This document shows positions 1 to 42,829 of a stretch of DNA of 42,829 nt, piece by piece (position 1 is the stretch's first letter; every line of letters starts with the position of its first letter). The translations under genes were made by a program, and so were the position numbers. The stretch is from a virus: IMG/VR virus record IMGVR_UViG_3300037316_000010, positions 1-42,829 of that record. The stretch is one strand, 5' to 3'. The notes beneath the pieces are model-generated. The model worked only from the letters and a program-made list of their open reading frames with translations. It was not told the origin of the DNA and ran no database searches.

Positions 1-84
1 AGTGGCTGACGGCCGACCGCCGAAGCCCGACCCAGAGGTTCCACTGGCCCGAGGAGGACGCTCTCTGGACGCCGAACGTGAAGC
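1..84. repeat. Terminal direct repeat (also 42746-42829)
   Basis: Bases 1-84 are identical to 42746-42829, the last bases of the window. This is what a circular or terminally redundant map gives when cut open. The gene starting at 42730 would continue in frame into base 3. The identity is not unique: bases 1-127 are also identical to 1754-1880 inside the paralogous gene. An assembly that broke at this repeat would give the same picture, so circularity is likely but not proven. Confidence 0.9.
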
Positions 85-740
85 CAGAACTCTGCGAGTC
101 CGGTTGGCATGGGATGGAAGAGAAGGACGTGCTCAAGCACCTGCCGGGTGTCGGCGCGGTCCTCTACGAGGTCGAAGTCCGAGGTGAAATAGTTCACGGT
201 GATGACAAGTTCGCCGCCGAGTCGATGCGCTTCAAGTACGTCGTGGGCGAAGCGACCGACCGCAACTTACGGCTTTTCGCGGCGGACTGCGCGGAAGACG
301 TGCTGCCACTGTTCTTGAAGGTCCGTCCCAACGATGACCGTCCGAGGCTGGCTATCGAGGCAGCGCGTCAATTCGCCAACGGAGAAATTGGGGATGCCGC
401 CAGGGCTGCCGCCGGGGATGCCGCCTGGGATGCCGCCGGGGATGCCGCCAGGGCTGCCGCCTGGGATGCCGCCGGGGATGCCGCCAGGGCTGCCGCCGGG
501 GATGCCGCCTGGGATGCCGCCTGGGCTGCTGCGCGGGATGCCGCCTGGGCTGCTGCGGGGGCTGCCGCCTGGGATGCCGCCGGGGCTGCCGCCTGGGATG
601 CCGCCAGGGATGCCGCCAGGGCTGCCGCCTGGGATGCCGCCGGGGATGCCGCCAGGGCTGCCGCCTGGGATGCCGCCGGGGATGCCGCCAGGAGCAAATA
701 CTCCAACTGGCTTGTCGTGCGAATCGAGAGCGACCGATGA
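3..740 (+). CDS. DUF7666-like protein with Ala-rich repeat tail (5' partial)
   Basis: The reading frame is open from base 3 and lacks its start here. If the map is circular it starts at 42730 ([11 protein letters not shown]). The N-terminal ~130 residues show [12 protein letters not shown], the ELCESGWHG motif and a DDRPRLAIEAARQFANGE helix. I recognise these from the phage/actinobacterial DUF7666 family, whose function is unknown. Then follow ~100 residues of a four-residue repeat ([WRGA]-[DA]-A-A), likely a long amphipathic Ala helix, and a conserved tail ending [12 protein letters not shown] paralogue lies at 1723-2433. The stop overlaps the next start (ATGA). Assignment rests on pattern recognition only. 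Confidence 0.75.
   Translation, partial: WLTADRRSPTQRFHWPEEDALWTPNVKPELCESGWHGMEEKDVLKHLPGVGAVLYEVEVRGEIVHGDDKFAAESMRFKYVVGEATDRNLRLFAADCAEDVLPLFLKVRPNDDRPRLAIEAARQFANGEIGDAARAAAGDAAWDAAGDAARAAAWDAAGDAARAAAGDAAWDAAWAAARDAAWAAAGAAAWDAAGAAAWDAARDAARAAAWDAAGDAARAAAWDAAGDAARSKYSNWLVVRIESDR
390..692 (+). repeat. 12-bp minisatellite inside the DUF7666-like gene
   Basis: About 25 imperfect tandem units of the type GGGATGCCGCCN encode the Ala-rich repeat. Because the period is a multiple of three, every frame stays open, which produces long spurious ORFs on both strands. A second array of ~20 units is at 2143-2385. Confidence 0.9.
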
Positions 741-877
741 CCTGCACCCACGAAAACTCCGTGAAATGCCTCCCGTGGGAGCACGTGTGGGACTGCCCGA
801 CGTGTGGCATCTACTTCGAGGACGAGGAACCGGAGGAATGGCATCCTTTCACGGCAGACATGATTCGGCCCGAATGA
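737..877 (+). CDS. Small Cys/His-containing protein
   Basis: A 46-residue protein starting at the ATG that overlaps the stop of the upstream gene (ATGA). It begins MTCTHENSVKC and contains CPTC near residues 20-23, so C3, H5, C11, C20 and C23 could bind zinc. The rest is acidic (FEDEEPEEW). Its stop overlaps the next start at 874. It is part of a translationally coupled chain of small accessory genes; function unknown. Confidence 0.6.
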   Translation: MTCTHENSVKCLPWEHVWDCPTCGIYFEDEEPEEWHPFTADMIRPE

Positions 878-1149
878 ATCACCGCCCCTCCTACGAGTGC
901 TACGTCTCAGGCTGTGACGAGCCGCCCTGCATTGCGGCCTTCAGAGCCCGTGTGAGGGCGCGAGCCAACTTTCAGTACTACGAACGCTCCAAGCCCATAA
1001 AACGCTCTACGCCAGCGGACAGGCGCTCCAAAGAGGACAGGAAACGCCAAGCCGAACGTCAACGAGAGTGGCGAGAGAAGAACCAAGAACGCGCCGCGCA
1101 ACTCATCAAGGCTGCCAATGAGCGAAGGAAGGTGCGCCAAAGTGCCTGA
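874..1149 (+). CDS. Small basic Cys-containing protein
   Basis: 91 residues, starting at the ATG overlapping the preceding stop. The N-terminus YECYVSGCDEPPCIAAFRAR resembles the short Cys-rich motif (HGTxxGYxxxCRCxxC type) of many small actinophage proteins. The C-terminal ~50 residues are strongly basic and helical (RRSKEDRKRQAERQREWREK), suggesting nucleic-acid binding or a coiled coil. Function unknown; the DNA-binding suggestion is inference. Confidence 0.6.
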   Translation: MNHRPSYECYVSGCDEPPCIAAFRARVRARANFQYYERSKPIKRSTPADRRSKEDRKRQAERQREWREKNQERAAQLIKAANERRKVRQSA

Positions 1150-1480
1150 CACGCTAACGATTGCAAGCCTTTTCGACGATCCCCCCATCGTCGTGGAACG
1201 ACCGCTGACGCCCGAAGAACGGTTTGTGAAGTTCCACAATGAGAATCGCCACGTCTACGTAGCCCTGCGTCAGGTAGCTCTCGATTTGGTGGACCGAGGA
1301 CTGGAGCGGTTCTCCATCAACATGTGCTTTGAGGTCGTGCGCTGGCAACAGTTCATCCGAACCCACGACAACACGGCCTACGCCATGAACAACACGTATC
1401 GGTCGCGCTACAGCCGGATGCTCATGGAGAACGAGCCCCGGCTGGCGAATGTCTTTGAAACACGGACCCTGCATGGATGA
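1142..1480 (+). CDS. Conserved phage protein of unknown function
   Basis: 112 residues from the GTG at 1142, which overlaps the upstream gene's end and follows a GAAGGAAGG Shine-Dalgarno. An in-frame ATG at 1118 is the alternative start. The body (HVYVALRQVALDLVDRGLERFS..., then FEVVRWQQF, NNTYRSRYSRMLMENEP and FETR) matches a small family I recall as common in phages and always hypothetical. It is helical and Trp/Arg rich. It overlaps the HTH gene that follows by 8 bases. Confidence 0.7.
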   Translation: MPDTLTIASLFDDPPIVVERPLTPEERFVKFHNENRHVYVALRQVALDLVDRGLERFSINMCFEVVRWQQFIRTHDNTAYAMNNTYRSRYSRMLMENEPRLANVFETRTLHG

Positions 1481-1691
1481 GCGCGACTTCGCCCACGAAC
1501 GCCGCCTTTTGGCGAGTCTGAACCGAAGCATCAAATTCTCTCGCGACGGGGCATCTGAGTTCCTGGAGCAGCGAAAAGCGGTCATCAAACTACTGGATTC
1601 GGCCGGGGTGGACGGGAAACAGATAGCGCAGTGGGCCGGGGTCAGCGCGATGATCGTGTCGAGAGTTCTCAACGAAAAAGAGGAAAAATGA
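1473..1691 (+). CDS. Small helix-turn-helix protein
   Basis: 72 residues from the ATG at 1473. The C-terminal half contains a helix-turn-helix: helix GKQIAQWAG, turn and recognition helix SAMIVSRVLNE (residues ~48-68). The N-terminal half is a charged helix. It is probably a DNA-binding regulator or replication accessory factor; the target is unknown. It overlaps the upstream gene, and its TGA overlaps the ATG of the 12-codon mini-ORF at 1688. Confidence 0.65.
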   Translation: MDERDFAHERRLLASLNRSIKFSRDGASEFLEQRKAVIKLLDSAGVDGKQIAQWAGVSAMIVSRVLNEKEEK

Positions 1692-1726
1692 CTGAAAACC
1701 AAAGTCTCGGGGGTGGGAGCGAATGA
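1688..1726 (+). CDS. Coupling mini-ORF ([12 protein letters not shown]), copy A
   Basis: 12 codons. The start overlaps the HTH gene stop and the stop overlaps the ATG at 1723. The coding part NQSLGGGSE recurs in mini-ORFs ending at 2843 and 4071. It is more likely a translation-coupling leader than a functional peptide. Confidence 0.45.
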   Translation: MTENQSLGGGSE

Positions 1727-1735
1727 GTGAGGAAC
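1695..1735 (+). repeat. 41-bp translation-start cassette, copy A
   Basis: A 41-bp perfect repeat also at 2812-2852 and 4040-4080. Each copy contains the end of a mini-ORF, a G-rich Shine-Dalgarno stretch (GGGGGTGGGAGCGA), the start codon and the codons for MSEE of the following gene. The three proteins then diverge completely. It acts, at least formally, as a portable ribosome-binding and start module. Confidence 0.9.
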
Positions 1736-2433
1736 TTCAAGGACCGCTCTACAAGTGGCTGACGGCCGACCGCCGAAGCCCGACCCAGAGGTTCCACTGG
1801 CCCGAGGAGGACGCTCTCTGGACGCCGAACGTGAAGCCAGAACTCTGCGAGTCCGGTTGGCATGGGATGGAAGAGAAGGATGTGCTCGCTCACCTGCCCG
1901 GTATCGACGCAGTGCTCTACGAGGTCGAAGTCCGAGGTGAGATAGTCAAGGGTGATGACAAGTTCGCCGCGGAGTCGATGAGGTTCAAGTACGTCGTGGG
2001 CGAAGCCACCGAACGCAACCTACGACTGTTCGCGGCGGACTGCGCCGAGGATGTTCTGCCACTCTTCTTGAAGGTCCGACCGGATGATGAGCGTCCGAGG
2101 CTGGCTATCCAGGCAACTCGTCAATTCGCCAACGGTGAAATTGGGGCTGCTGCGCGGGATGCTGCGCGGGCTGCCGCCTGGGATGCCGCCTGGGCTGCCG
2201 CCTGGGATGCCGCCTGGGCTGCCGCCGGGGCTGCCGCCTGGGATGCCGCCGGGGCTGCCGCCGGGGATGCCGCCGGGGATGCCGCCAGGGATGCCGCCAG
2301 GGCTGCCGCCAGGGCTGCCGCCGGGGATGCCGCCTGGGATGCCGCCTGGGATGCCGCCTGGGCTGCCGCCTGGGATGCCGCCAGGAGCAAATACTCCAAC
2401 TGGCTTGTCGTGCGAATCGAGAGCGACCGATGA
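1723..2433 (+). CDS. DUF7666-like protein with Ala-rich repeat tail, complete paralogue
   Basis: 236 residues. It starts [16 protein letters not shown] at the ATG inside the 41-bp cassette. It has the same order as the protein at the window start: DUF7666-like N-terminal domain (residues ~8-140), four-residue Ala-rich repeats (~141-221) and the tail [11 protein letters not shown]. Bases 1754-1880 are identical to 1-127 and divergence increases afterwards, which points to a recent tandem duplication or conversion. The repeat number differs from the other copy (about 20 versus 25 units). Function unknown. Confidence 0.75.
2143..2385 (+). repeat. 12-bp minisatellite, second copy
   Basis: About 20 units of the 12-bp motif (GGGATGCCGCCT and variants) encode (W/R/G/A)(D/A)AA. 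It differs in unit order and number from the array at 390-692. Confidence 0.9.
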
Positions 2434-2504
2434 CCCCCACTCCCGATGTATCACCCCCAGCCGAAAACGAAAATCTTCCGGCGCTACGAGAGGAGAGCAA
2501 ATGA
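2430..2504 (+). CDS. Duplicated 24-residue mini-protein, copy 1
   Basis: ATG overlaps the previous stop and TGA overlaps the next ATG (2501). The product begins [19 protein letters not shown] and ends REESK. A near-identical copy is at 2731-2805 with a GTG start. The frame is conserved in both copies, as is the overlap at each end. The ORF also carries the GAGAGGAGAG Shine-Dalgarno of the following gene. It could be a real peptide or a coupling leader. Confidence 0.45.
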
Positions 2505-2507
2505 GCG
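2431..2507 (+). repeat. 77-bp direct repeat (second copy 2732-2808)
   Basis: Two copies, 301 bp apart, differ at only two positions (T/C near the start, A/G in the last codon before the stop). Each spans the 24-residue mini-ORF plus the start of the next gene (ATGAGCG). The gene at 2501-2734 lies between them, so the unit looks like a duplicated leader flanking a cassette. Confidence 0.9.
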
Positions 2508-2734
2508 CAAAGAGGCGGCGCGTCGAGGTGAAGTGGATTGACGCCTGCACGCCGACGACTCACTGGAACCCCGGCATCATTCTGGAGCCCGACAAGATCG
2601 TGAGCGTGGGACTGTTGAAGAAGAAGTCGAAGTCGGCGGTGGTCCTCATCCAGTCCGACGCCGATGGAGGAAGTCAGGGCGGCTTCTTGGTCATCCCTCG
2701 CGGCGCCGTCAAGAAGATTAGGAGACTCAAGTGA
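2501..2734 (+). CDS. Small basic protein of unknown function
   Basis: 77 residues starting [18 protein letters not shown], from the ATG overlapping the mini-ORF stop and preceded by GAGAGGAG. It looks like a compact beta-rich domain ([36 protein letters not shown]), with the feel of an SH3/Sm-like or DUF-type small domain of phage genomes. It sits between the two 77-bp repeats. Function unknown. Confidence 0.65.
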
Positions 2735-2805
2735 CCCCCACCCCCGATGTATCACCCCCAGCCGAAAACGAAAATCTTCCGGCGCTACGAGAGGAGAGCG
2801 AATGA
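2731..2805 (+). CDS. Duplicated 24-residue mini-protein, copy 2
   Basis: GTG start overlapping the previous TGA (GTGA). The product is identical to copy 1 apart from the last residue (REESE instead of REESK) and the start codon. The stop overlaps the ATG of the next mini-ORF at 2802. Confidence 0.45.
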   Translation: MTPTPDVSPPAENENLPALREESE

Positions 2806-2843
2806 GCGACAAAAACCAAAGTCTCGGGGGTGGGAGCGAATGA
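2802..2843 (+). CDS. Coupling mini-ORF ([13 protein letters not shown]), copy B
   Basis: 13 codons, overlapping both neighbours by ATGA. It contains most of the second 41-bp cassette (2812-2852). A leader role is more likely than a protein role. Confidence 0.4.
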   Translation: MSDKNQSLGGGSE

Positions 2844-2852
2844 GTGAGGAAC
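2812..2852 (+). repeat. 41-bp translation-start cassette, copy B
   Basis: Perfect copy of 1695-1735; provides the Shine-Dalgarno, ATG and first codons (MSEE) of the gene at 2840. Confidence 0.9.
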
Positions 2853-3022
2853 CGCGAATTTGGAAAGAGTCGGGTTTAGCCCCGCCACTAAATTTAGTCG
2901 GGAGCCTAAATCAACCTGAATCCCTGTCGGCCCCCCAAGAGCCGGGATGGCGGAATCACCCGGTGATGAAGAGGTGGAGAGTGTGGAAGAAGCCAGTCCA
3001 CAAAGGCGGGCAGACGAAATGA
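2840..3022 (+). CDS. Small protein of unknown function
   Basis: 60 residues, MSEEPRIWKESGLAPP at the N-terminus from the 41-bp cassette, rich in Pro and Trp and ending in a basic tail (MKRWRVWKKPVHKGGQTK). It overlaps the secreted protein gene at its 3' end (ATGA at 3019). No family recognised. Confidence 0.5.
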   Translation: MSEEPRIWKESGLAPPLNLVGSLNQPESLSAPQEPGWRNHPVMKRWRVWKKPVHKGGQTK

Positions 3023-3777
3023 AGCGCGCCCTAGCAATCGCGGTGGCGGGAGCGAGTCTTTGGATGGCGGCTCCGGCTGCCGCGTCGAGCCGGTATCAGG
3101 CCTTCGGAAACCTGACCTACAACGACTGCCAGTATGAGGCGGCAGCCAACTTGGTCCTCTATCACGACGCGCGCGCGAAGATCACGACGGGCGAGGTGCT
3201 GCGCGCCTGGCGCAAGTACCGAATAGTCGGGCCTGCAGCCACGCCGGGCGGGCTGGATTTCCTCGAGAATGTCGGGTTCGCGGGCTGGCGGGTCTCGAGC
3301 GCGAGGGTGACCAGCTCGCGATCGGCAATCATCGCGGCGGCGAACTCGGGGGGCGTGTTCGCTGCACTTGGCTGGGGCCACGCGGTCGCGGTGATTCATG
3401 CGAACGCGCGAAAACTCGTTGTCGTGGATGACGGCATCGATCCGCCGATGGAGTGGGGTGACTTCCACCAGTTCTTCGACACGCCCGGCACGACGCTTTA
3501 CGCGCTGACCTGGGCGCGAACCTCCACGGAGCAGGTGAATTTCGACGGGACCTCGACCACGAGCGACTCGCCGACCTCGATGGCTTCGATCGTCGAGGCG
3601 ACTGGTTCGACGGTCGCGCTGCCCGCGAATGTCTTCGTGAACGATGGCTACGCGTTCCAGGGTTGGTCGAGCGATGACTCGAACCGAGTGCAGTACGCCA
3701 ATGGCGCGAATTACACGTTCACCAGGGGCGCGACGCTCTACGCCGTCTGGACCTATTGCGGTACGATGTGCACCTAG
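3019..3777 (+). CDS. Secreted papain/C39-like protein with InlB-type repeat
   Basis: 252 residues. The start at 3019 (ATGA overlap) gives a clean Sec signal peptide, MKRALAIAVAGASLWMAAPA, with probable cleavage near A22/S23; an upstream in-frame ATG (2947) would bury it. The mature protein has a Cys-His layout typical of papain-fold C39-like proteins: NDCQYEAAANL (C37), GWGHAVAV (H121) and VVVDDG (D136/137). The C-terminal ~60 residues (GYAFQGWSSDDSN to GATLYAVW) look like an InlB B-repeat/Listeria-Bacteroides repeat, usually found on surface proteins. Likely exported and acting at the cell envelope. Enzyme activity is inferred, not shown. It may modify the host surface or exclude other phages. 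Confidence 0.7.
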   Translation: MKRALAIAVAGASLWMAAPAAASSRYQAFGNLTYNDCQYEAAANLVLYHDARAKITTGEVLRAWRKYRIVGPAATPGGLDFLENVGFAGWRVSSARVTSSRSAIIAAANSGGVFAALGWGHAVAVIHANARKLVVVDDGIDPPMEWGDFHQFFDTPGTTLYALTWARTSTEQVNFDGTSTTSDSPTSMASIVEATGSTVALPANVFVNDGYAFQGWSSDDSNRVQYANGANYTFTRGATLYAVWTYCGTMCT

Positions 3778-3833
3778 AAAGGGGCCGGGTCGCCGAATGG
3801 GTCGGGCTCGAATTATGACTAGAAAGGTCAACA

Positions 3834-4025
3834 ATGGCTGATATGGACCGAATTGCGAATTACTACACTGATTCATCCAGGGAATGGGCGAGCCACCAGG
3901 TAGTCGAGGGTCGGCGTGAAGAATACGACCGCGATTTCTGGCGAACACTGGCCGATGCAAACAGGCGCGACAACATCGATCGCGCTCTAAGGGTTATCGA
4001 TTCAGGAGGTCGCCTAGATGTGTGA
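3834..4025 (+). CDS. Small acidic/basic helical protein, unknown
   Basis: 63 residues, MADMDRIANYYTDSSREWAS at the N-terminus, preceded by AGAAAGG. Helical and charged throughout. No family recognised. The 56 bases before it hold no other gene that I can support. Confidence 0.6.
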   Translation: MADMDRIANYYTDSSREWASHQVVEGRREEYDRDFWRTLADANRRDNIDRALRVIDSGGRLDV

Positions 4026-4071
4026 GTCGGCCCCAATGAAAAACCAAAGTCTCGGGGGTGGGAGCGAATGA
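4018..4071 (+). CDS. Coupling mini-ORF ending NQSLGGGSE, copy C
   Basis: 17 codons ([17 protein letters not shown]) beginning inside the end of the upstream gene; an internal ATG at 4036 would give 11 codons. The stop overlaps the ATG at 4068. Third instance of the same leader peptide. Confidence 0.4.
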   Translation: MCESAPMKNQSLGGGSE

Positions 4072-4080
4072 GTGAGGAAC
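4040..4080 (+). repeat. 41-bp translation-start cassette, copy C
   Basis: Perfect copy of 1695-1735; supplies Shine-Dalgarno, ATG and MSEE codons of the gene at 4068. Confidence 0.9.
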
Positions 4081-4598
4081 TGGAAAACGACGTGAAATTA
4101 GAGTGGCGAGAGAACGAGGACGGCTGCTGGGAATACGGAGCCGTGGTCGATTACGGCGAGTTCGAGTCGCACCTTGGCATTGAACTCGTCACGCTGCTAG
4201 AAGGCACTGTCGGTCAACATGAGGGCTGGTGCGTGACCCACGACCACGAGAATGACGGATGGTTCGGTCCGTTGTACGCGACTCGTGAAGAAGCGATGGA
4301 GGCGTGCGTCCGCGTTCACGACGCGCTTTACCCACAATTCATCGCATCCCTCCGCGCTCGCCCCCAAGAGCCGGGAGAGAAGGAGAACTTCCACACGTTG
4401 CGAGTGAGCGTGGAGAACGATTGGCTGCGGACGAAGTTCACTTGCGCCGCAGTCGGCACAAATCCACAAAACCTCGCTCATTGGATATCGAGAACCGACT
4501 GCCAGGATTCGTCTTGCGCGTCTCGCTGGTCATTCTCACGCATGGCCACCAGACACACGTGTACGGCCTTCCCGAGCCCGGCACCGAGTGTCATGTAG
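4068..4598 (+). CDS. Hypothetical protein running into the convergent operon
   Basis: 176 residues from the 41-bp cassette. The first ~105 residues look like a genuine small domain (GCWEYGAVVDYGEFES, EGWCVTHDHENDGWFGPLYA, then EEAMEACVRVHDALYP). The last ~70 residues are low-quality sequence (Ser/Cys/Arg rich, ending FPSPAPSVM) that lies antisense to leftward ORFs at 4478-4609 and 4197-4481. The real gene probably lost its original 3' end at a recombination joint near 4400-4480 and now reads through foreign DNA to the next stop. Function unknown. Confidence 0.55.
   Translation: MSEELENDVKLEWRENEDGCWEYGAVVDYGEFESHLGIELVTLLEGTVGQHEGWCVTHDHENDGWFGPLYATREEAMEACVRVHDALYPQFIASLRARPQEPGEKENFHTLRVSVENDWLRTKFTCAAVGTNPQNLAHWISRTDCQDSSCASRWSFSRMATRHTCTAFPSPAPSVM
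4197..4481 (-). CDS. Possible zinc-motif ORF antisense to 4068-4598
   Basis: 94 residues, starting MSEVLWICADCGASELRPQ with a CxxC pair (C8, C11), coupled by ATGA to the leftward ORF upstream. The N-terminal ~40 residues look plausible. The remainder is antisense to the well-formed part of the rightward gene and is probably read-through. Either the leftward operon was truncated here or the start is fortuitous. Confidence 0.3.
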   Translation of the reverse strand: MSEVLWICADCGASELRPQPIVLHAHSQRVEVLLLSRLLGASAEGCDELWVKRVVNADARLHRFFTSRVQRTEPSVILVVVGHAPALMLTDSAF

Positions 4599-4609
4599 AG
4601 AGCCCACAT
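4478..4609 (-). CDS. Small leftward ORF, possibly membrane-associated
   Basis: 43 residues, MWALYMTLGAGLGKAVHVCL followed by a polar tail. The start overlaps the stop of the 4609-4893 gene (TGATG), the coupling style of this operon. It overlaps the 3' end of the convergent gene at 4068-4598. One weak hydrophobic stretch; function unknown. Confidence 0.4.
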   Translation of the reverse strand: MWALYMTLGAGLGKAVHVCLVAMRENDQRDAQDESWQSVLDIQ

Positions 4610-4893
4610 CAGACGCCACCAGCCAATTTGAGCGCGTTAGCGTGGCCTTCTAGCGCCTGCGCTTCGGTCGAATAGCGGTCCTGGAATTGATCGTGAGGAC
4701 CGCCGAAAATCATTGTCTCAAAGATGAGAGGGGCGCCGCCAAAGAACGCATGGTCGAGCCCGAGCCACACTGTCGAGATATGAACGTCGCCAATGTAATC
4801 CTCGGCTACACGTCGCGCTGATTGGGACTCAAACTTCGTCGCCCATTCTATCAGCGTCATTGGCGAACCGTCGCGGTCAAAATACCTTGTCAT
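4609..4893 (-). CDS. Conserved small phage protein
   Basis: 94 residues, starting MTRYFDRDGSPMTLIEWATK, then ISTVWLGLDHAFFGGAPLIF, ETMIFGG and DRYSTEAQALEGH. I recognise this pattern (MTRYxDxDG, STVWLGxDHxF, PLIFETMxF, DRYxTExxALxGH) as a widespread small family in phages and prophages with no assigned function. It is the best-supported gene of the leftward operon, and shows that the leftward strand is genuinely coding here. The start overlaps the stop of the upstream gene (ATGA). Confidence 0.85.
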   Translation of the reverse strand: MTRYFDRDGSPMTLIEWATKFESQSARRVAEDYIGDVHISTVWLGLDHAFFGGAPLIFETMIFGGPHDQFQDRYSTEAQALEGHANALKLAGGV

Positions 4894-5075
4894 TTCAGAA
4901 CCTCCTTACAAATCGCGCAATTCACACGCCCATCGAAAGTTACAGCGGTGATTCGCTGGTTCCACCGGCTAATCGTTGTGTCTATCCCACAACCCAGACA
5001 CACCAGTTTCTCTCCACTTTCACCTGACGGGATGCAGAAACCGTGAACGAGTGATTTGGGGGTGTAGGTTTTCAT
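4890..5075 (-). CDS. Small zinc-ribbon-like protein
   Basis: 61 residues with CLGCG (middle) and CAICK (C-terminus), giving a C-x2-C...C-x2-C zinc-ribbon arrangement. The start is preceded, on the minus strand, by AAAGGAAA. Conserved small phage zinc-finger proteins of this type have no defined role. Confidence 0.65.
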   Translation of the reverse strand: MKTYTPKSLVHGFCIPSGESGEKLVCLGCGIDTTISRWNQRITAVTFDGRVNCAICKEVLK

Positions 5076-5094
5076 TTCATTTTCCTTTCGTCGT

Positions 5095-5129
5095 GTTCTA
5101 GAGCCGATCTGGTGAGCGCGCTCTAGAAC
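5095..5129 (-). other. Intergenic stem-loop in the leftward operon
   Basis: Perfect 10-bp inverted repeat GTTCTAGAGC / GCTCTAGAAC with a 15-base loop, overlapping the stop of the 5123-5332 gene. No T-run follows in the leftward direction, so it is more likely an RNA-processing or stabilising hairpin, or a protein-binding site, than a classical terminator. Confidence 0.6.
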
Positions 5130-5332
5130 TGTTCTGCTATTGGATCGAGCGTTTCGGCTTGACGGTAGAGCTCGGCGGCGTCGTAGGCGGCCAATCCATA
5201 CCTCTCGGCCTTCCCCGTCTTGCCCCGTGCGCGCAGGTCGGTTGCAATGTCTTCACACTGCACAATGAATGCGTCGAGCTCGTTTAGGAACTTGTTAAGC
5301 GTGTCGCGGTTTCCAGTCAATTGCATTTTCAT
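5123..5332 (-). CDS. Small helical protein of leftward operon
   Basis: 69 residues, MKMQLTGNRDTLNKFLNEL..., helical with a possible coiled coil, preceded by ACTGAAAAGGGAGAATG. The same leader wording (ACTGAAAAGGGGAGAATG) precedes the gene at 5432-5599, so the ribosome-binding region has been duplicated. Unknown function. Confidence 0.65.
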   Translation of the reverse strand: MKMQLTGNRDTLNKFLNELDAFIVQCEDIATDLRARGKTGKAERYGLAAYDAAELYRQAETLDPIAEQF

Positions 5333-5370
5333 TCTCCCTTTTCAGTTGAGGTGGATACTTCATACATCGT

Positions 5371-5416
5371 GCCCTGGTGACCTCTCGCTGGTCGCGGCGA
5401 CTGTTCGCGCCAGGGC
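5371..5416 (-). other. Inverted repeat between leftward genes
   Basis: GCCCTGG at 5371-5377 pairs with CCAGGGC at 5410-5416 around a ~32-base GC-rich loop. It lies in the 99-base gap between two leftward genes; possible hairpin of unknown role. Confidence 0.35.
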
Positions 5417-5431
5417 TGTTGAACCGTGGTG

Positions 5432-5599
5432 CTAGTTGCCTCCGTTGGTGAGATCGCTGATTAGCGCGCGGACCTGTTCGCGCAGATCGCGAGCATGGGC
5501 CAGCAACAGCGGCGTATTGTCACGGTTGGTGACGGCTAGGGTCACTGCCTGGTCACGGATTGCGTACACCTGGTCCTGTAGTTCAGTGCTCATGTTCAT
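5432..5599 (-). CDS. Small helical protein, first gene of leftward operon
   Basis: 55 residues from the ATG at 5599 (MNMSTELQDQVYAIRDQAVT). The longer in-frame start at 5644 is rejected because AAGGGGAGA sits just before 5599. Mostly one long helix, with HARDLREQVRALISDLTN at the C-terminus. Unknown function. A candidate promoter lies 45 bases upstream. Confidence 0.6.
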   Translation of the reverse strand: MNMSTELQDQVYAIRDQAVTLAVTNRDNTPLLLAHARDLREQVRALISDLTNGGN

Positions 5600-5643
5600 T
5601 CTCCCCTTTTCAGTTGATGTCATGAGAACAAAGTACAGACCCA

Positions 5644-5672
5644 ATCACAACAGATTCACTAATCGCTGACAA
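5644..5672 (-). promoter_or_regulatory. Candidate leftward promoter
   Basis: On the minus strand: TTGTCA, 17 bases, TGTGAT, 45 bases before the start at 5599. Matches to the sigma70 consensus are 5/6 and 4/6. The 251 bases between 5600 and 5850 are AT-rich and contain no gene I can support. Confidence 0.4.
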
Positions 5673-5850
5673 TTCGCGAACAACTTATCTATACAGAATA
5701 TCTTTCATGCTCGATTCACGAAGGTTTTGGACCGGCGCGAATTCACTGAAATCCCTGGTCATCTAGTGGCACAATATCCCAGCTGCAACGATAAAACGCT
5801 CAGAATCGAATCGTAGAGCGTCGGATTAGGCATTGTACGGACAAAACCGC

Positions 5851-6042
5851 TCAATCGGCCGGATCAACGCGATTCGGTGCGCCGTCGTACGCGATGGGAC
5901 GCGATTCATAGTGCGCCGCCAGGATTGACCTGACGACCTGCGACACTGAAGAGCCATGACGTTTGGCATCAGACTCAAGACGTTCTCGTAACGCTGGTTT
6001 GATACGAACCTGAATGAATGACGATCGTTCCACGTACGACAC
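5851..6042 (-). CDS. Ribbon-helix-helix (Arc/CopG-like) regulator
   Basis: 63 residues from a GTG at 6042. The layout is typical of an RHH DNA-binding protein: N-terminal beta strand SSFIQVRIKP, helix ALRERLESDAKRHG, helix SVSQVVRSILAAHYE, then a short polar tail. Such proteins bind DNA as dimers of dimers at short tandem repeats and often repress their own promoter. The repeated ACGTACGAC boxes at 6032-6040 and 6062-6070 overlap and precede its start, and fit that role. No clear Shine-Dalgarno is visible. It lies next to the parS site and palindromes, so a role in copy control, partition or lysogeny is possible but unproven. Confidence 0.75.
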   Translation of the reverse strand: MSYVERSSFIQVRIKPALRERLESDAKRHGSSVSQVVRSILAAHYESRPIAYDGAPNRVDPAD

Positions 6043-6070
6043 TGTACTACAAACACACTCAACGTACGAC
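6032..6070. promoter_or_regulatory. Tandem operator-like boxes ACGTACGAC
   Basis: Identical 9-mers at 6032-6040 and 6062-6070, exactly 30 bp apart, hence on the same face of the helix (about three turns). They sit at the RHH start codon and just upstream. A leftward TTGACA hexamer (plus strand 6081-6086) lies upstream. Likely autoregulatory sites. Confidence 0.55.
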
Positions 6071-6088
6071 GTGATTGTTATGTCAACC

Positions 6089-6162
6089 TGAGAAGATTCT
6101 CAGACCTGAGAGGATTCTTATTTAATATGCGTATCGTCATATTCTTCCTGAGAACATTCTTA
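6089..6162. promoter_or_regulatory. Three related palindromic operators
   Basis: TGAGAAGATTCTCA at 6089-6102 is a perfect inverted repeat around two bases. TGAGAGGATTCTTA (6107-6120) and TGAGAACATTCTTA (6149-6162) are imperfect copies in the same orientation, each preceded by CC. They lie between the leftward regulator gene and the rightward promoter at 6177, as a bidirectional repressor control region would. The cognate protein is unknown. Confidence 0.6.
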
Positions 6163-6176
6163 TTATCGTTCAATCA

Positions 6177-6206
6177 TTGACGTTTCAACGATTAGCTTTC
6201 CATAAT
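6177..6206 (+). promoter_or_regulatory. Rightward sigma70-like promoter
   Basis: TTGACG (6177-6182), 18-base spacer, CATAAT (6201-6206); 5/6 matches in both boxes. The -10 box lies inside a perfect palindrome, CATAATACATATTATG (6201-6216), so repression at the -10 is plausible. It would transcribe through the parS site towards the terminase module. Confidence 0.6.
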
Positions 6207-6299
6207 ACATATTATGGGCGTTCTTATCTCTACGCTCATCAGGTATTACGAATCAGCGCATCAATTGTGGCTGATCGTCGTGTGGTGAATCGCTGAACC

Positions 6300-6339
6300 G
6301 GGTATGTACCCAGACGGGTCGAGTCAGATAGTAACTATC
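6300..6339. promoter_or_regulatory. Further palindromes downstream of the promoter
   Basis: GGGTATGTACCC (6300-6311) and GATAGTAACTATC (6327-6339) are both perfect inverted repeats. The whole 6043-6406 interval holds no gene I can support and is unusually rich in palindromes and A/T. Confidence 0.5.
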
Positions 6340-6406
6340 CCACTCACACGCAAAGCCCATTCCGTCAGTGCTTTACAACCCCGTGAAACATCCGTAGGAT
6401 GACCCT

Positions 6407-6505
6407 ATGTTTCACGTGAAACGTTATCCTGACGAAGCACGTCTGCGGTTCTTCTTGGTGGGGCTTCTAATCGGCTCTGTACTGGGGCTGCTAGCCATTC
6501 TATGA
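6407..6505 (+). CDS. Short single-pass membrane protein
   Basis: 32 residues: a basic N-terminus (MFHVKRYPDEARLRFF) and a hydrophobic segment (LVGLLIGSVLGLLAIL). The stop overlaps the HNH gene start (ATGA). No good Shine-Dalgarno is visible. The first six codons coincide with the parS site, so this ORF could be partly fortuitous. Confidence 0.45.
   Translation: MFHVKRYPDEARLRFFLVGLLIGSVLGLLAIL
6408..6423. promoter_or_regulatory. parS: parS-like ParB-binding site
   Basis: TGTTTCACGTGAAACG matches the bacterial chromosomal parS consensus TGTTTCACGTGAAACA at 15 of 16 positions and contains the full 14-bp palindrome GTTTCACGTGAAAC. An inverted half site, CGTGAAACATCC, lies just upstream (around 6382-6393). 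No parA or parB gene is seen in the window, so a host ParB would be the expected ligand. The site overlaps the first codons of the small ORF at 6407. Confidence 0.75.
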
Positions 6506-6981
6506 CCATTAGCGCCGTGACCATCACGCGCTACAATGGAAGGGTGCCCGTACCAGCCCGAAGTGTAACAACTAGGTTAAGCGACAAGTTCACCCTAGGC
6601 GGAACGGGGTGCTGGCAGTGGAAAGCGGCCTTTAACACCTACGGCTACGGGGTGATGTGGGTGGACGCCAAGCGTCGTGCGCGACAGGCCCACATCATAT
6701 TGTGGGAGATGTTCAACGGTCCAGTTCCGCCGGGACTCAACCTAGATCACCTTTGCCGAAATAAGGGCTGCGTCCGACCCTCACACCTTGAGGCGGTTAC
6801 GTCGGGCGAGAACACCCTTCGGGGCCACTCCCCGAGCGCCTATAACGCGGTAAAGACTCACTGTATCCACGGCCACGAGTTCACCGAAACGAATACCTAC
6901 CGTTTCAACGGCACACACCGAGGATGTCGTGAGTGTCGCAAGGCCGCCACTAATCGACACAACAAAACACGGAGGGCCTGA
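6502..6981 (+). CDS. HNH homing-type endonuclease
   Basis: 159 residues. N-terminal FTLGGTGCWQWKAAFNTYGY, then the HNH core LDHLCRNKGCVRPSHLEAVT with Asp-His, two Cys and the final His, and a C-terminal Cys/His zinc-like region (HCIHGHEFTETN, CRECRKA). It is homologous to the proteins at 33865-34410 and 34434-34907. Free-standing HNH genes of this type are mobile, nicking or cutting phage DNA near their insertion site. It sits immediately before the terminase gene and may have replaced the terminase's original leader and start. Confidence 0.9.
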   Translation: MTISAVTITRYNGRVPVPARSVTTRLSDKFTLGGTGCWQWKAAFNTYGYGVMWVDAKRRARQAHIILWEMFNGPVPPGLNLDHLCRNKGCVRPSHLEAVTSGENTLRGHSPSAYNAVKTHCIHGHEFTETNTYRFNGTHRGCRECRKAATNRHNKTRRA

Positions 6982-7007
6982 CCATCACTATATCGAGTCA
7001 GCAATGG

Positions 7008-8879
7008 TTGATCTACGAAGAGCACCGCGCGAGGGGACTGAATCAGTCTAAGGCTGCCCGGATGGCCTCGATTGGGATATCTTCGGCCAAGCGCCACGAT
7101 CACCTGCACCCCGACGGGGCAAGGTACCGGCAACTGGCGAGGATTGCGCGAAACCAGCCCGACCCGATGCGCCAGAGCCAACTCGGACCCGAGGCCCTGA
7201 AATCCTTGAAGGACTTCAACTACTTCCAACGAAGGTACTTGGGGCGTATCGGGCTTCCCTGGCAACAAGACGCCGCGAGGCAGATCGTGAAACTGCTCCG
7301 GAGCCAGGATAAGGAGTACGTGGTCATCAACGCCCCTCCGGGATCAGGTAAATCGAGTTTCTTCAGCTACGCATTGCCTTTGTGGCTGACCTGTCAGGAC
7401 AGGGCTATTAGAGGATTGGTCGGTTCGGCCACCGCCCGCTTGGCCTCTCAGTACACCGCGAACATCCGCAGGGCTTTGGAAAGTACCTTGCCTATCTTGG
7501 CCGACGAGGAGGACATCAAGAAAGGCATCGCCGCCGACGCCGAGGCGACGTTGTCCGAGGACTTCGGGAGGTTCAAGCCCGTAGACCATGAGTCCTGGAC
7601 CAAGGACGCCTTCATCGTCTCTCAGATGGACGGGGCTTCGATAACCAACAAAGAGCCCACCTGGACCGCCGTGGGCCGGGACCAGGAGTTCATCGGGGGT
7701 AGATACGACTTTTGCATCTGGGACGACCTGGTGACCTCTAACCGACTGAGAAGCCTGGAAACGGTCGAGAAGGACCGAGACTGGTGGGACACCTACGCCG
7801 AACGACGTCTAGAGCCCGGCGGACTGTTGATTCTCCAAGGCCAGAGGATGGGGGCCAACGACCTGTATCGGTACTGCCTGGACATGGAGGTAGTAGATAT
7901 CGAGGACGACGCCCGGGACGACCAGGAGGGGGTCAGTCTCAGGGAGTCCGAGGACGGGGGACGCAAGAAGTACCACCAGATTCTCTACCCCAGCCATTAC
8001 GAGCATCTCTGCAAAGGTAAGGAAACGCACAAACTCACCTCGGACCCTTGGCCTAAGGGATGCCTTCTTAGCCCCCGAAGAGTCTCTTGGCGAGAAGTTA
8101 GTTCCATGCAGCACCGAAGGCCGGACACCTTTGCTCAGGTCTATCAGCAACTCGATGTCTCCCACGACACAGTTCTGGTAGACCCGGCCTGGATATCAGG
8201 GACGGGAAACTTCGTCGGATGCTGGGACATGGAAAGGGACCGACTACAGATTCCAATGGGCCTCGCGCCACCCACGTACTCCGTCGTTTCAGTGGACCCT
8301 TCTCCCACGAGATACTGGGCCATCGAGTGGTGGCTGTACAACCAGGAGTCGGACCAGTGGTTCCTGATTGACCTCCTGCGAACCGGGCTCGACGCCCCCG
8401 ATTTCCTCGACTGGCACCAGAACGAGAACAAGTACTACGGGGTCATGGAGGACTGGCAGCAGATGTCCATGCAACTGGGTGCCCCGATAACCCATTGGAT
8501 AGTCGAACGCAACGGAGCCCAACGGTTCCTCTTGCAATACGATCACGTCAAGAAGTGGTCAGCGAAGAACAGCGTCCAGATAATCCCCCATGACACCTAC
8601 CGCAACAAGGTCGATGACGAGTTCGGGGTCCAGATGTTGGCCCCGCTGTTCAAGTTCGGGAGGGTACGTCTGCCCGGCAAAGGCGCAGGGCGAGGGGCCT
8701 GCCAGCAACTCGTCAAGGAGGTCACCACCTACTCGACGACGTCACAGTCCAAGGGCACCACCGATGACTGCGTTCTTTCAATGTGGATGGGAACCTTCCA
8801 AATGCAATATCTGGCGATACCGTCTAGTACAATTGCGCCCAGCCGCCGTCCGTCGTGGCTCGGGAGAAAGGCGTCGTGA
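7008..8879 (+). CDS. Terminase large subunit
   Basis: About 623 residues. Packages DNA into the prohead: an ATPase motor plus a nuclease that cuts the concatemer. Walker A APPGSGKSS at residues 109-117; Walker B FCIWDD at ~235-240; RNase H-fold nuclease motif SVDPSPT near ~429 and a later TDDCVLSMW acidic pair near ~586. The N-terminus (NQSKAARMASIGISSAKRH) looks like a helix-turn-helix, as if small-subunit DNA recognition were fused. The TTG start at 7008 has no clear Shine-Dalgarno. The frame is open upstream to the HNH stop, and GGAGGG at 6971 points to a start nearer 6978-6990, where only CTG/ATC/ATA codons exist. Confidence 0.92.
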   Translation: MIYEEHRARGLNQSKAARMASIGISSAKRHDHLHPDGARYRQLARIARNQPDPMRQSQLGPEALKSLKDFNYFQRRYLGRIGLPWQQDAARQIVKLLRSQDKEYVVINAPPGSGKSSFFSYALPLWLTCQDRAIRGLVGSATARLASQYTANIRRALESTLPILADEEDIKKGIAADAEATLSEDFGRFKPVDHESWTKDAFIVSQMDGASITNKEPTWTAVGRDQEFIGGRYDFCIWDDLVTSNRLRSLETVEKDRDWWDTYAERRLEPGGLLILQGQRMGANDLYRYCLDMEVVDIEDDARDDQEGVSLRESEDGGRKKYHQILYPSHYEHLCKGKETHKLTSDPWPKGCLLSPRRVSWREVSSMQHRRPDTFAQVYQQLDVSHDTVLVDPAWISGTGNFVGCWDMERDRLQIPMGLAPPTYSVVSVDPSPTRYWAIEWWLYNQESDQWFLIDLLRTGLDAPDFLDWHQNENKYYGVMEDWQQMSMQLGAPITHWIVERNGAQRFLLQYDHVKKWSAKNSVQIIPHDTYRNKVDDEFGVQMLAPLFKFGRVRLPGKGAGRGACQQLVKEVTTYSTTSQSKGTTDDCVLSMWMGTFQMQYLAIPSSTIAPSRRPSWLGRKAS

Positions 8880-10753
8880 CGACTTCTATCGAGTTCATCG
8901 AGCAGCAGTACCGCCAGCGTCAGGCCGAACGCGGACCCTTACTGAATCGTTGGGCCGAGGTCGCCAAACACGTCGATGGGGACATCACGGTTCCCTTGGC
9001 GGAACTCGACAAGGACGAGAAGTCGATGGCCGTCAACTTGATGGGGCCGGGACTGGACCAACTGGCGATGCGTATCGCTTCGACCATGCCCGATATCTCC
9101 TGTGACCCACTGCGACCGGGTTTCAAGGATTCAGAGAACCGAGCCGACGCCAAACGCCGAGCGTTGCTCTCCTACTGGGACATGAACCGCATGGACATGA
9201 TCATGCGACGACGTGCAAGATTTCTCTTGGGCTACGCCGCGAGTCCAGTCTCCATCTCCTTCATGGCGCTCAATCCCCTCGACCAGAGAGACATGCCGCA
9301 CTGGCGGGTGCTGAACCCGATGTGCGTCTTTCCCGCCCCGACGATTGACCTGAACGACATCGAACCGAGCGACTGCATCCACGCCACCTTGCAGCCTCTT
9401 TCGTGGTTGCAGTCGATGTATCCGAGCCAGACCTCCGTGCTCTACAAGGGCAAGGCCAGTCCTGACTCGAAGTTCGAGATACTGGAGTACAACGACTGTG
9501 ACGAGACCGTCTTAGTAGCGTTAGGAGCCGTCCATGAGCAAGAGACTGGACCCCAGTGGACCAGGTCCAGCACCGTGGCCAACGGCACCCAGAGTTGCGT
9601 GGAACTCGCGAGAGTTACAAATCGCGCGGGCCTACCACTCACGGTGTATCCCGGACGCATTACCCTCTCGAAACTGCAAGGCATGTTCGACCAGTTGATG
9701 CCCGTCTATCACAACGCCTCGAAACTCGCTGCTTTGGAGTACATCGCCATCAAGCAAAGCATCTTCCCCGAACAGTGGTTGGTCAGTCACCCCAATAGCT
9801 CGGGACAGGCGCAGATAATCAATGCCGCCGATGGATTGACTGGAGTGATAGGAGAGATTCGCAACGGCCAACTGCAACAGACCCAAACGCAACCAAGTAT
9901 CCAGGCCGCCCAGATGCAAGACCGGCTGGAGAGAGTCGGGCGTTTGGCGGGCGGCCTACCGGCTGAACTCGGGGGAGAATCCGCCACGAACATCCGAACC
10001 GCTCGACGAGGTGAGGCGGTACTGGGAGCGGCCATTGACATGCCCGTCCAAGAGCACCAGGAAATATTTGAAGATTCCTTAGAAGCAGAGAACCGAAGGG
10101 CCATCGCCGTCACCAAAGGATACTGGGGAGCCAAGCAGTTCAGTTTCTACATCCCACGCAACGGGCAGATGACCCAGAACGACTACGTACCCAACGACGT
10201 GTTCTTCAACGATCAGAACGTCGTGAAGTACGGAATGACTGGAACGGACGCCAACTCCTTCGTCATCGCTATGGGACAGAGGCTTCAGATGGAGACCATC
10301 TCTCAAGAGACCTTCATGGAGATGGACCCAGTCGTGGAAGACGTGCAAGAAGAGATGGCGCGCATCAACATTGGCGGCGCCCGTCGAGCGATGATGAGTT
10401 CGGTCGAGAACGGCGCATCGCAAGGTCAGATTGACCCGACGTTCATCGCGCGATTCGCCCAAGCATTGCAAGATGGTAAGACGAATCCCGAAGACGCATT
10501 GGTGAAAGTCCACGCCGAGATGCAAAAGGAACAGGCCGCGCAGCAAGCCGCCGCTCCTCCTCCGGGTCAACCCCCTGGCGCAGCACAGATGCCCGGCATG
10601 ACCGGCGCACCCGGAGTACAAGGTGGGGTGCCGATGCCGCCCAAGAGCCAAGGCGCGTTGGCTCAGATACTCGGTAATCTTCGCAAACCCGCTGCGCAAG
10701 GACCGAGTGAACAGGCGGCGAACGCACCGCCTCAGAACGTCATGGCGCAATGA
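8876..10753 (+). CDS. Portal protein
   Basis: About 625 residues from GTG 8876, which overlaps the terminase stop and follows GGGAGAAAGG; GTG 8855 is an alternative. It forms the dodecameric portal ring at the capsid vertex. The position directly after the terminase, the size, the N-terminal helices (EFIEQQYRQRQAERGPLLNRW) and the conserved middle (WRVLNPMCVFPAP) fit podovirus-like portals. The C-terminus is a Pro/Gly/Gln-rich tail. The family call comes from context and general appearance. Confidence 0.8.
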   Translation: MTTSIEFIEQQYRQRQAERGPLLNRWAEVAKHVDGDITVPLAELDKDEKSMAVNLMGPGLDQLAMRIASTMPDISCDPLRPGFKDSENRADAKRRALLSYWDMNRMDMIMRRRARFLLGYAASPVSISFMALNPLDQRDMPHWRVLNPMCVFPAPTIDLNDIEPSDCIHATLQPLSWLQSMYPSQTSVLYKGKASPDSKFEILEYNDCDETVLVALGAVHEQETGPQWTRSSTVANGTQSCVELARVTNRAGLPLTVYPGRITLSKLQGMFDQLMPVYHNASKLAALEYIAIKQSIFPEQWLVSHPNSSGQAQIINAADGLTGVIGEIRNGQLQQTQTQPSIQAAQMQDRLERVGRLAGGLPAELGGESATNIRTARRGEAVLGAAIDMPVQEHQEIFEDSLEAENRRAIAVTKGYWGAKQFSFYIPRNGQMTQNDYVPNDVFFNDQNVVKYGMTGTDANSFVIAMGQRLQMETISQETFMEMDPVVEDVQEEMARINIGGARRAMMSSVENGASQGQIDPTFIARFAQALQDGKTNPEDALVKVHAEMQKEQAAQQAAAPPPGQPPGAAQMPGMTGAPGVQGGVPMPPKSQGALAQILGNLRKPAAQGPSEQAANAPPQNVMAQ

Positions 10754-11019
10754 CCGAAGAACGCTCGGACGAAGCGCGTCTCGCCATTGAGAAAGTAGTG
10801 CAGGACTTCGTAGATGTCTTTGTCCACGATCAAGACGACGAAGGACTTATGCACTTACCGGTTCTTCAGGACTGGGTGCTACTCACCGTCCACGATGATG
10901 CAATTGATCCGACTATCGGAGCGTCGTACCGCATGTGTCGCAAAAACCAGTCAACACATCAGACCGCTGGCCTACTCACTATCGCCCTAGACCAGTTCCT
11001 ACATCCAGAGCGCGACTGA
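10750..11019 (+). CDS. Small protein after portal
   Basis: 89 residues, ATGA overlap with the portal gene and TGATG overlap with the next. Acidic, helical (EARLAIEKVVQDFVDVFVHD). Unknown function; its position suggests a head-assembly accessory role. Confidence 0.65.
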   Translation: MTEERSDEARLAIEKVVQDFVDVFVHDQDDEGLMHLPVLQDWVLLTVHDDAIDPTIGASYRMCRKNQSTHQTAGLLTIALDQFLHPERD

Positions 11020-11495
11020 TGCCCCACAAGCGCGCCACCCGACAACTGCAACCTAACCGCGCGGACTTGACACGTCCTACCGCGCAGACCGTCCCCGGCC
11101 AACAGTACGGAGAAGCCGCCCAGCAACGCGCCGGGATGCAAGTGATCCCTCTACCAGTTCAACAGCAGGCGAGGCCGCCCTTACCTCAGCCAGCCGCCGG
11201 GGGAGCCGTTTCCTCGGCCCCCGGCGTCCCTTCTGCCGTACCCGGTGCCGCGATGGTGGGAGCGAACGGTCCCCTGACTCGCCCTAGCGAACGACCGAAC
11301 GAGCCGGTCACTCATGGTTTACCTGTAGGACCGGGGGCTGGACCGGAGGCCTTACAAGGGGTCGGAGCCGCCGCCAGAGAAGGCGTGGTCGAGCAGGGAA
11401 CCTTGACGCACCTGTTGACCAATCTCGCTGCCGCCCCGGGGGCCACGTCGGCCATCAAAGACCTAGCCGCTAGAGCTCAGAGCGGCGCGGCGTGA
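11019..11495 (+). CDS. Pro/Ala/Gln-rich low-complexity protein
   Basis: 158 residues from the ATG at 11019 (MPHKRATRQLQPNRADLTRP). Largely disordered and rich in Pro, Gly, Ala and Gln, with a helical C-terminus (LTHLLTNLAAAPGATSAIKD). Located between the portal and the giant virion protein. Possibly an internal or minor head protein; not a recognised family. Confidence 0.6.
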   Translation: MPHKRATRQLQPNRADLTRPTAQTVPGQQYGEAAQQRAGMQVIPLPVQQQARPPLPQPAAGGAVSSAPGVPSAVPGAAMVGANGPLTRPSERPNEPVTHGLPVGPGAGPEALQGVGAAAREGVVEQGTLTHLLTNLAAAPGATSAIKDLAARAQSGAA

Positions 11496-14400
11496 CCAAC
11501 ACGCTTGATACCACTACGACAACAGCGCCGGTCGGTGGGCTCGTCGCTCCGTCATTAGGTGATTCGGTGAGTGCCGTTACCACCACCGCGCCCGAACTGA
11601 CCCAGTCCCCGGGACTAGTCGTAGGTCTGGCGACTTCCGGTGGCGATACGGTCGGACGTTCCCAAGCCGTAGCCCGAGGGGTAAGTGCTATCTCCGCGTC
11701 CAACGCGCACAACACCGTCGCCGCTGCGGTAGGCGGAAGTAACGAACTCGACAGCGCGCTGAGTTGGTTCGGGAATCACGCCGCCCAAGTCGGAAGTGAC
11801 GTACTCGGAGCCGCGAAGACCGTGGGTTCCGATGCCATGAAAGTCCTTAACGCTCCGTTGGCCCAGGTGCAACACGAGTACCGCTATCTCCATGACGTAG
11901 AAGCCCTCCACGGCATGGGTGCCGCGGTATTCGAAGGTTTAGGTCTCGCTCTAGGCGCCGCCGGAGGCGTTGCGTTGACCGGCTCTCTCTACGGAGGTGA
12001 ACTTGGGGCCGAAGTCGCCGGAGGTATCGAAGGTCAGGTCTTCTACAAGGACTCGTGGCAGAGAACCGCGTCCAGTTCCTACGTCGATCCCCACAATCAC
12101 GACCAAGTAAGCCTGGGAAGAGACATCGTCAACTTCCTCGATACCCACGGGGTGAACCTCCAGCAAGGCACCGTTCCGTACCGTCTCACTTCCGGGATAA
12201 TCGACGGACTCTTCAACCTCAACACCGGGGGGACGGAGTTACTAGGTCTGACCAAGGAGGCGCGTTCCGCTACGGGCTTAGGCGGAATCTTAAACGCCAA
12301 GTGGGGTGGGACGATGCCCCAGACCGTCGGGGACGCGGTGAACGGAGTTGGCGTTATCGACCCTTCCGAGATTGACCGGATCACCTCTCAGTACTCCGGG
12401 GTGCGAAGGGCGTTCCAGGACATCGCCGACAAGACGCCCGAAGAGATCATCTCCACGCCGTACTTGCAGCCCTTTCGACAAATCGCCCAGCAACTCGGAG
12501 ACGCCCACACCATTGACGAAGTGGGCCAAGTCTTCAAGGGCGTACTTAGAACTCAGGAACTCGCTTTCACCGACCGCATCCCTTCGTTGTCGTGGACGCG
12601 ACAGACATTCGGGCAAGCGTTACGCCAGCAGGTCGAGAGCATGACGCCTAGCGAAGTTGATAGAGCGGGAATTCATCCCTTGCAACGTGCCGCGTCGCTT
12701 CTCAACCCCGCGAACATGGCGCAACGACTCAGCCCTTTGCCAACTGCCTACGACGACGCCCTTCACGCACTCACGCTGGAATCGTTCAACCCCGCGTCCA
12801 AAGTTGATGACGGGACCGTCGGGATACGCAACATGCTTCGCTTCACTGAAGACGCCCCCACCGCTGCTTCGACCGCCTGGGCCTATCACAACATGGCCGA
12901 CCTCGGACAGAAGGTGCTCGCCTACCGAAACATCTCGCTCAACACCCTCTTCGCGATGGGTGATATGCGCGGGTACATGGGCTCAGACCTCACGAAGGCG
13001 CCGGACGTTACCCGGTGGCTCCGTGACGCGTTTTCAAACCCCGAGGACCAAAAGGCCATGAAGGACGCCATCGACAATGCCATCGGCGGGGGGATGTTCG
13101 GCAAGGAAGCCTGGTACGGAGTCGATGACGCCGGACGCAATCTTTCGAGTGTACGAGCGTCACAGGGTGACGCCCAGTTCGGTGCGGGTATCTGGAAGAA
13201 CCAGACCGGCAGGTTGGCGTTCTTGGACTTAGGGGCTGCTAGACGGGCCGGGGCCCAGATGGCCGGGGCGAGAGACGTGATCGGACGACTTGATGATTTC
13301 GGGTATCACGCCATCACCCAAGGAATCTTCAAGCCCCTCGTTCTTCTCACGCCCTCCTACGCCATGCACATCGCTCTCGCCGAAGACATCCCGAACACGT
13401 TGCGCGAGGGAATCGGCGCATTGGTGAAATCCAAGATTGCCGGGAACGTCGCGATGCTCGGACGACGTATCGGAGAGACCGAAGCGATGGATGCCGAGAA
13501 GTCCAAGGCCATCTCCGCTCTGGCCTACGACATGGTCACTAGAGGGATGGACAAGGCACCGACCACACTTAGCGCAGACCTGCAACGTCGAATCGAGAAC
13601 GCCGCTGTCTACCTCGAAGCGACCGGAGGAGAAGCGGTGGCTCCCGGTGCGGCCTCCATGCACGCGTATCAAGCCGAAGTCGGCGGTGAGGAACGCGCCA
13701 CGAATCTTCTGCGTCGCCACTATTTCGACTCACCGATGCGCAAGTCTGAGGACTTCGGCGTGCTCGGACCGACCGACGAACAGGCCGTCCCCGCGTGGCA
13801 AGCATCCATCAAAGAGATCGCCAACGACGAAAGCGGACAGTTGGCCGCGAGAGAACTCATCGCCGGAGCGAGGCGCGGTGAGAACATCGAGACCGCCAGC
13901 GGGAACGCGAGTCGCGTCGTCGCCCAGTATCTTCGCGAGCACCCAAGCGAAACCGACTGGTCCATCCGTCCGAACTCTGGTGTCACCGCCGCTGTGCCGG
14001 GGTTCACCAAGCCTGCGGAGTGGGACAACTACGACGAGTTCGCCCACGTCAAGGTCCAAGCGTTGCGCGGTGTGGTGAGGGGGGGGGACAAGAGCGTCAA
14101 TGCCGGAATCCTCGCGCACATCGCGGACGGTACTACGCCTAGCAGGATGGAACTTGCCGCCATACCCGCCGAGTCTCGGCCACTTCTCATCAAGGGCCGC
14201 CAGATGATCCCCGACGGGACCGGGACGGTGCAACGAATCGCCAACGTCGGATTCCGTAAGGTATTGAACCCGATGGTCAACTTTCTCTCTCGCCAGCACA
14301 TCGCTCTGAACGAATGGGATCGCCAGTGGGAACTGCAAAAGCCCCTCGTCGCCGCAGGCATCAAGGACTACGACGAGGCGGTCAATACCGCATTGGACCG

Positions 14401-16093
14401 AACCGTCAATCGCGTGATGCGAAACGTCCACAATCTGACCGACCGCACCCAGTGGACCGTGACGCTACGCAACTGGGCCCCGTTCTACTTCGCCCAAGAA
14501 CAGGCCTATCGCCGGATGGGCCGACTGTTGGCCGAAGACCCCCGCGCTTTTCGCCAGTACCAGTTGATGATTTCCAACATCGGTGACACGGGACAGATAT
14601 TCCAAGGCCAGAACTCCAAGGGTTATTTCGTCATGCCGGGGACCGGATGGCTGACGGGCAGTGCTTCGTTCTTGGGGGCATTGTCGGAGTTCAAACTGCC
14701 GATAGTCAGTTCCCAACCAATAGGGATGGGCTGGAACCTCTCGGCGTCTTCGGTCATCTTCCCTCTCTCGGCCGGCGCACGTCCCGGCTGGGGGCCGCTG
14801 GTGGCGATTCCCACCCAAGCCGTCGCCCAAGCCGTCGGGCACTTTCTCCCGGCCACGTTGAACGCCGATATGACGACGTCGATGGATACGATTCTCGGAC
14901 CGTCGGCCAACTCGTCCCTCTGGTCGAACCTCGTGCCGAATACGATCATCCAACGCTGGATGACTGGGATGATTCCTGGGTTTGACGAACGCTCCTTCAA
15001 CTCCACGGCGATGCAGGTTCTCCAGACCCTGGACTTCGAGCACAAGATTCCCTCTCCCAATGAGATGCTGAACCCCCGTATCGCCCAGCAGTTCATCGAC
15101 CGCTGGCGCAACCAAGTCCAGATCATGTACGCGGCCAAGGGGATCGTCGGAGCCCTCACCCCGGTCTCTCCCGAACTCCAAGTACAGAACTGGGGACTTC
15201 CCGCGGAGTTAGCCAACGACATCAATAAGGAGAAGTCACTCCTAAAAGGTATGCAGGTCTTCTTGTCGAAGAACCCCGACGCCACGCCTTTCACCGTGTG
15301 GCAGTCGGCCAGCAACGAGGGTATTTCAGTCCCCGCTTCAGTCGCTGCCGAGAAGATAATCAACGACAACATGGGACTGATAAACAACCCGAAGTACGGC
15401 AACGCCGCGTTGCTGCTGCTCATCACTCCAGAGACGAACGCGAACTACAACGCCAACGTCTACAACGAACAACTGGCCCAAGGCATCCGGGCGAAGTTGA
15501 AGCCCTTCGATTCCTCCAGCAACGACCAGTTCCCGAGCTACCTCAACAAGTTGTACATCGCCGCCGGGGATGCGTTAGTTCTGGGCAAGTGGTATCCACA
15601 GTACGAGAAGCAGATTTCCGGACTGACCGGGACGATGAAGTACCAAGCCGAACAGAACTGGCAACAGACGCTACTCAACTACGCGGCCCTGAATCCCATC
15701 TGGGGCACGGCCTTTAACCCCGGTGGGAACTTTAGTCAGCGCGAGGCCCAGCGCGGCGACCTGATAAATCAAATGCGAGCCTTGCTGAAAAGTCCAGACG
15801 CGCCGAAGTCGAAGATCGCCGACGAGACGCGCACACTGCTCACGGCCTACGACGCGCACCTGAACAGCCTCGCGATCGGGACACAAGATGGCTTCGTAGG
15901 CCAGTCGATGTCCTCGATAGACACCACGTGGAAAGACAACCTCTATGCCACTGTCGCGGCGCATCCGGAACTGACCAACGTGGTAACCGGGCTGTTCCTC
16001 TCCCTGCCTCAATCGGCCACTACCGTTCAGGCTACGAACTCGACCAACGCACCCGGAGTCTTCACTTCTAAGACTTGGAACCCGACGCCATGA
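11492..16093 (+). CDS. Very large virion protein (1533 residues)
   Basis: The largest gene of the genome; GTG start overlapping the previous stop. Thr-rich N-terminus, a glycine-rich hydrophobic segment around residues 145-175 (GLGLALGAAGGVALTGSLYG), long helical Ala/Arg stretches, and a conserved-looking central-C-terminal part near residues 985-1070 (RNWAPFYFAQEQAYRRMGRL). I do not recognise a catalytic motif. In a genome without a tape measure, the position after the portal and the size suggest an internal or ejection protein delivered into the host with the DNA. Tape-measure function cannot be excluded. Confidence 0.7.
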   Translation: MTNTLDTTTTTAPVGGLVAPSLGDSVSAVTTTAPELTQSPGLVVGLATSGGDTVGRSQAVARGVSAISASNAHNTVAAAVGGSNELDSALSWFGNHAAQVGSDVLGAAKTVGSDAMKVLNAPLAQVQHEYRYLHDVEALHGMGAAVFEGLGLALGAAGGVALTGSLYGGELGAEVAGGIEGQVFYKDSWQRTASSSYVDPHNHDQVSLGRDIVNFLDTHGVNLQQGTVPYRLTSGIIDGLFNLNTGGTELLGLTKEARSATGLGGILNAKWGGTMPQTVGDAVNGVGVIDPSEIDRITSQYSGVRRAFQDIADKTPEEIISTPYLQPFRQIAQQLGDAHTIDEVGQVFKGVLRTQELAFTDRIPSLSWTRQTFGQALRQQVESMTPSEVDRAGIHPLQRAASLLNPANMAQRLSPLPTAYDDALHALTLESFNPASKVDDGTVGIRNMLRFTEDAPTAASTAWAYHNMADLGQKVLAYRNISLNTLFAMGDMRGYMGSDLTKAPDVTRWLRDAFSNPEDQKAMKDAIDNAIGGGMFGKEAWYGVDDAGRNLSSVRASQGDAQFGAGIWKNQTGRLAFLDLGAARRAGAQMAGARDVIGRLDDFGYHAITQGIFKPLVLLTPSYAMHIALAEDIPNTLREGIGALVKSKIAGNVAMLGRRIGETEAMDAEKSKAISALAYDMVTRGMDKAPTTLSADLQRRIENAAVYLEATGGEAVAPGAASMHAYQAEVGGEERATNLLRRHYFDSPMRKSEDFGVLGPTDEQAVPAWQASIKEIANDESGQLAARELIAGARRGENIETASGNASRVVAQYLREHPSETDWSIRPNSGVTAAVPGFTKPAEWDNYDEFAHVKVQALRGVVRGGDKSVNAGILAHIADGTTPSRMELAAIPAESRPLLIKGRQMIPDGTGTVQRIANVGFRKVLNPMVNFLSRQHIALNEWDRQWELQKPLVAAGIKDYDEAVNTALDRTVNRVMRNVHNLTDRTQWTVTLRNWAPFYFAQEQAYRRMGRLLAEDPRAFRQYQLMISNIGDTGQIFQGQNSKGYFVMPGTGWLTGSASFLGALSEFKLPIVSSQPIGMGWNLSASSVIFPLSAGARPGWGPLVAIPTQAVAQAVGHFLPATLNADMTTSMDTILGPSANSSLWSNLVPNTIIQRWMTGMIPGFDERSFNSTAMQVLQTLDFEHKIPSPNEMLNPRIAQQFIDRWRNQVQIMYAAKGIVGALTPVSPELQVQNWGLPAELANDINKEKSLLKGMQVFLSKNPDATPFTVWQSASNEGISVPASVAAEKIINDNMGLINNPKYGNAALLLLITPETNANYNANVYNEQLAQGIRAKLKPFDSSSNDQFPSYLNKLYIAAGDALVLGKWYPQYEKQISGLTGTMKYQAEQNWQQTLLNYAALNPIWGTAFNPGGNFSQREAQRGDLINQMRALLKSPDAPKSKIADETRTLLTAYDAHLNSLAIGTQDGFVGQSMSSIDTTWKDNLYATVAAHPELTNVVTGLFLSLPQSATTVQATNSTNAPGVFTSKTWNPTP

Positions 16094-17745
16094 CGGACCT
16101 CCTAGGAAGCACGACCTCGCCACCCGCTGGCGCGGCCCCGGGTACTGGGGCGGGTACTGGGGGGTCGTTCCCTCAGGCGCAGAACAACTCTCCGCTCGAC
16201 CGCTACATGGCGGCGGCGCAGCAGGTCCTCGCGGGCCTCACGCCGGGGACGTTCTCTTCGGACTACGGGGTCTCTCCGGCAGAGATGCCGACATTCCTTG
16301 ACCCTTCCGGCAAACTGAACACCGCAGCCCAGGAGTGGGTCGCTTATCACCTGATGTCCCAGCCGGATCGTCAGAACCTTCAGGACATCCTGGTCACCGC
16401 TGGGCTGATGCAGGCCACCGACGCCACCGGGATTGTCGGTACGGCCAGCAACGACGCCTACCGGTCATTGATTGGGGTCGCCACCAGCCAGGGTGCCTCG
16501 GTTGACTACATGCTCACGCAGATTAACCAAGGTGGTCTGGGTTCCGTCCAATCCGAGATTCAGGCCAACCTCGCTACGGCGCAGAAGAATGCCACCCAGC
16601 CGATTGTGGCCACGGTGGAGAACCCGACCACTCTCTCGGCCACGATAACTTCTGCCTTCGAGAACGCCTTAGGTTACTCCCCGGACCAGGCGCAGATTTC
16701 CAGTTTCATCAACCAGGTCCAGGGTCAAGACACCGCCTACGCCGAGGCTCCGAGGACCGAGGCCGCGGCACAACTGGCTATGGCGCATTCCGAGGAATCG
16801 GCCCTCAACAAACTCGGACCTGATGGAATCGACACCGTCATCCAGGCGTACCAAGCCGCGGTTTCAGGGACGAAACTTCCGGGGGCTGGGACGACCCAAG
16901 GACCGCAGATTGGGAATATCACCACCGGGATGCCGGGACAGTTCCCCACCCCCGGAACCCAGATGGCTCCGGGGAACCAAGCGAGAATAACCCCGCAGGG
17001 CACGGAGGTCGGCGCGGACACTCTGCCAACGGTCGGTTCCAAGACCATCACCGCCCCGGGATTACCGGGTGGCGGGATACCGGGAATCCACTTCGGTTCG
17101 ACCGCTCCGCTCAAACTCAACATCCCGACCTACACCACCGCCCCAGGGGGGATCGCCCCTTCGCTCCCAGCCGGAGCCAATACCACGAAGACCTACGGGG
17201 GCCTCTACGCGCTCTCCGCAGCGGATTGGAAGAAGGCCCAGGCCGACTACGCCCCCGCCAAGAAGTACGCCACGCCCGGGGAAGCGCCGCAGGCCGTCCA
17301 ACTCGGGGCCTTTTCCGCAGTCCTCCAGAGTGCCTATGACTCGACGGGTTCGTGGTCTAAAGCGGTTGCGAGCATCGCCTCGGGATCACCGTTCGGAACG
17401 GCGGAAGGTACACACCTGTCTACCTTCGGCAATCAAGTAGCCGCTGAGGTGAACAATCAAATCTCGGCATTGCAGAATCAGGTGAATAACGACACCGTGA
17501 CCACCAAAGTCTCCCAGCCTGACGCGACCGCCGAAGCCAACCTCGCCGCCAAGCAGTCTGACCCTTCGGGTTATGAAGCCGCCCAGAGCGCCAGTTGGGG
17601 CAGCGTCTTAAATAAGATGCTCTCGGGAACCACGAGTATGTACAACCAATCCGCCTCTGATACGTTCACCGGACCTGTTTCAGAACAGGCCATGACGACT
17701 GCTCAGGCAGCGGCACCGACCACCGTGGGAGCCGGGGCGCCGTGA
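16090..17745 (+). CDS. Virion-associated protein, Gln/Ala/Thr-rich
   Basis: 551 residues from the ATG at 16090 overlapping the previous stop. Helical N-terminal half, a Pro/Gly-rich linker (about residues 265-360) and another helical region. No catalytic motif seen. It forms a coupled block with 11492, 17742 and 19460, so these are probably co-packaged structural or ejection proteins. Confidence 0.65.
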   Translation: MTDLLGSTTSPPAGAAPGTGAGTGGSFPQAQNNSPLDRYMAAAQQVLAGLTPGTFSSDYGVSPAEMPTFLDPSGKLNTAAQEWVAYHLMSQPDRQNLQDILVTAGLMQATDATGIVGTASNDAYRSLIGVATSQGASVDYMLTQINQGGLGSVQSEIQANLATAQKNATQPIVATVENPTTLSATITSAFENALGYSPDQAQISSFINQVQGQDTAYAEAPRTEAAAQLAMAHSEESALNKLGPDGIDTVIQAYQAAVSGTKLPGAGTTQGPQIGNITTGMPGQFPTPGTQMAPGNQARITPQGTEVGADTLPTVGSKTITAPGLPGGGIPGIHFGSTAPLKLNIPTYTTAPGGIAPSLPAGANTTKTYGGLYALSAADWKKAQADYAPAKKYATPGEAPQAVQLGAFSAVLQSAYDSTGSWSKAVASIASGSPFGTAEGTHLSTFGNQVAAEVNNQISALQNQVNNDTVTTKVSQPDATAEANLAAKQSDPSGYEAAQSASWGSVLNKMLSGTTSMYNQSASDTFTGPVSEQAMTTAQAAAPTTVGAGAP

Positions 17746-19460
17746 TACCCGCCTCCGCCACCCAGTTCATCGACGGGGTTCTGAAAGGAATCGGCGCGCC
17801 CGTCAACGGGGCGACGGTCCAAGCCTTCACCAACTGGCTCGCGAACGAACAGGGTGGCCCGAATCTAACTTCTTTTGAGGCCAACAAAGGCAATCCTCTA
17901 GGAGTCATGGACCCGGCGGGACAGGCCGCAGGAAAATCCGGTGATGTCCAAGCGGGGATTCAGGCCACGGTAGCGAATCTTCTAGGGGGAAATTACAACA
18001 ACCTAGTCTCCGCCTTCCGCAAAGGTGCGAACTCGACCGAGATTGACCAGCAGGTGGTCGCCTCACCTTGGAACGGCAGTCGCTACGGAGGTCAGGCCAA
18101 GTTCGACGCTACCGCGACCGGAACTGGGTTCTCCAGCGGGGAAACCGGGGCGGTCAACGTCCCCACCCAGAGCGGGGAAACCGGGGCGGTCAACGTCCCC
18201 ACCCAGCCGGTAGTCCAACCCGAAGCGGGGGCGGATGTCACGAACTTCCACGGCTTCGACCTGACGGCCTTCGCCGGATCACCGGACCTCGGAAAGGCCG
18301 AGCAGGTCATAACCAACTACCTCAGCGACCCCTCCTATAAACAGCAACTCGACCAGAAACTATCGACCGAATACGGCTATCAAACGAACTGGTGGAAGAA
18401 CATCCCCCAAGTGAACGCAGTCATGCTCTATGCCGCCCAAGAACTGGACCCTACTGCGGCTGGAGCAACGAACCAGTTCCAGTCTCTCCTGGCTAATACG
18501 GAATGGTGGAAGACGACGACCTCAAACGGACGCTACTGGGACGAGGCTTACGGAACGAACGGCAGTCCCGGCACGGACCCGGCCCAAGCGAACCAAGCCA
18601 TCCAGAACGCTCAGGAGAAGGTCTTAGCCGACGCCAACCAAATTGGGGTCAGTCTTTCCAAGCAAGAACTCGACGCCATCGCCCTGACCTACGCCAAGAA
18701 CAACTACGTCGCCTCGGGGAGTTTCGGTACAGCTTCAGGCACCGCTCCGGAGTGGTTGGACCAAGCCATCGTGGACACCTTGGAGAACATCCAGGGACAG
18801 AAAATCGGGAAGATCATCCCCACGGACTTTTCCACCCTGGCACCAGGTACCACGCAGTTTGGCGTGGACACCACAGGACAACCTGGCAGCACGGCCCCCG
18901 GAGGAGCCCCGACCGGCCTCTACGGGATATCGGCTCAGTTGTACAACGACTTCCAAGGAATCGCTCAGCAGTACATGATGTACAACCCGACGAACCCTTC
19001 GGGGAGCCTCTTGACCCAGCAGGACTTGATGAACCAAGTGCAAAGTGCTTTGAAGAACTACACCGGGACGGGGTCGAGTTTCGGATCGTCAAACCTGATT
19101 TCCGGCGCTCAAGCCCAGTTCACCCAACAGATGATTGCCCAAGCGTCTCAGATGTACCCAAGCATGGCGGCGGCAATCGCTGCCGGGACTACCCCCCAAG
19201 CCTACGTCCAGCCCTACTCGTCGGTAATTTCCCAGATGACCGGCATTGACCCGGCCTCGATTAACTTCACCGACCCCAAGTGGAACTGGGTCATCGCCAC
19301 CCCGGACCCGAAAACTGGCCAGAAGACAGCGTTAACCTTGGACCAAGTGCAGCAGAAACTCGCCACCACGCCGATGTTCGACCAGAGCAACAACGCGGCG
19401 CAGATGGCTGACAGTGTGACCACGAATCTCAACAAGTCCTTCGGATTCGGGGGGACGTAA
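17742..19460 (+). CDS. Virion protein with N-terminal lysozyme/transglycosylase-like domain
   Basis: 572 residues, GTG start (GTGA). Residues ~1-115 (FTNWLANEQGG, NPLGVMDPA, VQAGIQATVANLLGGNYNN, VVASPWNGSRYGG) resemble the lysozyme-like domain found in phage virion proteins that open peptidoglycan during DNA entry; NEQGG would carry the catalytic Glu. Then two copies of SGETGAVNVPTQ and a long Gln/Ala-rich helical body. The enzyme call is by motif resemblance and context. Confidence 0.6.
   Translation: MIPASATQFIDGVLKGIGAPVNGATVQAFTNWLANEQGGPNLTSFEANKGNPLGVMDPAGQAAGKSGDVQAGIQATVANLLGGNYNNLVSAFRKGANSTEIDQQVVASPWNGSRYGGQAKFDATATGTGFSSGETGAVNVPTQSGETGAVNVPTQPVVQPEAGADVTNFHGFDLTAFAGSPDLGKAEQVITNYLSDPSYKQQLDQKLSTEYGYQTNWWKNIPQVNAVMLYAAQELDPTAAGATNQFQSLLANTEWWKTTTSNGRYWDEAYGTNGSPGTDPAQANQAIQNAQEKVLADANQIGVSLSKQELDAIALTYAKNNYVASGSFGTASGTAPEWLDQAIVDTLENIQGQKIGKIIPTDFSTLAPGTTQFGVDTTGQPGSTAPGGAPTGLYGISAQLYNDFQGIAQQYMMYNPTNPSGSLLTQQDLMNQVQSALKNYTGTGSSFGSSNLISGAQAQFTQQMIAQASQMYPSMAAAIAAGTTPQAYVQPYSSVISQMTGIDPASINFTDPKWNWVIATPDPKTGQKTALTLDQVQQKLATTPMFDQSNNAAQMADSVTTNLNKSFGFGGT
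18135..18206 (+). repeat. Two 36-bp tandem repeats
   Basis: Two identical 36-bp units encode SGETGAVNVPTQ twice in the linker between the lysozyme-like domain and the rest of the virion protein. Confidence 0.95.
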
Positions 19461-20563
19461 TGTCGATGACCTGGAGTGAGGCGGCTGGCAACCCGGGAAG
19501 CGGGGGGGCTGGACCCACGCCTTCAGCGCCGACGTACCCCATCACCAACCCTGACGGTTCGGTGAATCTAGGACCTGTTGACCCGACCACCGCCGCAGGG
19601 CTGCAACTCGGCGGCTGGGGCACTACTGGCACGTCAACCCAGTCCGCCACGGGCACCATCGACGCCTGGGCGGCCTCTGTGGGGCTGGGTTCTCTGTCGG
19701 GGTGGATTAACCAGACGTACCAAACGCTGGCCGGACAGGGGCTCTCAGCCTCGGATATCGCCACTCAGATTCAGTCCACGATTAACACCGCTCCGGGATT
19801 CGACGAAATCCTCCCGGGCTACAACCTGAGAATCCAGAACGGCTACACCAACACCGACCCGAACACCGGAGCCGGGATAGCGGGCTACATGGCCTACCAA
19901 CAGCAAATCAAAGCCATGGTCGAAACGGCAGGTTTGGTCCCCGGGACGATTACCCCGACCGACATCGGAAACGCTTGGGCCAACGACGTTTCGACCTCCG
20001 AACTATCGGACCGGATCACCACGGAGTACACCAATGCCGTCAATGCGGCCCCGGCGATTCAAAACGAACTCCAGAACTACGGCTACACGAACGGTCTTTC
20101 TCCTGGTCAACTGGCTAGTTACTACCTGAACCCCGACAACACCGTGAACCAGTTGCAGCAGCAGTTCAACGCCGCCACCGTGGGAGCTGAAGGAACCTTG
20201 ACGGGCTTCGGGGAACTCGGTAAGTCCCAGTCCTACGCCCTGCAAGCCTTCCTGTCGAACTCCGGCCAGAACAACCTCTCGGCTTCACAGGCCGCTAACT
20301 TCTACACCGGATCACTCGGGAACGGGCTGAGTTCGATTGCTGCTATGAGTAACGCGGGATTCGAGAACGCTCAACTCGGAACCTCAGCGACCGGTCCGGG
20401 GGTCGTCACCCAACAGCAACTTCTTGGGGCCGCCCAAGGAAACGCTCAAGCCTTGGCCGCTACGCAACGGGCCGCTCAGACTCGGGCTGCTCCGGGGGCT
20501 GGCGGTGGAGGGTTGGCCTCAGACCAGAGTGGGGTCGTCGGGGTGGGCTTCGGCTCTCAATAG
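19460..20563 (+). CDS. Virion-associated protein, Gln/Gly/Ala-rich
   Basis: 367 residues, TAATG overlap with the upstream gene. N-terminal Pro/Gly-rich region, then repeated helical segments (GWINQTYQTLAGQGLSASDI, GLSPGQLASYYLNPD) similar in style to the two preceding products, suggesting a shared family or virion layer. Last gene before the origin-like region. Function unknown. Confidence 0.65.
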   Translation: MSMTWSEAAGNPGSGGAGPTPSAPTYPITNPDGSVNLGPVDPTTAAGLQLGGWGTTGTSTQSATGTIDAWAASVGLGSLSGWINQTYQTLAGQGLSASDIATQIQSTINTAPGFDEILPGYNLRIQNGYTNTDPNTGAGIAGYMAYQQQIKAMVETAGLVPGTITPTDIGNAWANDVSTSELSDRITTEYTNAVNAAPAIQNELQNYGYTNGLSPGQLASYYLNPDNTVNQLQQQFNAATVGAEGTLTGFGELGKSQSYALQAFLSNSGQNNLSASQAANFYTGSLGNGLSSIAAMSNAGFENAQLGTSATGPGVVTQQQLLGAAQGNAQALAATQRAAQTRAAPGAGGGGLASDQSGVVGVGFGSQ

Positions 20564-20663
20564 CAAGACCGAAGGTCGCGCTAGGGCAAGCGAAGCGCGG
20601 CAGGATTTGTCGTTCTTCGCTCCGAAGCCGGACCGAAAAATCCTTACCGTAATCGAAGTTCCC

Positions 20664-20751
20664 TGTGGATAACCAGTAGTAAAACCTGTTGATTTCTTGT
20701 GGATAACTTCTGAAGAGCCTGTGGATAACCCTGTGCATAACTTGTGGATAA
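20664..20751. other. DnaA-box cluster, putative replication origin
   Basis: Five DnaA boxes in the same orientation: TGTGGATAA at 20664, 20698, 20720 and 20743 and TGTGCATAA at 20732 (complements of TTATCCACA and TTATGCACA). Start-to-start spacings are 34, 22, 12 and 11 bp. They lie in the 392-bp non-coding gap 20564-20955. Bacterial chromosomal and many plasmid origins use such arrays to load DnaA. The phage encodes no DnaA or helicase that I can see, so host initiation is inferred. Confidence 0.8.
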
Positions 20752-20759
20752 CTAGGTGC

Positions 20760-20789
20760 TTGACAAGATGACATTGATGTGATTAGATT
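20760..20789 (+). promoter_or_regulatory. Promoter for the capsid operon
   Basis: TTGACA (20760-20765), 18-base spacer, TAGATT (20784-20789). It lies 9 bp after the last DnaA box and ~165 bp before the scaffold gene. DnaA binding could influence this promoter. The leader 20790-20955 contains no gene I can support and ends in AAAAGGAGAAAG. Confidence 0.5.
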
Positions 20790-20955
20790 CCACTTGTTGC
20801 TGCGGAGTGTGTAGATCGCCTCCAAGTGTGACCCAAACGCCGTTCGAGACTCGCGCTTTACCGAACGAGAGCCGTTGCGCGACAGCCGTGTACTGCCTTC
20901 ACGAGCCAATTCTTGGAAGCCGCTACTCCACGCGTGCACCTAAAAGGAGAAAGAA

Positions 20956-21441
20956 ATGCCAGAAGACGTTGAAGTGCTATCACCCGAAGAGTTGCAGTTG
21001 CCGAATGAAATCCAGGCGCAACTCCGCATCGGTCGCAAGGCCGCCAAGGAGACTGAGGCTTTACAGGCTCAGATAAAGCAGATGGAGAAGCAGTCGGCAA
21101 TCGAACGCGCCGGGGTTCCAGAGCACCCAGCCCGAGAAGTTGTCTTCGCGAACTACGACGGTCCACTGGACGGCGATTCCATCAGGGAACACGCATCCAA
21201 GATGGGGATCATCGCCGCGCCAGCCCCAGAGGGGGCCAGTGTGCAAGAACAGTCCGCGATGCGACAGGTTCTCCAAGCCGGGGGCGGAGCGCCACCGCAG
21301 AGTAACGACATCGACCTCGCAGTCGCCTTACGAAACGCCAAGTCTTCCGCAGAAGTCATGGCGATAGTCAAGGAAGTGTCGGGGAATCCGGGTTTTAGGT
21401 CACGAGACGGTCTGATTGGAGAACTACCACCCCCGATTTGA
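20956..21441 (+). CDS. Putative scaffold protein
   Basis: 161 residues with a strong Shine-Dalgarno (AAAAGGAGAAAGAA). Acidic, with a helical coiled-coil stretch (QLRIGRKAAKETEALQAQIK, residues ~21-50), and directly upstream of the major capsid gene. This is the usual position and style of a scaffold or assembly chaperone. The C-terminal part is less helical. Function inferred from context. Confidence 0.6.
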   Translation: MPEDVEVLSPEELQLPNEIQAQLRIGRKAAKETEALQAQIKQMEKQSAIERAGVPEHPAREVVFANYDGPLDGDSIREHASKMGIIAAPAPEGASVQEQSAMRQVLQAGGGAPPQSNDIDLAVALRNAKSSAEVMAIVKEVSGNPGFRSRDGLIGELPPPI

Positions 21442-21459
21442 TGAGCTAGGAGGCTCTGA

Positions 21460-22470
21460 ATGGCCTATACCACCACCGGGACAGTTGACTACGTACAGAC
21501 CGCGTACGACATGCTGGCCTACTACGCCCTGCGACCGGAGTTGTACTTCGACCAAGTGGCGGACATCAAGCCCACCAACCAGTCGATGGCCGGGTCTTCA
21601 GTCGTTTTCAACATCCAAAACGACCTCGCTCTGGCGACGACAAGCCTTAACGAATCGACCGACATCACCCCGGTGGCCCTGACTTCTTCGCAAGTCACCT
21701 TGACCCTCTTAGAGTACGGTGGTGGCACCATCACCACCGCTCAAGTGCGCGCCGAGTCCTTCGTCTCCATTGACGAAATCCAAGCCAACGCCGTGGGTTA
21801 CTGGGCCGGTCGAACCGTCGATGAGTTGGCCAAGATTCAACTCCAAGGCGGAACGAACGTCACCTACTCAGCCGGTCCCGGTGTCACCGCAGGTACGGCG
21901 GGTCAACCGCCGACCGCGCGCAACCAGATCACTCCTTCGGACACCATTCGCGCCTACGACATCCGCTACAACGTGGCGGCCTTGAAGCGCAACAACGTCC
22001 CCGGATACGGTGGGTACTACCTGTGCTTCATCCACCCGGACGTGGCCTTCGACCTCTGGCAGGAATCAGGCAACCAGGCCCTCATCGCCCCGCACATCTA
22101 CTCTGCTCCCGAGGAAGTCTTCAAGGGAGAGATTGGTTCCTTCGCGGGCGCGAGGTTCATCGAGACCCCGACGGCTCCGCTGTTCGCCGACGCCGGTTCT
22201 TCGACCACCGACACCGACGTCTACGGCACGCTGTTCCTCGGTCGCCAAGCCCTGGCTAAGGTCTGGGCCATGAAGGACGGCAACGGTCCACACCCGGTAC
22301 TGGTGATGGGTCCGATCACTGACTACCTGCGTCGTTTCCAGCCGCTTGGGTTCAAGTGGATGGGCGCCTACGGCGTGTTCCGTTCCGCTTCCATCTGGCG
22401 CCAAGAGTCATGTTCGAGCATCGGTTCCAACACCGTCGCTGGAACTGACACCCCGGCAGAGGACCTTTAA
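21460..22470 (+). CDS. Major capsid protein (N4-gp56 family-like)
   Basis: 336 residues, Shine-Dalgarno AGGAGG. It has an HK97-fold-like arrangement. Sequence features such as VAFDLWQESGNQALIAPHIY, EEVFKGEIGSFAGARFIETP and the TLFLGRQALAKVW segment match what I recall of the N4-gp56 family of capsid proteins. Several hundred copies would form the shell. It is followed by a strong hairpin (22480-22502) that could raise its expression relative to downstream genes. Confidence 0.85.
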   Translation: MAYTTTGTVDYVQTAYDMLAYYALRPELYFDQVADIKPTNQSMAGSSVVFNIQNDLALATTSLNESTDITPVALTSSQVTLTLLEYGGGTITTAQVRAESFVSIDEIQANAVGYWAGRTVDELAKIQLQGGTNVTYSAGPGVTAGTAGQPPTARNQITPSDTIRAYDIRYNVAALKRNNVPGYGGYYLCFIHPDVAFDLWQESGNQALIAPHIYSAPEEVFKGEIGSFAGARFIETPTAPLFADAGSSTTDTDVYGTLFLGRQALAKVWAMKDGNGPHPVLVMGPITDYLRRFQPLGFKWMGAYGVFRSASIWRQESCSSIGSNTVAGTDTPAEDL

Positions 22471-22479
22471 CAATTGATG

Positions 22480-22502
22480 GTGGAGGGGTCAGTCCCCTCC
22501 AC
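22480..22502 (+). terminator. Hairpin after the capsid gene
   Basis: Perfect 9-bp stem GTGGAGGGG / CCCCTCCAC with loop TCAGT, just after the capsid stop. There is no U-run, so it may be a weak or factor-dependent terminator, or an mRNA-stabilising hairpin. Confidence 0.55.
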
Positions 22503-22518
22503 TCATTGAAGGAGGATG

Positions 22519-22869
22519 ATGGCTGAGAAGTGTTCACAGTGCGGGAGGTCGGACCTCATGTCGCCTCTGGTGGACAACTACCAGTGCCTCGCTTGTGGGG
22601 CGTTGACGGCGATGGACACCCATAGCGTCGTGCCCGATGACATCCCGAACGTCATCACCTCACCGTCCGGTCATCCAGTGACGGAGTTGAGCGAGAGCGC
22701 CCCGGTCGTCCTGGCGCCTGTATTGCCCCCTGAAGAGCCTGCGGAGGTAGCGGAGCCTGAAGTTGAGGCACCGCAAGAGGTTACAGAGGCCCCCGTGGAA
22801 GCTAACCCCATCGACCTCTCCAGCCTGAGCGACGCGCAGATTCAAGCGTTAAGGGATGCACTGGGCTGA
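22519..22869 (+). CDS. Zinc-ribbon protein with acidic Pro-rich tail
   Basis: 116 residues from ATG 22519 (AAGGAGG five bases before; ATG 22516 is too close). An N-terminal zinc ribbon CSQCG...CLACG (residues ~4-27), then a Pro/Glu/Val-rich tail (EEPAEVAEPEVEAP) and a short C-terminal helix (SLSDAQIQALRDALG). Small phage protein; role unknown. Confidence 0.65.
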   Translation: MAEKCSQCGRSDLMSPLVDNYQCLACGALTAMDTHSVVPDDIPNVITSPSGHPVTELSESAPVVLAPVLPPEEPAEVAEPEVEAPQEVTEAPVEANPIDLSSLSDAQIQALRDALG

Positions 22870-22870
22870 G

Positions 22871-23095
22871 ATGGCGAAACTCACTGCGGCGGCTCGAAAG
22901 AAGATCAGCCCCAAGAATGAGGCCGTCCCGTCGAAGGACTCCAAGAAGGGCGGGGCGGTCTCAGGTTCGTACCCCATCCCGGATATAAGTCACGCTCGCA
23001 ACGCTCTCGCTCGGTCTTCTGGTAAGCCGGTAGAGGCGCAGGTGAGGGCTAAGGTTTACGCCAAGTATCCGCAACTCCGCAAGAAAGGCAAGTGA
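22871..23095 (+). CDS. Small basic protein, DUF6582-like
   Basis: 74 residues, MAKLTAAARKKISPKNEAVP, then SYPIPDISHARNALARSSGK and a basic helix. The motif SYPIxDxxHARNALAR is familiar from small phage-associated proteins (DUF6582-like) often near capsid genes. Function unknown. Confidence 0.6.
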   Translation: MAKLTAAARKKISPKNEAVPSKDSKKGGAVSGSYPIPDISHARNALARSSGKPVEAQVRAKVYAKYPQLRKKGK

Positions 23096-23352
23096 TGGCT
23101 GACGGCGTACCGATGACCAACGACACTTCATCGACCGGCTCACGACTCCCAGCAGAAATCCCTTGGAGCGGGGCCCAGTCCGGTATCGGGTTAAAGCCCG
23201 ACCTGGAAGGAATCGCCGGGTTGTCCGACGACATCTTGCCCCCGCGCCCCGTCAGGGCCCAGACCAACGACGCCGCCTTCGATCATGGGCTCGTAGCTGA
23301 AGGTCACATGGACGGCGAAGTCGATACGGAGAGGACGATTGAATGGCTATAG
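23095..23352 (+). CDS. Small structural-module protein
   Basis: 85 residues, TGATG overlap with the upstream gene; polar and Gly/Pro/Asp-rich (GDDILPPRPVRAQTNDA type composition). Probably a minor virion component by position. No family recognised. Confidence 0.55.
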   Translation: MADGVPMTNDTSSTGSRLPAEIPWSGAQSGIGLKPDLEGIAGLSDDILPPRPVRAQTNDAAFDHGLVAEGHMDGEVDTERTIEWL

Positions 23353-23750
23353 ATGCGGCATCGCGCAGGCAAGACGGCGTCAAGCCCCTGTCCCCTCAGC
23401 AAGGCTCCGGAGGCTACGACGGCAAGGGAGTGAACCTCCCGACCTCGACGTACGAGAACCCCGGACCGACCGAGAACATCCGCGGCATCGAGCCCAACAC
23501 CAACTGGGGTTGGGAGTCAACCGAAGAGGTCCTCGGGGCACCTGCGACCGTCATCGAGGGCTACACCCGCGACGCTCCGTTCGACGCTCCCGTGAACGCC
23601 CCCTCGGACACCGTGGGCCCGGGCGACCCGGCCTGGAGCGGAGCTGATTCATCGGCCAAGAACACCTGTGCCGTCCCCATCCCTCACGACTCGTTCTCCG
23701 CAGCGGGCGAGTCCTACCCAGCGAACGGAGGGCTCGATGGCCTCACCTAA
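23343..23750 (+). CDS. Small structural-module protein
   Basis: 135 residues starting 10 bases inside the previous gene. Disordered-looking, rich in Gly, Pro, Asn and Asp (GSGGYDGKGVNLPTSTYENP). Unknown; probably a virion decoration or connector accessory. Confidence 0.55.
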   Translation: MAIDAASRRQDGVKPLSPQQGSGGYDGKGVNLPTSTYENPGPTENIRGIEPNTNWGWESTEEVLGAPATVIEGYTRDAPFDAPVNAPSDTVGPGDPAWSGADSSAKNTCAVPIPHDSFSAAGESYPANGGLDGLT

Positions 23751-23988
23751 CATCCCCCAGCGCGACCCCGAATCAGGCGGCGCGGACCAAGCAGGTTACA
23801 CACCGACAGCCGGAGACTCCCAGCCTTACGCCGACACCAACCGATTTGGGACGACCCAAAAGGGTCAGACCTTGAACATCATGATTCCGCAGAACAAAGT
23901 CTCAGACCCCGTGTGGGGCGTGAACGCTCCTGCGGGAGGAAAGAACCCACCACTACCCCCGGACATCCCGGTGACGTTAGGAGAGTAA
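23737..23988 (+). CDS. Small structural-module protein
   Basis: 83 residues from the ATG at 23737 overlapping the previous gene by 14 bases; starts MASPNIPQRDPESGGADQ. Polar, Pro/Gly rich, no hydrophobic core evident. Carries AGGAG near its end that serves the next start (23992). Confidence 0.55.
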   Translation: MASPNIPQRDPESGGADQAGYTPTAGDSQPYADTNRFGTTQKGQTLNIMIPQNKVSDPVWGVNAPAGGKNPPLPPDIPVTLGE

Positions 23989-23991
23989 CAA

Positions 23992-24646
23992 ATGGCTACC
24001 GAAGATCAGGTCGTAGGTTCGGGCGCAGGTTCGACTCCCTCAGAACCTCGACGTGCTGAACCGGGCCTACGACCCCGATATCGGTCCCGCAGTCATGGCG
24101 ATGCAGGCGTACTACGGGGGCTACACCGGCCCGACAACGTTGACTGCCGTCACCGCCCAGTCCTTCCCCGACGAACTCGCAACATCGTCCCTGACCGCCA
24201 CGGCGGGCACGGTCTTCGCGAGCATTATGACGCTCCCCGCAGGATTCGTCCTCAACAGCATCAGTCTGGTCAACGCTGTCACGGCCACGTCAACCCCCAC
24301 TCACCAGTGGGCCGGGATTGCGACGGTCGCCACGACCTCCAAGGTATTGGCGGTCACGGCAGACACGACGACTGCGGTGGTCGCGGCTGACACGGTGAAT
24401 ACATTCGCCTTCGCCGCGCCGTATACAGTACTTACTTCGGGTCAGTACTACATCTTTTTCTGCATCGCTGGCACGACTGGACCGACGTTCGCGGCGGCTG
24501 TAACGCTAGGGGCGCACGGACGAGGCAACGTCGCACCGTTCCCCTCCGGCCCTTGTGCCACAGCCCAGACGACCGTATTGGCAGTTGGTTCGACGTTCAC
24601 GCAACCCACGGTCGCGGCAGCCGCGCCCCTTATCTACCTTTCCTAG
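23992..24646 (+). CDS. Virion protein, probably read through a +1 frameshift at CCC-T
   Basis: The well-placed start is ATG 23992 (AGGAG nine bases before). Its frame reads MATEDQVVGSGAGSTP, then turns into Arg-rich nonsense. The frame that continues as a good beta-rich protein (QNLDVLNRAYDPDIGPAVMA to PLIYLS) is the +1 frame, open from 24017, with only a GTG (24053) lacking a Shine-Dalgarno. Skipping T24040 after the proline codon CCC (24037-24039) joins them into a 217-residue protein. CCC-U is a known +1 slip context. Alternatives are a sequencing deletion/insertion, or initiation at 24053 giving 197 residues. Confidence 0.6.
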
Positions 24647-24660
24647 TTTGGAGTAGCCCG

Positions 24661-25326
24661 ATGGCCGAGCCCTACTACCGGGTTGGAGAACAGCGGGGCC
24701 CGTTCATCGTCACCGAATCGACGTTCGACTTCCTCGGTAACGGGAGGACCCGCGAGTGGGCGAAGGACTCCGGGGGTAACTCCGCGACCACCTACGGGTG
24801 GGATGAGAACCGCGAGTACCACCAAGTCTGCAAGAGAGACGGTTCTATCCTCGTGCCCTACACCGTTCGACACTCACTGACCGAAGAGGGAGTTCCCGAC
24901 TCTGCCTCTTGGGTCTACGTCGGCAATGACAAGTCGGACTACTGGCGAGTTCTGTGTGAGTGGTGGAAGCCGCAGGAGTTCGTCATCATCGAGCACGACG
25001 TGAAAGCCTCCCCGGAAATCTTCGAGGAGTTCGCCGCCTGTCCTCACCTTTGGTGCACTTTCAAATACAATAATCATTCCGAAGAGGACGCCGGGGCGTG
25101 GAAGTACGGGATTCTCGGCTGCACCCGATTCCAGGCGAGGGTGATGAAGAAGTGCCCGAAGGCGCTGATTGACCTGGAGTGGCGATATCGTGATTGGCAT
25201 TACGTCTCTACAGGATTAGGGATAACCCTCCGCGAAGCAGGCTTTGAACCGCACATCCACGGGGTAGTCGATCACCACCGCATGATGGACCTGGGCGGGG
25301 TATCTGTGTTGATGGGGAACGCATGA
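24661..25326 (+). CDS. Glycosyltransferase-like protein
   Basis: 221 residues from ATG 24661 after GGAG. Contains EFVIIEHDVKASPEIFEEFA, then CPHLWCTFKYNN and GILGCTRFQARVM. An acidic EHD-type motif, CPxxWC and LGCTRF recur in phage-encoded glycosyltransferase-like proteins I recall. It may glycosylate virion or host surface structures. It lies in the capsid/tail module, unlike typical DNA-modifying enzymes. Call is moderate. Confidence 0.5.
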   Translation: MAEPYYRVGEQRGPFIVTESTFDFLGNGRTREWAKDSGGNSATTYGWDENREYHQVCKRDGSILVPYTVRHSLTEEGVPDSASWVYVGNDKSDYWRVLCEWWKPQEFVIIEHDVKASPEIFEEFAACPHLWCTFKYNNHSEEDAGAWKYGILGCTRFQARVMKKCPKALIDLEWRYRDWHYVSTGLGITLREAGFEPHIHGVVDHHRMMDLGGVSVLMGNA

Positions 25327-25823
25327 CCATCATCTACGACAGCCCGACTACCACCTATGACAGCGGATCAGTCACCTACGAAGGCAGCGGCGGGGCCTCT
25401 ACGGGCTACGTCTTCACGCCGCCCTTAATAAAAGTCGTCCCGACGTTCCTCCCAGATTCCACGCCGCTGGAGAAATCTCTGTGGCTGCACTTCGAGAACC
25501 GTGTGCGCGGGGTGAACGTTTGGATTCTCTCGGATGGCTCAGTCGTGCAGAGCGATCCCACCCCGGAGAACTCCAACACCGACATGACCGACGTGTATCC
25601 TTGGGACGTGAACAACCCAGCCGCGCCCTACGTTCGCTCCATCTTCATCGACTCCGGAGCTAACCCGCAGGTCGCCACGGAGCACGTCGTTGTCCACACT
25701 GTCTACCCGGTCGCGAACTTCTACGGCGGTTCCAGCTACCCCATCACGACCGCGCAGTACACCCTCCTTCTCAACTACACCGCGCACGGAGCCGGGTATG
25801 CAGATTGTCTGACCCCACTGTGA
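25323..25823 (+). CDS. Beta-rich virion protein
   Basis: 166 residues, ATGA overlap. Tyr/Thr/Ser-rich N-terminus (YDSPTTTYDSGSVTYEG), then an Ig-like beta pattern (LWLHFENRVRGVNVWILSDG). Typical of minor tail or capsid decoration proteins; no named family. Confidence 0.6.
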   Translation: MTIIYDSPTTTYDSGSVTYEGSGGASTGYVFTPPLIKVVPTFLPDSTPLEKSLWLHFENRVRGVNVWILSDGSVVQSDPTPENSNTDMTDVYPWDVNNPAAPYVRSIFIDSGANPQVATEHVVVHTVYPVANFYGGSSYPITTAQYTLLLNYTAHGAGYADCLTPL

Positions 25824-25831
25824 GGAACTAA

Positions 25832-27535
25832 ATGCCATCGTCCTACCCCACGTCTATAGATTCGTTCACCGACCCGACCGCCGGAGAGTTCCTCAACGCC
25901 CCTTCGCACTCGACGCAACACGCCGACGTAAACGATGCGGTGGAAGCGATTGAGACCTTCGTAGGAACGGCCTCCGCGCCGAAGTTCGCGCCCACCACTT
26001 CCCCCACCTTCGTCGGGACACCAACCGCGCCGACCGCCCCGGTGCTGACCAACACCACGCAACTCGCCAACACCGCGTTTGTGACTGGGGCGGTAGCGAC
26101 GGAGGCGACAAATAGAACCAACGCCGTGGCGTTGAAAGCCAACATCGCCTCCCCGACGTTCACCGGAGTTCCTGCTGGGCCTACGGCTGCTAACGGTACG
26201 AACACCACGCAACTTGCGACCACCGCCTTCGTCCTCGCCAACGTCGGCAGTTCGGAGTTCGAGGGAACCTTCGTCTACGACATCAGGAACTACGGAACTG
26301 TCGATCCAACCGGCGTTGTTGACTCGACGTCGGCCATTCTCGCGGCCATCGCTGCGGCTGCGGCCAACGCCCAAGGCGGAGTGGTGTGGCTCGGAGCGGG
26401 CCTGTTCAAGGTGTCCTCCGCCCTGACGGTCAACAGCAACACGATAAGTATCGTCGGGGCTGGGAACGCGGCCACGATCCTCGAACCCACCTCGGCCCTG
26501 AACGGCGGCGTGGTGTTGACGATCCAGATGAACCCCTTCCAGAGTGGTGTCAACTACTTTTCTGCCGGGACGTTCGCTGGGTTCACCATCGACGGGACGA
26601 ACACGACCTCAGCAGTTGGGCTCCAGTTCGGAGACGTGGTGGGAGGTCGCCTCGACATCAGCGTGAACAACTTCCGAGGTTCTGGCGGTATCGGCGTCAA
26701 CTTCGTCAACACCACCAACTGGACCGAGGAGAACTTCATCCGTCTCTACGTCAACCTAAACACAGTCGGGTGCAAGTTCGGACTCGTTGGTTCGGGTAGC
26801 AACTCGTTCGGCTACAACGACATCGACATCTACATGAACCCCGGCGGGGGATCGTACAACGGACAGGTCGGAATCCAGATTTCAACCACCGCGCTCCTCT
26901 ACCACGGCAAGTTACGCGTTAGGGGCAACCTCACCGGTACGGGAGCCATCGGGATTGAGGGAATTACTTCGGGGACGACCTATGGAGGCATCCGGCTCAC
27001 GGATTTCAACATCGCCTTCGAGTGCGCCAGTGGCACGGTGCCCCTTCAATTTCCGAACTACTTCCTGTTCTGCGGTAACGGTGTTGTTGACACCACGGGT
27101 AGTGGAAGCCTGCCGGACTCGACCTGTGAGTTCACCGGCTTCGTGGTCTTTAGCGGCTGGTGGAACGTTCCGGGCTTCACTCCTGGATCGGGGATATGGG
27201 TCAATGACGCGAGCGGGAGTCAGCCCACGGTCGCTGGCGTTCTCGCTCTCACCAACGGGACCGACACGAGCGCGACTGCAACGCCAAGCGCACCGACCTT
27301 CGTCTCGGGCACGGCGTTGCAGCTCAACACCACGCAGGACACCATGCTCTACGTGGAGGTGACGACCGCGGCGTCGCTGGAGATTCAAATGGGCTCAACA
27401 AGTTCAGTGGGGACGACACTCATCTCCACCATAACCGCGGCGCTGGGAATGGAGACGATCCGCGTACCAAAAGGCTGGTATGTCAAGATCACCGGAACGA
27501 TTGCCGACCTCAACATCAACGCGGTGAGTTGCTAG
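25832..27535 (+). CDS. Tailspike/fibre with pectate-lyase-like beta helix
   Basis: 567 residues, GAGGA Shine-Dalgarno. The N-terminal YPTSIDSFTDPTAGEFLNAP segment (about residues 4-45) is shared with the fibre at 27844 and is probably the virion anchor. Then two Thr/Ala-rich fibre repeats (SPTFVGTPTAPTAP, SPTFTGVPAGPTAA, each followed by NTTQLAxTAFV), a pectate-lyase-type start (DIRNYGTVDPTGVVDSTSAI, ~150-170), a right-handed beta-helix-like body and a C-terminal beta domain. Likely binds or degrades a host surface polysaccharide. Confidence 0.75.
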   Translation: MPSSYPTSIDSFTDPTAGEFLNAPSHSTQHADVNDAVEAIETFVGTASAPKFAPTTSPTFVGTPTAPTAPVLTNTTQLANTAFVTGAVATEATNRTNAVALKANIASPTFTGVPAGPTAANGTNTTQLATTAFVLANVGSSEFEGTFVYDIRNYGTVDPTGVVDSTSAILAAIAAAAANAQGGVVWLGAGLFKVSSALTVNSNTISIVGAGNAATILEPTSALNGGVVLTIQMNPFQSGVNYFSAGTFAGFTIDGTNTTSAVGLQFGDVVGGRLDISVNNFRGSGGIGVNFVNTTNWTEENFIRLYVNLNTVGCKFGLVGSGSNSFGYNDIDIYMNPGGGSYNGQVGIQISTTALLYHGKLRVRGNLTGTGAIGIEGITSGTTYGGIRLTDFNIAFECASGTVPLQFPNYFLFCGNGVVDTTGSGSLPDSTCEFTGFVVFSGWWNVPGFTPGSGIWVNDASGSQPTVAGVLALTNGTDTSATATPSAPTFVSGTALQLNTTQDTMLYVEVTTAASLEIQMGSTSSVGTTLISTITAALGMETIRVPKGWYVKITGTIADLNINAVSC

Positions 27536-27844
27536 ATGGCTCAGGAATACTCAACGGTCAATGAATACAGCACCGACACTAACTACGATGGGACCACTGT
27601 GACCACAACGCAGAATCCGACGATGGGATGGCTAGCCGTGTTGAATGACCTGGCAGGAACAAAGAACCTTGGGGAGTTGGCCGCGGCGAACGCTTACGCC
27701 GGGACGAAGAACCTCGGGTTACTGGGAGCATTGAACGCCGCCGCGGGGGCCAAGAATCTCGGCCTCGACGCGGCCTGCAACGCTATCGCCGGGACGAGTG
27801 GGCTTAGCGCGCTCTCAGCCCTTAACCAGAAGGCAGGCGTGTAG
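27536..27844 (+). CDS. Small 15-residue-repeat protein
   Basis: 102 residues. After a Thr/Tyr-rich head, four and a half 15-residue repeats of the form (L/A)NxxAGTKNLGLxxA fill residues ~35-102. Similar repeat proteins (LNxxAGTTGLG type) occur beside tail fibre genes in actinophages. Probably a minor tail component. Confidence 0.6.
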   Translation: MAQEYSTVNEYSTDTNYDGTTVTTTQNPTMGWLAVLNDLAGTKNLGELAAANAYAGTKNLGLLGALNAAAGAKNLGLDAACNAIAGTSGLSALSALNQKAGV

Positions 27845-28977
27845 TGGCCACAAATTATCCGACCTCCATCGACTCCCCCGTTGACCCGGTGGCGGGGAAT
27901 CCGATGACGAACCCGGACCACGCGGGCCAGCACACCAACTCCAACGATGCGATTGTTGCTGTTGAAACCGCGCTTGGGACAACGGGCGCGTTCAATTTTT
28001 TAAAGAATGCCAACAACCTCTCAGACGTAGCCAACCCAGTAACGTCACTAGGGAACCTTGGGGGTGTCGCAACCTCTCTCGTCGGCGCGGCCTCGGGGGT
28101 AGCGGCGCTCTCGTCTACGGGGTCTGTGCTAAGTGCGAGCAGCGGTTCCAGTAACGTTGCCGTCGGGCTCGCCGCGCTACAAACTAACACCACGGGTTAC
28201 AATAACGTTGCCGTCGGGCTCCAGGCGCTACAAGCTAACACCACGGGCGTCAGTAACGTTGCCGTCGGGCTCGCCGCGCTACAAACTAACACCACGGGTT
28301 ACAATAACGTTGCCGTCGGGGTCCAGGCGCTACAAACTAACACCACGGGTTACAATAACGTTGCCGTCGGGCTCGCCGCGCTACAAGATAACACCACGGG
28401 TTCCAGTAACGTTGCCGTCGGGCTCCAGGCGCTACAAGCTAACACCACGGGTTACAATAACGTTGCCCTCGGGGTCCAGGCGCTACAAGATAACACCACG
28501 GGCGTCAGTAACGTTGCCGTCGGGGCCCAGGCGCTGTTAGCTAACACCACGGGTTCCAGTAACGTTGCCCTCGGTCAGCAAGCCGGGTTTGCAACGATTG
28601 GGGGGGTTTCTACTAATGCCACAGTTGCGGGCGTAGGCAACACCTTTACTGGTGCCCATTCCCTACCTGGGAATAACACCGACCCCTCCTATTGCAGCAC
28701 CCTTGGAATGTCGACGACAGTTATTGGTAGCGGCTCGGTGGCCATTGGCACCGACCACACCGGAGCGGGTGCGGCCTCTACGGTTCAAGACCAGTTCATG
28801 CTCGGCACTGCTCTGCATACCGTGACCATTCCCGGCATGTTCCAACCACCGCAGTACACGACCGCTCTCACGCCGGCGTGGGCGGCGGGGCTTAAGGGCC
28901 AAGTATTATTCGATACCACGTTGAACAAACTACGAGTCGCCGGAGCCGCGGCGTGGGAAACGGTGACCAGCGCATGA
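27844..28977 (+). CDS. Tail fibre with 17-residue tandem repeats
   Basis: 377 residues, GTG start (TAGTG overlap). Residues ~4-45 share the YPTSIDSxxDPxAG...NDA(V/I) anchor with the tailspike at 25832. Residues ~103-238 are eight 17-residue units NNVAVGLQALQANTTGY plus one degenerate unit, resembling trimeric YadA-head-like stalks. The C-terminus (TPAWAAGLKGQVLFDTTLNK) is a tip domain seen in fibres. Likely a trimeric receptor-binding fibre. Confidence 0.75.
   Translation: MATNYPTSIDSPVDPVAGNPMTNPDHAGQHTNSNDAIVAVETALGTTGAFNFLKNANNLSDVANPVTSLGNLGGVATSLVGAASGVAALSSTGSVLSASSGSSNVAVGLAALQTNTTGYNNVAVGLQALQANTTGVSNVAVGLAALQTNTTGYNNVAVGVQALQTNTTGYNNVAVGLAALQDNTTGSSNVAVGLQALQANTTGYNNVALGVQALQDNTTGVSNVAVGAQALLANTTGSSNVALGQQAGFATIGGVSTNATVAGVGNTFTGAHSLPGNNTDPSYCSTLGMSTTVIGSGSVAIGTDHTGAGAASTVQDQFMLGTALHTVTIPGMFQPPQYTTALTPAWAAGLKGQVLFDTTLNKLRVAGAAAWETVTSA
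28150..28608 (+). repeat. 51-bp tandem repeats in the fibre gene
   Basis: Eight units of 51 bp (28150-28557) plus a diverged ninth. High nucleotide identity between units (shared AACGTTGCCGTCGGG cores) points to recent expansion or gene conversion. Coding, with no spacers, hence not CRISPR. Confidence 0.95.
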
Positions 28978-29174
28978 CCGACTCCCGAGTAACCCCACGA
29001 AAAGTGCGACCAGTGATATCACTCCAAACCCTCAACCGTTGCGCCGAACTATGGGCCAGCCAGACCATCAGCCCGACAAGCGACGGCTTCTTAGAGGTAG
29101 CCACGATGCTCGACCAGGGACGAAGTGAACTACTGGCGGCGATTGAAGACGCAACCGACGAAGCCTCTCCGTGA
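28974..29174 (+). CDS. Small helical protein
   Basis: 66 residues from the ATG overlapping the fibre stop; MTDSRVTPRKVRPVISLQTL, ends EDATDEASP. Helical (LNRCAELWASQ). Unknown; between fibre and glycosyltransferase genes. Confidence 0.55.
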   Translation: MTDSRVTPRKVRPVISLQTLNRCAELWASQTISPTSDGFLEVATMLDQGRSELLAAIEDATDEASP

Positions 29175-29275
29175 CCCCTCTCTTGAACAAGCCCAGCACC
29201 TTCCCCTACCGGAGGCCGAAGCAGAAACTTCGAAGCCGAATCCGTAACGTCATCTACCTATGGACGGGGTTATGA
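29171..29275 (+). CDS. 34-residue basic mini-protein
   Basis: GTG overlapping the previous TGA (GTGA) and TGA overlapping the next ATG (ATGA). Basic (PYRRPKQKLRSRIRNVIYLW). Perfect coupling at both ends supports translation; function unknown. Confidence 0.45.
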   Translation: MTPLLNKPSTFPYRRPKQKLRSRIRNVIYLWTGL

Positions 29276-29604
29276 GCGAAACCTACGAATCTCACGATGG
29301 TTCTCATTCCGGGTGCGCGACCTGTTTCAGAATCAAATGCTCCAGCATCCAGTTCCAAGGTATAGATGCTGGCCAGCATCGGTTTACCGATAGAGAACGT
29401 GGGCGCGACCTTGAGTCGTATGCCAAACTCCGCCGTCAGGGCTACCAACCGAAGAACGTCTTTGGTTCTAGTGAGATAGCAGCGATGGCGGACACCAAGT
29501 TCGAGTTGGAGCACTCGGTGGTGATGAAGCCTTCCATCCGCAAGGAGATGGAAGCACGAATCGAACAGACGAAAGAACTATTCAACACGGAGCCGACCGC
29601 ATGA
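29272..29604 (+). CDS. Small Cys-containing protein
   Basis: 110 residues from the ATG at 29272, preceded by GGACGGGG; ATG 29260 is an alternative. N-terminal HSGCATCFRIKC could bind a metal ion (C-x2-C-x4-C). The rest is charged and helical (KPSIRKEMEARIEQTKELFN). Directly upstream of and overlapping the glycosyltransferase gene. Unknown. Confidence 0.55.
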   Translation: MSETYESHDGSHSGCATCFRIKCSSIQFQGIDAGQHRFTDRERGRDLESYAKLRRQGYQPKNVFGSSEIAAMADTKFELEHSVVMKPSIRKEMEARIEQTKELFNTEPTA

Positions 29605-31016
29605 GAATGAACGTCCTGTATCCACATTCCACCGTCATCGGTTATGGGCGGTACGGAGTTTCTGTCGCCGCGGCCTTAGTGCGGGCCGGGGTGGAGATAT
29701 TCGACGACCTCCCCAACCCTGAAGAATCAGGCGCGATGAAGTTCATTCCTCACGCCAACGGGAAGTCGGGTGTCTGTCACACGGTGATGTGGCTGGCCAC
29801 GCCCGGACATTACCGAGGGCACTGGGATGGGCAGCGAAGAATACTCGGCTCCATGTGGGAGGCGTCGTTGCTCCCCGAACCATTCCGAGAATGTCTGGAC
29901 AACTTCGACCAAATCATCGTGCCCTCGGAGCAGAACCAAGAACTGTTCGGGAGATATCACAAGAACGTCCAGTACGTCCCGTTGGGCATTGACCCGAAGG
30001 TCTGGCATCCCGTGGAGCGACCGACCTTAGACGAGGATCACTTCACGTTCCTCATCTCCGGCGGGGGACATCGCAAGGGTTCCGAACTCGTCATCGACGC
30101 CTTCAAGAAGGTCTTCGATTCGCGCATCCCCGACGGCCCCGCCCCGAGACTGTTCGTCCACTCCGCGAAAGCCAGTGAGTTCCCGAAGGACGACCGCATC
30201 CATCTCATCACCGGACGACTCACGGACGCCGAAGAGGTCGCGCTGTACTCCATCTGTCACGTCTACGTCCAACCTTCGAGGGGCGAGGGTTTCGGTCTAC
30301 GTCCCTTGCAAGCCATCGCCCAAGGGATGCCGACCATCGCCACCAACGCCCACGGTCACGCGGCCTTCGGGCATCTGATTACCTACCCGTTGGGTTGGAC
30401 GCTGCAAGAAACCCCACCCGCGGCCTTTCACCACGGACCGGCAGGTAGTTGGTGGGAGCCAAACTTCGACGACCTCTGCCAAGCAATGGAGGCCGCGTAC
30501 CTCGATTACAACGACGCCGTAGTCACGGCCAAAGTCAACGCTGACATCGCGGTCAAGACCTTCACTTGGGACGAGACGGCTAGGAAGTACCTCGACGTAA
30601 TCGGACGTGAAAACCTTGAACTTCCTGACGTTGAGCCGATTGAGTGGATGGAGCCCGTCGCTCGCAGGTATCTGGTGCGGGTGAACACCCCACGGTTCTT
30701 TGAGGTCGGGGGTCTTCAGTACATCCTCGAACCCGACAGGGACTACTGGGAGTCGGCAGACGTGAAGCGAATCCTGTTTGACGGTGGGCACTTGGAACTC
30801 TCGTGTCTCCCATCTAACATGATCGTCAACGGTGACAGTGATGGCGGGGCACCGGCAATGACGTTGCTGGAGTCAGGTCTTACGCCTGAGCAGTTTGAGA
30901 AGATACCTGATTACACCGGCTCCGCTGCGTTGTGTCCGAATTGCAGGCAAGTGTTGAACACCGCTAACCCGACGCTCGACCAGATGGAAGCCCTACCGAT
31001 GCCCCGGGAGGTGTGA
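29601..31016 (+). CDS. GT4-type glycosyltransferase
   Basis: 471 residues. N-terminal Rossmann domain with a glycine-rich start (STVIGYGRYGVSVAAALV), then YVPLGID (the usual inter-domain segment) and the C-terminal donor-binding domain with PSRGEGFGLRPLQAIAQG (residues ~225-245), the E-x7-E-like motif of GT-B family 4 enzymes. About 100 extra C-terminal residues end with a CPNCRQ metal-like motif. Predicted to transfer a sugar from a nucleotide donor; the acceptor could be virion protein or host surface. Located among fibre and connector genes. Confidence 0.85.
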   Translation: MRMNVLYPHSTVIGYGRYGVSVAAALVRAGVEIFDDLPNPEESGAMKFIPHANGKSGVCHTVMWLATPGHYRGHWDGQRRILGSMWEASLLPEPFRECLDNFDQIIVPSEQNQELFGRYHKNVQYVPLGIDPKVWHPVERPTLDEDHFTFLISGGGHRKGSELVIDAFKKVFDSRIPDGPAPRLFVHSAKASEFPKDDRIHLITGRLTDAEEVALYSICHVYVQPSRGEGFGLRPLQAIAQGMPTIATNAHGHAAFGHLITYPLGWTLQETPPAAFHHGPAGSWWEPNFDDLCQAMEAAYLDYNDAVVTAKVNADIAVKTFTWDETARKYLDVIGRENLELPDVEPIEWMEPVARRYLVRVNTPRFFEVGGLQYILEPDRDYWESADVKRILFDGGHLELSCLPSNMIVNGDSDGGAPAMTLLESGLTPEQFEKIPDYTGSAALCPNCRQVLNTANPTLDQMEALPMPREV

Positions 31017-31035
31017 AATCGCAACTCTTTCCAGC

Positions 31036-31935
31036 ATGATTCAGCAAGTGCTCCGACGGGTCCAGCCCGGGCAACAGGTCGAAGCCCTGACTCTCAGTGG
31101 TTCTTATACCGCCGGGGCAACGTCCTTCGTCGTGTCAGACCCCGCTGGTACAATCCTGCCGAGTCTTCGCCCCGAGATAGTCATCGCAATGGACCTCGAA
31201 CTCTTCTACGTCCAAGCCATATCAGGTACGACGGTCACCGTAGTTCCGGGCTACCTCGGATCACTCGAAGCCAACCACACCTCAGGTACGCTGGTCTACC
31301 TCAACCCACGCTTCTCGGCCTTCGACATCATGCAAGCCATCAACGACGATTTGAACGACTTATGTTCAGCAGAGATAGGTCTCTACACCCCAGCCTCCAT
31401 CGAAATCACCTACAACCCCGCCACCATCGGTTACGACATGGCCGGAGCGACGAACTTCGTCGGCGGAGCCGGTGGGGTTCTCTCGGTCCAACAGAAGATG
31501 CCCTACCCGATTGGCTACTACGTCCCCATGCCTCGGAGTAAGTGGACGCTGACCTCGATGGCGAACCTGACCGACTTTCCGTCCGGTTACGCCTTACGCA
31601 TAAACGGCGGCGGGTACCCGGGCATGCCGTTCCAAGTGACCTACAAGGCCAAGTTCCAGCCCTTCATCAAGCTGAGCGATGACGCGACGACCGTAGCTGG
31701 ACTCGCCGAGACGATGTACGACCTTCCGCCCTTGGGAGCGATGGTGGCGTTAGTCGCTCCCAGAGAAATCAAGCGCAACCAGATTGACTCGGCCCCCGAC
31801 TCTCGTCGAGCGACCGAAGTACCGCCGGGTTCGGTGATGAACTCGGTGGCCCAAGTCCTGGCGTTGCGTCAACGAAGAATCAACGCGGAGTTCGGTAACC
31901 TCGTTCGCGCCTACGGTCAGCAGGCCGGTCGCTAG
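31036..31935 (+). CDS. Putative connector/adaptor protein
   Basis: 299 residues. N-terminal beta region (LTLSGSYTAGATSFVV, VTVVPGYLGSLEANHTSGTL), then helices FSAFDIMQAINDDLNDLCSA. Directly upstream of the nozzle-like protein. A tail-adaptor (gp11-like) role is inferred from order and size only. An 8-codon mini-ORF (31013-31039) after the glycosyltransferase gene overlaps its start by ATGA. Confidence 0.55.
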   Translation: MIQQVLRRVQPGQQVEALTLSGSYTAGATSFVVSDPAGTILPSLRPEIVIAMDLELFYVQAISGTTVTVVPGYLGSLEANHTSGTLVYLNPRFSAFDIMQAINDDLNDLCSAEIGLYTPASIEITYNPATIGYDMAGATNFVGGAGGVLSVQQKMPYPIGYYVPMPRSKWTLTSMANLTDFPSGYALRINGGGYPGMPFQVTYKAKFQPFIKLSDDATTVAGLAETMYDLPPLGAMVALVAPREIKRNQIDSAPDSRRATEVPPGSVMNSVAQVLALRQRRINAEFGNLVRAYGQQAGR

Positions 31936-31936
31936 C

Positions 31937-33838
31937 GTGGGCGTGACTGCATCGCTGGATGAGCCGTTCCTCTACGGGTCTTCGGGCATCTCGCCTGACG
32001 TGCCGGGAACCTATGACGTAGCCATCGCCGGTCACGGGTTCATGATCAACACCGTCTTCGAGTTCGGACGGCGCGACAGTTTCCGACACTCATCCATCCC
32101 CGCTCAACGCGACGCCACCGACATCTCGAATCAACCAGGCGAGTCCAGTATCAACCCCCAGGGACTGTGGCGCAGTGAGTTCGACGACTGGTCGATGGGC
32201 TCCGGTCAGCACTTCGTGGATAGGAAGGACTCCTTCCCGAACAGGTTCCACCACTCCCAAGGTCTGGACGCGTTCACCAACAAGTGGTACGTCTCGAACC
32301 TCCCGGCCACGACACAACTGGTCGCGGACACCGACCCGGCCTGTCAGGTACTGGTGGTCGGAGGGTACGTCTACAAACTCAACTCCACCGGAGTGTCCTA
32401 CTCCACCAACGGGACCTCGTACACCTCGGTCAACGGACTCTCCGGGGTTACTCCGGTCCAGATGTGCAGCGATGGTCATACCGTCTACATAGCCGCTGGC
32501 GTCGGTGGGGTGTACACCACGACGGCCGGAGCAACAGGCTCGGCAACGCAGTTGGTGAACGTCGCGGGGCAGAACGTGAACTTCGTGGCCTACGCCTCCA
32601 ACGTCCTGTTGGTTGCCAGTGGCTCGTCGATGTATCAGGTCTCGTCTACGATCACCGTGTGGCCGACCGCCTTGATAACCCAAGCGCAAAGCACATGGAC
32701 GTGGAACTCAGCCTGCGGAGGGAACGGGTGGATTTACCTCGGAGGGTTCGCCGGTTCTCAGTCTTCCATCTTCAAGACCCAGTTCGCCTCGGACGGCACG
32801 ACGCTCAGCGCCCCCACGGTCGCCACCCCACTTCCTCCGGGCGAACTGGTGTACTCCCTGTTCGTCTTCGTCAACTACATCCTCATTGGGACGTCGTTGG
32901 GGATGAGGTTCTGCCAGACGCTGGGGTTAATCGACCCTTCCGGGCAGGACACCGGACTGCTGAAAATCGGACCGATTATTCCCAACCTGCAAGAACTCAC
33001 GACCAAACCCGTGCGGTGCTTCACGGCCAACCAACGCTTCGTCTACTTCGGATGGAGCAACTACTCCAACTCCGCCGTCAACGCTTCTAGTCCTTGCACC
33101 GGACTCGGGTGGTTGGACATCTCGACATTCACGGGGGACCAGACGCCCGCGTATTCATCTCATCTGATGGTCAGTGGGACCGGAGAGATTACCTCGATGG
33201 ACTGGTGGAACGGGTCACCCATCTTCACGGTCCAAGGTCAAGGGGTCTACTCATCGGCCTCCACCTACGTCAACGGGACGGTTCAGTCGGGCTACATCTC
33301 CTTTCGCATCCCGGACCAGAAGGTCTTGGTGGCCTACTCCGTCGATACGACGTCCACCGCCGGGTCGGTTACGGCCTCAATCAACCAAGACGACTCCAAC
33401 ACCTACGCCCTCGGGACGTTAAGCGGAGCCACGCTGTTCAACGTTCCGCAGGTTTTCGGGGAACTCTTTGAAACCTCCCTCACCTTGAACCCCACCAGTT
33501 CCAACACGATTCCGACCACCGTGCGCCGGGCCACCTTGCAGGCGTACCCCGCAGTCACGGCAGGCAAGAACATCATCGCCGCGCTGACCTTCTCGGATGA
33601 GGTCGAGTGTTGCAAGGGCATCCGAAAGACCATGAACGTCTACTCCGAGATGGCCTTCTTAGAAAACCTCCGCTACAACCAGAACCTCGTCATCTACCAA
33701 GAGGGTGCCAACCAGTGGGAGGTCGTCGTGGACTCGATAGATGCGGTTTGGTATCAGGGAAGTCAACTTCCAACGGGAGGCTTCAATGGCGTCGTGATGG
33801 TAACGATGAAGACCGCTACCAGCGGGTTAATCACGTGA
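31937..33838 (+). CDS. Large tail protein, nozzle-like
   Basis: 633 residues, GTG start one base after the preceding stop. Mostly beta, with propeller-like repeats (YVYKLNSTGVSYSTNGTSYT, TVYIAAGVGGVYTT). The pairing with the smaller upstream protein resembles the adaptor-nozzle pair (gp11-gp12) of short-tailed phages. No tape measure is present. Tail-tip function is inference. Confidence 0.6.
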   Translation: MGVTASLDEPFLYGSSGISPDVPGTYDVAIAGHGFMINTVFEFGRRDSFRHSSIPAQRDATDISNQPGESSINPQGLWRSEFDDWSMGSGQHFVDRKDSFPNRFHHSQGLDAFTNKWYVSNLPATTQLVADTDPACQVLVVGGYVYKLNSTGVSYSTNGTSYTSVNGLSGVTPVQMCSDGHTVYIAAGVGGVYTTTAGATGSATQLVNVAGQNVNFVAYASNVLLVASGSSMYQVSSTITVWPTALITQAQSTWTWNSACGGNGWIYLGGFAGSQSSIFKTQFASDGTTLSAPTVATPLPPGELVYSLFVFVNYILIGTSLGMRFCQTLGLIDPSGQDTGLLKIGPIIPNLQELTTKPVRCFTANQRFVYFGWSNYSNSAVNASSPCTGLGWLDISTFTGDQTPAYSSHLMVSGTGEITSMDWWNGSPIFTVQGQGVYSSASTYVNGTVQSGYISFRIPDQKVLVAYSVDTTSTAGSVTASINQDDSNTYALGTLSGATLFNVPQVFGELFETSLTLNPTSSNTIPTTVRRATLQAYPAVTAGKNIIAALTFSDEVECCKGIRKTMNVYSEMAFLENLRYNQNLVIYQEGANQWEVVVDSIDAVWYQGSQLPTGGFNGVVMVTMKTATSGLIT

Positions 33839-33864
33839 ACTTAATATTCTGCTATCCTGTAGAT

Positions 33865-34410
33865 ATGAAGAAAACTCTGATGCAACGACTTGCAAACAAG
33901 TTCACCATTGACGACGGATGCTGGGAATGGACAGCCGCCAAGGGCCGTGGTTACGGACTGGTTATGGATAGTGACGGGGTCTACCGAGTAGCGCACCGAA
34001 TCATTTACCAATTGCTAGTGGGCCCAGTTCCGAAAGAACTACAACTGGACCACCTGTGCCGCAATCGCGGTTGCGTCAAACCCTCCCATCTCGAACCCGT
34101 TACACCCAAGATCAACATCAACCGTGGCCGACGAGCGAACGCAGAGAAAACCCACTGCCGCCACGGCCACGAATACACAGAAGAAAATACCGTCTGGCAT
34201 CGGCGCGAAGGCCGTAGTCCCAGCCGTGAATGCCGAATCTGTACGGAGGCCTGCAACGTGGGCCCTAAGCCCCTGCCAACCCATTGTAAGAAGGGCCATG
34301 AACACACGCCTGAGAATATTTACCGGACCAAGGACAATGCGCGTGCCTGCCGTGCTTGTAGGCAACAATGGATGCGTGACTTCTACGCCAGACAGAAAGT
34401 AAGCCGGTGA
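33865..34410 (+). CDS. HNH homing-type endonuclease
   Basis: 181 residues from the ATG at 33865 (MKKTLMQRLANKFTID). CWEWTAAKGRGYG and the core LDHLCRNRGCVKPSHLEPVT, then two Cys/His clusters (HCRHGHEYTEENT, HCKKGHEHTPENIY) and CRACRQQW. The duplicated C-terminal cluster distinguishes it from the copy at 6502. The leader (33839-33864) is AT-rich (TAATATTCTGCTATCC), unlike its GC-rich surroundings, suggesting its own promoter and recent insertion between tail genes. Confidence 0.9.
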   Translation: MKKTLMQRLANKFTIDDGCWEWTAAKGRGYGLVMDSDGVYRVAHRIIYQLLVGPVPKELQLDHLCRNRGCVKPSHLEPVTPKININRGRRANAEKTHCRHGHEYTEENTVWHRREGRSPSRECRICTEACNVGPKPLPTHCKKGHEHTPENIYRTKDNARACRACRQQWMRDFYARQKVSR

Positions 34411-34433
34411 CGGCTTTCCTTAGAGAGGACACC

Positions 34434-34907
34434 ATGACCGCATTTCGCGAACGCAAGTATCCGCACAACAAAGGCGCGGTCACGCCTCGCACCACTCGCA
34501 TTATGGGAAAATTCACCATTGACCGCGAGGGATGCTGGGAATGGCACGGCGCAAAATACAGTGACGGCTATGGAATGTTCTCTGAGAAAAACGCGGGCAC
34601 CGGCGACAAGATGAAACAACACCGAGCGCATCGGCTTGTCTATGAATTGCTGGTCGGCCCGGTCCCAGAGGGCCTTGTGTTGGATCATCTGTGTCGCAAC
34701 ACCCTGTGCGTTAATCCTCACCATTTGGAGCCGGTCACGCCCCGAGAGAATCAACGGAGAGGGATGGCCGGGGAGCTCAAGACAAGTTGCAACTACGGGC
34801 ATCCATACGACGAGGCCAACACCAGAATCGCGGTGGGGGGCGGTAGGCAGTGCCGCGAGTGCGACAAGTTGAACGCCAGAGCGCGACGTAGAGAGGCGAG
34901 ACTGTAA
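34434..34907 (+). CDS. HNH homing-type endonuclease
   Basis: 157 residues from the ATG at 34434 after AGAGAGGA; GTG 34407, overlapping the upstream stop, is an alternative. FTIDREGCWEWHG, HRLVYELLVGPVPEG, core LDHLCRNTLCVNPHHLEPVT and a shorter Cys/His tail (CNYGHPYDEANT, CRECDKLN). It is related to its neighbour at 33865, so the pair arose by duplication or repeated invasion of one site. Confidence 0.9.
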   Translation: MTAFRERKYPHNKGAVTPRTTRIMGKFTIDREGCWEWHGAKYSDGYGMFSEKNAGTGDKMKQHRAHRLVYELLVGPVPEGLVLDHLCRNTLCVNPHHLEPVTPRENQRRGMAGELKTSCNYGHPYDEANTRIAVGGGRQCRECDKLNARARRREARL

Positions 34908-36016
34908 TGGCAAGTTTCCTCCGAAGGTACTACGACGGTGGCGGAGCTACCACCTCGCTCCAGACTTCGATGGGCGCAGCGGACACTTCCTTCGTCCTCA
35001 CCGCTGCCACCGGGTGGCCGGGATCGCCCGCCAATGACTTCGGCGTGGTCATCGACCGCGGCAACGCCAGCGAGGAAAAGATTCTCTGCTCGTCCAACTC
35101 CGGTACGACCGTTACCGTGGTCACCCGAGGCTACGACGGGACCTCGGCGACGACGCACTCAGCGGCAGCGACCGTGTCACTGTGTGCTTTAGCTCTGGAC
35201 TTTGACGAGGCCAACCAAGTAACTCACCTGATGGGCAATCTCGCCACTGGTTCTCTCGCCATCGGCGCGGGAGCTGGAACGATTCCCACCGCCTTAGCCG
35301 TAGGGACAGCCGCCTCCGTCTTGATTGGCGGGACTTCACCCACCTACGTCGCCGGGTCCAACGGGCAGTACTTCGGGGTGAGTGGTGGAGCGGTGACGGC
35401 CTTGTCCCTCACTATCCCGACCGTCCTCACCCCAGTCATCTCGGCGATAAGCCTGTCGGCCACCAACGGGAGTCTGGTCGAAGCAACCGCCAGCATCACC
35501 GTGACTTCACCAGCCGTCGTAGCAGGGAACAAGTTCGGCGCCTTCGCCAACTACGCCGCGACGAACGCCTCACCAGTGACCGTTACGGCAGTAGGTGGCT
35601 ATCTCATCGGCCCGGGCATCCCTGCCTCCACGAGTTCGATTCTTCTAGGAACCCCCCACGCGAACATCTCCTTCGCCTGTGACGGGACGAACTGGATACT
35701 TACCTCGGGGGCGCAGGACTCCGGGTGGATTACGCCAACGCTTGGCAATTCGTGGGTTACGTCCACGTACACTCCGATGTACCGAATCGTCGGAAACAGG
35801 GTAATCCTAAGGGGGGACCTTTCGGGGGGGACCAATGGCACTACGGCGTGGACGATGCCAAGTGGCTATCGTCCTGTGCAGTACGTCCAATTCGCTGCGT
35901 TCGGGCCAGGAGCCACAGTGAACGGGGTCCAGGTTACTTCCGCAGGGTTGGTCCAGCCCTTATTCGCAAGTGCAAGCACGACGCCGCTCGATGTGGTTTC
36001 CTACACGGTTGACTAA
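34907..36016 (+). CDS. Tail fibre/receptor-binding protein
   Basis: 369 residues, TAATG overlap. N-terminal domain (FVLTAATGWPGSPANDFGVV, VVTRGYDGTSATTHSAAATV) is typical of fibre attachment domains; it also resembles the N-terminus of the 31036 product in style. Middle Thr/Ala-rich stalk, C-terminal beta tip (WITPTLGNSWVTSTYTPMYR). Third fibre-type protein; separated from the nozzle gene by two HNH genes. Confidence 0.7.
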   Translation: MASFLRRYYDGGGATTSLQTSMGAADTSFVLTAATGWPGSPANDFGVVIDRGNASEEKILCSSNSGTTVTVVTRGYDGTSATTHSAAATVSLCALALDFDEANQVTHLMGNLATGSLAIGAGAGTIPTALAVGTAASVLIGGTSPTYVAGSNGQYFGVSGGAVTALSLTIPTVLTPVISAISLSATNGSLVEATASITVTSPAVVAGNKFGAFANYAATNASPVTVTAVGGYLIGPGIPASTSSILLGTPHANISFACDGTNWILTSGAQDSGWITPTLGNSWVTSTYTPMYRIVGNRVILRGDLSGGTNGTTAWTMPSGYRPVQYVQFAAFGPGATVNGVQVTSAGLVQPLFASASTTPLDVVSYTVD

Positions 36017-36025
36017 AGGAGAAAC

Positions 36026-36388
36026 ATGAGCAACGTCGTAACGCCAGCCCCAGCCTCGAACGCTTTCAAGGCCATAGTCCGTAGCCTGATGCCCTTCGTA
36101 GAATCAGGCGCAGCGGCCCTAATCGCTCGACTGGGCTATCACGTCAGTCTGACCACGACCATCGCCATTCTGGGCATCGTAGGGGGCGCTCTGACCATCC
36201 TGCTCCATGCTCTGGAAACACAGTGGCCTGCTATCGGCGTCTTCTTGGGATACCTCGGCGCTCCGGTCTACGCACCTTCCACCAAGATTTCACAGAAGTC
36301 GGCGATTGCCACGCTGGAGGCGCAGGTCGCCGCGCTGACCGCTCAACTGGACGAGAAAGCCACCCCTTCTCCGGTCGTCGCTCCGTGA
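36026..36388 (+). CDS. Holin-like membrane protein
   Basis: 120 residues, strong Shine-Dalgarno (AAAGGAG). One clear membrane segment (TTIAILGIVGGALTILLHAL, residues ~44-66), a second hydrophobic stretch (GVFLGYLGAPVYA) and a polar C-terminal coil (SAIATLEAQVAALTAQLDEK). Directly upstream of and overlapping the endolysin gene (GTGA). Probably releases the lysin. Confidence 0.65.
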   Translation: MSNVVTPAPASNAFKAIVRSLMPFVESGAAALIARLGYHVSLTTTIAILGIVGGALTILLHALETQWPAIGVFLGYLGAPVYAPSTKISQKSAIATLEAQVAALTAQLDEKATPSPVVAP

Positions 36389-37662
36389 TTCTCAAAGATG
36401 CTCGCAACGCCATAGCCCACTGTGGGATATGGCTGAGCGAGCACAAGGCCGGGGACGTCTACTCCGAGGGTTCTCAGAGGATGTCGGCCATCGGTCGCAG
36501 ATTTGTCGTGCCCATTGTTTCGGACTGCTCGGCCTTTGTCACTGTTTGCTACAACTGGGCCGGAGCGCCAGACCCAAATCATCTTCACTACGATCATGAG
36601 GGCTACTGTTTCACCCCAGAAACACGCATTCTTAGAGACGATTTGCGATGGGTGCCTTCCGGTGAACTATCAGTGGGCGATGGACTCTGGGCCTTTGAGG
36701 AGACGGCACGCGGACGCAGACGTACACTTGAGCGCGCGACGGTCACCGCCTCGTTCCTTTCGAGGAAAGAGTGCGTGAGAGTGACGATGCAATCAGGCGA
36801 GTCCTTCGTCTGTTCGGATGACCACCCGTGGCTATCCTCGCGAGGCACCGGATCAGGGGTCAGTTACCACGAGTGGGTCCCGGCGCGTGACCTTATGAGC
36901 CGCCCATCGCCAGTGCGAGCATTCATGCCGTGGGAAGAGGACCGTTCCTATGACGCCGGGTGGCTAGCCGGGATGTTTGATGGTGAGGGATGGGTGGTAC
37001 GCCACGGGATAAGAGACTTCCACCCTAGCGCGGTTGGGATTACCCAGGTTCTAGGAGCGACGGCTAATCGACTGGAGCGCGCAGTGAGGGAACGCGGAGA
37101 CTTTAACGTGCGCCTCGTAGAGCGTCCCGAGATTCAAAAGCGTCTGGACATGGTCAGTCGCGGGGGCATTTCCTCGGCGGCTGAGTTCCTCGGTCTCGTG
37201 CGAGCCGAACGTCTAATCGAGAATCTTGACCTCGCTGGATGCGAACTGCGCCGAGCGCACTCGGCCAAGATAGTTTCGGTTGAGCCAGTTGGGGAAGCCG
37301 AAGTTCAAAGCATTCAGACCACCTCCGGGACCTACTTCGCTGAGGGATTTGCAGTACACAACACCGGAACCCTTCTCTCAGCCGGAGAACACCTAGCTCT
37401 GTTTAGAATCAACGGACGCGGCATGACCTACGAAGAGGTCGAGCCGGGGGATGTCGTTGTGTTCGGTCCAGGGACCGGAGTCCACACCGCCTTAGTAGTT
37501 TCCAAGGGCAACGGTGACCCGGTCTGCATCTCCATGGGGAGACAGGGCGACCCTTCGATTGTCACCGTGTCACAGATGGCGTCACTCGGGGAGCAAACCT
37601 ATCTAAGATTCAATACCATGACCAGGAAAGTTCACTACCCGCCCGGCCACAAGAAGCTGTAG
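36385..37662 (+). CDS. NlpC/P60-type endolysin precursor interrupted by an intein
   Basis: 425 residues from GTG 36385, overlapping the holin stop (GTGA); an upstream in-frame ATG at 36223 only gives antisense-like sequence in the holin gene. The N-extein (1-74) carries SDCSAFVT with the catalytic Cys48; the C-extein (327-425) carries GDVVVF and GVHTALVV with His367. Together they form a 173-residue NlpC/P60-like peptidoglycan peptidase. Residues 75-326 are an intein. Activity should depend on splicing, as Cys and His lie on opposite sides of the insert. Expected role: host lysis. Confidence 0.85.
   Translation: MILKDARNAIAHCGIWLSEHKAGDVYSEGSQRMSAIGRRFVVPIVSDCSAFVTVCYNWAGAPDPNHLHYDHEGYCFTPETRILRDDLRWVPSGELSVGDGLWAFEETARGRRRTLERATVTASFLSRKECVRVTMQSGESFVCSDDHPWLSSRGTGSGVSYHEWVPARDLMSRPSPVRAFMPWEEDRSYDAGWLAGMFDGEGWVVRHGIRDFHPSAVGITQVLGATANRLERAVRERGDFNVRLVERPEIQKRLDMVSRGGISSAAEFLGLVRAERLIENLDLAGCELRRAHSAKIVSVEPVGEAEVQSIQTTSGTYFAEGFAVHNTGTLLSAGEHLALFRINGRGMTYEEVEPGDVVVFGPGTGVHTALVVSKGNGDPVCISMGRQGDPSIVTVSQMASLGEQTYLRFNTMTRKVHYPPGHKKL
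36607..37362 (+). mobile_element. Intein with single-motif LAGLIDADG domain
   Basis: 252 residues. Block A: CFTPETRI with Cys1. Block B: FVCSDDHPWLS with the His. Endonuclease: AGWLAGMFDGEGWV, one LAGLIDADG motif in a short ~110-residue domain. Block F/G: QTTSGTYFAEGFAVHN, ending His-Asn; the +1 extein residue is Thr. All splicing residues look intact. The endonuclease has only one motif, so it would need to dimerise, or is degenerate. Confidence 0.9.
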
Positions 37663-37713
37663 TAATGAATATCCTCAGCACCTCCGAAGGAGCGATGGCG
37701 GTCGTGGCCGCTC

Positions 37714-37851
37714 TTGAAGTGGCGCGACACGAAGAAGGCCGCGAAGGACAAGGAGACCGAGGAAGAAATCTTTATGCGCGGACGCCGGGGAACGGACATC
37801 CTCCCTGCTATCGCGTCACTCCCCCTTTGCACAGTTCAAACGGAGTCTTGA
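37714..37851 (+). CDS. Possible small helical protein, start unclear
   Basis: The frame 37714-37851 encodes LKWRDTKKAAKDKETEEEIF, MRGRRGTDILPAIASL and so on, which looks protein-like and resembles a small actinophage family I recall (WRxxKKA ... GRRG ... LPAI). Only a TTG start is available, and AAGGAG at 37687 is too far upstream. A frameshift or error near 37690 may separate it from ATG 37695, which reads a different, poor frame. Confidence 0.35.
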   Translation: MKWRDTKKAAKDKETEEEIFMRGRRGTDILPAIASLPLCTVQTES

Positions 37852-37865
37852 CGGGACTCACCATA

Positions 37866-37994
37866 ATGTCTCGAAGGAACATCTACTCCACGGAGAAGAA
37901 GATCACCCCTAACGGTGGACTGTCCAAAGACCTCGGTGACGTGGTGAAACGCATGGCGACCTCAAGCGGGGACTGGGAAACAACGGAACCATGA
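37866..37994 (+). CDS. Small basic protein in lysis region
   Basis: 42 residues from ATG 37866 (MSRRNIYSTEKKITPNGGLS); stop overlaps the ATG at 37991. The frame stays open upstream to ATG 37665, but that extension lacks protein character. Unknown function. Confidence 0.5.
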   Translation: MSRRNIYSTEKKITPNGGLSKDLGDVVKRMATSSGDWETTEP

Positions 37995-38566
37995 GCAACG
38001 GCACACCAGGACCGGGCGTTGATTCTCAGGGCCGGGCGGTCATTGATCCGACTCAGAACGTCATCGCCAACCTGGAAACCGCTGTCAAGCGTTTGGACGA
38101 CCTACGCGAAGCGGAGAGCAAACAGGTACACGCGGCGCTGAACAATGCCAATGAGTTGGCGAGGCTCCGCGCCGAGTACGACGACAAACTTCGTGAAGCA
38201 GAGTCCAAGCGCATCGACGCCATCCGGGCCGTGGACGTGGGGGCCGTGAACCGAGCGGCTGAGGTGTCAGCGGCGCAGGCCCTTACCCTGGCCACGCAGG
38301 TCGCCACGTCTGCGGAAACTCTTAGAACACAGGTCGCCACCACCGCGGAGGCGCAGCGCGTGGCTCTTGGAGCGGCCCTCATCCCGCTCCAAGAGGCCAT
38401 CGCTGACCTTCGTCGCGTTCAGTACGAGCAGCAGGGCCAGAAGACCGGGACCATGGAGTCCACCGACACCCACCGGGCCAACGCGAGCCAGTACACCAAC
38501 GTCATCACCGCCGTTATCCTCGCTGTGGCGGCTATTGCCGCGACGCTTATTGGCGTATTTCATTAG
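37991..38566 (+). CDS. Coiled-coil protein with C-terminal membrane anchor
   Basis: 191 residues. Long Ala/Glu/Arg coiled coil (residues ~25-145), then a single C-terminal membrane segment (VITAVILAVAAIAATLIGVF). Tail-anchored coiled-coil proteins of this kind are common in phage lysis cassettes; a spanin-like or holin-regulating role is possible but not established. Confidence 0.65.
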   Translation: MSNGTPGPGVDSQGRAVIDPTQNVIANLETAVKRLDDLREAESKQVHAALNNANELARLRAEYDDKLREAESKRIDAIRAVDVGAVNRAAEVSAAQALTLATQVATSAETLRTQVATTAEAQRVALGAALIPLQEAIADLRRVQYEQQGQKTGTMESTDTHRANASQYTNVITAVILAVAAIAATLIGVFH

Positions 38567-38579
38567 AGAAAGGCTGTAA

Positions 38580-38648
38580 ATGTTAGGAATCCTGCTAATA
38601 GTCCTAGTTGTTGTTGTCATCGTCGTTGTTCTCACCCGAGTGCTGTAA
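38580..38648 (+). CDS. 22-residue membrane peptide
   Basis: MLGILLIVLVVVVIVVVLTR plus VL: almost pure hydrophobic residues, preceded by AGAAAGG. Likely a tiny single-pass membrane peptide of the lysis cassette (holin accessory); function inferred from location. Confidence 0.55.
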   Translation: MLGILLIVLVVVVIVVVLTRVL

Positions 38649-38660
38649 GAAAGGAATCAC

Positions 38661-38822
38661 ATGAAATTGCTTCTCTTGATAGGCGCCATCGTCGTGTTCC
38701 TGGTGACGGCCATCCTCGCTATTGCCGGTTCCAACTGGGACACCTTCACCCACCTGATTGCGCTGGTCTGTGTGGGGCTGACGTTCTTCGCGGCGTCGTT
38801 CCTGCCTCTGCCTAATCCGTGA
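38661..38822 (+). CDS. 53-residue two-segment membrane protein
   Basis: Preceded by AGAAAGGA. Two hydrophobic segments (LLLLIGAIVVFLVTAILAIA and LIALVCVGLTFFAASFLPL) separated by a short polar turn. A holin- or antiholin-like topology. The stop overlaps GTG 38819. Confidence 0.6.
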   Translation: MKLLLLIGAIVVFLVTAILAIAGSNWDTFTHLIALVCVGLTFFAASFLPLPNP

Positions 38823-39331
38823 AAGTACGTAGAGACATCTGGAACAGCGCCGTTAGCAAATGCCACCAGCGCGGCACGGAGACCTGTCGTCTGTACTCAA
38901 GGGACGAGATGGACCTGTGCACCTTTGATGAGGGTTTCCTACTTGGCTTCATCGCAGGGTTAGACTTAAGGAACACTCAGACCAAACTTCAAGGAGACCT
39001 CATGGCCGACTACCCACTCACCACCGGCGACTCCGTCGTCATCACCCTCACCGATACGGACACCGTGACGAATGAGCCTGTCACCATCGACGCCGGTTCG
39101 GTGACCTTCACGCTCAGTGACACATCCGACACGGCAGTTGACAACGCTGACGGGACGATCACGCTGACGGGCGTAAGTGTCGCCTCGGGCAAGACCATCA
39201 CCGTTGACGCCACGGTCGGGGGCATCGCCTCTGCTGCGTGGGTCGGCACCTACGACGTGGTTCCTGTACCCAACCCGACTGCGCTTTCGGGGGCCTTCGG
39301 GACTGAGGTTCCACCTACTCCAACCGCGTAG
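38819..39331 (+). CDS. Bipartite small protein with beta domain; two possible starts
   Basis: The open frame begins at GTG 38819 (GTGA overlap) and encodes 170 residues. Residues 1-61 (RDIWNSAVSKCHQRGTETCR, EGFLLGFIAGLD) are helical and Cys-containing. From residue 62 there is an Ig-like beta domain, Asp/Thr rich (DSVVITLTDTDTVTNEPVTI). A strong AAGGAG five bases before ATG 39002 suggests that the beta domain is also, or only, made separately (109 residues). Could be two fused genes or an internal translation start. Confidence 0.55.
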   Translation: MKVRRDIWNSAVSKCHQRGTETCRLYSRDEMDLCTFDEGFLLGFIAGLDLRNTQTKLQGDLMADYPLTTGDSVVITLTDTDTVTNEPVTIDAGSVTFTLSDTSDTAVDNADGTITLTGVSVASGKTITVDATVGGIASAAWVGTYDVVPVPNPTALSGAFGTEVPPTPTA

Positions 39332-39347
39332 GAACTAGCCTTCGGGC

Positions 39348-39698
39348 ATGTTCGCCATCGACTGGTCGCCACACTGGACGTGGTTCCACTACTTCGTCCC
39401 TAGTCTCTGGGGTAACGGGCCGGAAGCTGCCGTGCAAACTGTCGTCTACTCGCTGGCCGCGGTCCTACTCATCCCTCCGGTTCGCCGATGGGCGGCGCGC
39501 CACGTCGAGAACCTGAAGGACCACATCACCGGAGAGACCAAGGCGCTCCACCAGAAGTTGGACCACCACGAAGAACTTATGCACCACATCATCAAGCACC
39601 ACCCCGACATTCCTCCGTTCACCTCTGACACCATCGTGAAGAAGAACCCTCCCATGAAGAAGGTAGGACGTGACGCCCACGGTCGCTTTACCAAGTAG
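39348..39698 (+). CDS. Membrane protein with His-rich tail
   Basis: 116 residues: Trp-rich N-terminus (WSPHWTWFHYFVPSLWG), one membrane segment (AVQTVVYSLAAVLLIPPV), and a His-rich cytoplasmic helix (HQKLDHHEELMHHIIKHHPD). This composition is familiar from conserved actinophage membrane proteins of unknown role near lysis genes. No good Shine-Dalgarno. Confidence 0.65.
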   Translation: MFAIDWSPHWTWFHYFVPSLWGNGPEAAVQTVVYSLAAVLLIPPVRRWAARHVENLKDHITGETKALHQKLDHHEELMHHIIKHHPDIPPFTSDTIVKKNPPMKKVGRDAHGRFTK

Positions 39699-40347
39699 CG
39701 CCAACGTCACCGGGGGGATTCGGAACTTCGGTGAACTGGGTAACGACGTGGACGGGGACTGCGTCTGCGCTGGAACCGAGCACAACGTGGACTGCAAAGG
39801 CACGACGTTAGCCAGTAGGTGGCGCAAGATTAAGTACCTCTTAGGGTTCAAACCTCCGTCCAGCGTCTACACCGTCGAGTTGTACACCGAGTTCCTAGCG
39901 ACGTTAGGTGAAAAGCCCGGGCCCGACATGGGTATCTACTGCTCCCAGTGGTTCCCGTGGCTCAAGGCCAAGGGTCTTATCGTCGATTGGGGGATGGTCA
40001 AAGGTGATCTGCGACAGGCGATGATTGACTACCGGGGGATAGTGCTGACGTTGGAACTCACCCAGAACGCTTGGCAGTACTTCCCTTCCGGCAAGCCGTG
40101 GGATGTCGGGCCTAACCCCAACGACCAACCCAGTCCTTCCCTCGGGCACGCGGTGATGCTCTGTGAGTACACCCCCGATTTGCTTACGGTTGTCACCTGG
40201 GGAGCGTTGCAATCCATGACCTACGACTTCTGGACGACCTGCGGCCAAGGGGCCTACGTCTTCGTCTCGCCCGAGGATAAGAAACGCCTGAACGCCAGTG
40301 ATTATCAGGCGTTGGTGACCAAGACGGCGGCACTGCCGAAAGCCTGA
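39670..40347 (+). CDS. Papain/C39-like Cys-His protein, cytoplasmic or virion
   Basis: 225 residues from GTG 39670, overlapping the previous gene by 29 bases. DGDCVCAGTEHN (C31/C33) and SLGHAVMLCEY (H160) with a following VVTWG segment give a papain-like Cys-His-polar layout. There is no signal peptide, unlike the related-looking secreted protein at 3019. Related domains occur in phage proteins of unknown specificity. Possibly a peptidase or amidase. Confidence 0.6.
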   Translation: MTPTVALPSSANVTGGIRNFGELGNDVDGDCVCAGTEHNVDCKGTTLASRWRKIKYLLGFKPPSSVYTVELYTEFLATLGEKPGPDMGIYCSQWFPWLKAKGLIVDWGMVKGDLRQAMIDYRGIVLTLELTQNAWQYFPSGKPWDVGPNPNDQPSPSLGHAVMLCEYTPDLLTVVTWGALQSMTYDFWTTCGQGAYVFVSPEDKKRLNASDYQALVTKTAALPKA

Positions 40348-40378
40348 TAGCGTTTTCGACATCCTAGTGGGAGGCACA

Positions 40379-40495
40379 ATGCGCGTCTATAAGTTGGTCG
40401 ATTTCCGCGGAGCGCCAAGGCGCAAACGCAATCACGAACACCCCAAGCCCCAGTTCCGAGTGCTGCGGCGTCGCGCTACATCTGAGGCTAAGTGA
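40379..40495 (+). CDS. 38-residue basic protein
   Basis: MRVYKLVDFRGAPRRKRNHE at the N-terminus, preceded by GTGGGAGG, with the CTAGTGG element 15 bases before the start. Highly basic; possibly nucleic-acid binding. The stop overlaps GTG 40492. Confidence 0.55.
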   Translation: MRVYKLVDFRGAPRRKRNHEHPKPQFRVLRRRATSEAK

Positions 40496-40845
40496 GACGA
40501 GCGTTCGCGGTATTCGTTCTGGCCGCGACACTAACGCTCTCAGGGATAGCCGGGGCTTCCGGACGATTCTGGGGTCCGATGCTGGCCTTACCGAAACCAG
40601 TTCGTGCGACCTTCGCTTGCATCATGTGGCGCGAGAGCCGTTCCACCTTCGCTCACCTGAACCTCGGGGATAACAATCGCTACGGATCGTCGGGCATATT
40701 CCAAATCGAGGAAGCGACGTGGTTGGCGAGGTCGGGATTTCACATCCCGGTTTGGACGGCATCCCCTTACCAGCAAGAACTCGGCGCGATAAATCTTTGG
40801 CGCGCGGATGGATTTGCGCCTTGGCACGGCGACGGTTGCTGGTAG
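40492..40845 (+). CDS. Secreted transglycosylase/Rpf-like lysozyme-fold protein
   Basis: 117 residues. Sec signal MRRAFAVFVLAATLTLSGIA; a mature start near A22. Then CIMWRESRSTFAH with the likely catalytic Glu48, NRYGSSGIFQIEEATWLA and INLWRADGFAPWHGDGCW. The pattern (WRESx...SGxFQI...W...DGxxPW) is that of transglycosylase-like/resuscitation-promoting-factor-type domains that cleave glycan strands. Secreted by the host Sec system, it would act outside the membrane, either in lysis or wall remodelling. Confidence 0.8.
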   Translation: MRRAFAVFVLAATLTLSGIAGASGRFWGPMLALPKPVRATFACIMWRESRSTFAHLNLGDNNRYGSSGIFQIEEATWLARSGFHIPVWTASPYQQELGAINLWRADGFAPWHGDGCW

Positions 40846-40897
40846 GATACGTTCGCTCCCGCCGACACGTTGGAGCGCATTTCATCTTTTCACTAGG

Positions 40898-40932
40898 CGC
40901 AAGGCCCCGGACTTCGGTTCGGGGTTCTTGCG
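40898..40932 (+). terminator. Hairpin with TTCG tetraloop
   Basis: A long stem built from CGCAAG/CTTGCG and CCCCG/CGGGG, closed by a TTCG loop. Lies in the 138-base gap between the secreted lysozyme-like gene and the Gam-like gene, a sensible end for the late transcript. Only a weak T stretch follows. Confidence 0.65.
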
Positions 40933-40983
40933 TTATGTCACCGGCTAGGTGTAGAGTGCCGTCTACTAGTGAAAGGGAAACAG

Positions 40984-41523
40984 ATGTCTGACCTATCGGA
41001 TCACCTCGCAGGCGAAATCGACCGTTCGGCCTTCTCCATCGACTCTCTGGAGTCAGCGAATCTCGCCATGCGTCACCTCGCCAACGCCCAACGGCGTATC
41101 AACGAGAAGCGAGAACTGGCCCTAGCCGAGGCGAGGCGCATCAGTGACTGGGTAAACACGGCGACCCATACGGACCTAGAGACCGCCAGGTTCTTCGAGA
41201 ACTCCTTGAAGGCCTATATGGAGAAGGTCCGCGCCGAGTCCGGTGAAAAGTCCCTGAGTCTGCCCGACGGTGAGGTGCACTCCCGTCACCTCCCGGCCAA
41301 GGCCGAGGTCGCGGACATCGAAGTCTTCGTGAAATGGTGCCTCGATAACCACCGCGAGGCGTGGATTAGGACCAAGGAATCAGCCAACCTCGACGCCTTG
41401 AAAGGCGAGGTCGAGTTCTCCGGGGACCTCGTGGTGGACTCCCAGAGCGGAGAGGTCATCGACGGTCTGGTGGCGATTGAGGACTCCATCAGCGTGTCCG
41501 TGAAAGTCGTGTCACAGGGCTGA
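40984..41523 (+). CDS. gam: Mu Gam-like host-nuclease inhibitor
   Basis: 179 residues from ATG 40984 after GAAAGGG; GTG 40969 is less likely. N-terminal coiled coil (RRINEKRELALAEARRISDW), then SLSLPDGEVHSRHLPAKAEV and WIRTKESANLDALKGEV, which follow the Mu Gam family pattern (helix pair, Gxxxxr strand, then xKxxxNKxAL-like helix). Gam binds DNA ends and protects them from host exonucleases, consistent with a linear packaged genome and the neighbouring annealing-type protein. Confidence 0.75.
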   Translation: MSDLSDHLAGEIDRSAFSIDSLESANLAMRHLANAQRRINEKRELALAEARRISDWVNTATHTDLETARFFENSLKAYMEKVRAESGEKSLSLPDGEVHSRHLPAKAEVADIEVFVKWCLDNHREAWIRTKESANLDALKGEVEFSGDLVVDSQSGEVIDGLVAIEDSISVSVKVVSQG

Positions 41524-41560
41524 CCTACACTGCTGTCTATACCTAGTGGAAGGAAATGAA

Positions 41561-42160
41561 ATGCCAGAGTTCAAACGAAACATGGACTACGTAGATGTCG
41601 CGGCAAGGCTCGAAGAGATGCGTAAGCGTTTCCCCGACCTCACCATGAGCCAAGTCAAGATGGAGTTCGTCTACGTCGCGGACAAGGACTGGGTGGTCTA
41701 CACCGCCGCCGCCTACCGCACACCAGATGACATCCAGCCAGGCATAGGAACGGCCTGGGAGCCGATTCCGGGCCCTACGTCCTTCACCAAGGACTCTGAG
41801 GTGCAGAACGCCGAAACAGCCGCCTGGGGGCGCGCCCTGATCGCTATCGGAGCGAGTACCAAGAACGGCATCGCCAGCCACGAAGAGGTCACGAACCGTC
41901 AAGGGCCGCGAGAATCATCGGGGCCAGAGAATGCTCAGAGAGGCACCCAAACCCTCCAATCCGAGCAGCAAGAAGGGGATGCCTACACCCACGGAGACGG
42001 CAACTCAGATTTCGACATCATCCTTGAAGCCGCCGTCCTCGATTCCGCCAACGACTTCATGCAATCCCTGGCCTCTCAGATTCGGGTGAAGGAGACTCTC
42101 ACGGACAAGCAGATTGCCAGCGGCGTCCCGAAAGCCTACAAAATCGTGCACGGCGGATGA
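41561..42160 (+). CDS. Erf/Rad52-like or RecT-like annealing-protein family member
   Basis: 199 residues from ATG 41561 (AAGGAA before it). The motif series MDYVDVAARLEEMRKRFPD, VYTAAAYRTPDD, GTAWEPIPGPTSFTKDSEVQ, AETAAWGRALIAIG is a common actinophage family that I recall being linked to ssDNA binding or annealing. The C-terminal ~90 residues are acidic and Gln-rich. Position after gam supports a recombination role. The exact family name is uncertain. Confidence 0.65.
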   Translation: MPEFKRNMDYVDVAARLEEMRKRFPDLTMSQVKMEFVYVADKDWVVYTAAAYRTPDDIQPGIGTAWEPIPGPTSFTKDSEVQNAETAAWGRALIAIGASTKNGIASHEEVTNRQGPRESSGPENAQRGTQTLQSEQQEGDAYTHGDGNSDFDIILEAAVLDSANDFMQSLASQIRVKETLTDKQIASGVPKAYKIVHGG

Positions 42161-42522
42161 AACGCTCCCGAATCAAGCCCTCGCTCTCGGAGTTCGAGTT
42201 GGAGTTCCGTGACATGAAACCTCTGGTCATTAAACGATCACTGGGGATATGTGAGGTATCGAGGTTCGTCCGCAACTTCCTGGAACGCTCCGAGAACGAC
42301 CCGACCGTAGCGAAGACGGCGTTGGAGATGATGGCCTCGCACGACTGCGGTGGTCGAGCTACGCACGTGCATCACCGAAAGTACCGCTCCCGAGGGGGCA
42401 GTAACTCTCTCGCGAACCTCATCCATATCTGTGTCCCTTGCCATGACTGGATTCACTCCCGTTCAGAGCAATCCAACATTCTTGGCCTGTCGCTTCACAC
42501 CGGCGAGAGCGAAGAGCTTTAA
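42157..42522 (+). CDS. HNH endonuclease (His-His-x-Tyr type)
   Basis: 121 residues, ATGA overlap. Basic N-terminus (MKRSRIKPSLSEFELEFRDM), then the HNH core THVHHRKYRSRGGSNSLANL...HICVPCHDWIHS with Cys pair and final His. This is a different HNH subfamily from the three homing-type copies (6502, 33865, 34434). It is more like the recombination- or packaging-associated HNH proteins of actinophages. Confidence 0.85.
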   Translation: MKRSRIKPSLSEFELEFRDMKPLVIKRSLGICEVSRFVRNFLERSENDPTVAKTALEMMASHDCGGRATHVHHRKYRSRGGSNSLANLIHICVPCHDWIHSRSEQSNILGLSLHTGESEEL

Positions 42523-42524
42523 GA

Positions 42525-42576
42525 TTGACTTGACGGCGTAACGCCCTTGTGATAGACCTATGTCTACAATCTAGTG
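42525..42576 (+). promoter_or_regulatory. Promoter candidate and CTAGTG start-associated element
   Basis: TTGACT (42525-42530), 17 bases, TGTGAT (42548-42553), followed by a shared leader GTCTA...CTAGTGG (42562-42577). CTAGTG occurs before four starts: 40364 (ATG 40379), 40966 (ATG 40984), 41543 (ATG 41561) and 42571 (ATG 42587), always 15-18 bases before the ATG and next to the Shine-Dalgarno. GTCTA precedes it at the last three. TACAAT at 42565 is another possible -10. Confidence 0.45.
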
Positions 42577-42586
42577 GAGGTGCGAA

Positions 42587-42730
42587 ATGGTAGAAGTGAC
42601 GTGCGATGTCTGCGGTGAGACGTTCGAGTGTGAGAAGTTCTGGGCCGACTGTGGCTCGAATATGTGCCAAGACTGCTTGGAAACTCACGCTGAATCGTTG
42701 GAGTTCCTGCGCCAAGGGGGGATAATCTGA
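42587..42730 (+). CDS. Small zinc-ribbon protein
   Basis: 47 residues beginning MVEVTCDVCGETFECEKFW, GGAGG before the start. Cys at 6, 9, 15, 22, 27 and 30 (CDVC...CQDC) suggest a zinc-binding fold. Stop and next start overlap (TGATG). Function unknown. Confidence 0.65.
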   Translation: MVEVTCDVCGETFECEKFWADCGSNMCQDCLETHAESLEFLRQGGII

Positions 42731-42829
42731 TGACTGAGCTCTACAAGTGGCTGACGGCCGACCGCCGAAGCCCGACCCAGAGGTTCCACTGGCCCGAGGA
42801 GGACGCTCTCTGGACGCCGAACGTGAAGC
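42730..42829 (+). CDS. Start of DUF7666-like gene (3' partial)
   Basis: Begins [20 protein letters not shown] and runs off the window; the sequence from 42746 equals base 1 onward. If the genome is circular this is the missing 5' end of the gene at 3-740, giving one ~251-residue protein. Confidence 0.8.
   Translation, partial: MTELYKWLTADRRSPTQRFHWPEEDALWTPNVK

Follow-up and report, generated by a model that had tools for sequence, protein, structure and literature searches.

The DNA analysed here (the window) is a podovirus-like virus contig of 42,829 bp. According to the ORF list, the largest gap in its late region spans 392 bp (positions 20564–20955), with a virion gene upstream and a scaffold-like gene downstream (20956–21441, plus strand; phrog_7813, E=3.8e-12), the latter preceding the gene for the major capsid protein (21460–22470, plus strand; phrog_1357, E=2e-62). 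The late promoter driving the scaffold-like gene lies within the gap on the plus strand at 20760–20789 (TTGACA-18-TAGATT, 10/12 in the promoter scan, or TGA-TTAGAT with a 17-bp spacer), and the promoter-like sequence is kept in about 20 relatives. Between this promoter and the stop codon that closes the upstream virion gene is a lineage-specific insert of ~190 bp (20564–20752), which ends in an array of DnaA boxes. In several relatives, the stop codon (TAG) of the upstream gene directly abuts GGTGCTTGACA with no insert, and other relatives carry different inserts at the same gap. No intrinsic terminator was detected before the array at the threshold of the tool. The gap is an insertion-prone boundary between two late transcription units, rather than the middle of a structural operon, in which the original prediction had placed the array.

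The array consists of five boxes, all matching TTATNCACA and arranged head to tail on the minus strand within 88 bp (20664–20751). Box 1 (20664–20672), an exact consensus match, and boxes 2 (20698–20706), 3 (20720–20728), and 5 (20743–20751) read TTATCCACA, and box 4 (20732–20740) reads TTATGCACA; all five match TTWTNCACA. Five consensus or near-consensus boxes in one orientation, in the largest late-region gap and beside a promoter, had been predicted, and each of these points was confirmed, with box starts at exactly 20664, 20698, 20720, 20732, and 20743. The spacing of the boxes is 34/22/12, the right end being built of 12/11-bp steps, and one 22-bp unit composed of a box and a spacer (20698–20719) can be delimited by pairwise alignment with a relative that lacks it (L002, see below). 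Beyond these five, TTWTNCACA has no match in the 42.8 kb; because shuffled versions of the window contain 0.99 matches on average per whole 42.8 kb, five boxes in 88 bp are far beyond chance. In AT content, the array and the promoter fall within the highest 0.4% of windows in the genome.

A run resembling the DnaA-trios of bacterial origins (GTT TTA CTA CTG GTT ATC; 20668–20685, minus strand) follows box 2 after a 12-bp spacer on the TTATCCACA strand, and its last triplets enter box 1. Runs were searched for within 16 bp past a box and in the correct orientation (PMC8287927), the orientation being verified on Meiothermus and Halonatronum arrays, which carry CTA repeats on the same side. The run scores 10, corresponding to six NTN triplets (p=0.0036 when the non-box letters were shuffled), and is weaker than the best chromosomal runs. 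Under one span rule, scores of at least 10 were obtained for 17 of 42 chromosomal arrays vs 1 of 80 other viral arrays, a comparison that is affected by the higher mean number of boxes in chromosomal arrays (8.2 vs 4.6) and was made post hoc, after the sequence had been noticed; for these two reasons the trio result is taken as moderate evidence. A possible degenerate second box, AAATCAACA (20687–20695, minus strand), occupies the space separating box 2 from the run, recalling the tandem boxes of the basal unwinding system (BUS) of bacterial origins; it has three mismatches, four being the maximum allowed for degenerate boxes (PMC8287927).

The array thus contains an ordered cluster of consensus boxes with a trio-like run of moderate strength no more than 16 bp past a box, and on the sequence features that can be examined it appears oriC-like. 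On the side of box 1 where unwinding would be expected, the AT content is 30–43% (20570–20629) and the DNA to the left of 20630 is GC-rich. A change of GC skew, which had been proposed as a check, was not found at 20.7 kb: the cumulative skew peaks at 4306 and is lowest at 39711, turning near 4.3 kb and 39.7 kb instead, although skew is a weak origin indicator in this genome, being confounded by one-way transcription. Neither the skew nor conservation of the array at the same place across the phage group supports an origin, and the array is therefore not filed as a proven one. The pattern of three boxes at 12/11-bp steps was also found in 42 genome contigs from scattered phyla, typically where DnaA boxes are densely clustered and often close to a dnaA signature; a single chromosomal donor recognisable by the exact three-box spacing was considered and rejected, as these contigs point to no one source.

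A search with the capsid protein identified 28 related loci (80–99% identity), and among the about 30 genomes and contigs compared, including the window, three carry the array, in two different gaps. The sole relative with the array at the same place is L002 (contig G001). Its sequence from box 1 to the −35 element (a 66-bp core) is 100% identical to that of the window less the one 22-bp unit, box 1 and the trio-like run included, and all 25 non-box spacer positions are identical. Because this identity extends to the non-box spacer, even though the DNA upstream of the core is unalignable and the two genomes share only ~75% DNA identity, more than the boxes is conserved. The third array, in L154, has degenerate boxes spaced 35/22/12 and sits in a different gap, flanked by the genes for the annealing protein and HNH; the module is therefore not bound to a single promoter. 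It is identical to the window at 24 of 38 non-box positions (counted on the alignment by the authors), with a whole-alignment score of 72 against a median of 73 for unrelated arrays; common descent of the two is probable, not proven. No cluster of three or more boxes was found in the other relatives read, including the complete genome G006, and a search of IMG/VR for further carriers returned only the two already known. As for conservation of the box spacing, another proposed check, the spacing recurs in place in L002 less the one 22-bp unit and nearly so elsewhere in L154, and the other relatives read are without the array. In the corresponding Erf-HNH gap of G002 (L236:3380–3490), where L154 has its array, there are different repeats, GAATATAAGAGCGRGATAAGAAC, a possible alternative set of iterons.

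Positions 1–84 of the window are identical to 42746–42829, forming an 84-bp terminal overlap. The first 60 of these 84 bp recur at 1754, within a paralogous Ala-rich gene, so closure requires synteny with G002 as well; G002 has the genes around the junction (annealing protein, HNH, and Ala-rich gene) in the same order. The two paralogous genes concerned (1–740 and 1723–2433) contain Ala-rich repeats, match Imm5_like and DUF7666, and have a long open overlapping frame. From overlap and synteny, the window is treated as an essentially complete genome, and a fragment that has lost its replication module is unlikely. An initiator or polymerase gene with its own origin on a missing part of the genome had been named as a finding that would overturn the predicted origin; the missing part appears negligible, and neither gene is recognisable in the window among the families searched. 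In the relative G006 (44,612 bp), the two ends overlap by 127 bp and are joined by G007 at 100% identity, so that this genome is complete at about 44,485 bp.

The non-structural ORFs of the window and G006 match Gam-like, exonuclease, HNH, and methyltransferase families (PHROGs/Pfam). Both genomes have the unnamed family phrog_23738 where other relatives have an Erf-like annealing protein; the product of 41546–42160 in the window is called an annealing protein because it is syntenic with Erf in G002 and G009, not from a direct family match. No initiator, helicase, primase, or polymerase was found among the matches listed for the non-structural ORFs of either genome (25 of 33 families in one scan), so that, within the families searched, the earlier statement that the window encodes no replication protein is borne out. 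The DnaB_C, ParB_N, and HTH_36 domains are absent from the window. A more distant relative, G009, carries a gene for an O-like/HTH_36 initiator beside its Erf gene (L239:23–481, cut by the contig end), which is absent from both the window and G006. No plasmid Rep or ParA family was present among the matches listed, similarity to plasmids was limited to one weak match (35% coverage), no RNA families or tRNAs were detected in the window, and a search of 84,980 genomes for prophage relatives of the capsid protein, made to find the host, returned none. With its defining genes (ParA/ParB or a plasmid Rep) not found, the suggestion of a phage-plasmid is not supported. A lysin-like gene of the window (36223–37662) seems to be interrupted by an intein (CFTPETRIL ... 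AVHN before TGTLL); its homologue in G006 is uninterrupted and encodes 172 aa.

The parS site noted in the original prediction was recovered as a parS-like 16-mer, TGTTTCACGTGAAACG, at 6408–6423, upstream of the terminase gene and at the same position in G006, G007, G001, and L324. The form TGTTTCACGTGAAAC(A/C/G) occurs upstream of terminase in the window, L237 (7879), L241 (4503), and L324 (1934), and L152 has an exact copy elsewhere, at 12623; no ParB gene was found in the four related genomes with the 16-mer. The 6.06–6.42 kb region also includes the most AT-rich spot of the genome. Three 18-bp repeats, CCTGAGARNATTCT, lie in this most AT-rich part of the genome (6087–6164) and are operator- or iteron-like. 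A non-coding block (GAACCGGGTRTGTNCCCAGACGGG...AGTAACT; 6290–6370) upstream of terminase is shared with G006, G001, and L324, apart from a few differences, and could be a packaging site, a promoter, or an origin. With its AT peak, three repeats, conserved block, and parS, this region is a candidate for a rival origin or partition region.

The reading preferred for the array, tentatively and with somewhat less than even confidence, is that it represents a compact, mobile, accessory oriC-like module that uses host DnaA. In this reading, the five boxes would be bound by host DnaA, which would spread from box 2 along the neighbouring trio-like strand, whereupon the AT-rich array could open; the host helicase and replisome would then be recruited to copy a phage genome that has no recognisable replisome of its own, the origin being used at some point in the phage life cycle. 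Because most relatives do without the array, such a module must be optional or stage-specific, and it is probably a borrowed origin rather than the universal one of the group. An ancestral origin of the whole group was rejected, since the complete G006 is without the array; as G006/G007 has neither array nor recognisable replication genes, the lack of such genes does not require an array. Of the predicted host-DnaA origin, the oriC-like architecture, now including the trio-like run, and the lack of a recognisable replication gene stand; the absence of a skew turn, the array-less relatives including G006, and the O-like initiator of G009 speak against it. A broader proposal, speculative and rather doubtful, is that a lytic-type phage with no recognisable replication genes, a miniature chromosome-style origin (boxes plus trio), and a chromosome-style parS without ParB mimics the oriC region, using the host DnaA replisome and host ParB, and that the module moves between gaps among related phages; the parS-like site is a possible partner of the array in this proposal. 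A literature search found nothing specific on phages that have both DnaA boxes and parS or that use host ParB.

The position of the boxes permits a different role, in which host DnaA activates or represses the scaffold/capsid operon and thereby ties virion output to the DnaA level or the cell cycle. Box 5 lies 8 bp upstream of the −35 element of the promoter kept in relatives, such adjacency of boxes and promoter being expected under DnaA regulation, and the block exactly conserved in L002 spans box 1 to that element. DnaA is known to act as a transcription factor. Use of a host cell-cycle regulator by phages has been shown for CtrA (PMC9437464). However, the same promoter serves relatives that have no boxes, many of them with the stop codon directly at the −35 element, and the L154 array occupies another gap, which together disfavour a promoter-specific role, not decisively; DnaA sites also showed no positional bias in the phages examined in the CtrA study (PMC9437464). 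Promoter control is regarded as a live but rather unlikely rival.

Independence from position is what a DnaA decoy would predict, with high-copy boxes titrating DnaA in the manner of a datA-like site, blocking new initiation on the host chromosome, and freeing replisome and nucleotides. Arrays are indeed sporadic, DnaA-box-like arrays occur in the Berlinviruses P483 and A7 and other phages, and a three-box pattern has matches in at least 120 stretches of IMG/VR. Set against this, the fully identical non-box spacer in L002 would be needless for a pure sink (not a decisive point), the trio-like run is untypical of viral arrays, and five sites per genome are few. A decoy is likewise a live but unlikely rival. 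The conserved core also bears on whether the array is a remnant or recombination-prone repeat, derived from oriC DNA taken from a host or from a repeat cassette and without present function: the insertion-prone gap with its different inserts and the variable copy number of the 22-bp unit fit such a derivation, but the core has remained exact while its flanks have become unalignable, and this explanation is considered quite improbable. If the array is instead an origin, as preferred here, the phage would replicate from the host's own start signal and offer a clean case for the minimum DNA that lets DnaA open a replicon; if the module is exchanged between gaps, it would show how phages swap origins. 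Relatives with and without the array provide natural controls.

The closest counterpart among known systems is the BUS of bacterial oriC, composed of DnaA boxes and DnaA-trios (PMC6669920, PMC8287927). Like it, the array has tandem consensus boxes in the same orientation, with a box, a spacer of at most 16 bp, and NTN triplets on the TTATCCACA strand, and is AT-rich relative to the genome. Unlike it, the array has only five boxes, its trio run falls short of perfect CTA repeats, it shows no extended AT-rich unwinding element past box 1, and its neighbour is a phage late promoter, with no dnaA/dnaN alongside. Arrays resembling DnaA boxes are not rare in phages, including T7-like Berlinviruses: P483 and A7 have tandem TGTGGATAAC repeats at 11–45-bp steps in a non-coding region, but these lack a strong trio-like run (score 0–5). 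T7-like phages encode their own replisome. In phage P1 oriR and similar plasmid or prophage origins, phage-borne DnaA boxes recruit host DnaA, and such origins additionally employ iterons and a Rep protein encoded by the phage; in contrast, no Rep protein was found in the window among the matches listed. For Pseudomonas phage PseuGes_254, an origin was predicted from DnaA boxes by an Ori-Finder-type approach (PMC11512268); this is a prediction only, for a larger, unrelated phage, and it is not known to involve a DnaA-trio. What is unusual in the present phage is the trio-like run, in a genome without recognisable replication genes and with a parS-like site without ParB.
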